Assembly: GCF_003268635.1 (NCBI RefSeq)
Contig: NZ_CP029639.1
Location: 3,607,501 to 3,671,500, forward strand
Source of the DNA: Paenibacillus sp. DCT19
GTDB taxonomy: Bacteria; Bacillota; Bacilli; Paenibacillales; Paenibacillaceae
Length of the DNA: 64,000 nt
Direction: 5' to 3'
Shown in pieces: positions 1 to 64,000 of the stretch. A model generated the notes under the pieces. It did not search any database and was not told where the DNA came from. It saw only the letters and a list, made by a program, of their open reading frames with translations. Every line of letters begins with the position of its first letter. The first letter of the stretch is position 1. The position numbers and the translations under genes were made by a program.

Positions 1-623
1 AAGACCAGATCAATCTGTCTAAATACAGGATCAAACCCGAGCTCTTTTAGACCGACTGCTTTACTGCGGATTTCAATCAGGATACACGTAAATTGCGTAC
101 CCTCCTTAGGCATGCATCCGATCCTTTGTAGCTCCTCTGTCATTTCGGTATCATCGTTACCCATATCCAGAATATCTCGCAAGCCATCTTCCTGGATGCG
201 TTGATGTGATGCCAGTTTTAATGCATCCATTTCCTGGACCTTGTTTCGCTCTATGCGAATTGTATCCATGACCTGACAAACACAGTCACGCAATTCCTGT
301 TCTTCAACCGGTTTATTGATGTAAAAATTCACACCAAGTTGCATGCCTTTTCGGGCATATTCAAAGTCCGCATATCCGCTTAACAAAATGAATCTGCTCT
401 GAATGTCGACCTCTTTAAGCATTTGGATCATTTCCAGTCCTCCAGCCTGTGGCATACGAATATCAGTAATAACGATGTCTGGCTGCCATTTTTGAATCAG
501 CTCGAAGCCTTCTCGTCCATTGTAAGCTGTTCCGACCACTTCACATTCTGGAATATAGCGATCTATCATTTTTTTGAGTCCTTCCAATATCCCTTTTTCG
601 TCATCTATCAAAATAAGTTTCAT
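1..623 (-). CDS. Response regulator, YesN/AraC type, 3' part cut by window edge
   Basis: Cytoplasmic partner of the sensor kinase directly upstream. About 207 residues are visible, from ATG at 623 to the left edge. The receiver domain starts MKLILIDDEKG (acidic pocket DD), has the phospho-acceptor Asp in PDIVITDIRMP and the switch Lys in YINKPVEE. A linker region follows; the AraC-type DNA-binding domain expected in YesN proteins would lie left of the window. The start lies 23 nt inside the kinase gene, which suggests translational coupling. Such pairs usually control carbohydrate ABC transporter genes; the target here is not visible. The receiver assignment is firm, the YesN assignment rests on partner and layout. 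Confidence 0.88.
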   Translation of the reverse strand, partial: MKLILIDDEKGILEGLKKMIDRYIPECEVVGTAYNGREGFELIQKWQPDIVITDIRMPQAGGLEMIQMLKEVDIQSRFILLSGYADFEYARKGMQLGVNFYINKPVEEQELRDCVCQVMDTIRIERNKVQEMDALKLASHQRIQEDGLRDILDMGNDDTEMTEELQRIGCMPKEGTQFTCILIEIRSKAVGLKELGFDPVFRQIDLV

Positions 624-2450
624 TTCTCTCACCTTCCTTTTTAGCATCGAAACTTATATTCTCAAGCTTGACTATGCCGGGAATCCGAATTTCGATGGTC
701 GTGCCCTTCTCGATGCCAGATAGCACTTTAATATAATATGAATCTCCATAATGGAGCTTAATTCGTTCTGCAATATTGATCAGTCCTAGACCGTTCTCTC
801 CATGGTCATCTTGGTTTTCCAGACTGTATCGGTTTGAACCCGCCTGTTCCAGCAATGAATTCAGTTCCGTCCATTTCTCCGGCGACATTCCAGTTCCATT
901 GTCCGAAATTCGGATCAGAATCTCACCGTTATCCGTCCAGCTCCCCTCAATCTTAATAATTAAGGCTTGACTGTATCCTGCAAAACCATAATTGATGCTA
1001 TTTTCAACAATAGGCTGAAATACCAACGGAATGATGCTGCAATCCAGCATTTCATCCGGCATATTGACAGACAATGTGAACATATCATCGAACCGGATGT
1101 TTTGAAGCAGCAGATAGTTCCCTGTGTACTCCAGTTCATGCTTAATCGAGTGATGTCTCCCTTCTTTTCCAAGTGTTAACCGGAACATTCGAGCCAGAAT
1201 TTTAATCATCCCTGCCGTATCCTCGTCATCTTTTACCAATGCCTTCATCCGAATGGATTCCAAGGTATTGTATAGCATATGGGGTTAATCTGATGTTGAA
1301 GAGCGAGGAACTTGGCTTGCCGCTGCTTGATTTCGGCCAGGTACACCTCTTCTATTAACGTTCTGATCGTAATAATCATTTTGTTATAGCTGTATACCAG
1401 ACTTCCAATTTCATCACTGGTCTGTTCTTTCTCTATGGGAAGATATTGGCCTACCTCAGCCTGCTTCATGCTTCTTCGAAGTGCCTTGATGGGTCTTGTA
1501 ATTGTATAACTGAGCCACAGCGAGATCAGGAAAATAATCAGGCAACTTGTCATGATCACAATCATAGTAAGACCTTTTATCTGATTGATTTTTTGCAGCA
1601 ATTTGGCGCGGGGTATCTCGGTTTTAATGAATAATTCCCCTTGGGTCGTGTGTTCCGATAAAATAATCCGATCTTCATTTCCGCTGTCTCCCGAAGGCTC
1701 GAATTCGGAATGGAGCACCTGCTCCCATGTAATCCGGCCACTGGCAGCTTCGGAATGATAAACTATCTCTCTACGATCATTGCTTATAATCACGCTAATG
1801 CCATATTTATCACGGGCCTGCAAAAACTCATGCTCAAGCTGAAGCAGCGTAAAGGGATCGAGATCGATTAGAAGTATGCCGGCATATGCTCCTTTCGAAT
1901 TAAAGAGTACTCTTCCCACGGTCACAACGGCGCCTGCACCCTTATCCTCGTAATAAGAACGATCGTGCAGACCGCTAATAAAAAAGGTCTGATCCGAATT
2001 GCGGAGCTGCTTATACCAATTCTGGGATAACAGTCTGCTCTCATCGACTCGACTGGTCGTAGTCGTGTATTGGTACACGCTATTATCGCGGCTGATCAGC
2101 ATTACGGTGCTGATTTCGGATTTGAGCAATGACACCCTCATAAGAAGTTGCTGAACGGCCACCCGCTGGTTAACCTCCTCGTTCATGGGTATGCTTGACC
2201 CTTCTCCAAGTCTGTAGATTAATTCGTTTTCCACTAATACTGACTTCGTAATCTTGTCATATTCCTTGATAAATTCATTCAAAGAGGACTTGATCTGGGA
2301 TGTATACAAGGAGGCAAATTCTTGTGAGGATTCTTCCAGCCCGTTGGCTGATTGATGAAATATGAATACGCTTACAATTAATAATGGAATGATACAGGCT
2401 AGAAGATAACTCAACATCAATTTGTTTTGAAACCTCAACTTTTTTATCAT
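601..2450 (-). pseudogene. Sensor histidine kinase, YesM type, split by one frameshift
   Basis: Membrane sensor kinase for the response regulator downstream. N-terminal membrane segment (about residues 10-30), long extracellular part, second membrane segment near LTMIVIMTSCLIIFLISLW, HAMP (TRPIKALRRSMKQAEVGQY), then His_kinase and HATPase (QPIVENSINYGF, NGTGM, GLGLINIAERI). The reading frame breaks inside the phospho-acceptor motif: the upstream frame ends LALQHQINP and the downstream frame resumes MLYNTLESIRM. One extra G in the GGGG run at 1281-1284 (+ strand) restores QINPHMLYNTLE and gives 616 residues. The ATG at 2450 has AAGGAAGGG at good spacing; the ATG at 2456 sits on the RBS. Probably functional with a base-calling error. 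Confidence 0.85.
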
Positions 2451-2456
2451 GGGCAT

Positions 2457-3093
2457 CCCTTCCTTCGGTGCTCATCTAAATCTACTTTCCGTCCATAATT
2501 GGGTTAACTTTAACGCTCCGACCCCTATCTTGTAAAGGGATTTTTCTGCCTCCAAGCATAGTTTACAGCAGAATGAGGCCATGGATCATGCTCAACATGT
2601 ATTGTCTTTAAAATGACTATGTATTACCTTAAAAACAACCTGTTGATAGCGAAAATGATATATTCTTTTTGCACCGAGTCCCCAAAGAAGAAGAACTCTA
2701 TATCCGCTAGTCCCCTAATAATAAGCATTAAACCTAGAATGGCAAAGCTGCACAACGGGTTAAGACTCTTACTTTTACAAAACGATGTACCCCCCCTCCA
2801 GTAAATCGGCTAAACTTCGTATCGGCGTGTCAAGCTTCATTTGTCGCTTCAAACAGCTTAATGATATGACTCCAGGTGACTATCGAAATCGTGCCAGAAT
2901 TTTTGAAATTGTCCGATACATCTAAAAATACAAAAACTTCGGCTTACGCCGAAGTATGTCGACAGTAACGATATGCTTTCTAAAAAATGCTTCCTCTGAT
3001 CGTCAACGCAGGGTAATTCCCCATGCAGAGAGTATCGGCATAAATTCGGATAAGAAGGAAAACTCTGCCGTGCTTATCAGTACCACAACCATT
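2457..3093. other. Intergenic region without a convincing gene
   Basis: 637 bp. It holds the kinase promoter side and a minus-strand terminator (2936-2955). A 63-codon plus-strand frame (2613-2804) lacks an RBS and family features. On the minus strand about 2650-2760 reads as a hydrophobic stretch (FAILGLMLIIRGLADIEFFF) with no start codon or RBS; it may be a remnant of a small membrane protein. Confidence 0.4.
2932..2955 (-). terminator. Rho-independent terminator
   Basis: Perfect 8-bp stem ACTTCGGC/GCCGAAGT with TTAC loop (2936-2955). On the minus strand it is followed by TTTTTGTATTTTT. It ends the transcript carrying the 3094-3372 gene. Confidence 0.8.
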
Positions 3094-3372
3094 TTATTGT
3101 TGGTTCGGCAGACGTAATGCGTTTGCTGAAGTTTGCGCTTGATCTAAAAATCCCTCTGCTCGGGTCAACTGCTGCCGTGCCTTCTCCAACGCTTGTGAAT
3201 CTGTTGCATTAGATTCATTTAACGAGCTTATTGCTTGATTTAAAGCCGTCTGCACTTCAGAAACGGCGTTAGATGCATGCTGCTCCAGTGCATTTCCATT
3301 CGAGTTAAGGGCACCTTCTGCCGGTTTTCTTGCATTTTCGGTGGCTAGATCAATTTTGTTTTTATTGGGCAC
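3094..3372 (-). CDS. Small Ala/Asn/Gln-rich amphipathic helical protein, unknown function
   Basis: 92 residues, GTG start with GGGAGGAGG ten bases upstream. The sequence (MPNKNKIDLATENARKPAEG..., then long Ala/Gln/Asn/Ser-rich helices) has no membrane segment and no cysteine. I do not recognise the family. The composition recalls small spore or coat-associated proteins, and it lies next to CotF-like genes on the other strand, so a spore role is a guess. It is preceded by a possible 53-codon gene 16 nt upstream and followed by a terminator. Confidence 0.65.
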   Translation of the reverse strand: MPNKNKIDLATENARKPAEGALNSNGNALEQHASNAVSEVQTALNQAISSLNESNATDSQALEKARQQLTRAEGFLDQAQTSANALRLPNQQ

Positions 3373-3387
3373 AGTGAGTCCTCCTCC

Positions 3388-3549
3388 CTATTTCAAATCA
3401 TCTAAAACAGAAATAAGTATCGGATTAAGATTTTGTTTATATTCCTGCAATGGTATGGGAATATTCGGATCTTCCTCTTCCGCAATCCATTTTAGTATAA
3501 GATCCAATTCGTTGGAAAATCTAACGTTAATGAAAAAGGAGGTGATCAT
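3388..3549 (-). CDS. Possible 53-residue acidic protein, unknown
   Basis: ORF from ATG 3549 to TAG 3388. The body (NELDLILKWIAEEEDPNIP, then LQEYKQNLNPILISVLDDLK) looks like real coding sequence with a charged helical pattern. It ends 16 nt before the 3372 gene and could be its operon partner. Against it: the start has only a close, weak GGAG, and its 5' end overlaps the strong RBS of the divergent 3556 gene. An internal start is possible. No family recognised. Confidence 0.45.
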   Translation of the reverse strand: MITSFFINVRFSNELDLILKWIAEEEDPNIPIPLQEYKQNLNPILISVLDDLK

Positions 3550-3555
3550 TTCTCC

Positions 3556-3798
3556 ATGAACAAGCCAACACTAGCGCCGCACGAGTCGATGGAACTGCAT
3601 GAAGCTTTAAACTTTAAAACGCTATGCATCGCTAAGTCAAAACTGATGCAAGGCCTGGTTTTTGATCAAGAACTAAAAGCTTTAATGCAAAAAGACGTCA
3701 TTCAGTCCATACAACAGATCGCTGAACTGCAAGCCATTTACGCGAAAGCTCCTTTCCAAGCACCTGTTCCGAGTAGTCCGACACCTATAACACATTAA
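3556..3798 (+). CDS. Small spore-coat-associated protein, first copy
   Basis: 80 residues with a perfect AAGGAGGTGAT RBS. The core ([34 protein letters not shown]) is paralogous to the 66-residue product at 5360-5560 (LEVHEIATFKTVCLTKSQTMQALVTDPELMQ). A Pro-rich tail is extra. It sits 11 nt upstream of a CotF-like gene, as its paralogue does. This small protein plus CotF arrangement is common in Paenibacillus spore coat loci. Its exact role is unknown; coat assembly is inferred from context. Confidence 0.75.
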
Positions 3799-3809
3799 GG
3801 GGAGCTCAA

Positions 3810-4196
3810 ATGAATACCGATTATTTAGACCCGATTAACTCATTAAATATGCCGGAAATGGCAGACATGACTTTTGCTATGGACTTCCTTATTCGTGCCA
3901 AGGAAGGTGTGCGTAATTTGTCCATCGCCCTGACGGAAACGGCTTCACCAGATGTAAGAGCCCTGCTGCACACTCAGCTTAAACAAGGGATTGCTATGCA
4001 CCAGGAAATCTCGGAGCTCATGATTCGCAAAAAGTGGTTCCATCCTTACGAGCTGAATGAACAGTACCAACTTGACCAGCTATCGGCGAATAATACGGTG
4101 ATGATTGGGCAGATGAATCTGTTCCCAGGAGATACGTCGCGTAAAGGGATGTTTGATCGGACCCCAGATGAACATATTGGAGGACATAAAGCATGA
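3810..4196 (+). CDS. CotF-like spore coat protein, first copy
   Basis: 128 residues; RBS GGGGAG. The CotF/ferritin-like helical signature is visible: [59 protein letters not shown]. Paralogue of the 5572-5868 product, with about 30 extra C-terminal residues ([15 protein letters not shown]). Its stop overlaps the alcohol dehydrogenase ATG by 4 nt, so coat protein and dehydrogenase are translated as one unit. Family assignment is good; a localisation to the spore coat is by family. Confidence 0.82.
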
Positions 4197-5328
4197 AGGC
4201 GGTAACGTATCAAGGGGTTAAAAATGTCGTGGTCAAAGAGGTTCCGGATGCGAAAATTGAGAAACCGGACGATATGATCGTAAAGATCACCAGTACCGCC
4301 ATTTGCGGTTCTGACCTTCATCTTTTTCACGGGATGATCCCTAACCTTCAGGAGAATTATGTCATCGGACATGAGCCGATGGGGATCGTAGAAGAAGTAG
4401 GCCCTGGCGTGACAAACCTAAAAAAAGGCGACCGTGTAATCATCCCGTTTAACATCGCATGTGGAGAATGCTTTTTTGCAAAAATCAGTTGGAAAGCCAA
4501 TGTGACAATTCCAACGAGAACGGAGATATGGGCGCATATTTCGGCTACTCGGGAACGACCGGCGGATATTCTGGCGGGCAAGCTGAGTATTTACGGGTTC
4601 CGTTTGCCAATTTCACCCACTTTAAAATTCCTGAAAACTGTGAACAACCGGACGAAAAGCTAAGCTTGATCGCTGATGCCATGACCACGGCTTTCTGGAG
4701 CGTAGATAATGCCGGCGTAAAAAATGGAGATACGGTCATCGTTCTCGGATGCGGCCCAGTCGGACTCCTGGCTCAGAAATTCTGCTGGCTGAAAGGAGCA
4801 AAGCGGGTCATAGCCGTTGACTATGTCGATTACCGCTTGCAGCATGCGAAACGAACGAACAACGTCGAAATCGTAAACTTCGAACAAGATAAGAACATTG
4901 GCAATACGCTCAAGGAAATGACCAAAGGCGGCGCCGATGTTGTGATTGATGCAGTAGGAATGGACGGCAAAATGAGTGATCTTGAATATTTAGCCAGCGG
5001 TTTGAAACTGCAAGGTGGCACCATGAGCGCTTTTATCATTGCATCTCAGGCTGTCCGCAAAGGCGGAACCATTCAAGTTACTGGGGTATATGGCGGGCGC
5101 TATAACGGATTCCCACTCGGTGACATCATGCAGCGAAACGTGAATATCCGTTCCGGACAAGCTCCGGTCATTCACTACATGCCATATATGTACGAGTTGG
5201 TTACGTCTGGCAAGGTGGACCCTGGCGACATTGTTACGCACGTCATTCCGCTCAGCGATGCCAAGCGGGGCTATGAAGTGTTCGATACAAAAACGGACAA
5301 TTGTATCAAAGTCATCTTAAAGCCTTAA
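4193..5328 (+). pseudogene. Zinc-dependent alcohol (formaldehyde-type) dehydrogenase, one frameshift
   Basis: Medium-chain dehydrogenase similar to glutathione-independent formaldehyde dehydrogenases. The catalytic zinc region (ICGSDLHLFHG, GHEPMGIVEEVG), Rossmann motif (VIVLGCGPVGLLAQ) and C-terminal part are intact. The frame breaks in the structural zinc lobe: CGECFF in frame 1 continues as CKNQLESQC in frame 2. One more T in the T6 run at 4472-4477 restores the four-cysteine lobe and 378 residues. It is enclosed by two coat-protein pairs and overlaps the first. A role in sporulation or germination is suggested only by context. Probably an assembly error. Confidence 0.85.
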
Positions 5329-5359
5329 ATATGGGTAGATACATGGGAGGACAATTCGA

Positions 5360-5560
5360 ATGAATTCTAAATACGCATTGCATGAGGTGCTCGAGGTGCA
5401 TGAAATTGCTACGTTCAAAACGGTTTGCTTGACTAAATCCCAGACCATGCAAGCTCTGGTAACCGATCCGGAACTCATGCAAATTTTGCAACAAGATGTG
5501 ACATTATCACAACAGCAGCTTCAGGAGCTCAGTGAAGTGCTGTCTAAAGCGACTGTATAG
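5360..5560 (+). CDS. Small spore-coat-associated protein, second copy
   Basis: 66 residues; RBS GGGAGG 8 nt upstream. Same pattern as the 3556 product (HEVLEVHEIATFKTVCLTKS), including the conserved Cys-Leu/Ile-(Thr/Ala)-Lys-Ser stretch, but without the Pro-rich tail. It lies 31 nt after the dehydrogenase and 11 nt before the second CotF-like gene, so it is in the same operon. Function unknown. Confidence 0.73.
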   Translation: MNSKYALHEVLEVHEIATFKTVCLTKSQTMQALVTDPELMQILQQDVTLSQQQLQELSEVLSKATV

Positions 5561-5571
5561 GAGATAAAATA

Positions 5572-5868
5572 ATGAACCCAATATTAGAACATATGTCAGG
5601 CCTTCATACGCTTACTGATGACGTGATTGCAATGGATTTGTTGATAAACGCCAAAAGCGGAGTCAGAAATTACGCCATGGCTGTGACCGAATGTGCCACT
5701 CCAGAAATCAAGCGAATTTTGATGAAACAGCTCGATGAAGCTATAGACTCTCATGAAAAGATATCACATTACATGGTACAGCATGGCTTGTACCATCCAT
5801 ATCATATTCCAGAGCAAATCCAGCTCGATCTGAAAAACATTCAAACTGCTATGAACATTCTGTCCTGA
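5572..5868 (+). CDS. CotF-like spore coat protein, second copy
   Basis: 98 residues, RBS AGGAGAT. CotF-like helices: IAMDLLINAKSGVRNYAMAV, TECATPEIKRILMKQLDEAI, HEKISHYMVQHGLYHPY. Shorter than the first copy and missing its C-terminal extension. Last gene of the five-gene unit that ends at the terminator 5935-5965. Confidence 0.82.
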   Translation: MNPILEHMSGLHTLTDDVIAMDLLINAKSGVRNYAMAVTECATPEIKRILMKQLDEAIDSHEKISHYMVQHGLYHPYHIPEQIQLDLKNIQTAMNILS

Positions 5869-5934
5869 TACCGATTAACCATTACGGGGAATTTTCGGAG
5901 TGCAAAATGTACCTATGTCCATAATCCAGCAATG

Positions 5935-5965
5935 AAACAAGGGCGAATGCACTCCGCCCTTGTTT
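5935..5965 (+). terminator. Terminator after the coat/dehydrogenase operon
   Basis: Perfect 11-bp stem AAACAAGGGCG/CGCCCTTGTTT with a 9-nt loop. Symmetric A/T flanks mean it can also stop minus-strand transcripts from the LysR gene. Confidence 0.8.
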
Positions 5966-6031
5966 CTGCTGCGTCACGAAACATATTTAAACAAGCATTT
6001 ACATCCTTTTTTCCCTTTAACTATCGGATAA

Positions 6032-6933
6032 TTAAATGGTCTGTTTGGATATCGTTCCGAAATATTCTATAACTACCTCACGGAATTCGAGAGCAGCCCG
6101 CGAAATGTACCGACTCTTGTGCCATAGCAAAGCGATCTCCCGCACCAACTCATGATTCTCTACTTTGAGATATTTGATATGTTCCCCAGAATATCTTGCC
6201 GTACTTGGTATAAAGGCTATGCCAATTCCCGCTTCTACTAGAGAACTTAGCCTTGCAGGTTCATCACCTTCATACACATATGTAGGTATAAATCCAACCG
6301 ATTTGCATATAGAATCCACCAGATCACGAGTACCGTAGCCTCTTTTTACACCAACAAAACTTTCATCTCTTAACTCAGTCAAAGATATGCTGTTTCGGTC
6401 AGCAAGCCAATGCCCTTTGGGAACAGCTACAAGAATGGGGTCTATGAACATGATTTGACATTCAATGTCTTCCCCCTTATAGGAGGTGAGGACAAGCAAA
6501 AATCAACCTCTCCTCTATGAAGAAGCGTAACCATTTCCTGTGTGGTGAGCATTTGCACATGAAATTGGATATCGGGTCGCTTGTTTCGAAACTCTCGAAG
6601 GATCTGAGGCAATGTGCTTGCGGTGGTCACCGCCAATTCGAGTGTGTCATGTTCTGGACTGGACAAATCGCTAATCTCATGCTTCCCCTGCTCCAATTCA
6701 AACAATGCTCTTTCTGCACGGCGATAGAATCTGCTTCCAAACTCATTCAATCGCAGTTTCCTCCCTATTCGATCGAATAACGGGACTCCCAAATCTTCTT
6801 CTAAACGCCCAATTGTTTTGCTTAGTGATGATTGAGTGACATGCAGACTTCGTGCTGCTTCTGTCATATGTTCCACACGAGCTACTTCGAGAAAATATTT
6901 CAGTTGAAGAAGTTCTATTTTACAACCCTCCAC
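6032..6933 (-). pseudogene. LysR-family regulator, one frameshift
   Basis: N-terminal winged helix (LLQLKYFLEVARVEHMTEAA, SLHVTQSSLSKTIGRLEEDL) and substrate-binding domain in two frames: the first ends DFCLSSPPIRG, the second resumes EDIECQIMFIDPILVAVPKG. One more C in the C5 run at 6472-6476 (+ strand) rejoins them into 300 residues. Divergent from the MFS exporter with about 100 bp between, so it probably regulates that gene. The start is unclear: GTG 6933 is in frame, but GGAGGG lies 7 nt before an ATA codon where the family usually begins (I/M-ELLQLKYF). Confidence 0.85.
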
Positions 6934-7035
6934 TCATTCCTTTGAGTCAATGAAATCATAACATAAAATGCATTGGAATAAATAAATGATTTCAAGTACG
7001 ATGATGACACTAACATACAGATCAGGGGGATTGAA

Positions 7036-8424
7036 ATGAGTATTCGCAATAGGTGGTTGATGATCTCCGTTGGACTAGGAATTCTATTGAACCCCTTAAA
7101 TTCTTCAATGATTTCAGTTGCAATTCCAAGGCTGCAAAATGAGTTCCAACTCGATTTCACCGTGGTATCATGGATTATTTTTTCTTTCTACATTGCGAGC
7201 GCTATCGCTCAACCTATCATGGGAAAAGCTAGCGATTTATTCGGACGGAGGAGGATATTTCTTACGGGACTTGTTGTATCCTTCGTTGCATCATTATTAG
7301 CTCCACTATCTTCAAACTTTGGGTGGCTCATCGTATTCCGCATTGTACAATCCATCGGAACAAGCATGATGGTTGCGGTTGGAATGGCCATTGTGCGAAT
7401 ACATATTACGGAGAAACAAGCGACTGCACTGTCATTTCTGAGCATATTCCTATCCGGAGCGGCAGCGATTGGCCCCTTTATTGGTGGAGTCATCATTCAC
7501 TGGTGGGGCTGGCCTGCTATCTTTTTGGTTAATATTCCGTTCGTAGTGACAAGCTTTTTATTAGCTTGGAGGCATATTCCTAAGGATATTCCGACTACGA
7601 CATCCGTTGCTCACAACATGTCCTTACGCAAATGGTCTGATTTGATTGATGCGCCAGGAGTTCTCCTATTTACCATGGGTCTGGTTGCTCTACTCGTTGG
7701 ATTATTGTCCACAAAATCGTCTGGTCAAATTTCATTAAACAACGTTATTGTGGGGCTAATTGGCTTCGTTGGACTGGGAGCTTTCGTGCGACATGAGTTA
7801 AAAGCGAAAGCACCTTTTATTCCTATACGCACATTCGTTAAATATCCTGCAATGACTTGGGTCAATGTCGAATTCTTGCTCTTTAACTTGCTTTTTTACT
7901 CTCTCTTTTTTGGACTTCCGTCCTATTTGCAAATCGTTCGTCATATCAGCGAGTTCCATACAGGGATGCTCATGCTAAGCTTAGGCTTGTGCTCGCTCGT
8001 TACTTCTCCAATGGCAGGACGATGGATCGATAAATCAGGTCCCAGGCCAGCATTGCTTATGTCCGGAATGCTTATGACATTTGGATCCGTGTGGATCGTA
8101 ACACTGGATCAAACTTCACCAGTTATCAGTGTGTGTCTGGCTTTAGCTGCATTCGGTATTAGCAATGGGTTGAACAGTGTCGCTATGCAAGCGGCCTTAT
8201 TCAAAAGTTCACCAAAAGAAATTATAGGTGTAGCATCTGGAATATTTAATACCTCCAGATACCTGGGAACCATTCTCTCTTCTATACTGATTAGCAGTGT
8301 AATGGGAGATAACTTCAGCTTCGAAGGATTTCGAGTACTTGGGATTATCCTCACGTTAATTGCATTGTCATTGGTATTCATAAATTGGCGGCGCAAGGAG
8401 AAAGGGCAGTTGCATGGATCCTAG
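7036..8424 (+). CDS. MFS drug-type efflux transporter (DHA2-like)
   Basis: 462-residue membrane protein with many hydrophobic segments. Motif A is clear (GKASDLFGRRRIFLTG) after the second segment, and motif C-like Gly-rich sequence follows (SGAAAIGPFIGGVIIHWWGW). Starts with AGGGGGA RBS 6 nt before ATG. Divergent from a LysR regulator, a common pairing for drug exporters. Substrate cannot be told from sequence. Confidence 0.85.
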   Translation: MSIRNRWLMISVGLGILLNPLNSSMISVAIPRLQNEFQLDFTVVSWIIFSFYIASAIAQPIMGKASDLFGRRRIFLTGLVVSFVASLLAPLSSNFGWLIVFRIVQSIGTSMMVAVGMAIVRIHITEKQATALSFLSIFLSGAAAIGPFIGGVIIHWWGWPAIFLVNIPFVVTSFLLAWRHIPKDIPTTTSVAHNMSLRKWSDLIDAPGVLLFTMGLVALLVGLLSTKSSGQISLNNVIVGLIGFVGLGAFVRHELKAKAPFIPIRTFVKYPAMTWVNVEFLLFNLLFYSLFFGLPSYLQIVRHISEFHTGMLMLSLGLCSLVTSPMAGRWIDKSGPRPALLMSGMLMTFGSVWIVTLDQTSPVISVCLALAAFGISNGLNSVAMQAALFKSSPKEIIGVASGIFNTSRYLGTILSSILISSVMGDNFSFEGFRVLGIILTLIALSLVFINWRRKEKGQLHGS

Positions 8425-8505
8425 TTATCTGACAGATGTAAATTAATCCTGACTGAACTGTGGGACAATTCTTTATTAAAGCTCCTCCGTTTTTGTGATC
8501 AATGT

Positions 8506-8521
8506 TTAGATATACATCTAA
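8506..8521. promoter_or_regulatory. Near-palindrome TTAGATATACATCTAA
   Basis: 16 bp with arms TTAGAT/ATCTAA. The identical 16-mer occurs again at 22264-22279, in another intergenic region just downstream of convergent gene ends. Could be an operator or part of a dispersed repeat. Confidence 0.35.
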
Positions 8522-8535
8522 TCGGAATTCGGACT

Positions 8536-8554
8536 ATGTTCTTGTCCCTCGACA
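8536..8554. repeat. Repeat arm ATGTTCTTGTCCCTCGACA
   Basis: This 19-mer is identical to 27329-27347, the right arm of a hairpin repeat. Near-copies are at 17524-17542 (one mismatch) and 22092-22110 (two mismatches). Here the left half is not well preserved (TGGGACAATTCTTTA at about 8461). Confidence 0.6.
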
Positions 8555-8599
8555 GATCAACCCCCTTTTTCATCCCTTTTCATTTCCAATAAAACATAA

Positions 8600-8620
8600 A
8601 GCCGATCAGATTGATCGGCT
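8600..8620 (-). terminator. Terminator of the beta-glucoside operon
   Basis: Perfect 9-bp stem AGCCGATCA/TGATCGGCT with a 3-nt loop, followed on the minus strand by TTTATGTTTTATT. It lies 18 nt past the GH1 stop codon. Confidence 0.8.
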
Positions 8621-8637
8621 CCATTTGAATTAGTATG

Positions 8638-11924
<3,287 letters not shown>

Positions 11925-12136
11925 AAAGGTTCCCCTTTTCGTATAATCCATGATGTTTAAAATGCATGTTAATTAAGCAAAACCAATAAAGCAATTGGTA
12001 TAAAATTTAAATATAATCATCAGGCCCTGTCTGATTACGCTTTCATTATAAAAGTCCTATAGAAGATTGTAAAACCGATATTTGTAATATAAAATATCGA
12101 TTAATTGGATATTTAATTCAAAGGGGAAATTGATTT

Positions 12137-13072
12137 ATGAATCATGAGGAAATTGAAACTTTTCTAGCTGTCGTCGAACATGGAAGCATTCTGAGAGGAT
12201 CTCAGTCCCTGTATATCAGTCAAAGTACTGCAACAAACAGAATTCAACAGTTGGAGGGTAAATTAGGAACAAAGCTTTTTTATCGACAGAAAGGAATCAA
12301 GTCACTTACTTTAACTCCCCAAGGGCAAAACTTCTTATCCATTGCAAAACAATGGTCTGTTCTTTGGCAGGAAGCACAAAATCTGAATAGTTTTGAAAAC
12401 TATACTGAATTACGAGTTAGTGCAGTAGATATGATCAACAGCTTTATGTTCGTTGAAGTTTATAAAAAGATGATGAAGAATCATGACCATATTGTTTTAA
12501 ACATACAAACTAATCATTCAAGCAAAATACACCCTATGGTTGATAAACAAATTTGTGATATCGGTATTGTGTCAGGTCTCTATAATTATCCAAGTGTTAA
12601 ATTTGTCCCTTTGTATCAAGAGGATATGGTATTGGTGTATAACCAATATTCTTTATACGCTCAAACCCTTGATAATAGAGACCTGAAATCAGAAGACGAA
12701 ATTTACTTAACTTGGTCAGAAAAATTCACTCTTTGGCATAACCGTTATTTTCCATACTCAAAAAGAAAAAAGATCATTTTAGGCACTGCATCAATGCTGT
12801 TAAGTTATTTTGACGAAGTAAATAATTGGTCCATTATTCCCATGAGTCTCGCAAATAAACTCATGAAATTAAATCCATCTATCACGTATTCTTTGTTTGA
12901 TAACCCTCCGCCACAGAGAATGATTTATCTCCTCATCAATCAATATTTGAAACCGGATATTCAAGAGGCGATTCAAATTTTTGTTGATGAAATCGTTAGT
13001 GAACTGGAGCAAAACGAAGGTTTAACTGTACTTATCAAAAATTATGAAAAGGTTCAGAACCTAATTAATTAA
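12137..13072 (+). CDS. LysR-family regulator, divergent from the PTS operon
   Basis: 311 residues. Winged-helix N terminus (EEIETFLAVVEHGSILRGSQ, LYISQSTATNRIQQLEGKLG) and LysR effector domain. RBS AAGGGGAAA before ATG. 212 bp of very AT-rich sequence separate it from the PTS start, so it most likely controls the PTS-GH1 operon. A LysR regulator for a beta-glucoside PTS is less usual than antitermination. The regulatory target is inferred from position only. Confidence 0.85.
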   Translation: MNHEEIETFLAVVEHGSILRGSQSLYISQSTATNRIQQLEGKLGTKLFYRQKGIKSLTLTPQGQNFLSIAKQWSVLWQEAQNLNSFENYTELRVSAVDMINSFMFVEVYKKMMKNHDHIVLNIQTNHSSKIHPMVDKQICDIGIVSGLYNYPSVKFVPLYQEDMVLVYNQYSLYAQTLDNRDLKSEDEIYLTWSEKFTLWHNRYFPYSKRKKIILGTASMLLSYFDEVNNWSIIPMSLANKLMKLNPSITYSLFDNPPPQRMIYLLINQYLKPDIQEAIQIFVDEIVSELEQNEGLTVLIKNYEKVQNLIN

Positions 13073-13405
13073 TTTGTTTAATATAAGTTGAATTAACATC
13101 TAAATCCGATAACAAATACAACACTGATTATGTTCACCGAATTAATTATCAATATGTCAGTGCAGTGACTCCAGTCATCCTACTTGAGGTACATAGTACT
13201 ATCTCTGAAAGATGACATCTTATTGCACAACAGCCGATCATGTTATTTTTGCAACTTTCATGTTTTTTGAACTAACCTGCCTGTTAATTTATTGAATTAG
13301 CGCTACGTTCCTGCCCGTTAGTTGAACAAAAGCAGCAGATCGAGTTGATCCGCTGCTTTCTTTGTAGTATTGAACTATCGTTTCCCGTTAGCTTAACTCG
13401 TTTAG
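13073..13405. other. Intergenic region with hairpin repeat
   Basis: 333 bp between convergent genes. No ORF. It contains two inverted TAACGGG-type motifs around 13268-13325 and the hairpin repeat 13318-13389, which can also serve as a terminator. Confidence 0.5.
13318..13389. repeat. Hairpin repeat, family B, copy 1
   Basis: Layout TTAGTTGAAC-AAA, stem AAAGCAGCAGATC...GATCCGCTGCTTT (13329-13359), then GTATTGAACTATCGTTTCC (13367-13385). The same layout, with a different stem and an identical 19-mer, is at 27161-27235. The stem with TTTCTTTG behind it resembles a terminator. Confidence 0.6.
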
Positions 13406-13834
13406 TTAGAATTTCCCTTCATCAATGTATGATACGTGAACGTTGTTTCTTACTATCTCGCTAAGTCCATTCTGATGATAGTAAGGCATCAAACTATCGG
13501 CCTGTTCAACATCGATCCACGATATTTTCATTATTTCATCTGGCCTATTAATTTTTTCCTTTCCGCCTATTATCGAGGATCTAAACGTAACATAAACAAT
13601 GTGCTCTGATTCCTTTTCAACTTGATATTCATTTAATGCAACTACACCTATTAATCTTATGTCTAGTCCAGTCTCTTCTTTAGCCTCCCTAATGGCCGCT
13701 TCTTCAAACGTTTCATTTTTTTCCACTGCTCCTCCAGGAAGTGTCCATCGGCCTCCATCTCTATTTTGAACCATTAAGATTTTAGTGTTTGTTTGATCAG
13801 TGATTAAGGCATATGCTACATCGATTCTTTTCAA
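13406..13834 (-). CDS. Nudix hydrolase under TPP riboswitch control
   Basis: 142 residues; TTG start with AAAGGAGAT 7-9 nt before. The Nudix box is complete: G(5x)E(7x)REAKEETGL, read from GGAVEKNETFEEAA to EETGLDI. Predicted to hydrolyse a nucleoside diphosphate-type or related pyrophosphate. Directly behind a thiamine pyrophosphate aptamer and intrinsic terminator on the same strand, so expression should fall when TPP is plentiful. This points to a thiamine-related substrate, such as a pyrimidine pyrophosphate intermediate (E. coli NudJ acts on HMP-PP). Family is firm; substrate is inference. Confidence 0.9.
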   Translation of the reverse strand: MKRIDVAYALITDQTNTKILMVQNRDGGRWTLPGGAVEKNETFEEAAIREAKEETGLDIRLIGVVALNEYQVEKESEHIVYVTFRSSIIGGKEKINRPDEIMKISWIDVEQADSLMPYYHQNGLSEIVRNNVHVSYIDEGKF

Positions 13835-13864
13835 AATACCGATCTCCTTTCAAATAAATAAAAA

Positions 13865-13892
13865 CGCTGTACCTGCAGGAGCAAGTACAGCG
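13865..13892 (-). terminator. Expression-platform terminator of the TPP riboswitch
   Basis: Minus-strand stem CGCTGTAC...GTACAGCG with TTTTTATTTATTTG behind it, between aptamer and Nudix start. Typical transcription-terminating expression platform. Confidence 0.85.
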
Positions 13893-13918
13893 CACGTTAA
13901 CATGACAAATAAGCGCAA

Positions 13919-14013
13919 AATGTGCTTCCCTACGATGGCATTACCCAACAGGTATTTTCGGTCTACGACGGTTTAGTCGTACTCTCAGCCTGATCCCACA
14001 AGCTCCCGCATAT
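13919..14013 (-). promoter_or_regulatory. TPP riboswitch (THI element)
   Basis: Minus strand reads GGGAGC, then CAGGCTGAGAG, a variable P3 hairpin (TACGAC/GTCGTA), GACCG, ATACCTG, and GGGTAATGCCATCGTAGGGAAG. These match the conserved THI box blocks CTGAGA, ACCTG, and the AATGCCA/CGTAGGGAA block. P1 can form from ATATGC and GCACAT with one mismatch. A terminator follows and a Nudix gene is the only downstream gene. Confidence 0.93.
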
Positions 14014-14136
14014 ATTTTATTTTACATTAAATGAGTTTACTACAACTCGATGAAGATAATCAACGAATGCTACGCTAACCTACCGATTAGTTACACGACT
14101 TTTAGCAGATCGACCAAGTGCCGCTATATTTTCGAT

Positions 14137-14970
14137 TCAATTTTCAAAATCTGTTGAAAGAGCTACCTCCTTCTGCTCCTCTAGCGCAGCCAAACGTGAA
14201 GCCAAACTTTTAGAAACCAATTCATAGGCATCACTCCCCAGTGTTAGACGAAGAGTAGTTTCCTCGGAATCAGCTGCATTAATGATCGCCTGTGCCATTT
14301 TTACCGGATCACCAGGGAATTGGTTATCGCCCGCCTCTTGTGACATTTGGCGAATATAGCCTACAGGCGTATTTTCATATTCACTCATAGGCACACCTGC
14401 CATCATACTGCTGCCACCAAAGTTAGTTCGTGCACTGCCCGGTTCAACAAGCGTTGCTTGTATATTAAACGAAGCTACTTCCTGAACGAGAGATTCGATA
14501 AATCCTTCCATAGCCCACTTGGTTGCATGATAGATACTTAGAGCCGGGAACGCAACTTGACCACCCATACTGGAAAGTTGGAAGATTCGGCCTCCCCCTT
14601 GAGCACGAAGGTGTGGTAATGCTGCACGAATCACCTGGATAGACCCGATAACATTGGTATTGAACTGATGAATAATTTGTTCATCACTTACTTCCTCGGC
14701 TGCTCCAAACAGCCCATATCCTGCATTGTTGACCACAACATCAATTTGTCCTAGTTCCTCAAAAGCTTGATTAACCACGTTTTTAATGGCCGGAGTGTCG
14801 GTTACATCCAACGTAGCCACCCATAATTGATCTCCATAGCGATCTTTTAAGTCATGTAGCGCATTTTCTTTGCGAACCGTAGCTGCCACACGATCACCAC
14901 GTTCCAACAACAACTCTGTAAGACTACGTCCAAAACCACTCGATGTTCCTGTAATAAACCATGTTTTCAT
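14137..14970 (-). CDS. Short-chain dehydrogenase/reductase
   Basis: 277 residues. Classical SDR: cofactor motif TGTSSGFG near the N terminus, NNAGYG, active-site Ser and YHATK (Tyr-x-x-x-Lys). Close to SDRs acting on small carbonyls or alcohols. RBS GGAGG before ATG 14970. Last gene of a four-gene minus-strand operon (SDR, small protein, TetR, SDR). Substrate unknown. Confidence 0.88.
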   Translation of the reverse strand: MKTWFITGTSSGFGRSLTELLLERGDRVAATVRKENALHDLKDRYGDQLWVATLDVTDTPAIKNVVNQAFEELGQIDVVVNNAGYGLFGAAEEVSDEQIIHQFNTNVIGSIQVIRAALPHLRAQGGGRIFQLSSMGGQVAFPALSIYHATKWAMEGFIESLVQEVASFNIQATLVEPGSARTNFGGSSMMAGVPMSEYENTPVGYIRQMSQEAGDNQFPGDPVKMAQAIINAADSEETTLRLTLGSDAYELVSKSLASRLAALEEQKEVALSTDFEN

Positions 14971-15010
14971 ATAATAACGCCTCCATTTTAGTTTTTTATA
15001 CTCTGCTTGC

Positions 15011-15691
15011 TCATTGTGTGTCTTTATTCATTTTAGAGATGTAATTCATATGGTATCCGTCCAGATAACAACTCATCGTTTTCAGAACATCCTCGTTGAA
15101 GTTGCGTTGAAGTCCATCCAGACCGTTCTGCTTGATTATCTCCATGACCTCTTCGGGTAATGTGGCTGATAGCTTGCAACCTGTGATGATGGATGCTTCG
15201 GCTTGAAGAATTTCCATGACATCATCGGGTGTTACTGCATTTTCTGCACAAATCATAGTCACAAGTTCGGACATTAACGTGTACAGATTCAGTTTATGAT
15301 TCAGCATGGTTTCAGCATCTACATTTTTTTCAAAAACAGCAGTTCTCATCGATTCCAATTTGATGTATAGACCATTATCCTCAATCAGTTCTTTGAGTTC
15401 AGTCATCAACAGGTGTTTAAAATCAGCGAAGCTGTGAATGGACACTTCTTTCACCAATTCAGTTAATGACGCAAGTCGCTTCTCATACTCTCTGCATAAC
15501 AGACTGAAGAATAACGCTTCCTTTGTTTTGAAATAAACAAATAAAATTCCGTTGGACATCCCCATTCTTTTAGCGATATCTGACATTTTTATTTTTTCGT
15601 ACTCGGAGGTCAAAATAAGTTCAGCAGCCTGATCCATAATAGCTTTAGCTTTTAATGCTTTGGCTTCTGGTGTCATTGCTCGTTTAGCCAT
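15011..15691 (-). CDS. TetR/AcrR-family regulator
   Basis: 226 residues. N-terminal HTH (IKMSDIAKRMGMSNGILFVYFKTKEALFF) and a ligand-binding C-terminal part. ATG 15691 is preferred: GGAG lies 12 nt upstream, whereas the in-frame GTG 15703 is inside the RBS. Sits between two SDR genes, so it probably represses this operon. A palindrome in the promoter at 17055-17069 is a candidate operator. Confidence 0.87.
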   Translation of the reverse strand: MAKRAMTPEAKALKAKAIMDQAAELILTSEYEKIKMSDIAKRMGMSNGILFVYFKTKEALFFSLLCREYEKRLASLTELVKEVSIHSFADFKHLLMTELKELIEDNGLYIKLESMRTAVFEKNVDAETMLNHKLNLYTLMSELVTMICAENAVTPDDVMEILQAEASIITGCKLSATLPEEVMEIIKQNGLDGLQRNFNEDVLKTMSCYLDGYHMNYISKMNKDTQ

Positions 15692-15769
15692 AATACCAAT
15701 CACTCCATTCGATTCTTTTTAGATTGCTCATCGATCTGGAGTTACAATCCAAGCAGAATGGTCTGTCGT

Positions 15770-16174
15770 TTACTCCTTGAAAAATGCTTTTACCGATTCA
15801 TCATAATCATTACAAAATGCTCGTGACATTTTCTCCGCTCCATGGCTTCTGGTCAGCCGGTTAATTTGCATCGTAGCAATTGCATCATTGGTTAATGTTG
15901 CGACTTTTTTGGGCATAATATAATCAAATTCCGCTGTGACTTCCATCCATACCTGATTGGCTTCCTGAGTCCAGGCTCCTTTTGCTTCACGATTGTTAAT
16001 GACGATTGCCGTTGTGTTTTTATCTCGATGAGCGTCTTTTAACAATTCTCCAATCGCATGTATTTCATCCATATTCAGCATGAAGTTTGTGTGTTTGATA
16101 AAGAAAATCCCGTCTTCTTTCCAATACGTTGTTGTTTTTGGTAATTTCGAATCAAATGTAGACATGTTAGACAC
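15770..16174 (-). CDS. Small protein, STAS-like fold suspected, unknown function
   Basis: 134 residues; GAGGAG RBS. The pattern (TYWKEDGIFFIKHTNFMLNM, then DKNTTAIVINNREAKGAWTQ, then IMPKKVATLTNDAIATMQ) resembles small SpoIIAA/STAS-like proteins, but I am not sure of the family. It is 17 nt after the first SDR and in the same operon as a TetR regulator and a second SDR. Confidence 0.6.
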   Translation of the reverse strand: MSNMSTFDSKLPKTTTYWKEDGIFFIKHTNFMLNMDEIHAIGELLKDAHRDKNTTAIVINNREAKGAWTQEANQVWMEVTAEFDYIMPKKVATLTNDAIATMQINRLTRSHGAEKMSRAFCNDYDESVKAFFKE

Positions 16175-16190
16175 ACTCCTCTATTTTAAA

Positions 16191-17009
16191 TTATCCAAAC
16201 ATTTTAATAATTCTGTCGTAAGCACGATCTCCAAATACATTTTTCATAAATACCATCGGTTTTGCCATAAATCCTACCAGATAACGTGTTTTCGGTCTTC
16301 TTACCGTCACGGCTTTACCAATGGTACGTGCGATAAGTTCCGGTTTTGAAAGCTGATTGCCTGTATAGTTTTTGATCATACCCTCTGCTGACTTGTTTGC
16401 GGCTTCAGCATATGGGCCATTCGCTGATACTTTTTTCAGATGCTCGGCAGCAATGATACCCCAATCTGTTTTGATACCGCCCGGTTCTACCACAATCACG
16501 TCAATGCCGAAGGGTTCAAGTTCCAGTCGCAGGCAATCCGAAAGACCTTCCACTGCAAACTTGGTCGCATGGTACCAGGCACCGAAGTTAGTCCATATCT
16601 TCCCGCCCATTGAAGATACATTCACAATCTTACCGAACTTGTTTTTTCGCATGCTTGGTACGACCAGCTGAATCAGTCTCGCAAGTCCGAACACATTAAC
16701 TTCCATCTGCCGCCGCGCTTCTTCCATGGGAACATCCTCAAGCGCACCGTAAGACCCGTATCCGGCATTGTTCACCAGTACATCAATTCGTCCTTCTTTG
16801 CTTAAAATCTCATTGACCGCCGCAATCATGGACTCTTCATCCGTTACATCCATGGAAATAGGACGAATACCTTTGTTCGCAAGATCCTTCATTTTGTCAA
16901 TCCGGCGAGCTGCAGCATATACCGTAAAACCTTTGTCTTTCAGTTCAAGCGCAGCTTCTTTACCGATTCCTGACGATGCACCTGTAATTAAAGCAACTTG
17001 TTTACTCAT
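16191..17009 (-). CDS. Short-chain dehydrogenase/reductase
   Basis: 272 residues with TGASSGIGKE, NNAGYGSYG, SSMGGKI and YHATK (catalytic Tyr/Lys). ATG 17009 has GGAGG 9 nt upstream; the longer frame to 17048 has no RBS. First gene of the SDR-TetR operon. Similar in motifs to the SDR at 14137-14970, so the two may act on related substrates. Confidence 0.88.
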   Translation of the reverse strand: MSKQVALITGASSGIGKEAALELKDKGFTVYAAARRIDKMKDLANKGIRPISMDVTDEESMIAAVNEILSKEGRIDVLVNNAGYGSYGALEDVPMEEARRQMEVNVFGLARLIQLVVPSMRKNKFGKIVNVSSMGGKIWTNFGAWYHATKFAVEGLSDCLRLELEPFGIDVIVVEPGGIKTDWGIIAAEHLKKVSANGPYAEAANKSAEGMIKNYTGNQLSKPELIARTIGKAVTVRRPKTRYLVGFMAKPMVFMKNVFGDRAYDRIIKMFG

Positions 17010-17039
17010 GTTGTATAACCTCCACATATTTATTTGATT

Positions 17040-17069
17040 TTGAGTCAATTATATTTGACTTCGAATCAA
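17040..17069. promoter_or_regulatory. Candidate TetR operator in the SDR operon promoter
   Basis: TTGAGTCAA (17040-17048) and the imperfect palindrome TTGACTTCGAATCAA (17055-17069) lie just upstream of the first SDR start. Spacing and symmetry fit an operator for the operon's TetR protein; not proven. Confidence 0.45.
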
Positions 17070-17189
17070 TTGTCAATCATGTTTGTTTTATTTTTCTCGC
17101 GGTTCCGATATTGCTATTCATTTGAATTTTTTTATTCGGATATCGTAAAGGGATCGTCCGATTACAGACGATCCCTGGATCAATATTGC

Positions 17190-17480
17190 TTATTGATTAG
17201 CTGAAGACACTTTCTTTAGAAGCGTAGCTTGTTGTTTATAAAAAGATAAATTGTCTGGATGGGGGACATACGCCTCCTCCGATTTCTCAATCTCCTCTGT
17301 ACTTAAATGGATGTCCAACGATTCAATGGCATCCATTAAATGATGTTCCTTTGTAGCCCCAACAATTGGACAGTAACGGTATCCTTCTGCAATACCCATG
17401 CTAAAAATTCAGCTTCTAAGAAGAAGCTCTCTTGAATCCTCTGATTGAAATCCATTTCTTGCTCTACAAGAACTTGTACC
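17190..17480 (-). pseudogene. Aldo/keto reductase, 3' remnant
   Basis: The last part of an aldo/keto reductase. One frame reads FLEAEFLAWVLQKDTVT and, after a shift near 17365, CPIVGATKEHHLMDAIESLD and STEEIEKSEEAYVPHP. These match the family C terminus (ALAWVLQK...PIVGATK...YVPHP). The TIM barrel N-terminal two thirds, with Asp-Tyr-Lys-His catalytic residues, are missing. The remnant ends at a family A hairpin repeat (17467-17542), whose left end overlaps its 5' side. Non-functional. Confidence 0.75.
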
Positions 17481-17542
17481 GATAAAATAAAAAAGCCGCT
17501 AAAATAGCGACTTCAATGGGAATATGTTCTTGTACCTCGACA
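17467..17542. repeat. Hairpin repeat, family A, copy 1
   Basis: CAAGAACTTG arm, AT-rich spacer, central stem AAGCCGCT/AGCGACTT, CAATGGGAATAT, then ATGTTCTTGTACCTCGACA. Aligns over its full 76 bp with 27271-27347 with few differences. A second, more diverged unit follows at 17546-17615 (ATGTTCTTATCCCTC ... AAAAAGCCGCCC/GGGCGACC ... GACAAGAA). No coding capacity. Confidence 0.7.
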
Positions 17543-17633
17543 AACATGTTCTTATCCCTCATCTGAGCATCGAAAAAGCCGCCCACGGGCGACCTTTTGA
17601 CAAGAATACGATTTTCAATTTGAAGGATGATCA

Positions 17634-17771
17634 TCAGGACGTTGGATCATATAGGTCTGCATCATGTTCTTCGATCCAATCAATTTGCCTGTATCCATAG
17701 CCAGCCATCGTTTGCTGCACATCCAGCACCTCTAATTCCGGTGCCTGCCAAGGCGTTTGTTTCGTTTCCAT
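17634..17771 (-). CDS. Paeninodin-like lasso peptide precursor, unaccompanied
   Basis: 45-residue peptide from ATG 17771 to TGA 17634; RBS GGAGGGG 7 nt upstream. Leader begins METKQTPWQAPELEVLDV and ends QQTM, with the Thr at position -2 that lasso proteases need. The predicted 23-residue core starts AGYGYRQID: Ala1 with Gly2, Gly4 and Asp9 as ring acceptor, as in paeninodin (also 23 residues), and it ends YDPTS with a C-terminal Ser, the residue phosphorylated in paeninodin. No cyclase, RRE, protease, kinase or ABC gene is within the window. Start, RBS and motif all agree; activity is unknown. Confidence 0.85.
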   Translation of the reverse strand: METKQTPWQAPELEVLDVQQTMAGYGYRQIDWIEEHDADLYDPTS

Positions 17772-18111
17772 CGGTCGTCCCCTCCTTTCTACAAGAACTG
17801 GAACCAAGATGCGAGCACTCTTACATTACTTGCGCGTTACAAACAACTTAAGATACGATATGTATCTTCACGAAAATTATAAGACACAATACGTATCTGA
17901 GTAAACAACTATTTCATCCCTTTCTATGGGTTAAGTATTTCCCTGTAGCGCTACTGACCCAAGTTAAAGCCCACTCGCCTCTATAAAGTGTTTTTCTGGG
18001 ACAAGGCTAGCGTATAGTGACCGAAACGTTCCGCTTGTTTTCCTGCTGAAAAACTGTCGATTGACCTGTTTTATAAATGGAACTATACTTTGTAGCAAAG
18101 AAGGTGAATAG
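17772..18111. other. Intergenic region between lasso precursor and Rrf2 gene
   Basis: 340 bp. It carries a repeat arm (CTACAAGAACTGGAACC near 17789), a minus-strand -10 TATAAT (17876-17881) for the lasso gene, two palindromes (17850-17898) and the plus-strand Rrf2 promoter TTGACC-17-TATACT (18061-18089). Minus-strand frames across 17964-18257 show no family features. Confidence 0.5.
17850..17898. promoter_or_regulatory. Two operator-like palindromes around the lasso gene promoter
   Basis: AAGATAC-GATAT-GTATCTT (17850-17868) and AAGACAC-AATAC-GTATCT (17881-17898) start 31 bp apart, about three helix turns. The minus-strand TATAAT lies between them. A dimeric repressor such as the neighbouring Rrf2 protein could bind; this is inference. 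Confidence 0.5.
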
Positions 18112-18546
18112 ATGAAACAAATAAGCAGTCGCTTTTCGATGGCAGTCCATATTCTGTCGATGATTACGTTGGATCCCATATACAGTACGGGTGATCGAAT
18201 TGCACGTAGCATCAATAGTAACCCTGTTGTAATTAGAAGGATTATGGCACAACTCAAAAAAGCAGGGTATATTGAAACAAAACCAGGAGTTGCGGGAGCC
18301 TCCCTTCTGGTATCTCCTGAAAGATTAACCCTGCTCGATATCTTTCAAGCGGTCGAATCTGTGGAAGGAAATCAGCTTTTCAATTTTCACAAGAATACTG
18401 ACCCCAATTGCTCTGTAGGTATGAACATTGAATCGATACTATTACCAAAACTCTCTAATGCGCAGAAGGTCATGGAGCATGAACTGGCTTCTGTTACCCT
18501 AGCTCAAATTGTGGAGCAAATCCGAACAGAGGCAAATGTAAAATAA
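18112..18546 (+). CDS. Rrf2-family transcriptional regulator
   Basis: 144 residues. Rrf2 winged helix: FSMAVHILSMITLDP, then IARSINSNPVVIRRIMAQLK and KPGVAGASLLVSPERLTLLD. Only one cysteine (DPNCSVG) is present, so the three-Cys Fe-S motif of IscR/NsrR is missing, as in YwnA-like members. RBS AAGGTGA. Preceded by TTGACC-17 bp-TATACT and followed by a strong terminator. Target unknown; the divergent lasso precursor is the nearest candidate. Confidence 0.85.
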   Translation: MKQISSRFSMAVHILSMITLDPIYSTGDRIARSINSNPVVIRRIMAQLKKAGYIETKPGVAGASLLVSPERLTLLDIFQAVESVEGNQLFNFHKNTDPNCSVGMNIESILLPKLSNAQKVMEHELASVTLAQIVEQIRTEANVK

Positions 18547-18580
18547 AGCTACTCCTACGGTGTATGGAGTAGCTTTATTT
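18541..18580. terminator. Bidirectional terminator
   Basis: Perfect 15-bp stem AAATAAAGCTACTCC/GGAGTAGCTTTATTT with 10-nt loop, starting at the Rrf2 stop codon. T-rich on the plus side; can also end the convergent VOC gene transcript. Confidence 0.85.
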
Positions 18581-18604
18581 TACATTTTTTTAATTTTTCA
18601 TCAA

Positions 18605-18967
18605 TCAAACAGTAGCTTGCACGGGCTCTACATATTCAATAAAACTGCCGTCGGGGTGCTGCACAAAAATGCTTGGACCAATGGGACCATACTGATCCCT
18701 TATTATAATGGTGTTTTGTTTTTTTAATTCTTCCTTCAGTTCATTCATGGAATCCACATATACCACGGCACGGAGTGATTTAGCAGGCTCCATGGCATCG
18801 GGACTTCCAGATACAATAACGTAAGGATAGACTGTGGCTAAAGATAAGCCAGCTTCAGGAATGTCCCACGTCCGATCCATAGATCGGTTAGCAAGAGATT
18901 CATAATAAGCGACGGTTGATTCAAGTTGCTCGGTGAAAACGGGGATAAAATGATTTAAGATTTTCAT
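18605..18967 (-). CDS. VOC-superfamily (glyoxalase-like) protein
   Basis: 120 residues. Single VOC module with ILNHFIPVFTEQLESTVAYY, a middle VVYVDSMNELKEEL and the C-terminal IFVQHPDGSFIEYVEPV. These are features of glyoxalase, fosfomycin or bleomycin-resistance-type proteins. ATG 18967 has GGAGG 5 nt upstream. Its promoter holds a perfect palindrome at 18992-19012. Substrate not predictable. Confidence 0.82.
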   Translation of the reverse strand: MKILNHFIPVFTEQLESTVAYYESLANRSMDRTWDIPEAGLSLATVYPYVIVSGSPDAMEPAKSLRAVVYVDSMNELKEELKKQNTIIIRDQYGPIGPSIFVQHPDGSFIEYVEPVQATV

Positions 18968-18991
18968 GTTAGCCTCCAATTCTTTTTTTGA

Positions 18992-19012
18992 TTATAACCA
19001 CTATGGTTATAA
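18992..19012. promoter_or_regulatory. Perfect 21-bp palindrome, likely operator of the VOC gene
   Basis: Arms TTATAACCA and TGGTTATAA around a CTA centre, 25 bp upstream of the VOC start. Typical length and place for a MarR/HxlR/TetR-type operator; the regulator is not identified. Confidence 0.6.
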
Positions 19013-19132
19013 CTATTTCAGTTATACAAAAACATCTTAATTCTGTCAATATTTTTGATAAGTATTTTGATCATTTTGCAGACTTCAATGAGAATATAAT
19101 CTTGGCTGTCAGCATCGATTTGAGTTCTGCGT

Positions 19133-19166
19133 GTTCCTTGTCCTGTTCCTTGTCCAGTTCCTTGAC
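19133..19166. repeat. 12-bp tandem repeat
   Basis: GTTCCTTGTCC occurs at 19133 and 19145 and as GTTCCTTGAC at 19157. In the minus-strand frame it gives Gly-Thr-Gly-Gln repeats, but that frame has no RBS or family match. Confidence 0.6.
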
Positions 19167-19183
19167 TGCCCCACAGCCTGATC

Positions 19184-19318
19184 TCAGGTAGTTTTATAAG
19201 CTTTTGAAACACTTCGCTTTATTTCAACTGTGTTGACCCAATGAAAACTCCCACGACGGGAATCTAGATAAATTTGTCTTAATTGTGGATAGTCTTTTAT
19301 ACTCGCTTCTCTGATTAG
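19184..19318 (-). pseudogene. GNAT acetyltransferase, 5' remnant
   Basis: Minus-strand text IREASIKDYPQLRQIYLDSR and GSFHWVNT matches the N terminus of GNAT N-acetyltransferases, then runs into unrelated sequence and stops at 19184. The acetyl-CoA binding core is absent. Not functional. Confidence 0.6.
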
Positions 19319-19570
19319 CACCAGATCAAGCCCCCTATCTTCTATGCATAGATTTACAATATACCAATTCCTCAATCAACTGAATAAATGTTCTCACTTA
19401 AAAATCATAGAAAGAAGGTGGTGATGAGATTAGTCATTTAGCGATTCTGATTGAATGCTGATGCCTTCCTTTCCTAACTGCACGGATAACTCAGATGACA
19501 GACGAAGCGTTATGCCGTGTTCTTTATCTGATAAGCTACAGATCACGAAAATGACTGGGTTAGTGGATAA

Positions 19571-19630
19571 AAAAAAGAAGCTGCAACCAATGGTTTGGGT
19601 AATGCCAAACCTCTTGATGTAGCTTCTTTT
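19571..19630 (-). terminator. Terminator of the tdh-kbl operon
   Basis: Minus strand: AAGAAGCT(A)CA, inner stem GGTTTGG/CCAAACC, then TGCAGCTTCTT followed by TTTTTTTT. 39 nt after the tdh stop codon. Confidence 0.85.
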
Positions 19631-19668
19631 GTATTTCTACTCGATGTGCAGAGCGAATTCATAATAAC

Positions 19669-20628
19669 TTAAGCTTTGCGAAGCATTTGTCTCTCGCTTA
19701 GCTGTGAAATCATATCCTTCGTCATGGCCTTCAAGTCGTAGCAGGCATGAAATCCCCATTCTGTTTTCGCTGCCGTTGCATCTATGGAATGTGGCCAGCT
19801 ATCCGCAATTGCCTGTCTCTTCGGATCAACATCATAATCGAGAATAAAGCCGGGGATCTCTTCCCGAATCGCTGCAGCGATCGCCTCCGGATCTACACTC
19901 ATAGCGGTGACATTAAATGAGTTTCTGTGCTTCAACCGGGATGAATCCGCTTCCATTAAATTGATGATAGAATTCAGGGCATCTGGCATATACATCATAT
20001 CCATGTTTGAGTCTTTGGCGATATACGACGTATACCGGCCAGCCGATACGGCTGCGTAGTAAATTTCCACTGCGTAATCCGTCGTTCCTCCGCCAGGAGG
20101 CGTTATATAAGATATCAAACCCGGGAATCGCAATCCCCTAGTATCCAGGCCGTATTTGTGAAAATAATAATCGCAAAGCAGTTCGCCAGACACCTTGCTC
20201 ACGCCGTACATCGTATTAGGCCTCTGGATCGTATCCTGCGGGGTATTGTCTTTGGGAGTCGAAGAACCAAAAGATCCAATCGAGCTTGGAGTAAAAAATT
20301 GGCAACCGAGTGCTCTAGATATTTCAAGTGCATTCATCAATCCGCCCATATTCAGATTCCAGGCAAGCAACGGTTTCTCCTCTGCGGTAGCCGACAGTAG
20401 TGCAGCCAAATGCATGACAGTATCCACTTCGTACCGCTTGGCAATTTCAAACATCGCCTTATCATTCGTCACATCCAGCAGCTCGAATGGCCCGGATCGG
20501 GTAATTTCGTGAGCTGATGACCTGAGATCCGTAGCAACTACCTGATCCGCACCATAAATCTCTCGTAATCTAATAACTAACTCAGAACCGATTTGGCCCA
20601 GTGCTCCGGTCACCAATATCTTTTTCAT
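19669..20628 (-). CDS. tdh: L-threonine 3-dehydrogenase, extended SDR (epimerase) type
   Basis: 319 residues. Extended SDR: VTGALGQIGSEL cofactor loop, LAALLSATAEEKP, SSIGSFG, and YGVSK catalytic Tyr/Lys. The P-x-T-x-YGVSK and SYITPPGGGTTDYAVE stretches are typical of NAD-dependent threonine dehydrogenases of the GalE-like family rather than UDP-sugar epimerases. It makes 2-amino-3-ketobutyrate, the substrate of the kbl product encoded 37 nt upstream. The pairing strongly supports the assignment. Confidence 0.9.
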   Translation of the reverse strand: MKKILVTGALGQIGSELVIRLREIYGADQVVATDLRSSAHEITRSGPFELLDVTNDKAMFEIAKRYEVDTVMHLAALLSATAEEKPLLAWNLNMGGLMNALEISRALGCQFFTPSSIGSFGSSTPKDNTPQDTIQRPNTMYGVSKVSGELLCDYYFHKYGLDTRGLRFPGLISYITPPGGGTTDYAVEIYYAAVSAGRYTSYIAKDSNMDMMYMPDALNSIINLMEADSSRLKHRNSFNVTAMSVDPEAIAAAIREEIPGFILDYDVDPKRQAIADSWPHSIDATAAKTEWGFHACYDLKAMTKDMISQLSERQMLRKA

Positions 20629-20665
20629 AAGACATTCCTCCCGAAATAGACTCCCGTAGGTGCAA

Positions 20666-21856
20666 CTAAATCAGCTTCATTTCTTTGCCAACTTTCTCGT
20701 AAACGGAGATCACCTGACCCAGCATCTCCTTGGAATGAACAGCTGTCGGCATGTTGCGTATTCTTCCGGTTCCTTTCGGAACCGTGGGAAAAAGGATAGC
20801 CTTGGCATAAACGCCTTCCTCATAGAGCCGTTTGCTGAACTGTTGGGTGGTTACTTCATCGCCAATGATACAAGGCGTGATCGGCGTTTCGCTTTGGCCT
20901 ACATCATATCCAAGCCGGCTTAAGCCATTTTTCAAATAATTGCCGTTCTCCCACAGCTTCTCGATCAGTTCTTTGTCGTTCATCAAAATGCTGACAGAAG
21001 CACTACATGAAGCGATTACACCCGGAGGTAGCGATGTTGAGAACAAAAAAGGACGGCTTCTCAGCTTCAACCAATCGATCAGTTGTTTTTTTCCCGCCAC
21101 ATAACCGCCGACGACACCGATCGCCTTGGAAAGAGTACCAATCTGAAAGTCAATGCGGTCGGACAATCCAAAATGCTTCACGGTTCCTGCCCCTGCTCCG
21201 AGAACGCCCGAACCGTGGGCATCATCCACATAAGTAATCAGATCGAATTCTTCTGCTATTTTCACGATTTCGGGCAGCTTTGCGATATCACCATCCATGG
21301 AGAAAACCCCGTCGGTAATGACCATAATTTTAGTGTATTGACCGGATTCCTTGGCCTCTTTCGCCCGCTGTCTTAAATCATTCATATCTGAATGCTTAAA
21401 GCGAATCACCTTGGCTTTCGACAGGCGGCAACCATCAATAATTGAAGCGTGGTTCAGCTCATCTGATAAAATCGCATCATGCTGATCCATTACCGCAGAT
21501 ATAGCAGCCATATTACAGTTAAATCCCGATTGATACACGATAACGGCTTCCGTTTTTTTAAAACGAGCCAGTTTTTCTTCAAGCTCAATATGAATATCCA
21601 TCGTACCATTAATTGTTCTCACAGCCCCTGCGCCTGCCCCGTATGTCTGCGCTGCCTTAACTGAAGCATCAATCAGTCGGTAATCCGTTGCCAGTCCCAA
21701 ATAGTTATTAGAAGACAAGTTGATCAGGGACTTTCCGTCGATCCGAATAACAGGGCCATTTGCACCCTGCAGCGTATCGATGACGTTATATAGACCTTTG
21801 GTCTTAAGATCTTCGATGTTCGAATCTAAAAATTGATCCAACGCTTGACTTGACAT
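20666..21856 (-). CDS. kbl: Glycine C-acetyltransferase (2-amino-3-ketobutyrate CoA ligase)
   Basis: 396-residue PLP enzyme of the alpha-oxoamine synthase family. [42 protein letters not shown], and the PLP Lys in [16 protein letters not shown] are visible. It splits aminoketobutyrate with CoA to glycine and acetyl-CoA. First gene of the threonine catabolic operon with tdh; GAGGGAAT RBS. Confidence 0.92.
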
Positions 21857-22380
21857 TCTATTCCCTCCTCGATATACGAATGTCCTTGTACAGGAGACGT
21901 GTTATCCCCATAAAAAACCTTGATATGAAAGGAGTTATACTGATTTCAATGTAGCATCTTTTTTACTCTTTGTACACATGTGGAGGACAAAAATAAAAAA
22001 TATCCGCAAATATACATAGCGATTGCTTCCCCCATTCCCGGAAACAATCGCTACTACGTTTTTATTTATATTCTATTTCTTATTCCTTTCCATGTTCTTG
22101 TTCCGCGACATTCGTCCCTGGAAAGATGTTCCGATGTTTACTATTGCATCTAGTACCTCATACACCCACAGCCAATTTGTTAGAAAACAAAGATAACTCG
22201 GGAAGTTCGCATCTATGTGGACTTTATGAAAGCTAAATGGAAGCTGATTTTTATATAATCTTCTTAGATATACATCTAATTGTTAAACGAACATTGCTCA
22301 ATAAGATATTGGATTAAAAAATCCCGACCTAGAGTCATCTAGATCGGGATTTAAGATTTCCCCCCAAAGATTTTACCGAT
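21857..22380. other. Intergenic region upstream of kbl
   Basis: 524 bp, no ORF. It holds the kbl promoter region, a plus-strand terminator-like hairpin TAGCGATTG/CAATCGCTA (22017-22053) followed by CTACGTTTTT, a family A repeat arm (22092-22110), the palindrome TTAGATATACATCTAA (22264-22279), and the ABC operon terminator (22319-22352). Confidence 0.55.
22319..22352 (-). terminator. Terminator of the HK-RR-ABC operon
   Basis: Stem AAATCCCGA/TCGGGATTT with partly paired interior; minus-strand T run (TTTTTTAATCC). Located 28 nt past the ABC gene stop. Confidence 0.82.
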
Positions 22381-24768
22381 TTACTCTGATCTTAAAGCAA
22401 TGACAGGATCCTTTTTGGTCGCTGCTCTAGCCGGAATCATTCCAGCAATTAACGTGAGAAGCATGCTTCCAATGATGAGAACCGCTGAATGGATAACTGT
22501 TAGTTGCGTAATGCCCTCAATGTTGAGCAGATTGGCGATAACGCTGTTGACAACCAAGGTCAGGAGATAAGAAATCACGATACCCAGCGTTCCAGCCACG
22601 AATCCAACGATTAACGTCTCCGCGTTAAACAGACGGGAAATGTCTTTTTTTCGTGCCCCGATGCTACGCAATATCCCAATTTCCTTGGTACGCTCCAATA
22701 CAGAGACATAGGTAATAATTCCGATCATAATGGTTGAGACGACGAGAGAAATTGCAGCAAAACCAATCAATACATACGATACTGTATCCAGCACCGTCTG
22801 AATGGCCGATCCGATCATCTCGGACATGTCCGTGTATACGATCTGATCCTTTTCCAATTTTCCATCATTATACGCGTCCAAGTATTGTTTAATTTCATCT
22901 TTGCTACTAAAATCTTTTGGATAAATGCTAATACTCGACGGTGTCGTGACGGCACCCAATGCTCTTAAGCGAGCATCCCTGGCCTGTTCATTGGCAAAAG
23001 GTGTATTCAAAACGACATCCCGATCAGAAGCCTGCTGAGCCAAGGAAATCGCCGATTCTGCAGAGTCGTTCACAATGTAATCTGTCAGCTTCGGTGTGTA
23101 CACTAATCCTTCAGACAAATAACCGCTGGATGATGCATTCCCGTCTTTCAGCCTCAGAATTCCAGTGATTGTCAATTCCATACCGATAGCATCCTCGTAC
23201 AATGAAGAATACGTTTCAGCCGTTGCCGGAGCAAAAATGCCATTCTCTTTTTCGGTATAAAAGCTGTCGTTCTGAACGACCTTCAACATTTTCTTGCCGA
23301 TAAAATCGCTAAGTTTATACTCTTCCTCATCTAAAAAGATACCCAATTTCTCGAAAAATGCTCTATCCAATCGATTGTAAGAATCTACAACGATGGCTAC
23401 TTCATTTGCCGCCGTCGGGTAACGGCTATCCTCGCCAATCAAATCATAAAGAGACGTGATGAATTCTTTGTTTTCCGGAAGCTCTTGCCAATACGTTGAC
23501 GCTGATCCGAACCCGGGTGGCATTTCAGGCGAAGGAGTCGCTGCTGTCTCGAATTTCACGACATCCTTGTCCCCTTTGGCCAATACATTCATGTTGACGT
23601 CACGCCCAAAGGATACCGCATTTACAGCGTCTGGTAGTGCTTGTCCGATGTTGGCGATATATTCGAAATAATCTGTAGTTAATACGTTGGTATGTTGTTG
23701 TGTGTTAGCAGCGCTGTCGTGTGAATAAAGAACATCGCCGCTTGGGAACTCGTCATCTTCCCCATCGTTGTCTCCTGTGAGGAAACTGCCTGCCTGATCC
23801 GGCGGGCCTTCAATTTGTTGTACATTTTCGGAAATGGTCAGTGGGAATCCAGCCAGCGTTTCGGATTGCATTTTAGATATGTAATTGGATAAGCCCGTAG
23901 ATAGAGCTAACACAAGAGCAACGCCGATAATTCCGATACTACCTGCAAACGAAGTGATGAGTGTCCGTCCTTTTTTCGTCAGCAAGTTTTTAAAAGATAA
24001 CGAAGCCGCCGTCATCAGCGACATTGAGGTTTGGCTCAAGCTAAGCTTTTCTCCTCCGGACGGGCTCAGCTGTCCATTTTTGTCGTTCAACATCGGATTA
24101 CTGTCCGACTGTACTTCACCGTCTCGCAGATGAATGATTCTGCTGCTATATTCTTCAGCCAAGTCGGCGTTGTGGGTGACCATGATAACTAATTTTGTTG
24201 TGGAAATGTCTTTGAGGATCTCCATGACTTGAACGCTGGTTTGACTATCGAGTGCGCCGGTTGGTTCGTCAGCCAAAATAATGTCCGGATCGTTGACCAA
24301 TGCCCTAGCAATGGCAACCCTCTGCATCTGTCCGCCTGACAATTGATTCGGTCTTTTGTCCAACTTGCTTCCAAGACCAACAGATTCCAAAGCTACTTTG
24401 GCTTTTTGTTTTCGTTCCGAAACAGATACACCAGACAAGGTCATGGCAATTTCCACATTTTGCAGAATTGTTTGGTGAGCGATCAGATTATAATTTTGAA
24501 ACACAAACCCGATGGAATGGTTGCGGTAAGCATCCCAATCTCGATCTTTGAAATGTTTGGTCGATCGCCCGCCAAGCGAAAGATCCCCTTCATCGTAACG
24601 ATCCAGTCCGCCCACGATGTTAAGCAGCGTTGTTTTGCCGCAACCTGAAGGCCCCAGAATCGAAACAAATTCGCTTTCTCTAAATTCCAAGGATATCCCC
24701 TTTAACGCCTGTACGGTCTCACCGCTGTGGTATGATTTCTTGATGTCTGTTAGCCTTAACTTGCTCAA
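22381..24768 (-). CDS. ABC transporter, fused ATPase-FtsX-like permease (MacB type)
   Basis: 795 residues. N-terminal ATPase: Walker A GPSGCGKTTLL, Q-loop VFQNYNLI, signature LSGGQMQRVAIARAL, Walker B IILADEPTGALDS. Then a first membrane segment, a roughly 350-residue extracellular MacB-like domain, and three C-terminal FtsX segments (ISLVVSTIMIGIITYVSVLE; ERTKEIGILRSIGARKKDI). TTG 24768 is preferred as start (GGGGGAAG 5 nt upstream); the open frame continues to 24867 without RBS. Behind a histidine kinase and response regulator, a layout typical of antimicrobial-peptide or envelope-stress modules. Substrate unknown. Confidence 0.88.
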   Translation of the reverse strand: MSKLRLTDIKKSYHSGETVQALKGISLEFRESEFVSILGPSGCGKTTLLNIVGGLDRYDEGDLSLGGRSTKHFKDRDWDAYRNHSIGFVFQNYNLIAHQTILQNVEIAMTLSGVSVSERKQKAKVALESVGLGSKLDKRPNQLSGGQMQRVAIARALVNDPDIILADEPTGALDSQTSVQVMEILKDISTTKLVIMVTHNADLAEEYSSRIIHLRDGEVQSDSNPMLNDKNGQLSPSGGEKLSLSQTSMSLMTAASLSFKNLLTKKGRTLITSFAGSIGIIGVALVLALSTGLSNYISKMQSETLAGFPLTISENVQQIEGPPDQAGSFLTGDNDGEDDEFPSGDVLYSHDSAANTQQHTNVLTTDYFEYIANIGQALPDAVNAVSFGRDVNMNVLAKGDKDVVKFETAATPSPEMPPGFGSASTYWQELPENKEFITSLYDLIGEDSRYPTAANEVAIVVDSYNRLDRAFFEKLGIFLDEEEYKLSDFIGKKMLKVVQNDSFYTEKENGIFAPATAETYSSLYEDAIGMELTITGILRLKDGNASSSGYLSEGLVYTPKLTDYIVNDSAESAISLAQQASDRDVVLNTPFANEQARDARLRALGAVTTPSSISIYPKDFSSKDEIKQYLDAYNDGKLEKDQIVYTDMSEMIGSAIQTVLDTVSYVLIGFAAISLVVSTIMIGIITYVSVLERTKEIGILRSIGARKKDISRLFNAETLIVGFVAGTLGIVISYLLTLVVNSVIANLLNIEGITQLTVIHSAVLIIGSMLLTLIAGMIPARAATKKDPVIALRSE

Positions 24769-24872
24769 TAGGACTTCCCCCTTCATTTGATGTCTAAACC
24801 CCATGATAACAGCAGAATCTAAACTGACAGGGAGAAAGAGTTTAATAAAAGGTAAACCAATGTTCAAAACTC

Positions 24873-25559
24873 CTATAACCTGAATCGATAACCTGCACCC
24901 CAGATGGTCTGAATGTAAGTAGGGTTCTGAGGGTCTTGTTCAATCTTTTCGCGCAGCCGATTAATGTGTACGGCAACCGTCTTGAGATCGCCAATCGCAT
25001 CCATCCCCCATATTCGTTCGTACAACTGTTCTTTACTGAACACGATGTCTGGATTCGAAACCAGGAACAATAACAACTCAAATTCTTTGTTTTTGAACTC
25101 AACCTCCTGCTGATATACAAAAACCCGATGCGTTAACTTGTTGATGCGAATGGGACCCACTTCGACTTCACGAGCGTGCTTGGTTCCTCCATCAGTTAAA
25201 CGGTCATATTGGGACAAGTTGGCCTTTACGCGGGCAATCAATTCCGTTGGCGAAAACGGCTTGGCAATGTAATCGTCCGCGCCTAGACCGAGCCCACGCA
25301 CCTTGTCCGATACTTCATTTTTGGCCGTAACCATGATAATGGGAATATTAGTCTTTTCGCGGATGGCTCTGCACAAGTCATATCCAGACATGCCGGGTAG
25401 CATGAGATCTAGAAGAATCAGGTCATACTCTCCAGAAGCCAGGAGCAGGCCCTCACGCCCGTCGGTCGCAATGCTTGTTTCAAACCCTTCAATCTCCAAA
25501 AAATCCCGCTCAATTTCGGCAATAGCCATATCGTCTTCAATGATCAAGATTTTTTTCAT
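24873..25559 (-). CDS. OmpR-family response regulator
   Basis: 228 residues. Receiver with EDD pocket, phospho-Asp in LILLDLMLPGMSGYDL, Lys in YIAKPFSP; C-terminal winged helix (HRVFVYQQEVEFKNKEFELL, ERIWGMDAIGDLKTVAVHIN). Start lies 23 nt inside the upstream kinase gene. Probably controls the ABC transporter and its own operon through the GTTTAC direct repeats at 27046-27084. Confidence 0.92.
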   Translation of the reverse strand: MKKILIIEDDMAIAEIERDFLEIEGFETSIATDGREGLLLASGEYDLILLDLMLPGMSGYDLCRAIREKTNIPIIMVTAKNEVSDKVRGLGLGADDYIAKPFSPTELIARVKANLSQYDRLTDGGTKHAREVEVGPIRINKLTHRVFVYQQEVEFKNKEFELLLFLVSNPDIVFSKEQLYERIWGMDAIGDLKTVAVHINRLREKIEQDPQNPTYIQTIWGAGYRFRL

Positions 25560-26994
25560 AGTTCTCTCCTTTTGCGCTCTTATATTTGGGAATCGTTATG
25601 ATCACCGAAAGTCCGCCTGTTGGCGCAAGTTCCGCATGAATGCGCCCACTTAACCGTTCGATCACTTTGCTAGAGATGGCCAAGCCCAAGCCGCTGCCCA
25701 AATCAGGTCTTTTCCGTGATGCATCGCTGCGGTAGAACACGTTAAATAACTTGTCCAACTCTAGAGCAGATACCCCAGGGCCATTGTCCATCAAACGGAT
25801 CTCCACCCATTGCTCATCCTCTATACAAGTGACGGTAACGTCGACATGCTCTTTGTCTTTATACTTGAGGCTATTCTCCAGAACATTTTGAATCACATTG
25901 CGGAATTGCACCACATCAATCAGTATCTCAGCATGCGGGAACTGCTGTCCATAGTACAAATTTAGCCCTTTGGGCCTGTATTCAGCTTCAAAAGTTGTCA
26001 TGGTTCTTTTCATTTCCACGCTAATGTCCACAAGCTCCAGGTACAGCGGAAAATCTCCGATATCCAGTTTGGAGAATAAGAAAAGCTGGTTAATGATGTG
26101 TTCAAGACTTGCCGTTTTGGCCTTTATCGTATCAAAATATTTCAATTTCATCTGTGGGGTAGTCGCTACACCTTTCTCCAAACCTTCAAGGTAAGCTTTG
26201 ATAGACGTTAACGGTGTCCGTAAGTCATGCGAAATACCCGCGATTAGCTCCCTGCGGTTAATTTCGTTTTCCGTCCGTTCTTCGACCATATAGGACAACC
26301 GCTCTGCCATTTCATTAAATTCTGTGCACACGGAAGCAAACTCATCCTGTTTATCATATAATATCCGATATTTTAAATTTCCGTCTCGAAGCTGATGCAC
26401 GCCTTCCACGATGATCTGTATTGGATGCATGATGCTACGGAAAACAAACTTGGTAAGTGCCCAGTTCGTCACAATGGCTACGATGATGAGGATTGTTAAC
26501 ATCAAGGTGCCAGCGTAGATCCTTTTATCAAAGGTATCATGGTTATTGACCGTAAAATTAGAATCGCTCAATACAAGTGTGTATTCCCCTGCTTCAGCCC
26601 GGTAAACAGCGAGCTCGTCGGTCACGATAATCACGTTAGATTGGGAAAAGTCCATATCAGGCATCATTCCTTCATACAATGACACTGGATAAACCTGCTG
26701 ATGGCCTTGATACAGGGTTAAGTTCATTCCCGTTCCCTCGTTCTGACGATTGAATTCGTCAATATCGGACTGAATGCGTTTCTCGCTAGTGGCAGATTTT
26801 TGTTTGAGGGCTATTTCTTCGACCTTTTCCATACGTTTCGCAAAGAGTTCTCCAACGTTCAACGGAGGTTTCTCGCGAATTCCCGTAATACCTGTGTAAA
26901 TTAACATTAGGCAAATACTGGTTAAGATCAAAAGCAAGACTGGCATCACCAACATCAGGAAGTTGGAAATGTAGAGTCGGCGTTTTACGCTCAT
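25537..26994 (-). CDS. Sensor histidine kinase
   Basis: 485 residues. Two membrane segments (about residues 12-36 and 163-185) enclose an extracellular sensor region; HAMP, then phospho-His in GISHDLRTPLTSIKAYLEGL, and the N, G1 and G2 boxes (NVLENSLKY, DNGPGV, GSGLGLAI). First gene of the HK-RR-ABC operon. The medium-size extracellular domain means it does not belong to the BceS intramembrane-sensing type. Confidence 0.92.
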   Translation of the reverse strand: MSVKRRLYISNFLMLVMPVLLLILTSICLMLIYTGITGIREKPPLNVGELFAKRMEKVEEIALKQKSATSEKRIQSDIDEFNRQNEGTGMNLTLYQGHQQVYPVSLYEGMMPDMDFSQSNVIIVTDELAVYRAEAGEYTLVLSDSNFTVNNHDTFDKRIYAGTLMLTILIIVAIVTNWALTKFVFRSIMHPIQIIVEGVHQLRDGNLKYRILYDKQDEFASVCTEFNEMAERLSYMVEERTENEINRRELIAGISHDLRTPLTSIKAYLEGLEKGVATTPQMKLKYFDTIKAKTASLEHIINQLFLFSKLDIGDFPLYLELVDISVEMKRTMTTFEAEYRPKGLNLYYGQQFPHAEILIDVVQFRNVIQNVLENSLKYKDKEHVDVTVTCIEDEQWVEIRLMDNGPGVSALELDKLFNVFYRSDASRKRPDLGSGLGLAISSKVIERLSGRIHAELAPTGGLSVIITIPKYKSAKGENYEKNLDH

Positions 26995-27029
26995 GTTTTA
27001 TTCATCTTCCTCTCACGAAAGGTATGTAC

Positions 27030-27084
27030 ATTATAATGTTAAATGGTAAACCGTTCGGGAACGAAACGTAAACTAACGGTAAAC
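27030..27084 (-). promoter_or_regulatory. Promoter with direct repeats for an OmpR-type regulator
   Basis: Minus-strand GTTTAC occurs at 27079-27084, 27068-27073 and 27046-27051: spacings of 11 and 22 bp, that is one and two helix turns. A -10 TATAAT is at 27030-27035. The layout fits autoregulation by the operon's response regulator. Confidence 0.55.
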
Positions 27085-27160
27085 TGCATTAATTCATCTA
27101 TCTTAACATCACTCGGACATATAAAATCCATGATCTTTGTGATAACTCCACAAAGAGATT

Positions 27161-27235
27161 TTAGTTGAATAAAAAACAGCCGATCACTATGGCCGGTTGT
27201 GTCCTTGTTCGTATTGAACTATCGTTTCCTATTAA
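27161..27235. repeat. Hairpin repeat, family B, copy 2
   Basis: TTAGTTGAAT, A-rich stretch, an imperfect stem (ACAGCCG...GCCGGTTGT), then GTATTGAACTATCGTTTCC (27211-27229), a 19-mer identical to 13367-13385. Same order and spacing as copy 1. Confidence 0.6.
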
Positions 27236-27270
27236 GTGGCTGTACTGTATGAAGACAATTCAGCTTGGGA

Positions 27271-27347
27271 CAAGAACTTGGTTCCTTAAAACAAAAAAGC
27301 CGCTATAGTAGCGACTTTGAATGGGAATATGTTCTTGTCCCTCGACA
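27271..27347. repeat. Hairpin repeat, family A, copy 2
   Basis: Terminal inverted repeat GGGACAAGAAC (27267-27277)/GTTCTTGTCCC (27331-27341), central stem AAGCCGCTA/TAGCGACTT. Closely matches 17467-17542. The hairpin core resembles a terminator in both orientations. Confidence 0.7.
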
Positions 27348-27435
27348 TGAATAAAGCTCACCTTCTCCCCCATTAGTATCCTTAACTGCTAAGCATTCCA
27401 TACTGAACGATTCATTCCCCTTTTACACTCTAACA

Positions 27436-27449
27436 AGAACGTACGTTTG
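27436..27449. promoter_or_regulatory. LexA-like SOS box
   Basis: AGAACGTACGTTTG fits the Bacillus LexA consensus CGAACRNRYGTTYC at 12 of 14 positions, with a perfect AACGTACGTT core. About 113 bp before the YcaQ-like start. Suggests damage-inducible expression. Confidence 0.5.
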
Positions 27450-27561
27450 TTTTTTTCTTTTCTTTGGAGCATATATTTTGTATGATAATATGATAAAAAA
27501 GAAGTGAATAATAGATGAGGAGTTTGGATATATCGACATTAGACTATAGGTAGGTGCAAAC

Positions 27562-28749
27562 ATGATCCAATTAACAAACCGCCAGGCACGACAATTTCTG
27601 TTGTTGAAGCATGGACTTTTGGGCGAATATAAATTTACTGATAAGCAGGGCGTATTGGACTTTGTTAGGCAGGTCGGCTGCATTCAATACGACCCCATTG
27701 ATATTTGTGGAAAAAATGCCGAATTAGTGCTACAGTCGCGAATCGAGGGATTTACCAAGGAAATGCTCGCCGATTTGCTATATGAGGATAGAAGCCTTAT
27801 CGATTATCCAGACAAGAACCTGGCCATTATCTCTGTAGAAGACTGGCCGTATTTTGAGCGATACAGGCAAGCTGCCCGACAACATGGTGAGCGCTATCCC
27901 GAAATGCAAGCGTTGACAGCGCAAGTACGGGCTCATATCCAAAATCACGGTGCACTAAGTTCGGATGATTTAAAATTGGATGGCGATTTCTCTTGGCAAT
28001 CGGCTATCCACTGGAGCGGTGGAAACAATTCATCTAGATCGGCGCTGGAACAGATGTATTCAACGGGCGAGTTGATTATCCATCATAAAAAAGGAACGCG
28101 TAAATATTATGATATAGCCAAGAAATACATACAGCCAAATCTGCTAAATGCATCAGAGCCACTGGAGAATGAGCTGGAGCATTATAAGTGGCGGGTACTG
28201 CGTCGAATCGGCTCTGTTGGTCTCTTATGGAATCGCGCGTCAGATGCATGGCTGAATATATGGGGGTTGAAAGCAGCACAGCGTACCGAGGTTTTTCGCC
28301 AGCTATTACACGAAGCTCGCATTGTTGCTGTTGCCGTGGAACAAATGAAGGATACGTTGTACTGCCTCGCGGAGGATTTACCGCTTATAGAAGCCGTGTT
28401 ACAAAATCAGGAGTCGAAATTGCGTTGCGAGCTTATCGCCCCTTTAGATAATTTCATGTGGGACAGAAAACTTATCAACGAATTGTTTGGCTTCAATTAT
28501 ACCTGGGAGATTTACACGCCTGCAATTAAACGAAAATTCGGCTATTATGTGCTGCCTCTATTGTATGGAGAAAGCTTCATTGGACGAGCCGAGATAATCG
28601 TGGAGAGAAAAACTGGAACGCTCGTTCTTAAAAACATTTGGTATGAGAATAGTGTGAAACCAACAACGCAATTGCGAACATCCTTGAACAGTTGTCTCCA
28701 AAAGTTTGCAATATTCAACGGGTGTGAGACGATCTCGGCAGAGCTGTAA
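27562..28749 (+). CDS. YcaQ/AlkX-like winged-helix DNA glycosylase family protein
   Basis: 395 residues of the HTH_42 family. N-terminal RQARQFLLLKHGLLG, the QxD motif in VGCIQYDPIDICGKNAELVL (QYD, the catalytic pair of YcaQ-type crosslink glycosylases), and the conserved end LIAPLDNFMWDRKLINELFG, YTWEIYTPAIKRKFGYYVLP, GRAEI. Family members remove bulky or crosslinked purine adducts. The upstream LexA-like box agrees with a repair role. Monocistronic on the plus strand. Family is firm; activity is by homology. Confidence 0.85.
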   Translation: MIQLTNRQARQFLLLKHGLLGEYKFTDKQGVLDFVRQVGCIQYDPIDICGKNAELVLQSRIEGFTKEMLADLLYEDRSLIDYPDKNLAIISVEDWPYFERYRQAARQHGERYPEMQALTAQVRAHIQNHGALSSDDLKLDGDFSWQSAIHWSGGNNSSRSALEQMYSTGELIIHHKKGTRKYYDIAKKYIQPNLLNASEPLENELEHYKWRVLRRIGSVGLLWNRASDAWLNIWGLKAAQRTEVFRQLLHEARIVAVAVEQMKDTLYCLAEDLPLIEAVLQNQESKLRCELIAPLDNFMWDRKLINELFGFNYTWEIYTPAIKRKFGYYVLPLLYGESFIGRAEIIVERKTGTLVLKNIWYENSVKPTTQLRTSLNSCLQKFAIFNGCETISAEL

Positions 28750-28804
28750 CTCTAATAAACCCACTCGGTAATCTGACCATGTCATACCCGCAGTCTCATA
28801 ATGA

Positions 28805-29257
28805 CTAGTGTTTCTGCATCGCCCGACTTAGATTTAGCTGCTTAGGTATGTTTTCGGAGATGTTGTCTTGCACTTCAGTCGTCCAATCTCGTCGATATCT
28901 TCCCTTCTCTAACTTCTTATCAATAAAATCAACGACCTGTTGCAGAGAAATGATTTGCCCCATAATATTTTCCCGGTGCCTTTTGAATAGTTCCACTAAC
29001 TCAGGATATTCTGCGGGATCAGCATCGGAGGAGACCCCTAGAAATGGACGTATTTCATCCAGCGACATTCCCGTTTTTTTCAGACAAGATAATAGACTAA
29101 TCATATCAATATCCTCTTGACCGTAAACACGATGCCCGTTACCCTTCCGTTCAGCCCGTGGGAGTAGCGAAATCTTTTCATAGTATCGAATCGTATCTTC
29201 AGATATGCCCGTATGTATGGCAATTTGTTTTATCGTATAAGTCTGAATTTTCTTCAT
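28805..29257 (-). CDS. MerR-family regulator
   Basis: 150 residues. MerR HTH and wing: YTIKQIAIHTGISEDTIRYY, EKISLLPRAERKGNGHRVYG, then the dimerisation helix. No Cys cluster typical of metal sensors, so probably the AdhR-like aldehyde/electrophile class. Divergent from an SDR gene; both promoters carry MerR-type 19-bp spacers. Confidence 0.88.
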   Translation of the reverse strand: MKKIQTYTIKQIAIHTGISEDTIRYYEKISLLPRAERKGNGHRVYGQEDIDMISLLSCLKKTGMSLDEIRPFLGVSSDADPAEYPELVELFKRHRENIMGQIISLQQVVDFIDKKLEKGRYRRDWTTEVQDNISENIPKQLNLSRAMQKH

Positions 29258-29292
29258 CCGATCTCCTTCCGTAACGATTGGGTTTATTTCGC

Positions 29293-29323
29293 ATTATACA
29301 TCTTGAAGCTGGCTCCAAGTCAA
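29293..29323 (-). promoter_or_regulatory. MerR-type promoter of the merR-like gene
   Basis: Minus strand TTGACT, 19-bp spacer, TATAAT. The spacer holds an imperfect inverted repeat CTTGGAG/CTTCAAG. It indicates autoregulation. Confidence 0.7.
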
Positions 29324-29362
29324 CTCTCTGACCCTTTGGGAATTTTTCAAAATTTCTTCGTC

Positions 29363-29393
29363 TTGACTTGGAGTCTACTCCAAGTTATATAGT
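29363..29393 (+). promoter_or_regulatory. MerR-type promoter of the SDR gene
   Basis: TTGACT (29363-29368), 19-bp spacer, TATAGT (29388-29393). The spacer carries the palindrome ACTTGGAGT-CT-ACTCCAAGT (29367-29386). A 19-bp spacer with a central palindrome is the hallmark of MerR-activated promoters. Confidence 0.85.
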
Positions 29394-29436
29394 ATGCCTC
29401 GTTAGGCAATTGCTCTATATGAGGAGGAAACACACG

Positions 29437-30318
29437 ATGAATAAAAGCCACATTGAAAATATTGCTGCTATATCGGGGGCAAACGCTGGCATCGGACTAG
29501 CCTTAACCCGTAAATTTCTATTGGAAGACTGGCAAGTGGTTGCGATCATTCGCTCAGACTTCCCAGCGGACGACACACTAATCCAAGAAGCAGTCCATAC
29601 GGGTAAGCTACGTATTTATAAAACGAAAGATCTATCTGACTATTCCAGCTTAATGCGACTGATTGGAGAAATAAAAAGCAATGAGCAGCGGATTGATATT
29701 TTGTTCAATAACGCCGGAGGCTCTTTTCCCACACTGAGCTATTCCAAACAAGGACGTGAAATTCATTACGAGCTAATGACAGTCGTACCGTACATTATTC
29801 TGATGGAATTGAAGGAACTTATAAAAAAGGGACACTTCAAAACGGTGATCAACACCTCATCGGAAGCGATTAAATTCACAAGAAAATTCACTATTGAAAA
29901 CCTTGAGCACCCCAAAGTCTTTCGCAAGCTCATCGGTCCTTATGCCACGTCTAAGTTAGCACTCTCACTGTGGACCCAAGCCATCGCACCACAACTTGCC
30001 CAGGAGAATATCAAGATCCGAAGCGTTGACCCTGGTGGTACCAATACACTAAGGAAAGAAACCAGTTCTGGATTACCTTTATTGGTTCTTCCATTAATGA
30101 AGTTATTTTTTTCTCCTCCGGCTCACGGTGCCAGCAGGCTTTATGAAGCTGCTCTGGGGCAACACCAGAATGAAACCGGCGTGTTTTTGATAAAAGGTAA
30201 GATTACGGAATTAAAATTCAAAGATCAAGCGAAGAATGTCCTGAAAAGGATCAATGAAATTTACGAACATGACTACGGTTATTATCTTGAAGCCACACAT
30301 ATCTCAAATCAAAAGTGA
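29437..30318 (+). CDS. Short-chain dehydrogenase/reductase, MerR-controlled
   Basis: 293 residues. SDR cofactor motif SGANAGIGLALTRKF, NNAGGSFPT, Ser in INTSSEAIKF, and YATSK (catalytic Tyr/Lys). ATG 29437 has GAGGAGG 9 nt upstream. The protein resembles retinol-dehydrogenase-like SDRs with a longer C-terminal part. Promoter architecture shows activation by the divergent MerR protein. Confidence 0.87.
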   Translation: MNKSHIENIAAISGANAGIGLALTRKFLLEDWQVVAIIRSDFPADDTLIQEAVHTGKLRIYKTKDLSDYSSLMRLIGEIKSNEQRIDILFNNAGGSFPTLSYSKQGREIHYELMTVVPYIILMELKELIKKGHFKTVINTSSEAIKFTRKFTIENLEHPKVFRKLIGPYATSKLALSLWTQAIAPQLAQENIKIRSVDPGGTNTLRKETSSGLPLLVLPLMKLFFSPPAHGASRLYEAALGQHQNETGVFLIKGKITELKFKDQAKNVLKRINEIYEHDYGYYLEATHISNQK

Positions 30319-30496
30319 GTGGTTTATCATTTCAGTTTATGATCTGTACCTACTTGAGGTAAGGTTCATTCCGATTCATCTACACTGCGAAATAGAGCTG
30401 CTCTCCACCAAAATCAATCACATGGACTTCACGATATTTAGCTAAAGATATCTGATATGTTGTTAACTAAAGGAGTACACACACTTAAATATGCAC

Positions 30497-30538
30497 TTGC
30501 AAGTACATACCGATCGGTTTATACTGATACAAACGGTA
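30497..30538 (+). promoter_or_regulatory. Promoter/operator copy 1 (ACCGATCGGT type)
   Basis: TTGCAA, 17-bp spacer, TATACT. The palindrome ACCGATCGGT (30509-30518) fills the spacer. The 30 bp from 30509 to 30538 match 31720-31749 at 29 positions. Probable operator of the TetR protein encoded at 32228. Confidence 0.75.
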
Positions 30539-30556
30539 TATAAAGTGAGGCGATCG

Positions 30557-30631
30557 ATGAACAATCCCCTTCATGTTTCTGAGCCAGATAACTTGTGTAT
30601 AAAAAATATAACAACTAATGGAGGTATTTAA
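30557..30631 (+). CDS. Possible 24-residue leader peptide
   Basis: ATG with GTGAGG 6 nt upstream, product MNNPLHVSEPDNLCIKNITT plus four residues, stop one nt before the hydrolase ATG. The first codons recall the MNNLTPP start of the 31770 gene, whose promoter is duplicated here, so it may be the tail of the duplicated segment. Could couple translation to the hydrolase. No known function. Confidence 0.4.
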   Translation: MNNPLHVSEPDNLCIKNITTNGGI

Positions 30632-30632
30632 C

Positions 30633-31469
30633 ATGGCCAAAGTAAATGTAGGTACAGAGAATGAACAACCAATTGAACTGTATTATGAAGATCATGGTGC
30701 GGGAAAACCAATTATTCTGATTCATGGCTGGCCTTTGAGTGGACGATCCTGGGAGAAGCAAGTTCCAGCCCTGATTGAAGCTGGCTACCGTGTGATCACA
30801 TATGACCGTCGTGGATTCGGTCAGTCTTCTCAACCTTGGGATGGTTATGAATATGATACCTTTGCTTCGGATTTGCATAAATTGATTTTGCACCTTGATC
30901 TGCATGATGTCACACTAGTGGGATTCTCCATGGGTGGCGGCGAAGTTGCACGTTATGTGGGAACCTATGGAACAGAACGCGTATCTAAAGCCGTATTTGC
31001 GGGAGCGGTTCCTCCCTACCTCTATATAACCGAAGACAATCCTCAGGGAGGATTGGATGATGCAACCATTGCCGAATTCCAAAACGGGGTAAAAACGGAT
31101 CGGCTAGCATTCCTGGATGGTTTTACAAGCAACTTTTTCGCTGCTGGAGACCGTACAGACCTTGTGAGTGAACCATTCCGTATCTATAACCGTGATATTG
31201 CAGCTCTGGCTTCACCTAAAGGCACATTGGATTGTATCGCTGCCTTTGCCCTTACTGATTTCCGTCAGGATCTGGAGAAATTCAACATTCCAACACTGGT
31301 TATCCATGGCGATTCCGATGCCATCGTGCCTTTGGAGGTAAGTGGACAACGTACTCATGAATCCATTCCTGACAGCCGTCTCGTCGTTGTCGAAGGCGGA
31401 CCACACGGATTTAATGCGACGCATTCTGAACAATTTAATGCAGCTTTGATCGAATTTTTGCAGGGTTAA
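30633..31469 (+). CDS. Alpha/beta hydrolase, chloroperoxidase-like
   Basis: 278 residues. Oxyanion HGWPLSGRSW, nucleophile Ser in VGFSMGGGEVARYVG, acid Asp in VIHGDSDAIVPL and catalytic His in GGPHGFNATH. Pattern of cofactor-free haloperoxidase/esterase-like hydrolases. RBS GGAGG 8 nt before ATG 30633. Controlled by the promoter it shares in sequence with the downstream NTF2-TetR unit. Confidence 0.88.
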   Translation: MAKVNVGTENEQPIELYYEDHGAGKPIILIHGWPLSGRSWEKQVPALIEAGYRVITYDRRGFGQSSQPWDGYEYDTFASDLHKLILHLDLHDVTLVGFSMGGGEVARYVGTYGTERVSKAVFAGAVPPYLYITEDNPQGGLDDATIAEFQNGVKTDRLAFLDGFTSNFFAAGDRTDLVSEPFRIYNRDIAALASPKGTLDCIAAFALTDFRQDLEKFNIPTLVIHGDSDAIVPLEVSGQRTHESIPDSRLVVVEGGPHGFNATHSEQFNAALIEFLQG

Positions 31470-31513
31470 ATTTAATTCGACTGATGATTTTAGCAAAAAG
31501 AACATAATGAGAG

Positions 31514-31556
31514 AAAAAGCAGTGCGCCTCCTATACAGTAGGATGTCCTGCTTTTT
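31514..31556 (+). terminator. Terminator after the alpha/beta hydrolase
   Basis: AAAAAGCAG/CTGCTTTTT stem with an inner TCCTA/TAGGA stem, T run at the end. Confidence 0.75.
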
Positions 31557-31707
31557 CATTATTTCATAGGATATGCATATGAAGAATGAATACCCTCTTG
31601 AGCATTGGTAATACACCAAAAAAGCCACTATGCATAGGATTGATGGCTACTTGGTACATTATGAATCTGAACCGATTTGAAATGAGTATTGAAATCGGGA
31701 TATAAAC

Positions 31708-31749
31708 TTGCATTTATAAACCGATCGGTTTATACTGATACAAACAGTA
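31708..31749 (+). promoter_or_regulatory. Promoter/operator copy 2 (ACCGATCGGT type)
   Basis: TTGCAT, 17-bp spacer with ACCGATCGGT (31720-31729), TATACT (31731-31736). Near-identical to 30497-30538. It precedes the NTF2-TetR genes and so implies autorepression by the TetR protein. Confidence 0.75.
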
Positions 31750-31769
31750 CAGAAAGCGAGGAAAATGTA

Positions 31770-32231
31770 ATGAATAATTTAACTCCCCCATTCACTCTTG
31801 AGACAGCAATCCAAAAAACTCGTATGGCAGAAGACAGCTGGAATAGCCGAGAACCTCAGCGCGTCTCACTTGTGTACACAGAGGATTGTTATTGGAGAAA
31901 TCGGAGCGAATTTATAACAGGCCGCCAAGAAATTGTCTCTTTACTAACTAGAAAATGGGCCAAAGAATTGGACTACCGGTTGATCAAGGAGCTTTGGTCA
32001 TACACAGATAACCGTATTGCCGTTAGATTCGCATATGAATGGCATGATGATAGTGGCAATTGGTTCAGATCATATGGTAACGAGAACTGGGAGTTCGGAG
32101 ATGATGGCTTGATGCAACGTAGATTTGCTTGCATTAATGACATGCCAATTAAGGAAGAGGAACGAAAATTTCACTGGCCGCTCGGCACACGTCCCGCTGA
32201 ACACCCAAGCCTAAGTGAGTTAGGCCTATGA
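31770..32231 (+). CDS. NTF2-like protein, DUF1348 family
   Basis: 153 residues. Typical text [60 protein letters not shown], and [10 protein letters not shown] cone-shaped NTF2 fold with unknown activity. ATG 31770 (GCGAGG upstream); the longer frame to 31689 runs through the promoter. Overlaps the TetR start by 4 nt. Confidence 0.87.
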
Positions 32232-32809
32232 CTCGCACTGTTTTTGAAAAATCTGATGTCATCCCTCTCGTTGCCGAGGTATTTCGTGAGTTAGGTTATG
32301 AAGGTGCATCTTTGAGTAAAATTACAGCCCGTACGCGTCTATCTAAAGGAAGCCTATATTATTTCTTTCCGGGCGGAAAAGATGAGATGGCTGCTGAAAT
32401 TCTTGCTCATATTGATCAATGGTTTATCAAGAACATTTATGAACCGCTCGAAAATAATGAACCCCTGGCAGCCATTGATCATATGTGGCAAGAGGTCGAT
32501 ACTTATTTTAAATCTGGTCAGCGTATATGCCTTATCGGTGCATTCGCTTTGGACGAAACAAGAGATCGATTCGCTGCTGTAATTCGGCAATATTTTGTAA
32601 GATGGATTGAAGCCTTCAGCGCGGCACTAGTTCGAGCAGGCATCTCCAAAGAGACAGCCGACCAAATTTCAGAGGAAACAATTGCTGGTATTCAGGGGGG
32701 ATTAATCCTGAGTAGAGCACTTCATGATGAATCCTTTTTTGAACGTTCATTGGCCAATCTGTCACAACGAGTCTCAGCTTATATTTCGAAAAGCAACTCT
32801 GGTCACTGA
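32228..32809 (+). CDS. TetR/AcrR-family regulator (YcdC/LmrA-like)
   Basis: 193 residues. [43 protein letters not shown]. The FPGGKDEM stretch and the C-terminal domain are those of the LmrA/YxaF-type TetR subgroup. Overlaps DUF1348 by ATGA. The ACCGATCGGT palindromes in both nearby promoters are its probable operators. Confidence 0.87.
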
Positions 32810-32840
32810 CAGAAAAGTGTTTTAATAGGAGGTTAATATC

Positions 32841-33320
32841 ATGAGCAATTTTGTCGCAGATCAATTGGGATTTGTTCGCCGTCAGGCAGTTGATTATGTG
32901 AGGAATATAAATGACTCTGCCTCAGAAATAATTCCAACAGGTTTGAAAAACAATATCAAATGGAATCTAGGCCACATGTATGTTATACATGAGAAGTTCG
33001 CTTTCCAACTTACTGGGGAAGAAACCAAATATCCTGCTAATTTTAGTAAGTTGTTTGATCCAGGAACTAAACCGTCTGACTGGAATCTAGAGCCTCCGAC
33101 CTTATCTCAAATAATCGACTTGTTAACGGAACAGATTGAACGAGTTGAATCGATACTTTCAAGCAAATTGAAAGAAGAAATCAATCCTCATTACAAGTCT
33201 TCTACAGGACTTATCTTTACAAATGTAGAACAATTACTGGGTTTTCTGATTTACCATGAAGCAATGCACTTTGCAACAATTAAAAATATGAAGAGCATAA
33301 TTGAAAGTCAGGATTCGTAA
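32841..33320 (+). CDS. DinB-family protein
   Basis: 159 residues. Four-helix DinB/YfiT-like protein with metal-ligand candidates His in WNLGHMYVIH and the pair in FLIYHEAMHFATIKN. RBS AGGAGG. 31 nt after the TetR gene and probably in the same transcript, which ends at 33345-33393. Function of the family is mostly unknown (thiol-dependent transferases in some). Confidence 0.83.
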   Translation: MSNFVADQLGFVRRQAVDYVRNINDSASEIIPTGLKNNIKWNLGHMYVIHEKFAFQLTGEETKYPANFSKLFDPGTKPSDWNLEPPTLSQIIDLLTEQIERVESILSSKLKEEINPHYKSSTGLIFTNVEQLLGFLIYHEAMHFATIKNMKSIIESQDS

Positions 33321-33344
33321 AGAATTCGTCCCTTCACAAAAACG

Positions 33345-33393
33345 AACAAACCGACCTTAAATCCTACTGAAATTGGATTAAAGTCGGTTTGTT
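33345..33393. terminator. Bidirectional terminator
   Basis: Stem AACAAACCGAC/GTCGGTTTGTT with inner TTAAATCC/GGATTAAA, followed by TTTTT. Ends the DinB transcript and the convergent GH43 transcript. Confidence 0.85.
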
Positions 33394-33414
33394 TTTTAAG
33401 TTTGAGGCACCTGT

Positions 33415-34398
33415 TCACTGTATAGAACGTGCAAGTGCTGCAACAGAGCCGCGGAAATCGGGTCTGCCGTCTGCCGTCCACAAAAGCTCCGTCACAAATG
33501 TATGGCGATTCGGATCGTACAGCGGATCTCCTATAATGTTCTTGTATGTTCTTGCGTGAAACACAAATAGCGTCTTTTCGTCGTTCTCTGACATCGTGAA
33601 CGAATTATGACCGGGACCATACATAGAAATGCTCTCATCTGTCGAGAGAACCGGTGCTTGTGACTTGCGCCATGAGGTGGCATCAAGCAAATCAGCATCC
33701 GCATCGGCTTCAAGTAAGCCCATGCAATAATTATAATCAGTGGCGCTAGCCGAGTAAGAGAGGAATACCCGATTACCCTTGCGAAGAAATGCCGCGCCTT
33801 CGTTCACTTTATAACCAATGATCTCCCAGTCATATTCCGGCTTCGAAATCATCGCCTGCTGCCCAGTAAGCGTCCACGGATTGCTCATTTTAGATATATA
33901 CAGATTAGAGTTACCTTCGATATTCGGATCCTTTTGTGCCCATACGTAATAACGGCTGCCATTATGCTCAAAGGTAGTGGCATCGAGGGCGAAGCTTTCC
34001 CACTCGGTACGAACCTGCCCTCTTTCCGTCCAACTGCCTTCGAGCGGATTGGCATTTTCATTCTCTAGCACATACATCCGATGGTCGAACAAGCCTTCAT
34101 TCGTTTCCGTCGTGTGTGCGGCAGCGAAATACACGTACCATTTGTCATCAATAAAATGCAGTTCGGGTGCCCAAATATTGGCACTAAGAATACCCGTCTC
34201 GCGCTTTCTCCAGATCACTACGGGCGTTGATGTAACAAGCCCCTCAAGGTTCTGGGCTCTACGGATTTCAATTCGATCATACTCCGGAACAGACGCTACG
34301 AAGTAATAATAACCGTCCGAATGACGGTAAATAAAAGGATCTGCTCTCTGCTCAATTAAGGGTTGAATGTCGTGTGACGCTCGTTGCTCTATTTCCAT
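33415..34398 (-). CDS. Glycoside hydrolase family 43 (arabinan/arabinoxylan type)
   Basis: 327 residues, no signal peptide, so cytoplasmic. GH43 triad candidates: Asp in EQRADPFIYRHSDGYYYFVA, Asp in SFALDATTFEHNGSRYYVWA, Glu in KVNEGAAFLRKGNRVFLSYS. ATG 34398 (AGGTGAT) is 28 nt after the permease gene. It ends the SBP-permease-permease-GH43 operon and likely degrades the imported arabino- or xylo-oligosaccharides. Confidence 0.87.
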   Translation of the reverse strand: MEIEQRASHDIQPLIEQRADPFIYRHSDGYYYFVASVPEYDRIEIRRAQNLEGLVTSTPVVIWRKRETGILSANIWAPELHFIDDKWYVYFAAAHTTETNEGLFDHRMYVLENENANPLEGSWTERGQVRTEWESFALDATTFEHNGSRYYVWAQKDPNIEGNSNLYISKMSNPWTLTGQQAMISKPEYDWEIIGYKVNEGAAFLRKGNRVFLSYSASATDYNYCMGLLEADADADLLDATSWRKSQAPVLSTDESISMYGPGHNSFTMSENDEKTLFVFHARTYKNIIGDPLYDPNRHTFVTELLWTADGRPDFRGSVAALARSIQ

Positions 34399-34426
34399 CT
34401 TATCACCTGTTTCATCATAATATATG

Positions 34427-35275
34427 CTACCCTTTAACAGCACCTGCAGTCATACCGTCTATGAAATATTTCTGGAAAGCAATAAATAGGATGAAAATTG
34501 GAATGATGGAGAAGAAAGAGCCCACGATCAATAGGTCATAGTTATTGCCATAAGGAGTTAATAGCGTTTTCAAACCGATTGGAAGTGTATATTTACTCTG
34601 ATCTCCGAGCACCATGAATGGCCACAATAGATTATTCCAGCTATTCATACCATTCAGAATGGCCATTGCTGCAAAGGATGGCTTCATAATCGGCATAATT
34701 AGCCTGAAATAAATCGCATACTCGTTTGCGCCATCAACCCGCCCAGATTGAATAATCTCTTTGGGTATGCTTCGTAGATATTGCCTGAAGAAAAATATTG
34801 TCGCGGCATTGGCTATACCGGGCAGAATGATTGCCGAATAGCTATTCACCATTCCCAAATCATTAATTAGGCTATACAAAGGAACCAGCAGTATTTCGAA
34901 AGGCACCATCATAATGAGCAAAACACATATAAAGAGAAAGTTCTTACCTTTAAAATCATATGCCGCAAAACCATATGCAACAAATGCGCTTACAAAAAGT
35001 GTTAAAACCACTTGAGCGATTGTTAAAATCATACTGTTCCAAAACCACACAAAATAATCATGTTGTCCAGTAAACAGATAGATGAAATTATCAAAACTCA
35101 TGATTTCAAAATCCAAACTTAGGTTAAGACCATATCTAACTAATGATTCACCTGGTTTAAAGGAAGATAGGGCCACTGCATAGAATGGGATCATAATTAT
35201 AACGAATAGTACAATGAATAAACAGATAATTACTATTCTAGAGATGAAATCACTCCTCGTCTGACTTCTGCCCAC
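34427..35275 (-). CDS. Carbohydrate ABC transporter permease (MalG-like)
   Basis: 282 residues with six membrane segments and the EAA-type loop (IPKEIIQSGRVDGANEYAIY FRLIMPIMKP). GTG 35275 lies one nt after the upstream permease stop, with GGAGG 6 nt before. Inner membrane partner of the 35277 permease. Confidence 0.9.
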   Translation of the reverse strand: MGRSQTRSDFISRIVIICLFIVLFVIIMIPFYAVALSSFKPGESLVRYGLNLSLDFEIMSFDNFIYLFTGQHDYFVWFWNSMILTIAQVVLTLFVSAFVAYGFAAYDFKGKNFLFICVLLIMMVPFEILLVPLYSLINDLGMVNSYSAIILPGIANAATIFFFRQYLRSIPKEIIQSGRVDGANEYAIYFRLIMPIMKPSFAAMAILNGMNSWNNLLWPFMVLGDQSKYTLPIGLKTLLTPYGNNYDLLIVGSFFSIIPIFILFIAFQKYFIDGMTAGAVKG

Positions 35276-35276
35276 T

Positions 35277-36173
35277 TTAATCCTCCTCCTTTTTGAACAT
35301 TCCACTAAATTTCAACTGCGTTAAATTGATAACCATAGCAATGACTAACAGGACGATACCAACTGCAGCTGCATAACCCAGCTTATTCTGCTCAATCCCT
35401 TGTCTATACAGGTATCCAACAATGGTTAAACCAATATTTTTGGGTGAATTGTTACCGTTGAACATCATCAGACTCTCGGTAAACATGGCTAAACCTGCAT
35501 AAACACTAATTGTCGTAACATATACCGTGGTCGGCTTCAATAATGGCATTGTGATCGTTCTAAACTTCTGCCAAGCAGACGCCCCGTCAATTGAAGCAGC
35601 CTCATAATATTCATTGTCGATGCTCTTCAAACCGGATAGATAGTAAAGCATATTCACGCCTGTCCATCTCCAACATGCGAGGATTAACAGTGCTGCCATA
35701 CTCCAATTTCCGTCTTTCAAAAATTTAATAGGGTCTATACCAAATAAACCAAGGAAGCTGTTCATTAATGAACCTTCCATTTCACCGAATGTAAGGCGGA
35801 AAATCGTACCCGCAACTGCAACAGATGTCAATGCAGGGAGAAAGAACGAAGATTTAAAAAACTCTCTACCCATCATTAACTTACTGTTGATCATCACGGC
35901 AAATAACATTGGAAGAGGAATTAACAGCACTAAGGTTCCTAACATGTACACAACGCTATTTTTAATAGCCGTCAAAAACACTTTATCCGTAAGTAATTTC
36001 GAATAATTGGCTTCACCAATCCACTTAGGATCCTGACCCAACATCCGATCTTGAAAGCTCATTACGAATGAATTTACAAGCGGAAAAAACCAGAATATCA
36101 AAAATATAAGTATAAATGGCAATACGAAAACATAAGGTGCCACTTTTTGAGAGTATACAAATTTCTTTATCAT
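35277..36173 (-). CDS. Carbohydrate ABC transporter permease (MalF-like)
   Basis: 298 residues, six membrane segments, EAA loop YYEAASIDGASAWQKFRTIT. Second gene of the sugar ABC operon, 84 nt after the binding protein gene. No ATPase gene in the operon: such CUT1 systems usually share an MsmX-type ATPase encoded elsewhere. Confidence 0.9.
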   Translation of the reverse strand: MIKKFVYSQKVAPYVFVLPFILIFLIFWFFPLVNSFVMSFQDRMLGQDPKWIGEANYSKLLTDKVFLTAIKNSVVYMLGTLVLLIPLPMLFAVMINSKLMMGREFFKSSFFLPALTSVAVAGTIFRLTFGEMEGSLMNSFLGLFGIDPIKFLKDGNWSMAALLILACWRWTGVNMLYYLSGLKSIDNEYYEAASIDGASAWQKFRTITMPLLKPTTVYVTTISVYAGLAMFTESLMMFNGNNSPKNIGLTIVGYLYRQGIEQNKLGYAAAVGIVLLVIAMVINLTQLKFSGMFKKEED

Positions 36174-36198
36174 ATTCTCAATCTCCCTTGACTATGGT

Positions 36199-36234
36199 TA
36201 AACCTGCCGACTACGATAACTGCCGACAGGTTTA
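36199..36234 (-). promoter_or_regulatory. Hairpin between binding protein and permease genes
   Basis: Stem TAAACCTG/CAGGTTTA without a good T run. Likely a processing or attenuating stem-loop that keeps binding-protein mRNA in excess, as in other binding-protein operons. Confidence 0.5.
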
Positions 36235-36257
36235 ATCAAATCATTTACTTATTATAT

Positions 36258-37595
36258 TTATTTCAATTCTTGTTCAATTGCTGCTTGTGCTTCATCCAAC
36301 GCTTCCTTCACATCTTGGCCATCTTCAAAGATAGCATTCAAAGTAACCGTATTGAGGATATTGCCGATGGTTGGTGAAGCTTTAACGGACTTAATCGCTC
36401 TAATTTCGTCTTTGATTTCATTCAAAGTATCAAATGCATTTGTTTTAAAGTATTGGACGTATTCATTATCAGGGTTTTTCGTGACTGCATCATCTTTCCA
36501 TACTTCCATGTTGATTGGGTCGAATCCAAGTGTATTCCAGATTTCAGTAGTAGCTTCTTTCGAAAGCTTAGCAAAGGCTACAAATTCTTTTGCCAACTGA
36601 ACGTCTTTACCACTCTTAGTTACAACTGTACCCGTACCGCCTAAACCAACGGAACGGGGATTCCCTTCTTCAAATACAGGCAATGGAGCTATTGCATACT
36701 TACCATTAAGGTCCTTCATTTCGTTTACAAAGCGGGACATGTACCACTCAGGCATCAATGCGCTTGCGTAGTTGCCTTTGTTGTATTCGCCTTTTGCTTC
36801 CTCTGTGTCGGGCTGTCCGCCAGGGATCGTATGAATAACATTGTTTTTCTGCAGATCGACTAACATTTCATATGCTTTAATCATTTCAGGCGAGTTCACT
36901 TTTGGATTACCATTTTCATCTGTAAAATCAGCATTTTGCTGAGCTAGCAGCAGCGATGCTTGCCACGTAGCTGATGTATCAGCAGTACCTAAGTACTTTC
37001 CAGTCTTTTCATAAACCTTGATACCTGCCTGCTTGTAATCTTCCCACGTTTTGATTGTCTTGTAGTCAACACCTGCTTGCTCGAGAATTTCAGTATTGTA
37101 GAAAGCAAGCGTCGCACCTACGTGATAATCGAATCCATAAACCTGATCGGCTTTGGAATAAATCTCGACACGTGAAGGAACAACAACGTCTTTGTATGGT
37201 GCAAATACATCATTCAAAGATTCCAGGGGAACGTTGTCACCTTCCAAGAATTTAGGGAATTGACCAAGTTCAATATCCGCGATATCAGGAGCACCTTTTC
37301 CGCTTGTAACTGCCAATAGGAGCTTGTTGTGCATATCATCGTAAGGCATAACCGTTACATTCAACTTAATCTGTTTGTCTGGGTTCTGTTCGTTCCATAA
37401 CCCCAGCATTTTATCCAAATGCTTGCCGTGCAAATCTACGAATGTCCAAAATGATAACTCTGTTGCATTCTCACCGGCATTAGCGCCTAATTGCTGTGTT
37501 TCCGTTTTTGAATCGGAAGCATTACCACATGCAGTAAAAAAAAGTGACATAATAAGGAGTGTAACGATGGAGATTAAAGCACTTCGTTTTTTCAT
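36258..37595 (-). CDS. Extracellular sugar-binding lipoprotein
   Basis: 445 residues. Lipoprotein signal with lipobox FTAC (Cys at about residue 22). SBP family 1 pattern: ELSFWTFVDLHGKHLDKMLG, PDIADIELGQFPKFLEGDNV, KYAIAPLPVFEEGNPRSVGL. Captures oligosaccharides for the two permeases. First gene of the operon; a cre site lies upstream at 37757. Confidence 0.92.
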   Translation of the reverse strand: MKKRSALISIVTLLIMSLFFTACGNASDSKTETQQLGANAGENATELSFWTFVDLHGKHLDKMLGLWNEQNPDKQIKLNVTVMPYDDMHNKLLLAVTSGKGAPDIADIELGQFPKFLEGDNVPLESLNDVFAPYKDVVVPSRVEIYSKADQVYGFDYHVGATLAFYNTEILEQAGVDYKTIKTWEDYKQAGIKVYEKTGKYLGTADTSATWQASLLLAQQNADFTDENGNPKVNSPEMIKAYEMLVDLQKNNVIHTIPGGQPDTEEAKGEYNKGNYASALMPEWYMSRFVNEMKDLNGKYAIAPLPVFEEGNPRSVGLGGTGTVVTKSGKDVQLAKEFVAFAKLSKEATTEIWNTLGFDPINMEVWKDDAVTKNPDNEYVQYFKTNAFDTLNEIKDEIRAIKSVKASPTIGNILNTVTLNAIFEDGQDVKEALDEAQAAIEQELK

Positions 37596-37756
37596 TTGTT
37601 CGTCATCCTCTCTTTTGGTTATGCATTTGAAAAGTCGGCTGACTAGTTAGTTCTGTTAATTTAAGCGGTTTCAATTCATCTGGTACCACCATCCTTAACA
37701 ATATTTCTAACCGTTCAAAGAAAAGACCCCTTCGCAACAATTTCTCAGACTCCATA

Positions 37757-37772
37757 TTGTAAGCGCTTTACA
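37757..37772. promoter_or_regulatory. cre site for CcpA
   Basis: TTGTAAGCGCTTTACA closely fits the catabolite-responsive consensus. It lies between the divergent binding-protein and regulator genes, so both may be under glucose repression. Confidence 0.8.
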
Positions 37773-37854
37773 TGCCGTATTATAATATATATGAAATAAG
37801 CTTTATATAACCAATTGATTATAAAATCATAAAGTTTATGGGGAGATGCTACTC

Positions 37855-38919
37855 TTGAAAAAGCTGGCGCTCTACAAACAAATTCGAGAAAATATTATAC
37901 AGAAAATTAAATCAGGGCAGCTTCGGCCAACGGACCGTATTCCTTCTGAGCAGGAACTAATGGACGAATTCAGAGTAAGTAAAATAACCGTCAAGAACGC
38001 CCTAACCCTACTAGCTGACGAAGGATTCATTATACGCATACAAGGCAAAGGCTCATTCGTCTCTTCTAGTCTTGTGGTTTCTAGCATCAATTTCTCGCCA
38101 TCCCCAAGCAGCCCGTCCTCCATGCCGCTCATCGGCTTCATTATTCCGACGATGAGAACCCGTGTCATTCAGAAGCTCGTTGACTACACGGAACACTTCA
38201 TACAAGAAGCGGGTCTCAGCATGGTACTAAGCATCACGCGCGAGTCTTCCTCGATCGAATCAAACGTCATTCGTACACTAACGGAGCTCGGTGTGAAGGG
38301 GCTGATCGTCTTTCCGACAGAAGATGAGAAGTACAACGAATCATTACTGCGTCTGTCGCTCGATAAATTCCCGTGTGTGTTCATCGACCGCTATCTGCGC
38401 AACATTGAGACGTACACCATTACATCCGACAATTACGGCGGTGCGTATAAAGCTGTATCCCATTTGCTATCCAAGAGTCATCAGCAGATTGCGCTCATCT
38501 CACCTGAAAATGCCAATACAGCCGTCGAGGATCGTACGCTCGGCTTCGAGCAGGCGTATACAGATCAAGGGATCTCCATTGACAAAAGCTTGTGGTGTCA
38601 CATTCCTCTCGACATTCTACGCAGCGAGCAAGCATTAGACTATGTAAGTGACTTCTTGCAAAACCACAGTGGAATTTCGGCAGCCTTCTCCTTGACTGAA
38701 GAAACAGCACGCCTTACATTGGCCGCGATCAGTCGTCTGAACGTTCACTCCAATATCGATTTGTTATCTTTTGATAATCCACATCTTTCAGGCGTACCTT
38801 ATGTACAGCAGGATGAACAGGAAATGGCACGAACAGCCGTAAAGCTGTTACGTGAACAGATGGAAGATATTTATTCTCCTAAGAACGCCATTATTCCCGT
38901 GCAACTCATCTTCCCTTGA
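37855..38919 (+). CDS. GntR-LacI hybrid repressor, AraR-like
   Basis: 354 residues. N-terminal GntR winged helix (LYKQIRENIIQKIKSGQLRP, IPSEQELMDEFRVSKITVKN) joined to a LacI/GalR periplasmic-binding-like effector domain (LIGFIIPTMRTRVIQKLVDY; VFIDRYLRN; DLLSFDNPHLSGVPYVQQDE). This combination is that of AraR. TTG 37855 has GGGGAG 9 nt upstream; the ATG at 37846 touches the RBS. Divergent from the ABC-GH43 operon, which it probably represses in the absence of arabinose or an oligosaccharide. Confidence 0.87.
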   Translation: MKKLALYKQIRENIIQKIKSGQLRPTDRIPSEQELMDEFRVSKITVKNALTLLADEGFIIRIQGKGSFVSSSLVVSSINFSPSPSSPSSMPLIGFIIPTMRTRVIQKLVDYTEHFIQEAGLSMVLSITRESSSIESNVIRTLTELGVKGLIVFPTEDEKYNESLLRLSLDKFPCVFIDRYLRNIETYTITSDNYGGAYKAVSHLLSKSHQQIALISPENANTAVEDRTLGFEQAYTDQGISIDKSLWCHIPLDILRSEQALDYVSDFLQNHSGISAAFSLTEETARLTLAAISRLNVHSNIDLLSFDNPHLSGVPYVQQDEQEMARTAVKLLREQMEDIYSPKNAIIPVQLIFP

Positions 38920-39009
38920 CACGATAAACGTTGCAGCCAGGCGATTAATGAACTTGGCATATTCAAATTGGTTTTTCTTATGTAAATTAAAAGCTTGACT
39001 AAAAAGATT

Positions 39010-39054
39010 GAGCGCCTTTGATTGGAGTATGTCTCCCCATAATCAAAAGCGCTC
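39010..39054. terminator. Terminator between convergent genes
   Basis: GAGCGCCTTTGATT/AATCAAAAGCGCTC stem (one mismatch). Minus side is followed by AATCTTTTTAG; serves the GNAT gene and possibly the AraR-like gene. Confidence 0.75.
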
Positions 39055-39067
39055 ATATTTCAAAAAT

Positions 39068-39544
39068 TCAATCCAATTCCTTTATATACCACGCATCCAT
39101 CGCAGAATGTTCAGAACCTGATAATGGTTTATCCAAAAGATTGAATCCAAATTTTTCGTACAAAACACATGCTGTTTTTAATTCTTGTTTTGTTTCTAAG
39201 TAACACTTAGCATAGTGCTTGGAAGCGAACGACAAAGCAGTTTCCATTAATTTCTTCCCCATCCCATACCCTTGCGTTTTCTCACTTAAGTATAGTTTTT
39301 GTAATTCGCAGACATTATCTTGTTCGTTAAATGGGGCTATACCGACACCACCAACAACTTCTCCCTCTATTTCTACCACCCAGTATTGGGCATGTTTTAA
39401 ATGATTGTAATAGTCGTGAAGGTCATTGAGTTGAGGGTCAAAATAGGCTGTGCCAGGAATTGCTAACCCAAGTGTTTTTAGTGAATCTTGTATTATTTCC
39501 TTTATTTTTGTGTTGTCCTCTTGTTTAATTTCTCGAATAATCAT
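39068..39544 (-). CDS. GNAT-family N-acetyltransferase
   Basis: 158 residues. GNAT core: YWVVEIEGEVVGGVGIAP, CELQKLYLSEKTQGYGMGKK (acetyl-CoA loop Q-G-Y-G-x-G), CYLETKQELKTACVLYEKFG. Single gene with its own terminator. Substrate unknown. Confidence 0.86.
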   Translation of the reverse strand: MIIREIKQEDNTKIKEIIQDSLKTLGLAIPGTAYFDPQLNDLHDYYNHLKHAQYWVVEIEGEVVGGVGIAPFNEQDNVCELQKLYLSEKTQGYGMGKKLMETALSFASKHYAKCYLETKQELKTACVLYEKFGFNLLDKPLSGSEHSAMDAWYIKELD

Positions 39545-39738
39545 ACACGAACTCCTTCTACTTTAGTTTGCAGCCATGTCATAATGAAAATATCCATTAT
39601 AACAATACTCCATCTTTAATCTGTTTCCTATTGATCTAACTGTACCACTCTCCATCTATCGCAGGCCATTTTCTCATAAACCTATTCTCCTTTTATGCTA
39701 ATTTTGTCCTGGTTCCTCGACATTAAGCAAAACTAAAA

Positions 39739-39771
39739 AACCAGTCGACGATTCAATTCCATCAACTGGTT
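39739..39771 (-). terminator. Terminator of the diguanylate cyclase gene
   Basis: AACCAGT/ACTGGTT stem, T-rich minus-strand flank (TTTTTTAGTTTTGC). Next to a faint family A arm (GGTTCCTCGACATTAAG). Confidence 0.7.
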
Positions 39772-39803
39772 GATTCACTTATTGTAGTTTTAATCTCAAT
39801 AAC

Positions 39804-41372
39804 TCACTCATTATTCAAAGCCTTAACAATGGTGCGATTACGCCCCTCTTGCTTGGCTTGATACAAAGCAGCATCAGCCAATTGAAACAAATCTGCTGCA
39901 CATGACGAGTCAACTGGATACTCTGCAATACCTGCCGAAATTGTCACACGATGATCAATAGTAAACGTACTATTTTGTACTGTTAAGCGGATGCTTTCGG
40001 CAGTTTCATAAGCCTGATCAGATCTACAATTCTGCAGAAGCACCACGAATTCCTCTCCGCCATATCGGAAGCAGAAATCTTCGGAACTTACTGACATTTG
40101 TATTTGTTGAGCTATCCGTTTCAATACTTCATCTCCAGCGTGATGACCGAATGTATCATTTATCGTTTTAAAGCGATCGATGTCTAATACGATGATGGAA
40201 AATGGAGCTTCTCTCTGAGTCCATTGCTGTATGATTTCCTCAAATGTTCTACGGTTGTTCAACCCTGTTAGTACATCTGTACCGGCCTGATAAACCAGTT
40301 GATCCGTTTTTTGTTTGAGGGTTCGCATAGCCCCAATAACCGTACGCGTGAGCAAATCAGCTTCACGGTTCCAATGTGGCTTGACCACGGACTGGTTCAC
40401 TTCCCCGTTCTCCATTTGGGTGATCATATCAGCAAGTAGAACAAATGGGCTTGCAAGTTTACGTGCCACTCTCAAAACAACCAAAGTTAAGATCAGAAAT
40501 GGGATTGAGGTGTATAACAATAACATCCAAATATGATGGTTTAACTGATCATACACCGTTTGCGTGGGTGTTACAAAGACTACTCCCCAATTTGTTGTAG
40601 GGACTTTGTAATATGCTGCAAGTGAGTCTACGTCAGATATATTTTTGTATCGCTCCTTACCCTCTTGATTGTTCAATAGCTTTCTAACCACGTCATTCCT
40701 GCTTACATTTTCTCCAATACGGTTGGCATCTGGATGAAATAATAACGTTCCTTTTTGATCAACGATGAAAAAATAAGAACCATTTTCGGCTTGGAGTTGG
40801 TTACCAAAAGATAGATTTAGAATATTATACTCCTGCAAATGGATATTGCCACCAATCATACCTATAAAATTGCCTGAAGCATCATTGAGAGGTTCACCAA
40901 TAAACATAATGGTGTGATTCGTTCGCGGCGTTGGATAGGCCTCTGATATATAAGATGCCTTTGATTGGATTGCCAGTTTCGCCGCTTTAGAGTTTACATG
41001 TTTACCGATAACCGATTCGTAATAGGGCGAAATAGAACGTACAATGCCCGTCTGATCTGCAAGGGCAACAGAGTTAAAAAAGTTACTACTGTTTTGAATA
41101 AGATCCATCGTTGCATTTAGTTTGTTGGTATCCGTGAAGTCATCTTCATGTATGTACTTCGCTGCATACTTCAGACTACTCTGCATGGAAAGAAACAAAG
41201 AATCTAATGTTTGACTCATTTGTACGGCGTTTACGTAATTATTTGAAAGTGTATTGTCTATGAGTGCACGCTTTTGAGTGGTATATGATGATATAATCAT
41301 GATGGTCAAGGTCATTAAGACTGAAACGGATACTAAGCCGCTTAGCAGAACATTGAGGCTAATTTTTCTCAT
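39804..41372 (-). CDS. Membrane diguanylate cyclase with Cache sensor
   Basis: 522 residues. N-terminal membrane segment, extracellular dCache-like domain (about 40-275), second membrane segment (HIWMLLLYTSIPFLILTLVV), HAMP-like linker, and C-terminal GGDEF domain: LTGLNNRRTFEEI, FKTINDTFGHHAGDEVLKRI, active-site YGGEEF. Should make cyclic di-GMP in response to an external ligand. An inhibitory RxxD motif is not obvious. Single gene. Confidence 0.91.
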   Translation of the reverse strand: MRKISLNVLLSGLVSVSVLMTLTIMIISSYTTQKRALIDNTLSNNYVNAVQMSQTLDSLFLSMQSSLKYAAKYIHEDDFTDTNKLNATMDLIQNSSNFFNSVALADQTGIVRSISPYYESVIGKHVNSKAAKLAIQSKASYISEAYPTPRTNHTIMFIGEPLNDASGNFIGMIGGNIHLQEYNILNLSFGNQLQAENGSYFFIVDQKGTLLFHPDANRIGENVSRNDVVRKLLNNQEGKERYKNISDVDSLAAYYKVPTTNWGVVFVTPTQTVYDQLNHHIWMLLLYTSIPFLILTLVVLRVARKLASPFVLLADMITQMENGEVNQSVVKPHWNREADLLTRTVIGAMRTLKQKTDQLVYQAGTDVLTGLNNRRTFEEIIQQWTQREAPFSIIVLDIDRFKTINDTFGHHAGDEVLKRIAQQIQMSVSSEDFCFRYGGEEFVVLLQNCRSDQAYETAESIRLTVQNSTFTIDHRVTISAGIAEYPVDSSCAADLFQLADAALYQAKQEGRNRTIVKALNNE

Positions 41373-42007
41373 ACTATTACTTTTCTTCGCAATTCGTATA
41401 ACTGTTTGTTTAAAATCATTTCTATTCTCCTTAAAAATACATTTTCCCCTACTATTTTATCCGAAAGCTGTTAAGAAAGAATAAATAAACCTTAACATTT
41501 TCATTACAATTACAATTCTAATTGAGATTCCATCTCATGCGTAACCATTTCTAAACAAATTGAGCAACTCTGTATAACCAGAGCGGACGGGTAGTAATTA
41601 TGTACTAATGTTCTATTTAATAACCGATATGACTTTGTTTCACCTTTCACCGGTGCAGTTAGAATCATCTATTACACGATGATTTCTATTAGACGTATTT
41701 GTTGCGGAGTCATTTGACGGTGGACAGACATTTACCCAGCGAAGGCTTACAATACCTTTTTTTAATCCAAATGGAAACTCCACATAAGAATACGCCTATT
41801 GTATTTGATTAAAATACAATAGGCGTATTCTGCATTTTATTAATTAACTATCTGATTCCCGTGTCAATAATGAGATCAAACGATTCTTCAGCATCTGCTT
41901 TTTGAAGTAGCTTCTTAATTGTATGGTCTTCATCCTAAGAAGCTGACATTTATTTAATTAATTTCGGGGATTCTGTAAGGTGGCCGCAAGCAGTTTTTTG
42001 ATTCTGC
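41373..42007. other. Intergenic region with perfect inverted repeat and gene tail
   Basis: 635 bp. The 5' side of the cyclase gene, then a 20-bp perfect inverted repeat (41787-41831), then about 41870-41950 on the minus strand a coding-like tail (DEDHTIKKLLQKADAEESFD, LIIDTGIR, stop) without start. The tail resembles the C terminus of small P-loop kinases; likely a gene remnant. Confidence 0.45.
41787..41831. repeat. 20-bp perfect inverted repeat, 5-nt loop
   Basis: AGAATACGCCTATTGTATTT and its exact complement, GATTA loop. Plus side followed by GCATTTTATT. Much longer than other hairpins here; may be a terminator of a lost gene or part of a small mobile element. Confidence 0.65.
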
Positions 42008-42886
42008 CTATATCATGATATGTCTTCGTTCAATCCCAGCCACTGCACCGCCAACCCGAACCTGTCTGATGTCACCGCTCCCGCTCAGGCGCAACCCTAC
42101 CTTGATTTCAGAAGGACAATTCATCGAATACCCTTGCCTGAACATGACATGTTCCACTTCTTTCATAGGTAGCTCGCCATGTTGGTACAAATAGCAGAGT
42201 AGTGCACCGTTGGATGTTCCTGTCGCACTCTCCTCTGGAATATCGTACAGCGGCGCAAAGTTTCGACATTCCGCAGTAGCATTGTCTGGAGTATCCAAGG
42301 TGAACAGATGATATCCTACGACATCATATTTTTCGCAAATAGCGGTTATGGCGTCAAATTTTGGCTGAATCTCATTCAAGAGATTCCTACTGCGGATCGG
42401 GATAAAAATATCACGCAGACCCGTCGAAACAATCTCGATAGGCAACTCGGTTTCTAGGGCTTCAGGAGCTATTCCCAAGGATGGGGCGATTTCCTCACAG
42501 GATATCTTTTCAGAAAATTGTGGTAAAGCCTGCGATAAATAAACAAAACCCTCCGAGCTAATATCGACATCCAAAATTCCTGCCTTGGTTTCTATCGTAT
42601 AAGAGCTTGCTGCTTCAGCCAAACCTAGCGAATGCATTAGTCCAAAAGCAGCAATCGTGGCGTGCCCGCACAGATCAACTTCGTTCGAGGGAGTGAAATA
42701 GCGGATTTTGTAATTGGCTAATGTGGATTTCTCTATAAAGGCCGTCTCCGAATAGCCTACCTTCTTCGCTATGAGTTGCATGTCAGACGCTTCCAGTGAA
42801 AGGTCATTCTCCAAGACAACTCCTGCGGGATTACCACCATGATCCCCTTTTGCAAATGCGTTCAGCGTATACACTTCCACTTTCAT
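42008..42886 (-). CDS. PhzF-family isomerase/epimerase-like protein
   Basis: 292 residues. PhzF fold: VYTLNAFAKGDHGGNPAGVV, catalytic Glu in GYSETAFIEKS, TPSNEVDLCGHATIAAFGLM, and ATGTSNGALLCYLYQHGE. ATG 42886 has AAAGGG 9 nt upstream. Members include phenazine and diaminopimelate-epimerase-like enzymes; no phenazine genes are near. Substrate unknown. Confidence 0.88.
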   Translation of the reverse strand: MKVEVYTLNAFAKGDHGGNPAGVVLENDLSLEASDMQLIAKKVGYSETAFIEKSTLANYKIRYFTPSNEVDLCGHATIAAFGLMHSLGLAEAASSYTIETKAGILDVDISSEGFVYLSQALPQFSEKISCEEIAPSLGIAPEALETELPIEIVSTGLRDIFIPIRSRNLLNEIQPKFDAITAICEKYDVVGYHLFTLDTPDNATAECRNFAPLYDIPEESATGTSNGALLCYLYQHGELPMKEVEHVMFRQGYSMNCPSEIKVGLRLSGSGDIRQVRVGGAVAGIERRHIMI

Positions 42887-43131
42887 GTTGCTCATCCCTT
42901 TCTTATCTTCAATTCCATATGTAGTTCTGCAGGTATCACCCTTGCTGATAGGACACAGTCGTCATTGTGTAAGCTTATAGTTTAACAAGAATGTACGCCT
43001 TTTGGAATCTCTAAATCAAATGAATATCATCTTCTTCAATTTAAGACGTAGTGAGTTGTCCACATAGGAAATGCCCCGCTGATGACTCAGCAGAGCTTGA
43101 ATAACCCATTTATTTTCATACAAGATACGAA

Positions 43132-43257
43132 CTAATACCAGAACGATTTTGTGATGATAACGAGCAGAATAAAGAGTACAAGAATTGCCGCAGTTGAAGT
43201 ACATATACCGTTACCAATTCCACCTACATTGTTACAATCGTATCCAACTTTACTCAT
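43132..43257 (-). CDS. YjcZ-family small sporulation protein
   Basis: 41 residues, ATG 43257 with AAAGGAGG 8 nt upstream. Gly-rich polar N terminus (GYDCNNVGGIGNGICTSTAA) followed by one membrane segment (ILVLFILLVII) and a short polar aromatic end (SFWY). This is the layout of YjcZ/YhzK-type peptides made during sporulation in Bacillales. Too short for usual ORF cut-offs. A hairpin GCTCTGCTGA/TCAGCGGGGC downstream (about 43071-43098) may terminate it. Confidence 0.82.
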   Translation of the reverse strand: MSKVGYDCNNVGGIGNGICTSTAAILVLFILLVIITKSFWY

Positions 43258-43440
43258 TTGATTGGCCTCCTTTGAATCTCAAGGTACGTCATAACATATG
43301 CCAAATTAGCACAAATGAGCGGGCATATCCCCATGCTGTCACGCCCAAACCATACTGTATATTCCAGACAAAATAATTATGTTCATGTCAGCTGCTTTCA
43401 GTTCTGCCACTCGCTTATCAAAATACGCGAAAAAATCAAA

Positions 43441-43472
43441 AGAGCCGTAGGGATGCTTTCCCATACAGCTCT
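43441..43472 (-). terminator. Terminator of the stalk-domain gene
   Basis: AGAGC(C/T)GTA(T)GGGA stem to AGAGCT side, minus-strand TTTGATTTTTT. Confidence 0.78.
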
Positions 43473-43510
43473 CTGTAAGCGCCCTTCACGATTTAACCAT
43501 TGCTTATTAA

Positions 43511-44239
43511 TTAAGGATAATAGATCCGTGTATCATCGAAATAATTAAATGAAGTAATAGTCCAACCATTAACCTTCTTAGTCATCTCAGCTTCAATACC
43601 GTAGCTATAGTTATAGTCGCCAACGATCCCATCTGAATGAAAGACCGCCTTATATTTAGTAAGGCTTTTATTCCATTGAATATACTCTGACTGAGGAAGA
43701 CCTAGTTCAACGTTATTTTTATTAAATTGAATCCAGTATTTCTTTTTGGCCATCGCATTTGTTGCAAGAGTCAATGCTTGATTATCTGCCAATGGACGAG
43801 CATATACCTTAAGGTGCTCAGAATTTCCTGTTAACGAAGATTTATCCCATTTGATAGTATCCTTCGGATAGAAGAAGTTACTTAAAGCTTTAAATTGTAC
43901 ATACACCGAGCCGTTTCTCAACAATACTCCATTACCAACAGTAGCATTAAAAGTCTTCCCGTCTTTAGTTAGTGAAGCCGTTTTGGTCTTCTGATCCCAA
44001 GATATGTTTACATCAAAATATTTATCAAGTTTTTCATCGTATATGAATAGATAATTCGTCGATATACTGCGGAGAGGCGCATATAATCTGCCCTCATAAA
44101 GCAAACCGTTTACTCCGTCATATTCATCATATTGATCATCTGCGGCATAAGAACTCATTGGACTAAACATTAAAGCGCCACTTAATAATGATAAAAAAGT
44201 GACCCACAACATTGGCTTTTTCAAAATAATGAATTTCAT
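43511..44239 (-). CDS. Secreted stalk-domain (copper amine oxidase N-like) protein
   Basis: 242 residues. Signal peptide (positive start, hydrophobic 10-28, SSYAADD cleavage area). Stalk-domain repeats: LLYEGRLYAPLRSISTNYLF, ISWDQKTKTASLTKDGKTFN, LRNGSVYVQFKALSNFFYPK. The C-terminal 90 residues look like a small alpha/beta domain. Such proteins are common in Paenibacillus and are cell-surface or secreted, function unknown. Confidence 0.8.
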   Translation of the reverse strand: MKFIILKKPMLWVTFLSLLSGALMFSPMSSYAADDQYDEYDGVNGLLYEGRLYAPLRSISTNYLFIYDEKLDKYFDVNISWDQKTKTASLTKDGKTFNATVGNGVLLRNGSVYVQFKALSNFFYPKDTIKWDKSSLTGNSEHLKVYARPLADNQALTLATNAMAKKKYWIQFNKNNVELGLPQSEYIQWNKSLTKYKAVFHSDGIVGDYNYSYGIEAEMTKKVNGWTITSFNYFDDTRIYYP

Positions 44240-44411
44240 ATTTTCTCCTCACTCTTTTTTATTTTAATATTAATAAATTTTACATGAATTAGCAATTAAT
44301 AATACAGGAAAATTTATCCATACTCTAGTTCCTCACAAACCACTGGGTTCTGCCAATTCAGATCTGCCTGCGTTTTATCCTACAAACATAAAAATATGCA
44401 TTAAAAAGGTA

Positions 44412-45224
44412 TTAATAAAATGGCGATTTTCTAGCGAGAATCAAATCTATCGCGTCCAATACACCTTCGTTATTATTGGAACTCGTGATATACATGGCAG
44501 CATCTTTTATAGCAGGAATGGCATTGGACATAGCAACACCATATTTAACATGAGAGATCATCTCCAGATCGTTTCCACTATCTCCAAAAGCAGCCGTTTC
44601 TTCATCTGCAATTCCCCAACGTTCTTGGAGCAGTTTAATTCCTCTTGCTTTATGAATTCCAGGGATGATTAAATCAATGTCACCATGACCACTAGAAACA
44701 GGAGTGACATACTTACCTACATGTTTATGAAATTCATCCAGAACAGAAGCAGCCATATCCTCTGGAAAACTAGTCGCAAATTTAAATATGGTATCATCTA
44801 TTTTTTCAAAATCAGAAATTCTAGAAAGTTGGTGATAGTATCGTAAAGTTTGCTGATAAAACTCTTCTGTAACTGAAGCGTGAACATAGGCTCCATTCTT
44901 ACCACAAACCACTAATTCAGGATAGTCATACTGCTTGAGCATGTTTAGAACTTTATTAATCGTCTCCTTAGACATCTCACCGTTATAAATGTCCTTTCCC
45001 TCATCAACGATATAAGCTCCATTTTCAGCAATAAAAGCGATCTGCTCTTCAATCTCTGTAAAAAAAGATTTCAATTGATAATATTGGTTCCCGCTCGCAA
45101 CGATAAACTTGATCCCTTGTTTTTTCATTTCTGAATATTGTTCGCTAAAGCGTTTTCGATTGTAACTTTGATTATGATCCAAAAACGTACCATCCATATC
45201 GACTGCAATTAACTTGATCGCCAT
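44412..45224 (-). CDS. Cof-type HAD-IIB phosphatase
   Basis: 270 residues. HAD motifs: I VDMDGTFLD, II VASGNQYYQ, III/IV with Lys in the IPGIHKARGIKLL area and AFGDSGNDLEMI. Dephosphorylates sugar phosphates or cofactors. A TreR-like operator (45270-45287) lies 46 bp upstream, which suggests sugar-phosphate linked control. Confidence 0.88.
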   Translation of the reverse strand: MAIKLIAVDMDGTFLDHNQSYNRKRFSEQYSEMKKQGIKFIVASGNQYYQLKSFFTEIEEQIAFIAENGAYIVDEGKDIYNGEMSKETINKVLNMLKQYDYPELVVCGKNGAYVHASVTEEFYQQTLRYYHQLSRISDFEKIDDTIFKFATSFPEDMAASVLDEFHKHVGKYVTPVSSGHGDIDLIIPGIHKARGIKLLQERWGIADEETAAFGDSGNDLEMISHVKYGVAMSNAIPAIKDAAMYITSSNNNEGVLDAIDLILARKSPFY

Positions 45225-45269
45225 CTGATTCGTCTCCTTTAATCAACTAGTGGATTATTCACAAACATC

Positions 45270-45287
45270 AACTTGTATATACAAGTT
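45270..45287. promoter_or_regulatory. Perfect 18-bp palindrome, GntR/TreR-like operator
   Basis: AACTTGTATATACAAGTT contains TTGTATATACAA, the core bound by TreR-type GntR repressors. Upstream of the HAD phosphatase gene. Confidence 0.6.
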
Positions 45288-45381
45288 TAACTTGGCTGTA
45301 TTCTATCACGGATTCCCCAGTATTACAAAATAAAAAACATTCTCAAATGTTGATCTAATCGGAAATGGGAGCAAAAATGAA

Positions 45382-45407
45382 AGACCCTTCCACCAATGGA
45401 AGGGTCT
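45382..45407 (-). terminator. Terminator of the polysaccharide locus
   Basis: AGACCCTTCCA/TGGAAGGGTCT perfect 11-bp stem with 4-nt loop; minus-strand TTTCATTTTTG. The 195 bp between it and the GH88 stop read in one frame as RVQDEIANLLPVGTMGLLIQ and NHPVFEHFVTIDGVPGAE, possibly a gene tail. Confidence 0.82.
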
Positions 45408-45602
45408 CTTTAGCACGTATTCACGACAATTACATTGTAAGAATATAAACTTACATTCCGCACCTGGAACTCCATCAATAGTAACAAAATGTTCGAAGAC
45501 CGGATGGTTCTGTTGAATCAACAAACCCATTGTGCCCACGGGAAGCAGATTCGCAATCTCATCCTGGACTCTGGAGATAACAAAAGTAAGCATACATTTG
45601 TC

Positions 45603-46760
45603 TTACCAAAAATATAGATCGTTACCCTTAATCTTGAAGATCGCTTCAATGAAATAATAATCACCATAAATGATAGACTGATGGTGGTTAACGCTACGGT
45701 AAGCAGCAGAGCCGTTTTGCACGATGCAATCGCAGTCTGTGCCCCAGTTTGTGCGCTGTTCATCCAGCGTGATCAACAATTTCAGAGCTGCATCCAAATA
45801 CAGTTTTTTTTCATATTCGCCCACCGCCTTGACAATCTCGATCAGTCCGCAGGCTGCTATAGCGGCTGCCGTAGAGTCCTCATATATTGGTTCCTTCGGC
45901 TGCCTGAAATCGACCGGAATGATGCCGCTCTCCGGAATATTGGCAATGAAATAGTGCGCAATCCGCTTCGCCGTATGCAAATACTCTTCCTTTCCCGTGT
46001 GCTGATAACTCATCATGAAGCCATACAATCCCCACGCCTGACCTCGTGTCCAAGAAGAGCCATTCTCATATCCTTGTCCCCCGTGAGTCTGAACTACACC
46101 TCCTAGGAAGGGATCAAATTCAACAATGTGATGGACCGAGCCATCCGGTCTCACGAATGTTTTCATGACAGTATCCGCATGCCGTTCTGCAATTTGCTTG
46201 AAGCGGGGATCACCAGTCTCCTTGGAAGCCCAATACAGCAATGGGATGTTAAACATGCAGTCAATGATCGCCCAGCCGCGCGTGTCCCCTTCTGGGATAT
46301 CATTCCAGGCACGAATGAACTCGCCGGCGGGATTAAAGCGACCGGCGAGCAGATTGGCGGCATGCAGCGCCCTTTTGCGAGAGGCGGGATTTTGCGTTAA
46401 CTGGTAATTCGCCACGCTCGTTGGCAGCCACATGAATCCTACATCATGATGTAGCCCGTAGAATTTTTCAAAGCTCGTGTCCAGCTTATCCTCGACCAGA
46501 TTGGCATAGTTCTTATATTTCTCCTGTCCCGTAACATGGTACATCTGCCAGAGCATTCCGCCCCAAAAGCCATTAGTCCACCAGTTGATACCATCCGCAT
46601 CATCGCCACTTGGGTTCTGGGTGGCTCGGTCATCGTGAATACCGTCCAATGTTGTATAAGGGATTTTGTACTGCGATTTATCGCTGACCCAATCCATCTT
46701 GTCTGTTATTTTCTGAACGACCCGATCTACCCATGCATTAGTTTTATCCACTACTAACAT
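45603..46760 (-). CDS. Unsaturated uronyl hydrolase, GH88
   Basis: 385 residues, no signal peptide. GH88 hallmarks: NWWTNGFWGGMLWQMYHVTG, Asp in LHHDVGFMWLPTSVANY, Asp in GWAIIDCMFNIPLLYWASKE, and SSWTRGQAWGLYGFMMSYQH. Removes the 4,5-unsaturated uronic acid left by polysaccharide lyases, in the cytoplasm. Last gene of the locus that also encodes a lyase and a heparinase II/III protein, whose products it should process. Confidence 0.9.
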   Translation of the reverse strand: MLVVDKTNAWVDRVVQKITDKMDWVSDKSQYKIPYTTLDGIHDDRATQNPSGDDADGINWWTNGFWGGMLWQMYHVTGQEKYKNYANLVEDKLDTSFEKFYGLHHDVGFMWLPTSVANYQLTQNPASRKRALHAANLLAGRFNPAGEFIRAWNDIPEGDTRGWAIIDCMFNIPLLYWASKETGDPRFKQIAERHADTVMKTFVRPDGSVHHIVEFDPFLGGVVQTHGGQGYENGSSWTRGQAWGLYGFMMSYQHTGKEEYLHTAKRIAHYFIANIPESGIIPVDFRQPKEPIYEDSTAAAIAACGLIEIVKAVGEYEKKLYLDAALKLLITLDEQRTNWGTDCDCIVQNGSAAYRSVNHHQSIIYGDYYFIEAIFKIKGNDLYFW

Positions 46761-46798
46761 CGCTTTGATCCCACCTTCTCCTGATATTAATCAATATG

Positions 46799-48379
46799 CT
46801 AAGCATTCCAATCGTATTTATAATCAAAATAGTCGAAATCCGCATGTCGTTTCGTTCCTTTTAAGTCCTGTACACATATCCCTGCAAATGCTCCCGTGAA
46901 AGACAATTTGTCCATATACTCATCTGCCAGTACACCACTGTACAATTCAGGGCTAATCAGCTTCCACTGCTCACTATCCGACGAGTAATAAAATTGTATC
47001 TTTTCCTGGTGGATGACTGTTTTAAGGTAGCATCTCTTCCAACCTTCAATGCTGACAATGTCTTCAGACTCGTCATATACGCCTTGTTGGCTGAATATGA
47101 CAGCCAGATGTTTACCAAGATACTCATCATGTGATATCCGCAAATAAAAATGATCCGACTCATCGTAAAATAACACCAGACCTGCCATCTGGGTAAAAGT
47201 TTCAGGCTCGAATTCAACGCAAGTCGATATCTCGCAATCCAGACTTTGCAGCCGTCTGGCTATAAGGCTCTGTCGATTCCAAGAGTATAGCGATTCCTGC
47301 CCATACAGTCGGAGATGTCCCGGCCGTTCTGAGAGTGACATCCATGTCTCATCCATGGGGATTCGCAGGGAATTCCAGTGGATGCTAAGCCTCTTTTCAT
47401 CAAAATGCTCTCTCTCAGGTTCCACTGGAAATGGATGTGGTGGTAGATCTGGACTCTCCACCTCCAGCTTCGGGCTTCTTCCTCCACCCGCTAAGCGAAG
47501 CCAACCATCGTCTGTCCACACCACTCTTTGCAACGAGGTTTCACGTCCCAATGGACTGAGACGGCTCCCATCTGGAAGCGGACGGCTACAAATATGAGAC
47601 ATATACCATTCGCCATTCTGCGTTTCAACTAGGCTGCCATGTCCAGCCTTTTGAAGCGGTAGATCGGGCGTTCCAACCGAAGTCAATAAGGGATATTCTG
47701 GATCTATTTCATAAGGTCCGTCGATCGTTCGGGAACGCAGCAAGGTTGCTGAATGATTGATCCCTGTTCCTCCCTCTGCTACGAGGAGGTAATAATACCC
47801 GTTTCGTTGATATATCATCGGACCTTCCGTTACGCCAAGAGATGTGCCCTGCGTTACAAGTTTGACTGGACCGATCAGCTTGCCTTTCTCCGGGTTGAAT
47901 TCCTGCATGATGATCCCGGCAAACCGATTGTGGTTTTTGCGGAAATCCCATTGCATGTTGAACAGCCATTTTCGACCATCAGTATCATGGAAGAGAAAAT
48001 GATCAAAGCCACTTGAATTCAAATACACCGGTTCAGACCAAGGGCCTTCAATGGCTGGCGCGGTGATGACATAGTTGTGCAGATCCTTGTACACGCCTCG
48101 TCTCCCAACCACATTGGTGTAGCATAGGTAATACAAGCCCTCGCTATAACTTAAGGAAGGAGCCCATATCCCTCCCGAGCTCGGAATACCCTTAAGATCA
48201 AGCAAACTTAGACGGTCAAGTGGTCTGGCTGCTGGGCGCCAATGCACAAGGTCGCGTGAATGATGAATCAGGACGCCGGGAAACCATTCGAAAGTGGAGG
48301 TTGCAATATAATAGTCATCACCTGTGCGAATGATCGATGCATCCGGGTTAAAGCCTCGTAGAATCGGATTTTGAATCAT
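46799..48379 (-). CDS. GH43 beta-xylosidase/arabinofuranosidase-like
   Basis: 526 residues. Catalytic domain GFNPDASIIRTGDDYYIATS (base Asp), LFHDTDGRKWLFNMQWD, Glu in GVTEGPMIYQRNGYYYLLVA; C-terminal beta-sandwich (from about 330) of the beta-xylosidase type. RBS AAAGGAG. The start overlaps the upstream hydrolase gene by 32 nt. No signal peptide, so acts on imported oligosaccharides. Confidence 0.9.
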   Translation of the reverse strand: MIQNPILRGFNPDASIIRTGDDYYIATSTFEWFPGVLIHHSRDLVHWRPAARPLDRLSLLDLKGIPSSGGIWAPSLSYSEGLYYLCYTNVVGRRGVYKDLHNYVITAPAIEGPWSEPVYLNSSGFDHFLFHDTDGRKWLFNMQWDFRKNHNRFAGIIMQEFNPEKGKLIGPVKLVTQGTSLGVTEGPMIYQRNGYYYLLVAEGGTGINHSATLLRSRTIDGPYEIDPEYPLLTSVGTPDLPLQKAGHGSLVETQNGEWYMSHICSRPLPDGSRLSPLGRETSLQRVVWTDDGWLRLAGGGRSPKLEVESPDLPPHPFPVEPEREHFDEKRLSIHWNSLRIPMDETWMSLSERPGHLRLYGQESLYSWNRQSLIARRLQSLDCEISTCVEFEPETFTQMAGLVLFYDESDHFYLRISHDEYLGKHLAVIFSQQGVYDESEDIVSIEGWKRCYLKTVIHQEKIQFYYSSDSEQWKLISPELYSGVLADEYMDKLSFTGAFAGICVQDLKGTKRHADFDYFDYKYDWNA

Positions 48380-49187
48380 TGTGGTATTCTCCTTTGTCTA
48401 AAAATGCTTGCAAAGCAGCATTGAACTCATCGGTTGCCTCCATGTTGGAAAAATGGCCAGCTTCCGGCAAATTGATACTAATCGCATGAGGCATGCATTC
48501 CAGCAGCCGATCAGCGGAGTGATGTGCCCCTGGGAAATCCTTTGCTCCATTCACAACGCATACTGGACCTGGATCTTGCATGGCAGTCAGCTTAGGTAGA
48601 AGTGCTTTACCCAAAATACAATCCGGCTCGCGATGTGTGCTTTGCCAAACTTTCCAATCGCCAATCATAGTCAACAGCCTATGCTGATAACCGTTTCGGT
48701 CTTCTCCACATCCCTCTAGTAGGCGTTCAAACCATGCCTGCTTGAAGCGCGGCACATCGGTCACTAGGGGCGTTAGAACGTCCGGCTTAGGATCAGGAAT
48801 TGCCCCACTGGCAACAGTCACCGACTGTACATATTCTGGGTAAAGCACCCAGAAATCGAGTGCTACAAATGATCCCAACGACAGTCCGATCAAGTGAGCG
48901 GTTTCGATATTCAGATGTTCCAGAAGTGCTCGTAAGTCCTCAGCATGCAAGAAGGGCTGTCCCTCCAGGGGCATAGAAGATTTACCATACCCTCTAAGGT
49001 CATAGCACAAAATTGAATAACGTGAAGCAAAATGCTCGACCTGCGGCTCCCACATGCGTCGATCCACCGAATGGGCGTGAATGAACACCAGTGTCTCTTG
49101 GGAAGCTCTTTGAACATAATATTGGTAATTGAGGAAAACATCCTGCTGTAGCTCCATATGGCCCGAGATCATTTGCTCCTTCTTCAT
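48348..49187 (-). CDS. Alpha/beta hydrolase
   Basis: 279 residues. TLVFIHAHSVDRRMWEPQ, nucleophile Ser in IGLSLGSFVALDFW, His in EAGHFSNMEATDEF. Related to 3-oxoadipate enol-lactonase/esterase-type hydrolases. In the polysaccharide locus it could remove acetyl or feruloyl esters from oligosaccharides (inference). Confidence 0.83.
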   Translation of the reverse strand: MKKEQMISGHMELQQDVFLNYQYYVQRASQETLVFIHAHSVDRRMWEPQVEHFASRYSILCYDLRGYGKSSMPLEGQPFLHAEDLRALLEHLNIETAHLIGLSLGSFVALDFWVLYPEYVQSVTVASGAIPDPKPDVLTPLVTDVPRFKQAWFERLLEGCGEDRNGYQHRLLTMIGDWKVWQSTHREPDCILGKALLPKLTAMQDPGPVCVVNGAKDFPGAHHSADRLLECMPHAISINLPEAGHFSNMEATDEFNAALQAFLDKGEYHNDSKSDSTRL

Positions 49188-49250
49188 ACTGCAACTCCTC
49201 TTCTATCCACGGTAACTTTTGACGTGTGAGTTGATTTTCAATTAGTGCGT

Positions 49251-52200
49251 CTAATTTATCACTGTGTTTTCTTTTCGAAGCAACTTGCCTTCTGCATCCG
49301 TTTCAACGACCTCCACCTCCAGATCTGGTGCTTCTCCACGTTTCTCCAAGGCTCCTACCCGAATCATTTGGATTCTTCCATCTGCCAGCTCCACCCTGAT
49401 TTCGTCCTCCGATTGAGCTGCTGCCGAAATAATCATAGCCTTGTTCTCATACGGCTCAATAACGGATATAAATCGTGCAGAAGTGCCTCTGAAGCGGGAG
49501 CTCAGCAGTTTGCGCCGCGAGGATTCATCCCCCAGCGGATAATCTCCACCGATGGAGGCAACCATCCGAACGGCTTCTAGGCTCGTTAAATCCACCTGGA
49601 TGACACCTTCCTGTTCCTGAGAGTATGGCTCTGCCGGAACCGCATACGGGAAGGCTTTCGCAGCGATTTTGACTGGGCCGCCATAATAGTCCACGCCGAT
49701 GCCATTTCCGCTGTCCGTATTCTCCAGCACAAATGGCAAGTCTGCCAGGTAAATTTTTACGCCAGCCGCATTTTCAAAATACGGATCTCCCCAGAATATC
49801 GTTTTTTTGAAGGGCTTGCTTACGCCATGTTCCCCAATGCCTTTTTCCACGCTTACAGCAAGCTCCAACGATTGAATCCCTTCGACTGTTATATCCAAAT
49901 CGTCACGTCCTAGCACCCAAGCCCCGAATTGCCCTTTAGCTAGCACACGTCCATCTCCGCGAACCTCGTAGAACAGCTTTTTGTCCACTTCCAAAAATTC
50001 CGGATCGTTGCCGACAATAACATTTAACTGTGGTGGCCAGAGTGTGTAATGATCTATATTCAGCGGGCCATCCTCATTGTGATATGTCCGGTTGCCCCTA
50101 TGATCATACTTCGGTCCAAAACCGGTTTTAAAATGCGCCTTAATGGGGGTACTCGCCTCATACCAATTACAATCGGTAATGAACTGCGCGCTGCCCAGCG
50201 GGTCAGGGTCAAGCTGCTCTGTATGGGCAATGAGTTCCATTTGCTCTGCTTCAAGCGAGACGAGCCCCTTACAGTGGAACAGACTTTCATAATCGTGCTC
50301 CATCTCGCCAGAAACGTAATCGAACAGCACGAGGTAATCATCGGTGACTACGGTTAATCGGCGCTGAAGCACAGCCTCTGTAAAACCGGTACGCCGGGAA
50401 TACTCCGGTGCACCCTCTGGCATCGGCACATATCTCCCCTCGTTCCACGCTCGCTCCCTGAACGTATTGTCTCCGTCTACTCGCCAGCCACCATAGGGCG
50501 GATAAGACCACTTCGCTTCACTTTCCACAGTACAAGCCTGAAAGAGCTTTCCGCCATGAAACTGCAGTAGTCTGCCTTCACTTGGATCCTGTTGCTTCCG
50601 ATCTACCACTACCATGTTGTGTGTAATGGAGGTTTGCACATAGAATTTGTACATGAACGTGTGGTAGTTATACCAGATATTTTCCGGGTTATAAAAGCTG
50701 CGACCATGTCTCATCATGGATAGCAGGCTAACCCTGTCATAATGCCCATGAGCACCTCCGTGTGAGCCATACTTCACTACAGCCTGAATCTGTTCGTTCG
50801 CATTCCTTCCCTCTGTCTGTGAACGAAGAATAGCCACACCAGAATTGTCCGCATGTGCAGAACGAAGATAAGGCTTGGAAGTGCTTGGCTGAATTCCCGG
50901 AATGGCATACAGCAAATCACGATCCGCCAGGTCGCAATTCAGAAGAATATCCGCATACTCCGGCTTGCGAAATAAATAATACGCCAGATCATATCGCGCA
51001 TCCATGAAGCCCCTCGGTGAGATACCGCTCAGTTTCGTCTCCGCAGAATCGTTGATGCCAAACAGGACACCTCGGTAATCAGCAAAGGGTAACAGGCTGT
51101 CCCAAAGCTGTGTAATCGAGCGATAATTAAAGCGTGACGGTCCCCAGATATCCAGACTAAGTCCATCGATATTCGGTTTGTCTCCTGGTGTGACCTGGTC
51201 ATGGTACTGGGCAGGAACCCATACCTTTGCAAGATTGATGCCCCAAGGCCGGCAGCTTTGGGTGATTTCCGAAAAGAGTCCCGCAGCCATCAGGTTATAA
51301 CCTACTGAGCATTCGTACCACCAACCGTCATCCAGCGTGCCCTTGGATAAATGATCAGTAAACCCGCCAACACCGTACAGGAAACGGTTCATGCGTTCCA
51401 TATCCTGCAAGGCCTGACTGCAATAAAGCGCTCCGATCATCTCGGCCAGTGTCCAGTTGGAGATACCTCCCTCGCTCAGCGCCCAGTCGATCAGATCCAT
51501 GAATAGACGAAAGGTGCGTTCTACATTGCGGTGATCTTCTTCATTCAGCAAGCCAGAATCAAACATGAGATCATAGATAACAGCTACATGCTTGAAAAAT
51601 TCGCCCTCATGCACCAGTTCCTGATGGCAAGCCTTTCGTGTTTTGGGATAACCATTCTCCGGGTCAACAACGCTGCGAAGAAATGTGACGAGCTTTTCTG
51701 CCAGATCTTTTTGACTGGTGAGTTTCCAGGCGATAACCGCATTTTCCGCTTCATGAGCATGATGACTCTCATACAGATGCGTCCCTGTCCTAACAGGCGG
51801 GAGCTCCCATTGCTGTGCACGCAGCACATACATACCAGCAGCTCGCTCGCCCATGCATGCTCCTGTATCTTGACCTGAACTTCTTCCCATTCCGGCTCGA
51901 CCAACTTGATATACGGGTGTGGCAACGCCCGCAACGTAATCAACTCCACACGTTCCGCCAGATCTCCGCGGCCTCCTGGAATAATCGCCAGCTTCTGTAC
52001 TTCATGTCCCCCTGGCGCAACACGTCCGGATACCTCGACCTGAACAGATACCTCACAGGAAGCCCCAGGTTCCAATAGGCAGACCTCCGGATTAATCGAC
52101 ACCTTCATCGTTTCCCAGCCATAACGCTCCTGAGTCAACGTTAGAGTCTGTACATCTCCTGTACAATTGGTAAGCTCCAGCTTATATTCTGCTACTTGTC

Positions 52201-52774
52201 TGGCATCCGCCGACCGCGACAGCACAGGAGCATGAACATGGATTCCACGGCTTCGGCTCAGCTTTAACTGGCGAATGGAAATGCCCGACCCCGTTGCTGG
52301 TCTGATTGACTCTTCTTTCCATGTCGCAAGCAGGTGCACGGAACGGACATATTTCCATTTGCCAGCCAAGGCCTTCATGTCATCAAATTGGTCAAATGGC
52401 ACAACGACCTTATTGATGCCCGATTCCGGCCGTACCAGCAGACAATCATAGTGAACATACTCCAGTTCTTCTGGCAAGGATCCTTTATCACGCAGCAATC
52501 CGATTTCCACTGTTAGCTCCAGCGGCTCGGCAAGCGGAAGCTCAGCCTCCAGTTCAAGACCGTACCAATTCCGTAAATCCACGCTATATTCATTGTTGCT
52601 TACAAAGCCTGTACGGACCCAATGATTATCCAGATGTACCCCCGGCAAACGAAAAACCGTTGCCTGACCCGGCTCCAGCAGCAGCCCCTCTCCTGAAGCC
52701 GAAGCCAGCTCAGCCTCATCCGAACGTCCCCGATCCCAAGCTAATATATCTATGGTCGTCTGTTTGCAGTACAT
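49251..52774 (-). pseudogene. Large heparinase II/III-family protein, one frameshift
   Basis: Restored length 1174 residues. N-terminal beta-sandwich part (about 1-310), alpha/alpha toroid (NWTLAEMIGALYCSQALQDM; GTLDDGWWYECSVGYNLMAA) and heparinase II/III-like C-terminal part with YGSHGGAHGHYDRVSLLSMM and ITHNMVVVDRKQQDP. The frame breaks at the CCC run 51850-51852: HAW in one frame, GERAAGMYVLRAQQW in the next; one more base rejoins them. ATG 52774 follows the GH28-like stop by one nt. No signal peptide seen, so probably cytoplasmic, acting on uronic-acid-containing oligosaccharides by beta-elimination. Substrate unknown. Confidence 0.82.
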
Positions 52775-52775
52775 T

Positions 52776-54241
52776 TCATTTCCCCTCATTCCTTAGCTTG
52801 GTTTCTACCGTAAAAGTAATTTCCTGCGTAAAGGCATTGATATCGAAATTCCCCTGCTCCGGCTCAAGCACAAGCTCGTCGCGAATACGCAAATTTTCGA
52901 ATACAACGCCTTTAACCTGGCGCTCTGCATCAAAGCCGTAAATTCGGTTGGGATTGACATTGCGACCAAAGTAGGTAATATTTCGGAACGAAATGTCTTC
53001 AATGGAATGTCCAGGCTCAGGATTGTAATCTTTGTTCCAGATAACTCGAATATCGATTAGCTGGCCTAGCTCAAATTCCTCTACCCGGATGTTGTCATAA
53101 ACCACCCGTCGAATCTTATTTTTATCATCCGCGTTGATGGCCATTGCTCCCCAATAGTTCTCCTGCAGCTCATGATGCTCCAGAATATCAATGTTCTCAA
53201 AACGGATATCCTCGATTACATCTCCGCTGAGGCGATGATCTCCATGCGTGCCCATCATTAGTGGATGCGCAACGTCTGCCCATAAAACCGAGTTGCGAAC
53301 CGTTATACGGCGTGTATCTCCATGGTAATCCCACCTTGATCCGTATACCGCGATGCAATCGTCCGAGGTACGAAGAAACACATCGTCAATTTCGATATCA
53401 GAACTTGCCATCATATCAATGCCTTCGCACCAGCCCTTGCTACTGAACGATTTGAAATTGGATATGTGAACATGAGTCGACTTGCCAATGTATATGCTGT
53501 AATGCGGTGGATTAAGCAGTACAAGGCCTTCTACCCTGATGTTTTTGGAGTACTTGATGCGTATTCCTCGAAAAGCCGAATACCTATGGAATGCAGACAA
53601 ATCGATAATCCCCGCCCGCGAATGACGACGTTTTCAACCTGATCGCAGACGAACGAACCCACAACCACAGCACCTCCCGCAACATACACCGTGGTATTAG
53701 AGGGAATGTGTATAATTGTTTCCTCCACATAATGAATACCTGGTGCAAAATATAGGATGTGCGGACATTCCCCGCTGAGCGTATCCGGCAAGCTAGTGAG
53801 CCGTTTAATATCTTCCATCCGGTGAATGCCCGGCTTGATCAAAAGTACTCCGGGATCATCCGGCAATGGCGGTAATGTCTCCAATGGATTGGCAAACAGA
53901 TGCAGATTGCCAAAGCGATCACCGTTAACCTCAATGGACAGCTTGCATGGCTTACACAGCGTGAAGGATATCGTATTACCTTCGCATACCAAAACAATCG
54001 CTGTAGACAACGGCCGAATAACAACCCGCTCCGGTCTGGTGTTCAGACATTCCACGCGAACCTCAACCTGTCCCAACATATCAAAATATGCCATTGAGGC
54101 TTGCCGAATTTGGTGCATGTCTACCTGGGTCTCGTATACAAACAGCTCTCGCCAATCTTCCTCCGGTTGACGCACCTGTACCTTGAAGTCACGGCGTTCT
54201 CTGTCAACCTCTGACTGCGGATAAACAATCAATTGATTCAT
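52776..54241 (-). pseudogene. GH28/pectate-lyase-fold protein, one frameshift
   Basis: Restored length 488 residues of a right-handed beta-helix protein. ILYFAPGIHYVEETIIHIPS, VYVAGGAVVVGSFVCDQVEN, VVIRGRG, then in the next frame IIDLSAFHRYSAFRGIRIKY, FLRTSDDCIAVYGSRWDYHG (GH28-like Asp-Asp) and PLMMGTHGDHRLSGDVIEDI. One more C in CCCC 53610-53613 rejoins the frames. ATG 54241 with GGAGGG. Similar to glycosyl hydrolase family 28/epimerase-like proteins of pectin or exopolysaccharide loci; exact reaction uncertain. Confidence 0.82.
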
Positions 54242-54833
54242 GTTGCGCCCTCCTGCTCCCCCAAGTCTTCTTTCATTGTATCCCTGCATTTTACTTGGAG
54301 AAATGCTGCTTTTTTGGCGTCATATGTATGGTTTTTTAGCAATTGCATGCAGCCTGTGCCTAAAGGGCAAGGATCTGTTCTAAATTCCGTTTCGTATTTA
54401 TGTTTTATATTCACTATGTTGTTCAAGAAAAAGAACCTCAGCTCCCCTTTACCACGGATGCTGAGGCTTGTTCTTTTGTTTCAATCCATTGTTTCCCCTT
54501 ACGAATGTAAGCCCAGCATACGAGAGATCATAACCTTCTACAGCAGCAGAACCCTCAGGCGGATTCAGCCCAGCTTGATTGAGCTGGACATAATCTCCAG
54601 CGCTCGTAAATGCGAAGGTGGATTTAATAACCCCCTCCTTCCAGCACAGTAATATTAGCCATAGCTGAAAGCAGGGGCAATACACTGCTCTTGTCTCAAA
54701 GAAACTGCTAGGAGTTTCGGATTAAACGGGGGCCATGTGCTGCTAGGACACCTCGACATTCTCGGTGAATTCGTCGCTGCAAGCAGACATCCCCCGTATC
54801 TGGAAGAAGCGCCGTTGTTGGCACGACAGCAGA
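54242..54833. other. Degenerate stretch downstream of the large lyase gene
   Basis: 592 bp. The minus strand shows coding-like pieces in several frames: ALLPDTGD just past the lyase stop, and at 54449-54640 VIKSTFAFTSAGDYVQLNQA, GLNPPEGSAAVEGYDLSYAG, LTFVRGNNG, ending inside the terminator. It may be the broken C terminus of the lyase, with more than one indel, or a decayed gene. Confidence 0.5.
54431..54475 (-). terminator. Terminator downstream of the lyase region
   Basis: Stem AAGAAC-CTCAGC/GCTGAGG-CTTGTTCTT; minus-strand TTCTTTTTCTTG. Separates the lyase transcript from the GH28-like operon. Confidence 0.72.
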
Positions 54834-57800
54834 CTACAGAGAGACGATACTTTTGTTTGAGACCAGATGCTCCATCGCCATCCGTAGTATGTGTGCAATC
54901 CGATCGATCTGCTCCTGGGTAGCGTTTTCTTCATGTTGAACATTCATAGCATCCGACACGGCCTGCTGAACTGCTTCATAGCTCTCCACCGAATACTGGT
55001 CTTCGTCTAGATCACTCACCTCATTCACAAGCACCCCCAGCAGCGTATGATCAACTGTTTTGCGATACAGTTCCAGCTCGGCAACATTGGCGTTTCCAGT
55101 AGGTGCGTAATACCGATAGTAAGAATATTCCGTCTCATCCGTGATTTGAGCCTGGAACCAATCTGCCTTATTCACGCCGCTAATCGTATATAGCGTATTA
55201 TAATTAACGCCATCCATTGAGCCTTGCAGCATCGCGCCATTCATTCTCCGACTAAGGTCATCTTTACCGCCGCGAGGATACCATCTCAGGCTTCCCAGCG
55301 AAGCTGATTGTCCATCTCCTAGATCGATATCAATCCAGGATGGATTCGCAATAGTATCGGTATAAGTGCTTGTATCGCCATCAAACGCATACCAGCCATT
55401 CGTTTCCTTGGAAGCGCCTGTTCCCCATACAGATGTTGAAGCAGCCACCATAGATGGAGCAATTTCAATTCTGGCTCCAATTAAGGTTTCCAGGGATACG
55501 AGCTCCTGCTCTGCAGCCAAGAGCTGCTGAAGCAATCCTTTTTTATCCGCCCCTGGCTGCTGGAATGCCTTCTTGATCCGATCCACCTCCTTCTGATATA
55601 GGTAGTAGCTACCTTGAGTATACCCGTCAGCAGCAACCACTTTGGAATCTAACGAATCGTATTGATAGTCTCCATACAATTCAACTTCGGACACGTTGCC
55701 AAACCAGTTTGTCGAATTAAACAGTCTCAAATAACGATAATCCCCTCATTCAGTAGCTCACGACTGCTAATATAAGTCCACTTCCCTTCTTTCGTTCCTG
55801 AAGCAGGTCGGGTCAAGTTTGTCCAGCTCGTTTTGTCATTGGAGCCCTGGATAACCAAGCCGTTCATGCGTCCAGGGAAATTTGGACGAGGCATTAGCAT
55901 AATGTCGCTTAGCTTGACTTTGGCATTCTCGCCAAAATCGACCATATAGTAGGAGCCTGCTCCAGTAGCCAGATCACCAAAGTTAGTGAGGTTTCCGTCG
56001 AACAGCGCATAACCGACCTTTTCCTTCGGCACAGCACCCCCAATCTGATTATCCGATGCGATAACCGTAGCTAGCTTGCCAACCTCAATCCGATTCGATG
56101 AATTAACCAGATATAATATGGAATCATCTGTTGTAAAAATAGTTGGCTCAGCAGCAACGTCATCCGTTGTTTTGTAACGAATATTGAAGGATATATTCCC
56201 GGTAACCGCAGTATCATCCATGGTTGCCATAGCCGTCCAATGGAGCTGATCGGTCGACTGAACCTGCGCCTCCTGTCCTTGAATCGTTACCTGCACATCG
56301 AGGATGGGTTCCGTGGATTGAAAGGTTACTTTTGCCTGGTCACCAATACCAATGCGGTGCTGGACAGCCTGCTCTGAACCAATTGAAACCACCTTCAATT
56401 TATTCAGAGTTTCATGCCGCTCTCCATAAATTCTGAACTCGCCCAGTTCAAGCATATTACCTACGGTTCCCCATAGTACATCCGGCTGCGGATGCAGCAT
56501 CTGAATTTTAATAAAGCGATACTGCTCCTGCCGAAGGGACGGATCAACCTCCAGTATAGCCATCTCGTCGGTAAACGACGTTTCGTCTGGCGTAAGTCTC
56601 GTCCAGTTTATCCGGTCGTTTGAACCGAAAATAGCCGAACCTGCCATGCGATCCACAAAATTCATGCGGCTCTGCAAGCCAAATCGCTCTGCGGAAACTT
56701 TATAATTAGGCCCGAAATCCAGAATATGGTACAGATCTGGATTAGGCGCAAGCGAGTATACGGGATAAGTATTGTTATTGCCGTCCACCAGCATGGAAAT
56801 GGAGCTGCCAAAGGTAGAGGTCACGATTTCTGTGTAATCCATACCGCCGTCCAATAACGGCGGTGTAAGAAGCTCAAGGTCTGCTGTTGTTTGCTTTAGC
56901 ACAAACAAATGCTCGCTAAATTGTTCATCGGTTGCCGTTTGAAGCTGTGCCAGCACTTGATTGTAAGCCTCCTGAAAGTGTCTCAGCGTTGAAGACGTGT
57001 ATTTAGTTTGCTCATCGTACCTGGAGATTGCTGCTTGAATAGCCGCATTGCGATCAATCGACACAACCACATTCACGTTCTTCGTTGCTACAGTTTCGCC
57101 ATCGGAGGCGACAACAACAAAGGAATATGATCCGGGCTCAGAGGTGTGCCAAGTGAAATTTCCGGTAGTGTGTTGCAGAGCTGCTTCTGAAGGCGGATCT
57201 GTGATCTCATAGAAAAGGGAACCCTCTGAGCTATCCGTAGCCGAGAAATCGATCGTCAATGGTGTACCAGCTACAGTGACGATATCCATAGTATCACGAC
57301 CAAGTACAAAGGACGGTGGTGTAAGTTGTTGTCCGGCCAATACATTCAAATGATCCAGATCAACTGTGGTGCCACTGCCCGTCACCTTCAAATAGAGCAG
57401 GTTGTAGTCATTATCAAGCTGACCGTAGGTGACGTGATTGATGCCCATATCAAAGGTGATATATCTCCATTCTCCATCGGTATCCGGCAAAGTTAACATG
57501 TGGTAAGGTGTAGAATTCTGTTCTTTGCTGAGCGTCACCGTTGCTTTGCCGTCAGTTCGAAACTTCAGGCCGATGAGGCGGGAACCTGAACGATCGGCGT
57601 AAGACAGATTTTGAAAGACCAGTCTGCTGCCCTTCTCCGTAGCCTTTACTTGAACATATGAGGTATCTCCCTCTTGCTTCTTCTCTGAATTTGGATCAAA
57701 GACGGTATAACGATCCTCCAGTTCGACTAGAGCCGGATTTGGTTGTTCCTTGGGCAGCATCGATGCCCCTTCAGCTGCTGCCTCAGCTGGTAGATACAGC

Positions 57801-59181
57801 CAGAAGTCTCCACCACCGTCAACATTTTCCCAGTTCTGTTTAAACGAACCCTGGTGATAATAATTGGAAGGAATTCGATTCGTAAACGCTTCATAATAAA
57901 ACGGTGCGTTCTCCGCCAAATCAACTCCTTTTTCGTAGGTATAATAATAATAAAGATCCCAAAAGTTGGCGGTTGTCATTCTGCCTCGATAAGAGTCCGA
58001 TAATGTACGATAAATACCCTTGGCGTTACCATCCTCTCCATAACTGGAGACAACGGGAATCCACGGAGTATCGTATCCGAGCATATATTGCCAAAAGAAG
58101 TTAGCTGCATCAAGAATACGATCATTTAAGAACTCATAGGGACCGACCGCATCAGCTGCTGTAGAAACAGTCCCGTGCACGGGATCGACTTCGGTACCCT
58201 GTGCCAGCAGCATACGTGAAATAATGACCGCATTGGTTAGATCACCACCGCCATGCGCCTGATCTCGCCCCATTTCCACATGTTGGATCACAGGGGATTA
58301 ACTGGTTCCCCGGTCACTACGTTTGAATCGATTAGACGAAACAATTGCTTGACTGAGCCATTGAATCCCTGATTTTTGGCGGTTGTATTAACCGTGAACC
58401 ATTCAACTGCTTCTTCATAACGCTCCGTATTATTCGTAAAAATATAACCCGCCATCGCTCCGAGCAGCGGATAGTTATGCTGGTTCATGAAGCGATTGTT
58501 GTCATGCAGAAAATTCTCAATAACAGGTGTAACTAGATTACTCGTAAAATCGGCCGTGTCCTTCTCCGTCCAAGCCAGTTCAGGGTTTGGGCTGCTGGTA
58601 TATCGCAGTATTTCCGCTGCCGCAACCATACGGTTAAGCGGGATACCAGTATGAATATGGGAATCGTTAAAATATACATATTTATTCGGATCCATCTGGG
58701 ACCAAATTCGAATAATATGCATGGCATTAGCCCGGTAAGTCACATCACCGGTAATGTAGTACATGAGTGTCTGAGTATACGCTTTCAAGCCATCCGCTAT
58801 GAATCTGGAGTTAAATCCCTGACTGTTGAAGGCATCGCTTGCGGGCTTTGTCGGATTGGCAGAGCTTTGATTGCTGGAGATTACCGTTTTGGATGCCGAG
58901 GAAGAAACGGTCATTGCTTTATAATACGAGTACCAAGGCTCCTTTTTGGCAGATACCATCGATCTTATCGTTTCAAGTTTTGATTTGGTCAGCCCCACCC
59001 CTGGATGAGTAAATCCGTCCGTTACTGTCTCATTGATCTGAACAATATAATTCGTAGCAATCTCTCCTTCATCTGATGCTGTTATTTTTCCCGTTGGCAC
59101 AATTAAACTTTGGAGCATGCCTGAAATGGCCAGTATCGTTGTAATGCGTTTCCATAAACTGAACTTTCCTGGTTTGATCAT
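54834..59181 (-). pseudogene. Secreted alginate-lyase-family protein with discoidin-like modules, two frameshifts
   Basis: Restored length 1449 residues. Signal peptide MIKPGKFSLWKRITTILAIS (ATG 59181, GAGGAGGGG RBS). Alpha/alpha-toroid lyase part: GVGLTKSKLETIRSMVSAKK, PWYSYYKAM, NRMVAAAEILRYTS, FMNQHNYPLLGAMAGYIF, then after the first break VIQHVEMGRDQAHGGGDLTN. Downstream: carbohydrate-binding-like region, Ig/cadherin-like part (SFVVVASDGETVATKNVNVV), FIVAR-like helices, and at least three F5/8 type C (discoidin) modules. Breaks at GGGG 58293-58296 and CCCC 55742-55745, each restored by one base. Initiates degradation of an acidic polysaccharide outside the cell. Confidence 0.82.
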
Positions 59182-59209
59182 CGTTCCCCTCCTCTTCGGA
59201 TCTACATAT

Positions 59210-59223
59210 TGGTAACGCTTACA
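59210..59223. promoter_or_regulatory. cre-like site before the lyase gene
   Basis: TGGTAACGCTTACA (complement TGTAAGCGTTACCA) differs from the CcpA consensus at one position. Placed 29 nt upstream of the lyase ATG, so it could block transcription. Confidence 0.6.
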
Positions 59224-59340
59224 TAACTCTTCATTATTGTATTTTAGCTGCCCGTTGTTGTACATGTGCCTTTTTCTAGTTGCATATGCAGATTTTTTTG
59301 GAGCTCTTCTATCATCTAGCCATTTTTTGACCATAAAAAT

Positions 59341-59390
59341 CCCCTCCAAGTAAGCGAGTGTGCTGTACACCCTTTTTTCACTTGGAGGGG
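59341..59390. terminator. Long-loop hairpin between binding protein and lyase genes
   Basis: CCCCTCCAAGT/ACTTGGAGGGG, perfect 11 bp, 28-nt loop. Minus-strand 3' flank is A/T-rich but not a clean T run; may be a terminator, or a leader structure of the lyase transcript. Confidence 0.5.
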
Positions 59391-59451
59391 AATATAATTC
59401 ATGCAGAGCAGCCTCTTTAAACTGGATAACGCTTCAAATGATTTCACAAAG

Positions 59452-60798
59452 CTAACGACGGACTTTTCGCTCGTCCCAAATGCGGTCTGCTTCGATTAAT
59501 GCTTCATCGATCGACATAGTTCCGGAGAGCATGTCTTGCACAAGATCATAGAATGCATTGCGGAAGCCGGGCGGGATCTCGTCCGCTCCCCAATAATGCT
59601 CCATCCCGCGAAGTTTCAACATATCCGGATTATCAAGCCACTGCTCTACCTCTTGCATAAGCTCGGAAGACTGAATAAACAAATGCTCACTGGTAACCGG
59701 AGTACCACCCACAGCCTGCAAATAATTCGCATACTCTTCATTACTGTAGAAAAAATGTAAAAATTGCTCGATAACCTTAGCTTTATTCGGATCGGCAGCA
59801 GCCAGAGATGACATGGCCCAGCCTGAAGGCTGCGGCAATCCAAATATATGAATGCGTCCCTGACGGTCAGGAACCGGAAAGAACCCAATCTCAAAATCAG
59901 GATCGGCTTGCTTCAACTGACTGAACATCCAGGGCCCAGACATCATCATCACCGCTTTGCCGCTAACCAAATAGTCAATGGTCTGATAATCCGCAATGTT
60001 CATGAAGCCAGGAACGATGTAATCCTCGTCCCACAATACTTTCAGATCTCGAAAGGCCTCTTCAGGATCAGCATCCGTCCAGCTAACCTGACCTGCGGTT
60101 CGTTTGCGGTTCCACTCCTGATCTTTGGAATACACATGATCCAGCATAAAATGATTTGTCCAGAAGCCCATATGCCATAAGTCCTTGCCACCGACAACAA
60201 GCGGATATATGCCCTTGGCTTGAATAATCTGGCACAGTTCAAGAAATTGTTGATACGTGGCAGGCTCATTTAGGCCCCATTCCCGAAACAATTTCTTGTT
60301 ATACACAATACCTTGAGGTACCTCCGCTTTAAGAGGAGCAGTATATATTGTACCATTCACCTTGGGAATGTCATCAAACAGCCCGACTATACTCTTCGGC
60401 AACTCAGCTAACAAACCTGCATCGGCAAACATCTGGGTATCCCGCATTTCCACTAGATCGGGGAATTGACCCATTGCATCAAGCAATGAAAGTTCATCTG
60501 CATACCCCTTGGCTTGCTGTGTATGTTCAACTACCGAAATTTGCACGTTGAGATGTGATTTTTTAAAGTCATTAATGATTGTTTGAATGCCCTTGTGGTG
60601 TGCTCCGTCTCCCATGGCATAGGTAATCGTCAATTGAACCGGCTCCGCTTCAGAGGTAGGCGATGAGACAGAATCTTCCCTCGTTACAAGGCCGCAGCCT
60701 GCAATCACCATAAGTAGCAACGCAATCATGATCTTCTTCCACCAGACAAGCTTGTATTCACAAAGGTATGACCGACGATGTTTAGTTGTGTAATCCAT
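59452..60798 (-). CDS. Extracellular solute-binding lipoprotein (family 1)
   Basis: 448 residues. Lipobox VIAGC after a membrane segment. SBP features: LTITYAMGDGAHHKGIQTII, FPDLVEMRDTQMFADAGLLA, YLVSGKAVMMMSGPWMFSQL. ATG 60798 (AAGGGA) overlaps the response regulator stop by 17 nt. No permease gene follows, so its transporter must be encoded right of the window or elsewhere. Supplies oligosaccharides of the locus. Confidence 0.88.
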   Translation of the reverse strand: MDYTTKHRRSYLCEYKLVWWKKIMIALLLMVIAGCGLVTREDSVSSPTSEAEPVQLTITYAMGDGAHHKGIQTIINDFKKSHLNVQISVVEHTQQAKGYADELSLLDAMGQFPDLVEMRDTQMFADAGLLAELPKSIVGLFDDIPKVNGTIYTAPLKAEVPQGIVYNKKLFREWGLNEPATYQQFLELCQIIQAKGIYPLVVGGKDLWHMGFWTNHFMLDHVYSKDQEWNRKRTAGQVSWTDADPEEAFRDLKVLWDEDYIVPGFMNIADYQTIDYLVSGKAVMMMSGPWMFSQLKQADPDFEIGFFPVPDRQGRIHIFGLPQPSGWAMSSLAAADPNKAKVIEQFLHFFYSNEEYANYLQAVGGTPVTSEHLFIQSSELMQEVEQWLDNPDMLKLRGMEHYWGADEIPPGFRNAFYDLVQDMLSGTMSIDEALIEADRIWDERKVRR

Positions 60799-62398
60799 GT
60801 ACCGTCGTTCCCTTCGATTGCCTGAATTCTTGTGGAATCTGACCATAGTGCTTGCGAAACATATCGCTGAACAAGCGGGCACTGTTATATCCCACCTTTT
60901 CCGCGATTTCATAGACCATCAAATTGGAGTGCAATAGCATTTGGCGAGCATGCTTCATTCGTATCTCGGTCAAATATTGTTTATAATTTTGCCCCGTATG
61001 TTTTTTGAAAAAGGTGCTAAAGTAGGAAGGATTCATGTATATAAGCCCCGCTATCGAATCCAGCGTAATGTTCTCCGAATAATTAGCCTCAATGTATTCC
61101 TTGACTTGCTTGATCTGCCCATGTTCTTTGTTGCCCAGGCGGCTTTTCACCAACGGGTGAATGTCCGCGATAAAATCGCCTACATAAGCCTCCACTTCCT
61201 GCAGGGTATCGAAATCGCTGATTCGCTTAAGCAAAATACGAAAATCTTCATTGTATGTCTCCAGCGAAACCCCCATGGTCTGTAATTCCTGTCGGAGCGT
61301 TATCAGCGTATCGTAAACGCAAGATATAGCTGTTTGCTTATTGCTGACTGCAGCCTGCTTGATCGCTAGCAGCAGTCGTGAGAGGGGCTCTTGGAGAGCA
61401 TTCGCGTCAACTGACTCAACCAGGTGATCAAGTAGCTGTGACTGCATTTCCTCAATACGTAGCTGTGCAACAGGTTCTGCCGGAGACGTATCATAGGGAA
61501 TGACATGTCCGGTGCTTAGAAAGTAGGCCCAGTCCAAGGCTTCAAGTGCTTGTCTGAACGAGGTAGCTGCATCCTGGAGAGAGCTTACGGCTCCCCCTAC
61601 ACCAATCGACATGTCTAACTTCAAATAGCTGCGAACCTGATCCCGAACTGTTTTTGACACTTGAATCGGCAAATTTTTATCATCACATAATATGAGATAA
61701 CAGAACATGTCGCCCTTGCGGAAGAATAAGCTGTTTGGGATGTTCTTCAAGCTTTCGCGCATAACATTGGTTATGGCAAAATCAATCAGCTTACGTTCTC
61801 GCTTCTGCCATCTTATCTGGTCCTGCACACCCCGGCTATAATCAGCCACGCAAACGACTGCATGTTTGTCATCGTTTAGGTTCAAGGATTTCTGAAGGGC
61901 ATGAGCGGCCTTATCATCACCATCGGTCAAACGATCCAGCAATTCTTCAAAGGATCTGTCTTTATTATCCCGCTCCAGATGCTGAAGCTTCTCAAGCTTG
62001 CGCTCCTCTTCCGTCTCGTCCCTGATTAAGGATACCGCCTTGTGAATCACTTGCTTCAGCTGATTGGTATTCACGGGCTTGATCAAATAATCCAGTGCCC
62101 CGTATTTCAATGCCTCCTGCGCATAATCAAACTCTTTGTGGGCGCTAATAAAGACAACCTTCGGTGTTCGCCGCGATGCCTGAACATACCTCAGTACATC
62201 GATGCCGGATTGGCCGGGCATGCAAATGTCACTGACAATCAAATCTGGGTTGCAGCGATCAATTAACTCAATCAGTTCGTTTCCATCATAAGCCTCACCT
62301 GCAATTTCAATACCGAGCGCCTCCCAATCGATGAGCATTCTTAAGCCTCTCAGGATGACTGGCTCATCGTCAGCGAGAATCATTCGAATCGTGTTCAT
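60782..62398 (-). CDS. Response regulator, YesN/AraC type
   Basis: 538 residues. Receiver with DD pocket, phospho-Asp in PDLIVSDICMPGQSG, Lys in YLIKPVNTN; long central region; C-terminal AraC HTH pair (ITLDSIAGLIYMNPSYFSTF, FKKHTGQNYKQYLTEIRMKH, YEIAEKVGYNSARLFSDMFR). Starts 29 nt inside the kinase gene. Expected to activate the polysaccharide genes downstream. Confidence 0.92.
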   Translation of the reverse strand: MNTIRMILADDEPVILRGLRMLIDWEALGIEIAGEAYDGNELIELIDRCNPDLIVSDICMPGQSGIDVLRYVQASRRTPKVVFISAHKEFDYAQEALKYGALDYLIKPVNTNQLKQVIHKAVSLIRDETEEERKLEKLQHLERDNKDRSFEELLDRLTDGDDKAAHALQKSLNLNDDKHAVVCVADYSRGVQDQIRWQKRERKLIDFAITNVMRESLKNIPNSLFFRKGDMFCYLILCDDKNLPIQVSKTVRDQVRSYLKLDMSIGVGGAVSSLQDAATSFRQALEALDWAYFLSTGHVIPYDTSPAEPVAQLRIEEMQSQLLDHLVESVDANALQEPLSRLLLAIKQAAVSNKQTAISCVYDTLITLRQELQTMGVSLETYNEDFRILLKRISDFDTLQEVEAYVGDFIADIHPLVKSRLGNKEHGQIKQVKEYIEANYSENITLDSIAGLIYMNPSYFSTFFKKHTGQNYKQYLTEIRMKHARQMLLHSNLMVYEIAEKVGYNSARLFSDMFRKHYGQIPQEFRQSKGTTVHGLHN

Positions 62399-64000
62399 GC
62401 CGCACCTCCAGGTTCAGAGGAAGCAGAATCCGTACCGACGTTCCGATATGCGGTCTGCTCTCCATGTCTAGTCCATACTGGCTTCCATATGCTGCCTTAA
62501 TGCGTTCATGCACATTTTTGATACCAATGCTTTTACCCATGTTTCGATCCTGGTTTTTCACGTGAATCCGCAGGGACTCTAATTGTTCTTGCTCCATTCC
62601 TGCCCCATCATCGTATATGGTTATACTGAGAATATCGCCCTCAAGCCGTTCTATTGTGATTAATACGATTCCCTTTCCGCCCTTGGGACGAATACCGTGA
62701 TGAACCGAATTTTCAACAATGGGCTGAAGAATTAGCTTAAGCACGATGGCCGAGGCGAGCTCCGGCGACTGCAGCTCGACTTGTAATGAAATACGATGGT
62801 CAAACCTAACCTCGATCAGATGAAAATAGTGTCGAAGGTGCTCTAGCTCTTGTGCCAGTGTTACAGACTCATCCCCATAATCAATAACATACTGCAGTTG
62901 GTCTGAAAGTGCGTGGATCATATCAGCTACCTTTCGATCCCCATTGGCAACTGCGCTCATGCGAATGACCTCTAGCGTATTATACAAATAATGCGGTCGA
63001 ATCTGGCTTTTCAGTGCGTTCAACTCTGCCTGCTTTCGTTTGATTTCATTGATATATGCATCGTTAATATATTCCTTGAGTCGTTCTACCATTCGGTTAA
63101 AGCCATTAGCAAGCCGTCCCATCTCATCCTTGCGGCCAACCTTCAACTCAATATCCAAATTGCCCGACTCTACTTTGATCATCTGGCGTATTAACTGCAA
63201 AATAGGTCTGGTGAACATTCGTGAAAATATCAAGCCCATCAGAAACAAAGCAGCAAAGCTTGCTATAGCAGCCACCCAGACACTTTTTTTCGTACGAATA
63301 ATCGGAGAATAAATATCCTCCTTGGACATTAACCCCACAACTTTACCTTGGATATAAGGAAGCGGCTCACTGAAAACAATCATATCTCCACGGGCTTTGA
63401 CTCCGAATTCGTCAAAACGGGAACCGATTTTATCACGTCGGTTCGAATATAAAATGATACCGTTTTCATTTACGATGAAAATCTCATCTTTTTTACCAAG
63501 TCTCGATTGCTGAAGCAAACTGTCAAACACGTTAACGTCAATATCCAGAAATAAGGTTCCGTAGATTTGGACCGGATTCTGTACGCCTCGGGAGGTATCG
63601 ATCCAGCTTCGTGCAAAGGTCATCACCAAATCCTGGGAATTGTAATATACCTCCATATGATATGGGAAAACAGCCAGCTTTTTGGGGTTGGTTGTAAGCG
63701 TGTAGTTCCACTCTATCGGTGGATAACTGACAAAAGGATCCATTTGCTTGCTGCCTCGGGATTGCTGATTCAGCGTTCCGCCCTCTGCTCGCACAAACAG
63801 CACATTCTGGATATTCGCGTCGCTGAACAGCACCGTTTTAATGAAATCATCCATGGCAGACGAGTTAAATCCACTCGGATACAACTCTGAGGAATCTTTC
63901 AGAAAAATGTCGTCTGGTTGTGCCTTGGTGTACATCAAATTGGAAATATTATCGTATTTTCTCAGCATGTCGTTCACGTTATTACGCATGTACACCATCA
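62370..64000 (-). CDS. Sensor histidine kinase, YesM type, 5' end outside window
   Basis: About 543 residues visible; the first membrane segment is probably beyond 64000. Extracellular Cache-like part, membrane segment WVAAIASFAALFLMGLIFS, HAMP, phospho-acceptor motif QIRPHYLYNTLEVIRM, ATPase domain QPIVENSVHHGIRPKGGKG, DDGAGM, SIGIKNVHERI. Pairs with the response regulator that overlaps its 3' end. Senses an extracellular sugar-linked signal by family precedent. Confidence 0.9.
   Translation of the reverse strand, partial: MVYMRNNVNDMLRKYDNISNLMYTKAQPDDIFLKDSSELYPSGFNSSAMDDFIKTVLFSDANIQNVLFVRAEGGTLNQQSRGSKQMDPFVSYPPIEWNYTLTTNPKKLAVFPYHMEVYYNSQDLVMTFARSWIDTSRGVQNPVQIYGTLFLDIDVNVFDSLLQQSRLGKKDEIFIVNENGIILYSNRRDKIGSRFDEFGVKARGDMIVFSEPLPYIQGKVVGLMSKEDIYSPIIRTKKSVWVAAIASFAALFLMGLIFSRMFTRPILQLIRQMIKVESGNLDIELKVGRKDEMGRLANGFNRMVERLKEYINDAYINEIKRKQAELNALKSQIRPHYLYNTLEVIRMSAVANGDRKVADMIHALSDQLQYVIDYGDESVTLAQELEHLRHYFHLIEVRFDHRISLQVELQSPELASAIVLKLILQPIVENSVHHGIRPKGGKGIVLITIERLEGDILSITIYDDGAGMEQEQLESLRIHVKNQDRNMGKSIGIKNVHERIKAAYGSQYGLDMESRPHIGTSVRILLPLNLEVRHEHDSNDSR

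What the first reader, a model, noticed from the sequence alone, without database searches (positions are those of the whole stretch)
17634..17771. Orphan paeninodin-like lasso peptide precursor
A 45-codon gene with a strong RBS encodes a leader ending in Thr-Met and a 23-residue core starting AGYGYRQID: Gly2, Gly4, Asp9 ring acceptor and a C-terminal Ser, as in paeninodin. No lasso cyclase, RRE, leader peptidase, kinase or exporter is encoded anywhere in 64 kb. Either the maturation genes act in trans, or this is a solitary relic kept with its promoter. Its aromatic, Arg-containing ring (Tyr3, Tyr5, Arg6) differs from paeninodin.
Basis: partly seen in the sequence, partly recalled or inferred. 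Interest (0 to 1): 0.85.

Follow-up and report, generated by a model that had tools for sequence, protein, structure and literature searches.

The report
Unlinked lasso precursor in shared regulon
A solitary gene for a knotted (lasso) peptide carries the same rare control switch as the genome's distant lasso-making operon and a sugar-coat operon, so it looks like a spare peptide template wired to that machinery, although copies in related species seem short-lived and are often broken.

Summary
The ORF is real: a paeninodin-family lasso precursor (NF033524, 56.7 bits, cut-off 27). It does not lack machinery: about 1.55 Mb away the same Paenibacillus chromosome has a lasso operon (sulfotransferase, cyclase, own precursor AGKGYRQID..., HprK-like kinase reading in two frames, RRE, B2, nucleotidyltransferase, ABC exporter). 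The solitary promoter holds a tandem operator of two GATACN5GTRTC-type palindromes. This tandem occurs three times in the genome: here, at the lasso operon, and at an exopolysaccharide operon divergent from a conserved XRE regulator. In the genus, 143 of 143 listed sites (68 genomes; listing cut) fall in those three classes; the reversed control gives 0 in 75 genomes. Unlinked copies occur in 14 of 75 genomes as a ~450-bp unit with differing flanks. Operator half-sites do not vary in 13 aligned copies, but the peptide evolves near-neutrally (omega 0.8-0.9; clustered precursors 0.085), and 6 of 15 copies lack an ATG or carry a stop. Best reading: a young, mobile, co-regulated extra precursor matured in trans, in fast birth-and-death. 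My searches listed no paper on this. Production of the peptide is untested.

The parts
17634..17771 (-). solitary paeninodin-family lasso precursor, 45 aa plus stop; leader residues 1-22 (17706-17771), core residues 23-45 (17637-17705)
   Evidence: intact here, 96% identical copy in G067
17779..17788 (-). Shine-Dalgarno AAAGGAGGGG
   Evidence: read; AAAGGAGG kept in 11 of the 15 solitary loci (read)
17852..17866 (.). operator dyad 2, GATACATATCGTATC
   Evidence: half-sites invariant in 13 aligned loci
17876..17881 (-). -10 hexamer TATAAT (with TTTACT at 17900-17905 as -35, spacer 18)
   Evidence: 10 of 12 consensus matches; the scan found 2 promoter-like sites in the region and shuffles average 1.1, so by itself this is chance level
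17883..17897 (.). operator dyad 1, GATACGTATTGTGTC, inside the promoter spacer
   Evidence: same place in the lasso-operon and EPS promoters
17543..17995 (-). ~450-bp unit (promoter, ORF, terminator-like hairpin) shared with unrelated immediate flanks in relatives
17573..17598 (-). terminator-like hairpin GGTCGCC-CGTG-GGCGGC then T5, conserved in the unit
   Evidence: read by eye; NOT called by the terminator scan
17466..17542 (.). 77-bp dispersed repeat abutting the unit; not part of the gene

Best explanation
The gene is a supplementary lasso-peptide precursor that sits outside the biosynthetic operon but is switched on and off together with it. Shown: a paeninodin-type operon with its own, very similar precursor lies about 1.55 Mb away, and a tandem operator that occurs in the genome only at that operon, at this gene and at an exopolysaccharide operon overlaps this gene's promoter. 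Inferred: the XRE-family regulator encoded beside the exopolysaccharide operon binds the operator (as repressor, from its position in the spacer and near the start point); when it lets go, the operon's RRE binds the W-15/P-12/L-10 leader, B2 cuts after Thr-Met, the cyclase joins Ala1 to Asp9 and the ABC protein exports the product. The ~450-bp unit is young, has moved between genomes or sites, and is in birth-and-death: operators are kept while many copies of the peptide decay; the copy in this genome is intact.
For: Lasso operon in the genome. Precursors share W-15, P-12, L-10, T-2 and Asp9; a paeninodin-type RRE prefers W at -15 (PMC13381572 section 9), and PadeB1 binds its leader at Kd 5.3 nM and presents it to B2 (PMC5067487, passages). 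Tandem operator at exactly 3 places in 6.67 Mb. In the genus 143 of 143 listed sites (68 of the 71 genomes with a match; listing cut) are XRE/EPS (66), lasso operon (64) or solitary precursor (13); reversed-pattern control 0 in 75 genomes. 13 of 15 solitary loci carry the exact tandem operator; the other two (G010, G011) differ by one base. Half-sites 0 of 20 columns variable against 52 of 114 other upstream columns, p = 2.6e-5. The clustered precursor has no operator just upstream; its operator lies about 3.4 kb away before the sulfotransferase, so copying the precursor alone would not have brought it.
Against: Among solitary copies the ORF shows no protein-level constraint: omega 0.90 (13 loci) or 0.81 (11 open loci), not distinguishable from 1; variable columns by codon position 13/13/16 (13 loci) against 12/6/32 in 15 clustered precursors. 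Of 15 loci, 2 have internal stops and 4 more lack an ATG. In this genome the operon's kinase reads in two frames, so the C-terminal phosphate may be missing on any product. Five of the 15 copies have one residue more between the leader motif and Thr-2, putting Trp at -16. Co-occurrence with a cyclase is uninformative, because 72 of 75 genus genomes have one. The XRE gene is also present in the four genomes without any match to the operator. The looser single-palindrome search was not specific by itself: 10 hits against 7 for its reversed control. No transcript, binding or mass data.
Confidence: 0.55

Rival explanations
1. Relic: a recently dispersed copy that still has its promoter but makes nothing selected; the intact reading frame here is only young.
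For: omega near 1, flat codon-position pattern, 6 of 15 copies compromised, synonymous divergence below that of neighbouring genes (solitary ORF G000-G067: 0 changes at 29 synonymous sites, against dS 0.12-0.31 for seven neighbouring genes).
Against: Operator half-sites are invariant while surrounding bases vary; core and leader recognition residues are all intact in this genome; ORF columns vary somewhat less than other upstream columns (42 of 132 against 52 of 114, p = 0.035); omega falls to 0.39 when the separate G010/G011 lineage is included.
Confidence: 0.33
2. The unit is kept for its operator, as a binding site that titrates or senses the XRE regulator, and the peptide is incidental.
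For: Operator half-sites intact in all 13 aligned loci, including both copies with internal stops.
Against: One site more on top of two would titrate little; unit divergence is low, so retention can also reflect youth; leader and core residues still match the machinery.
Confidence: 0.06
3. Precursor served by another RRE pathway in the genome, for example a linear phosphopeptide (LPP) system.
For: LPP and paeninodin pathways often share a genome (PMC13381572, abstract and passages). Whether this genome has an LPP system was not searched.
Against: LPP leaders carry YxxP, this one WxxP; the promoter links it to the lasso operon instead.
Confidence: 0.03
4. Simple vertical inheritance of an old solitary paralogue.
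For: Several copies lie in the same broad chromosomal neighbourhood (tdh/kbl block; block 33402-38938).
Against: The unit is 94% identical between G000 and G067, whose neighbouring genes have pS 0.11-0.26, but 73% between G000 and G035, whose neighbours have pS 0.09-0.15; window 15000-19700 matches only repeats in the near relatives G034 and G064.
Confidence: 0.03

Closest known systems
Paeninodin (padeA and its operon, Paenibacillus dendritiformis)
   Same: Leader with WxxP and T-2, Asp9 as ring acceptor, C-terminal Ser, HMM family NF033524; the genome's operon has cyclase, kinase, split B1/B2 and ABC exporter.
   Different: This precursor is outside the operon, has its own operator-bearing promoter, and has a different ring (AGYGYRQID). 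The operon also has a sulfotransferase and a nucleotidyltransferase, already noted for Firmicute clusters (PMC8498205, passage).
Lasso clusters with several precursor genes
   Same: More than one precursor per machinery; tandem second precursors sit inside the operon in G003, G033, G067, G068.
   Different: Here the extra precursor is unlinked, in a small unit with changing flanks and its own copy of the operator.
RiPP systems with precursors scattered away from one enzyme, such as prochlorosins (recalled, no call)
   Same: One enzyme set, unlinked substrates.
   Different: A lasso pathway, and the link is a specific operator shared with the operon. Unclustered RiPP enzymes, the mirror case, are reported for lanthipeptide proteases (PMC8960859, search listing only).
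PBSX Xre-type operators (GATAC...GTATC palindromes; recalled, a literature search for the exact 15-mer found no paper)
   Same: 15-bp palindrome with GATAC/GTATC arms beside an XRE-family gene.
   Different: Chromosomal regulon of a lasso operon, an EPS operon and solitary precursors; binding not tested.

Membership tests
Paeninodin-family lasso precursor (NF033524) | score above the curated HMM cut-off | tested here: met
   56.7 bits against 27
Paeninodin-family lasso precursor (NF033524) | WxxP leader motif at -15/-12 and Thr at -2 | tested here: met
   W8, P11, T21; invariant in the 11 aligned solitary and clustered precursors
Paeninodin-family lasso precursor (NF033524) | small residue 1, Asp/Glu at 7-9 to close the ring, C-terminal Ser | tested here: met
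   Ala1, Asp9, Ser23
Paeninodin-family lasso precursor (NF033524) | cognate cyclase, RRE, B2 in the same genome | tested here: met
   one operon, unlinked
Paeninodin-family lasso precursor (NF033524) | intact HprK-like kinase for the C-terminal Ser | tested here: inconclusive
   in this assembly the kinase homology lies in two frames; frameshift or assembly error not told apart
Functional lasso gene under selection | purifying selection on the peptide | tested here: not met
   omega 0.81-0.90 in the main solitary group; 0.39 with G010/G011; 0.085 in 15 clustered precursors
Functional lasso gene under selection | threaded product in extracts | not testable with these tools
   needs mass spectrometry
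Member of the lasso/EPS tandem-operator regulon | tandem GATAC-N5-GTRTC operator overlapping a promoter | tested here: met
   the promoter itself is a consensus match only
Member of the lasso/EPS tandem-operator regulon | bound by the adjacent-locus XRE regulator | not testable with these tools
   inferred from a site beside the XRE gene in 66 of 68 listed genomes
Mobile unit | same unit with unrelated immediate flanks, phylogeny at odds with neighbours | tested here: met
Mobile unit | transposase, terminal repeats or target duplication, or a plasmid/phage carrier | tested here: inconclusive
   abutting 77-bp repeat; no plasmid or phage match; ends and target duplications not examined

The most novel reading that the evidence does not exclude
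Paenibacillus runs a distributed lasso-peptide regulon. One maturation operon, an exopolysaccharide operon and unlinked precursor genes are tied together by one XRE regulator through a tandem operator. The precursors are small mobile cassettes that have captured this operator and supply interchangeable cores in trans. A second unlinked WxxP-leader peptide family (31 of 75 genomes; a single dyad operator upstream in 9 of the 10 loci read) would be another client, making the lasso RRE a hub for several dispersed peptides made together with the extracellular matrix.
Probability: 0.4. Interest if true: 0.78.

Novelty: new variant of a known kind. Interest (0 to 1): 0.62.

Why it matters
Genome miners mostly look for lasso peptides by gene neighbourhood (general knowledge), so an unlinked precursor is missed or called orphan. 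Here a DNA operator, not proximity, appears to tie precursor and machinery together, which gives a computable rule for finding trans precursors and a named candidate regulator to test. It also suggests a physiological setting for the lasso peptide (made with exopolysaccharide), a question that is usually open for these compounds (general knowledge). The near-neutral, break-prone copies beside strictly constrained clustered precursors give a direct view of birth and death of RiPP substrates.

Tried and rejected
Pfam has no model matching the ORF. Rfam, permissive search of 17000-18600: 3 hits, all below gathering score; one (Trp_leader, 19.8 bits, gathering 41) lies on the minus strand at 17486-17548, mostly in the repeat, and was not pursued. 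Co-occurrence of solitary precursor and cyclase was rejected as evidence because 72 of 75 genomes have the cyclase. The first operator search (one palindrome plus TATAAT, two mismatches) gave 10 hits against 7 for the reversed control and was replaced by the tandem pattern, whose control is 0 in 75 genomes. The first conservation test (0 of 20 against 68 of 114, p = 1.3e-7) counted gaps as variation, inflated by a deletion in G035; it was redone ignoring gaps (52 of 114, p = 2.6e-5; without G035 47 of 114, p = 8.5e-5). The omega = 1 model used kappa 2.0 rather than the fitted value, so its 2dlnL figures (1.1, 1.4, 13.8 and 111.6) are upper bounds. The 15 clustered precursors used there were chosen from the loci held, not all of them. 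I first took the named collection for an independent check; its nine unlinked loci are the same contigs as nine of the 15, so it is not. An integron-like reading of the repeats was considered and dropped: the repeat ends do not match the attC core sites that I recall. Plasmid or phage carriage was sought and not found. Literature: ten searches listed no paper that, by title or start of abstract, treats an unlinked lasso precursor or a lasso/EPS regulon; the listings were capped (30 of 105; 12 of 19; 15 of 24; 12 of 13), and one search listed 14 of 15. Only three papers were opened, in part (PMC13381572: outline, passages, section 9; PMC8498205 and PMC5067487: passages), and most subscription papers are not held.

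Full report
What is there. The minus-strand ORF at 17634-17771 encodes METKQTPWQAPELEVLDVQQTM / AGYGYRQIDWIEEHDADLYDPTS. NCBIfam NF033524, the paeninodin lasso family, matches at 56.7 bits with a curated cut-off of 27. Counting back from the core, the leader has W-15, P-12, L-10 and T-2. Upstream lie AAAGGAGGGG, TATAAT at 17876-17881 and, 18 bases further upstream, TTTACT; as a consensus match alone this promoter is at chance level (2 found, 1.1 expected). None of seven lasso-operon proteins has a specific match in the window; the one hit is an ABC ATPase domain at 28% identity.

The machinery is elsewhere in the same chromosome. The window is bases 3607501-3671500 of a single 6.67-Mb contig. 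At 2.064-2.072 Mb there is an operon (locus L010): sulfotransferase, asparagine-synthetase-like cyclase, precursor (AGKGYRQIDWITEHDADLYDPPVS), HprK-like kinase, PqqD-type RRE, B2 peptidase, nucleotidyltransferase and ABC exporter, followed by an APS kinase gene on the other strand. The solitary precursor is 71% identical to the clustered one. Sulfotransferase and nucleotidyltransferase genes in such clusters are known (PMC8498205, passage read). In this assembly the kinase homology is split between two frames. The genus is Paenibacillus, by named relatives such as P. xylanexedens, P. barcinonensis and P. amylolyticus.

A shared operator. The solitary promoter contains two palindromes, GATACGTATTGTGTC in the -35/-10 spacer and GATACATATCGTATC just after the -10. 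Allowing two mismatches, a pattern of the first palindrome plus TATAAT gave ten places in the genome, against seven for the reversed control, so this search alone is not specific. Besides this gene, three of the ten keep both palindrome arms: the promoter about 110 bp before the first ORF of the lasso operon, a site before a third WxxP-leader peptide, and a site before an exopolysaccharide operon (sequences). The other six have a changed arm; I did not look at their surroundings. The tandem form (GATACN5GTRTC, 15-21 bases, TACN5GTATC) occurs three times in this genome: here, at the lasso operon and at the exopolysaccharide operon (CpsB/CapC, Wzz, a ParA-like ATPase taken by its place for the tyrosine kinase, sugar transferases, Wzy). 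The last site lies between that operon and a divergent XRE-family gene whose best match is present in 75 of 75 genomes at 67-100% identity, including the four genomes where the operator pattern is not found.

Specificity across the genus. In 75 genomes the tandem pattern is found in 71 and its reversed control in none. The listing was cut after G070, leaving out ten matches in G071-G073 (six of them in G071). In the 68 genomes listed, 143 of 143 sites lie, by start coordinates, within 1 kb of the XRE gene (66), within 6 kb of the lasso cyclase (64) or within 400 bp of a solitary precursor (13), and none is elsewhere. Four listed genomes with a cyclase (G009, G010, G011, G024) lack an exact site at the operon, and two (G007, G045) lack one at the XRE gene. 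Thirteen of 15 solitary loci carry the exact pattern; G010 and G011 differ in the last base. In a named collection, 9 of 54 precursor loci lack a cyclase within the flank held, and all 9 have the operator beginning 96-127 bp before the matched ORF; of the 45 linked loci 33 have it, and the 12 without are mostly more distant lineages.

How the solitary copies evolve. They occur in 14 of 75 genomes (15 loci, two in G004). Compared with this window, the block shared around the ORF ends within about 225 bases before and 260 after the ATG in all 14 other loci, while some pairs of relatives share more (G010/G011 throughout; G005/G052 to +1426). Several copies lie in the same broad neighbourhood. The unit's relationships are at odds with its neighbours: 94% DNA identity between G000 and G067, whose neighbouring genes have synonymous divergence 0.12-0.31, but 73% between G000 and G035, whose neighbours are about as close or closer (0.10-0.17). 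Window 15000-19700 matches only repeats in the near relatives G034 and G064. A 77-bp repeat abuts the unit; a 91-base query holding it has 19 matches in the genome, itself included and many partial, 17 of them between 3.557 and 3.749 Mb on one strand. The unit therefore looks young and has moved; by what means is not shown.

Selection. Clustered precursors are strongly constrained: omega 0.085 in 15 loci, variable columns by codon position 12/6/32. Solitary copies are not: omega 0.90 in 13 loci and 0.81 in the 11 open ones, neither separable from 1, and columns 13/13/16 in 13 loci. With the separate G010/G011 lineage the value is 0.39. Of 15 loci, 9 start with ATG and are open, 4 are open with ATA, ATT or CTG in that place, and 2 have an internal stop (one of these has also lost the ATG); G006 has lost the C-terminal Ser. 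In contrast no operator half-site column (0 of 20) varies in 13 loci, against 52 of 114 other upstream columns (p = 2.6e-5). Near-neutral averages can hide diversifying selection; core residue 3 is Y, H, R, L, P or A in solitary copies.

Mechanism. The clustered precursor has no operator directly in front of it; the operon's operator is about 3.4 kb upstream. A plain copy of the precursor would not have carried it, so the solitary unit combines the precursor with a promoter of this regulon. The leader keeps the residues that paeninodin RREs read: in P. alginolyticus the RRE prefers Trp at -15, with Tyr tolerated at lower affinity (PMC13381572 section 9), and PadeB1 binds its leader at 5.3 nM and hands it to B2 (PMC5067487, passages). 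The best-supported account is therefore co-expression with the operon and maturation in trans, giving an alternative ring with Tyr3. The regulator's identity, repression, processing and export are inferred.

Verdict. The new element is the operator-defined regulon joining a lasso operon, an exopolysaccharide operon and unlinked precursors.

Noticed in passing
L003:1459-1617 (G000:C1:2456861-2457016), relatives L200-L209: A third unlinked peptide with a WxxP, lasso-like leader and a conserved Trp-rich tail (about GIWxYVWDGEFWKLELLxS), matched in 31 of 75 genomes, one copy with an internal stop. A single dyad operator lies 67-83 bp before the matched stretch in 9 of the 10 loci read (the tenth was held in reverse orientation and not re-read). 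No Asp/Glu at ring positions 7-9 after the expected cut, so perhaps not a lasso.
   Followed up: partly
L140:9312-18284 (G000:C1:1.479-1.488 Mb): Exopolysaccharide operon under the tandem operator, divergent from an XRE regulator found in 75 of 75 genus genomes.
   Followed up: partly
L010:9578-10506: HprK-like kinase homology of the lasso operon lies in two frames in this assembly; in G005 it lies in three pieces.
   Followed up: partly
L010:5862-7184 and 14575-15213: Sulfotransferase at the head of the lasso operon, overlapping the cyclase start, and an APS kinase gene beyond its end; both found at all 15 near-relative operons examined besides G000, while in the more distant G025 only the sulfotransferase was found. 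Suggests sulfation of the peptide.
   Followed up: partly
window 17466-17542, 27262-27347 and elsewhere: 77-bp dispersed repeat with inverted ends; 19 matches in the genome (itself included), 17 on one strand between 3.557 and 3.749 Mb.
   Followed up: partly
G003, G033, G067, G068 lasso operons: A second, tandem precursor inside the operon.
   Followed up: no
G037:C5:230463-232390 and G050:C1:2585894-2587823: Lasso cyclase homology in two pieces, while G037 still has a solitary precursor.
   Followed up: no
G071: Six matches to the tandem operator instead of the usual two or three; places not listed by the tool.
   Followed up: no
window 17190-17455: Two overlapping short ORFs that look by eye like the end of a broken aldo/keto reductase (recalled resemblance, not tested).
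   Followed up: no
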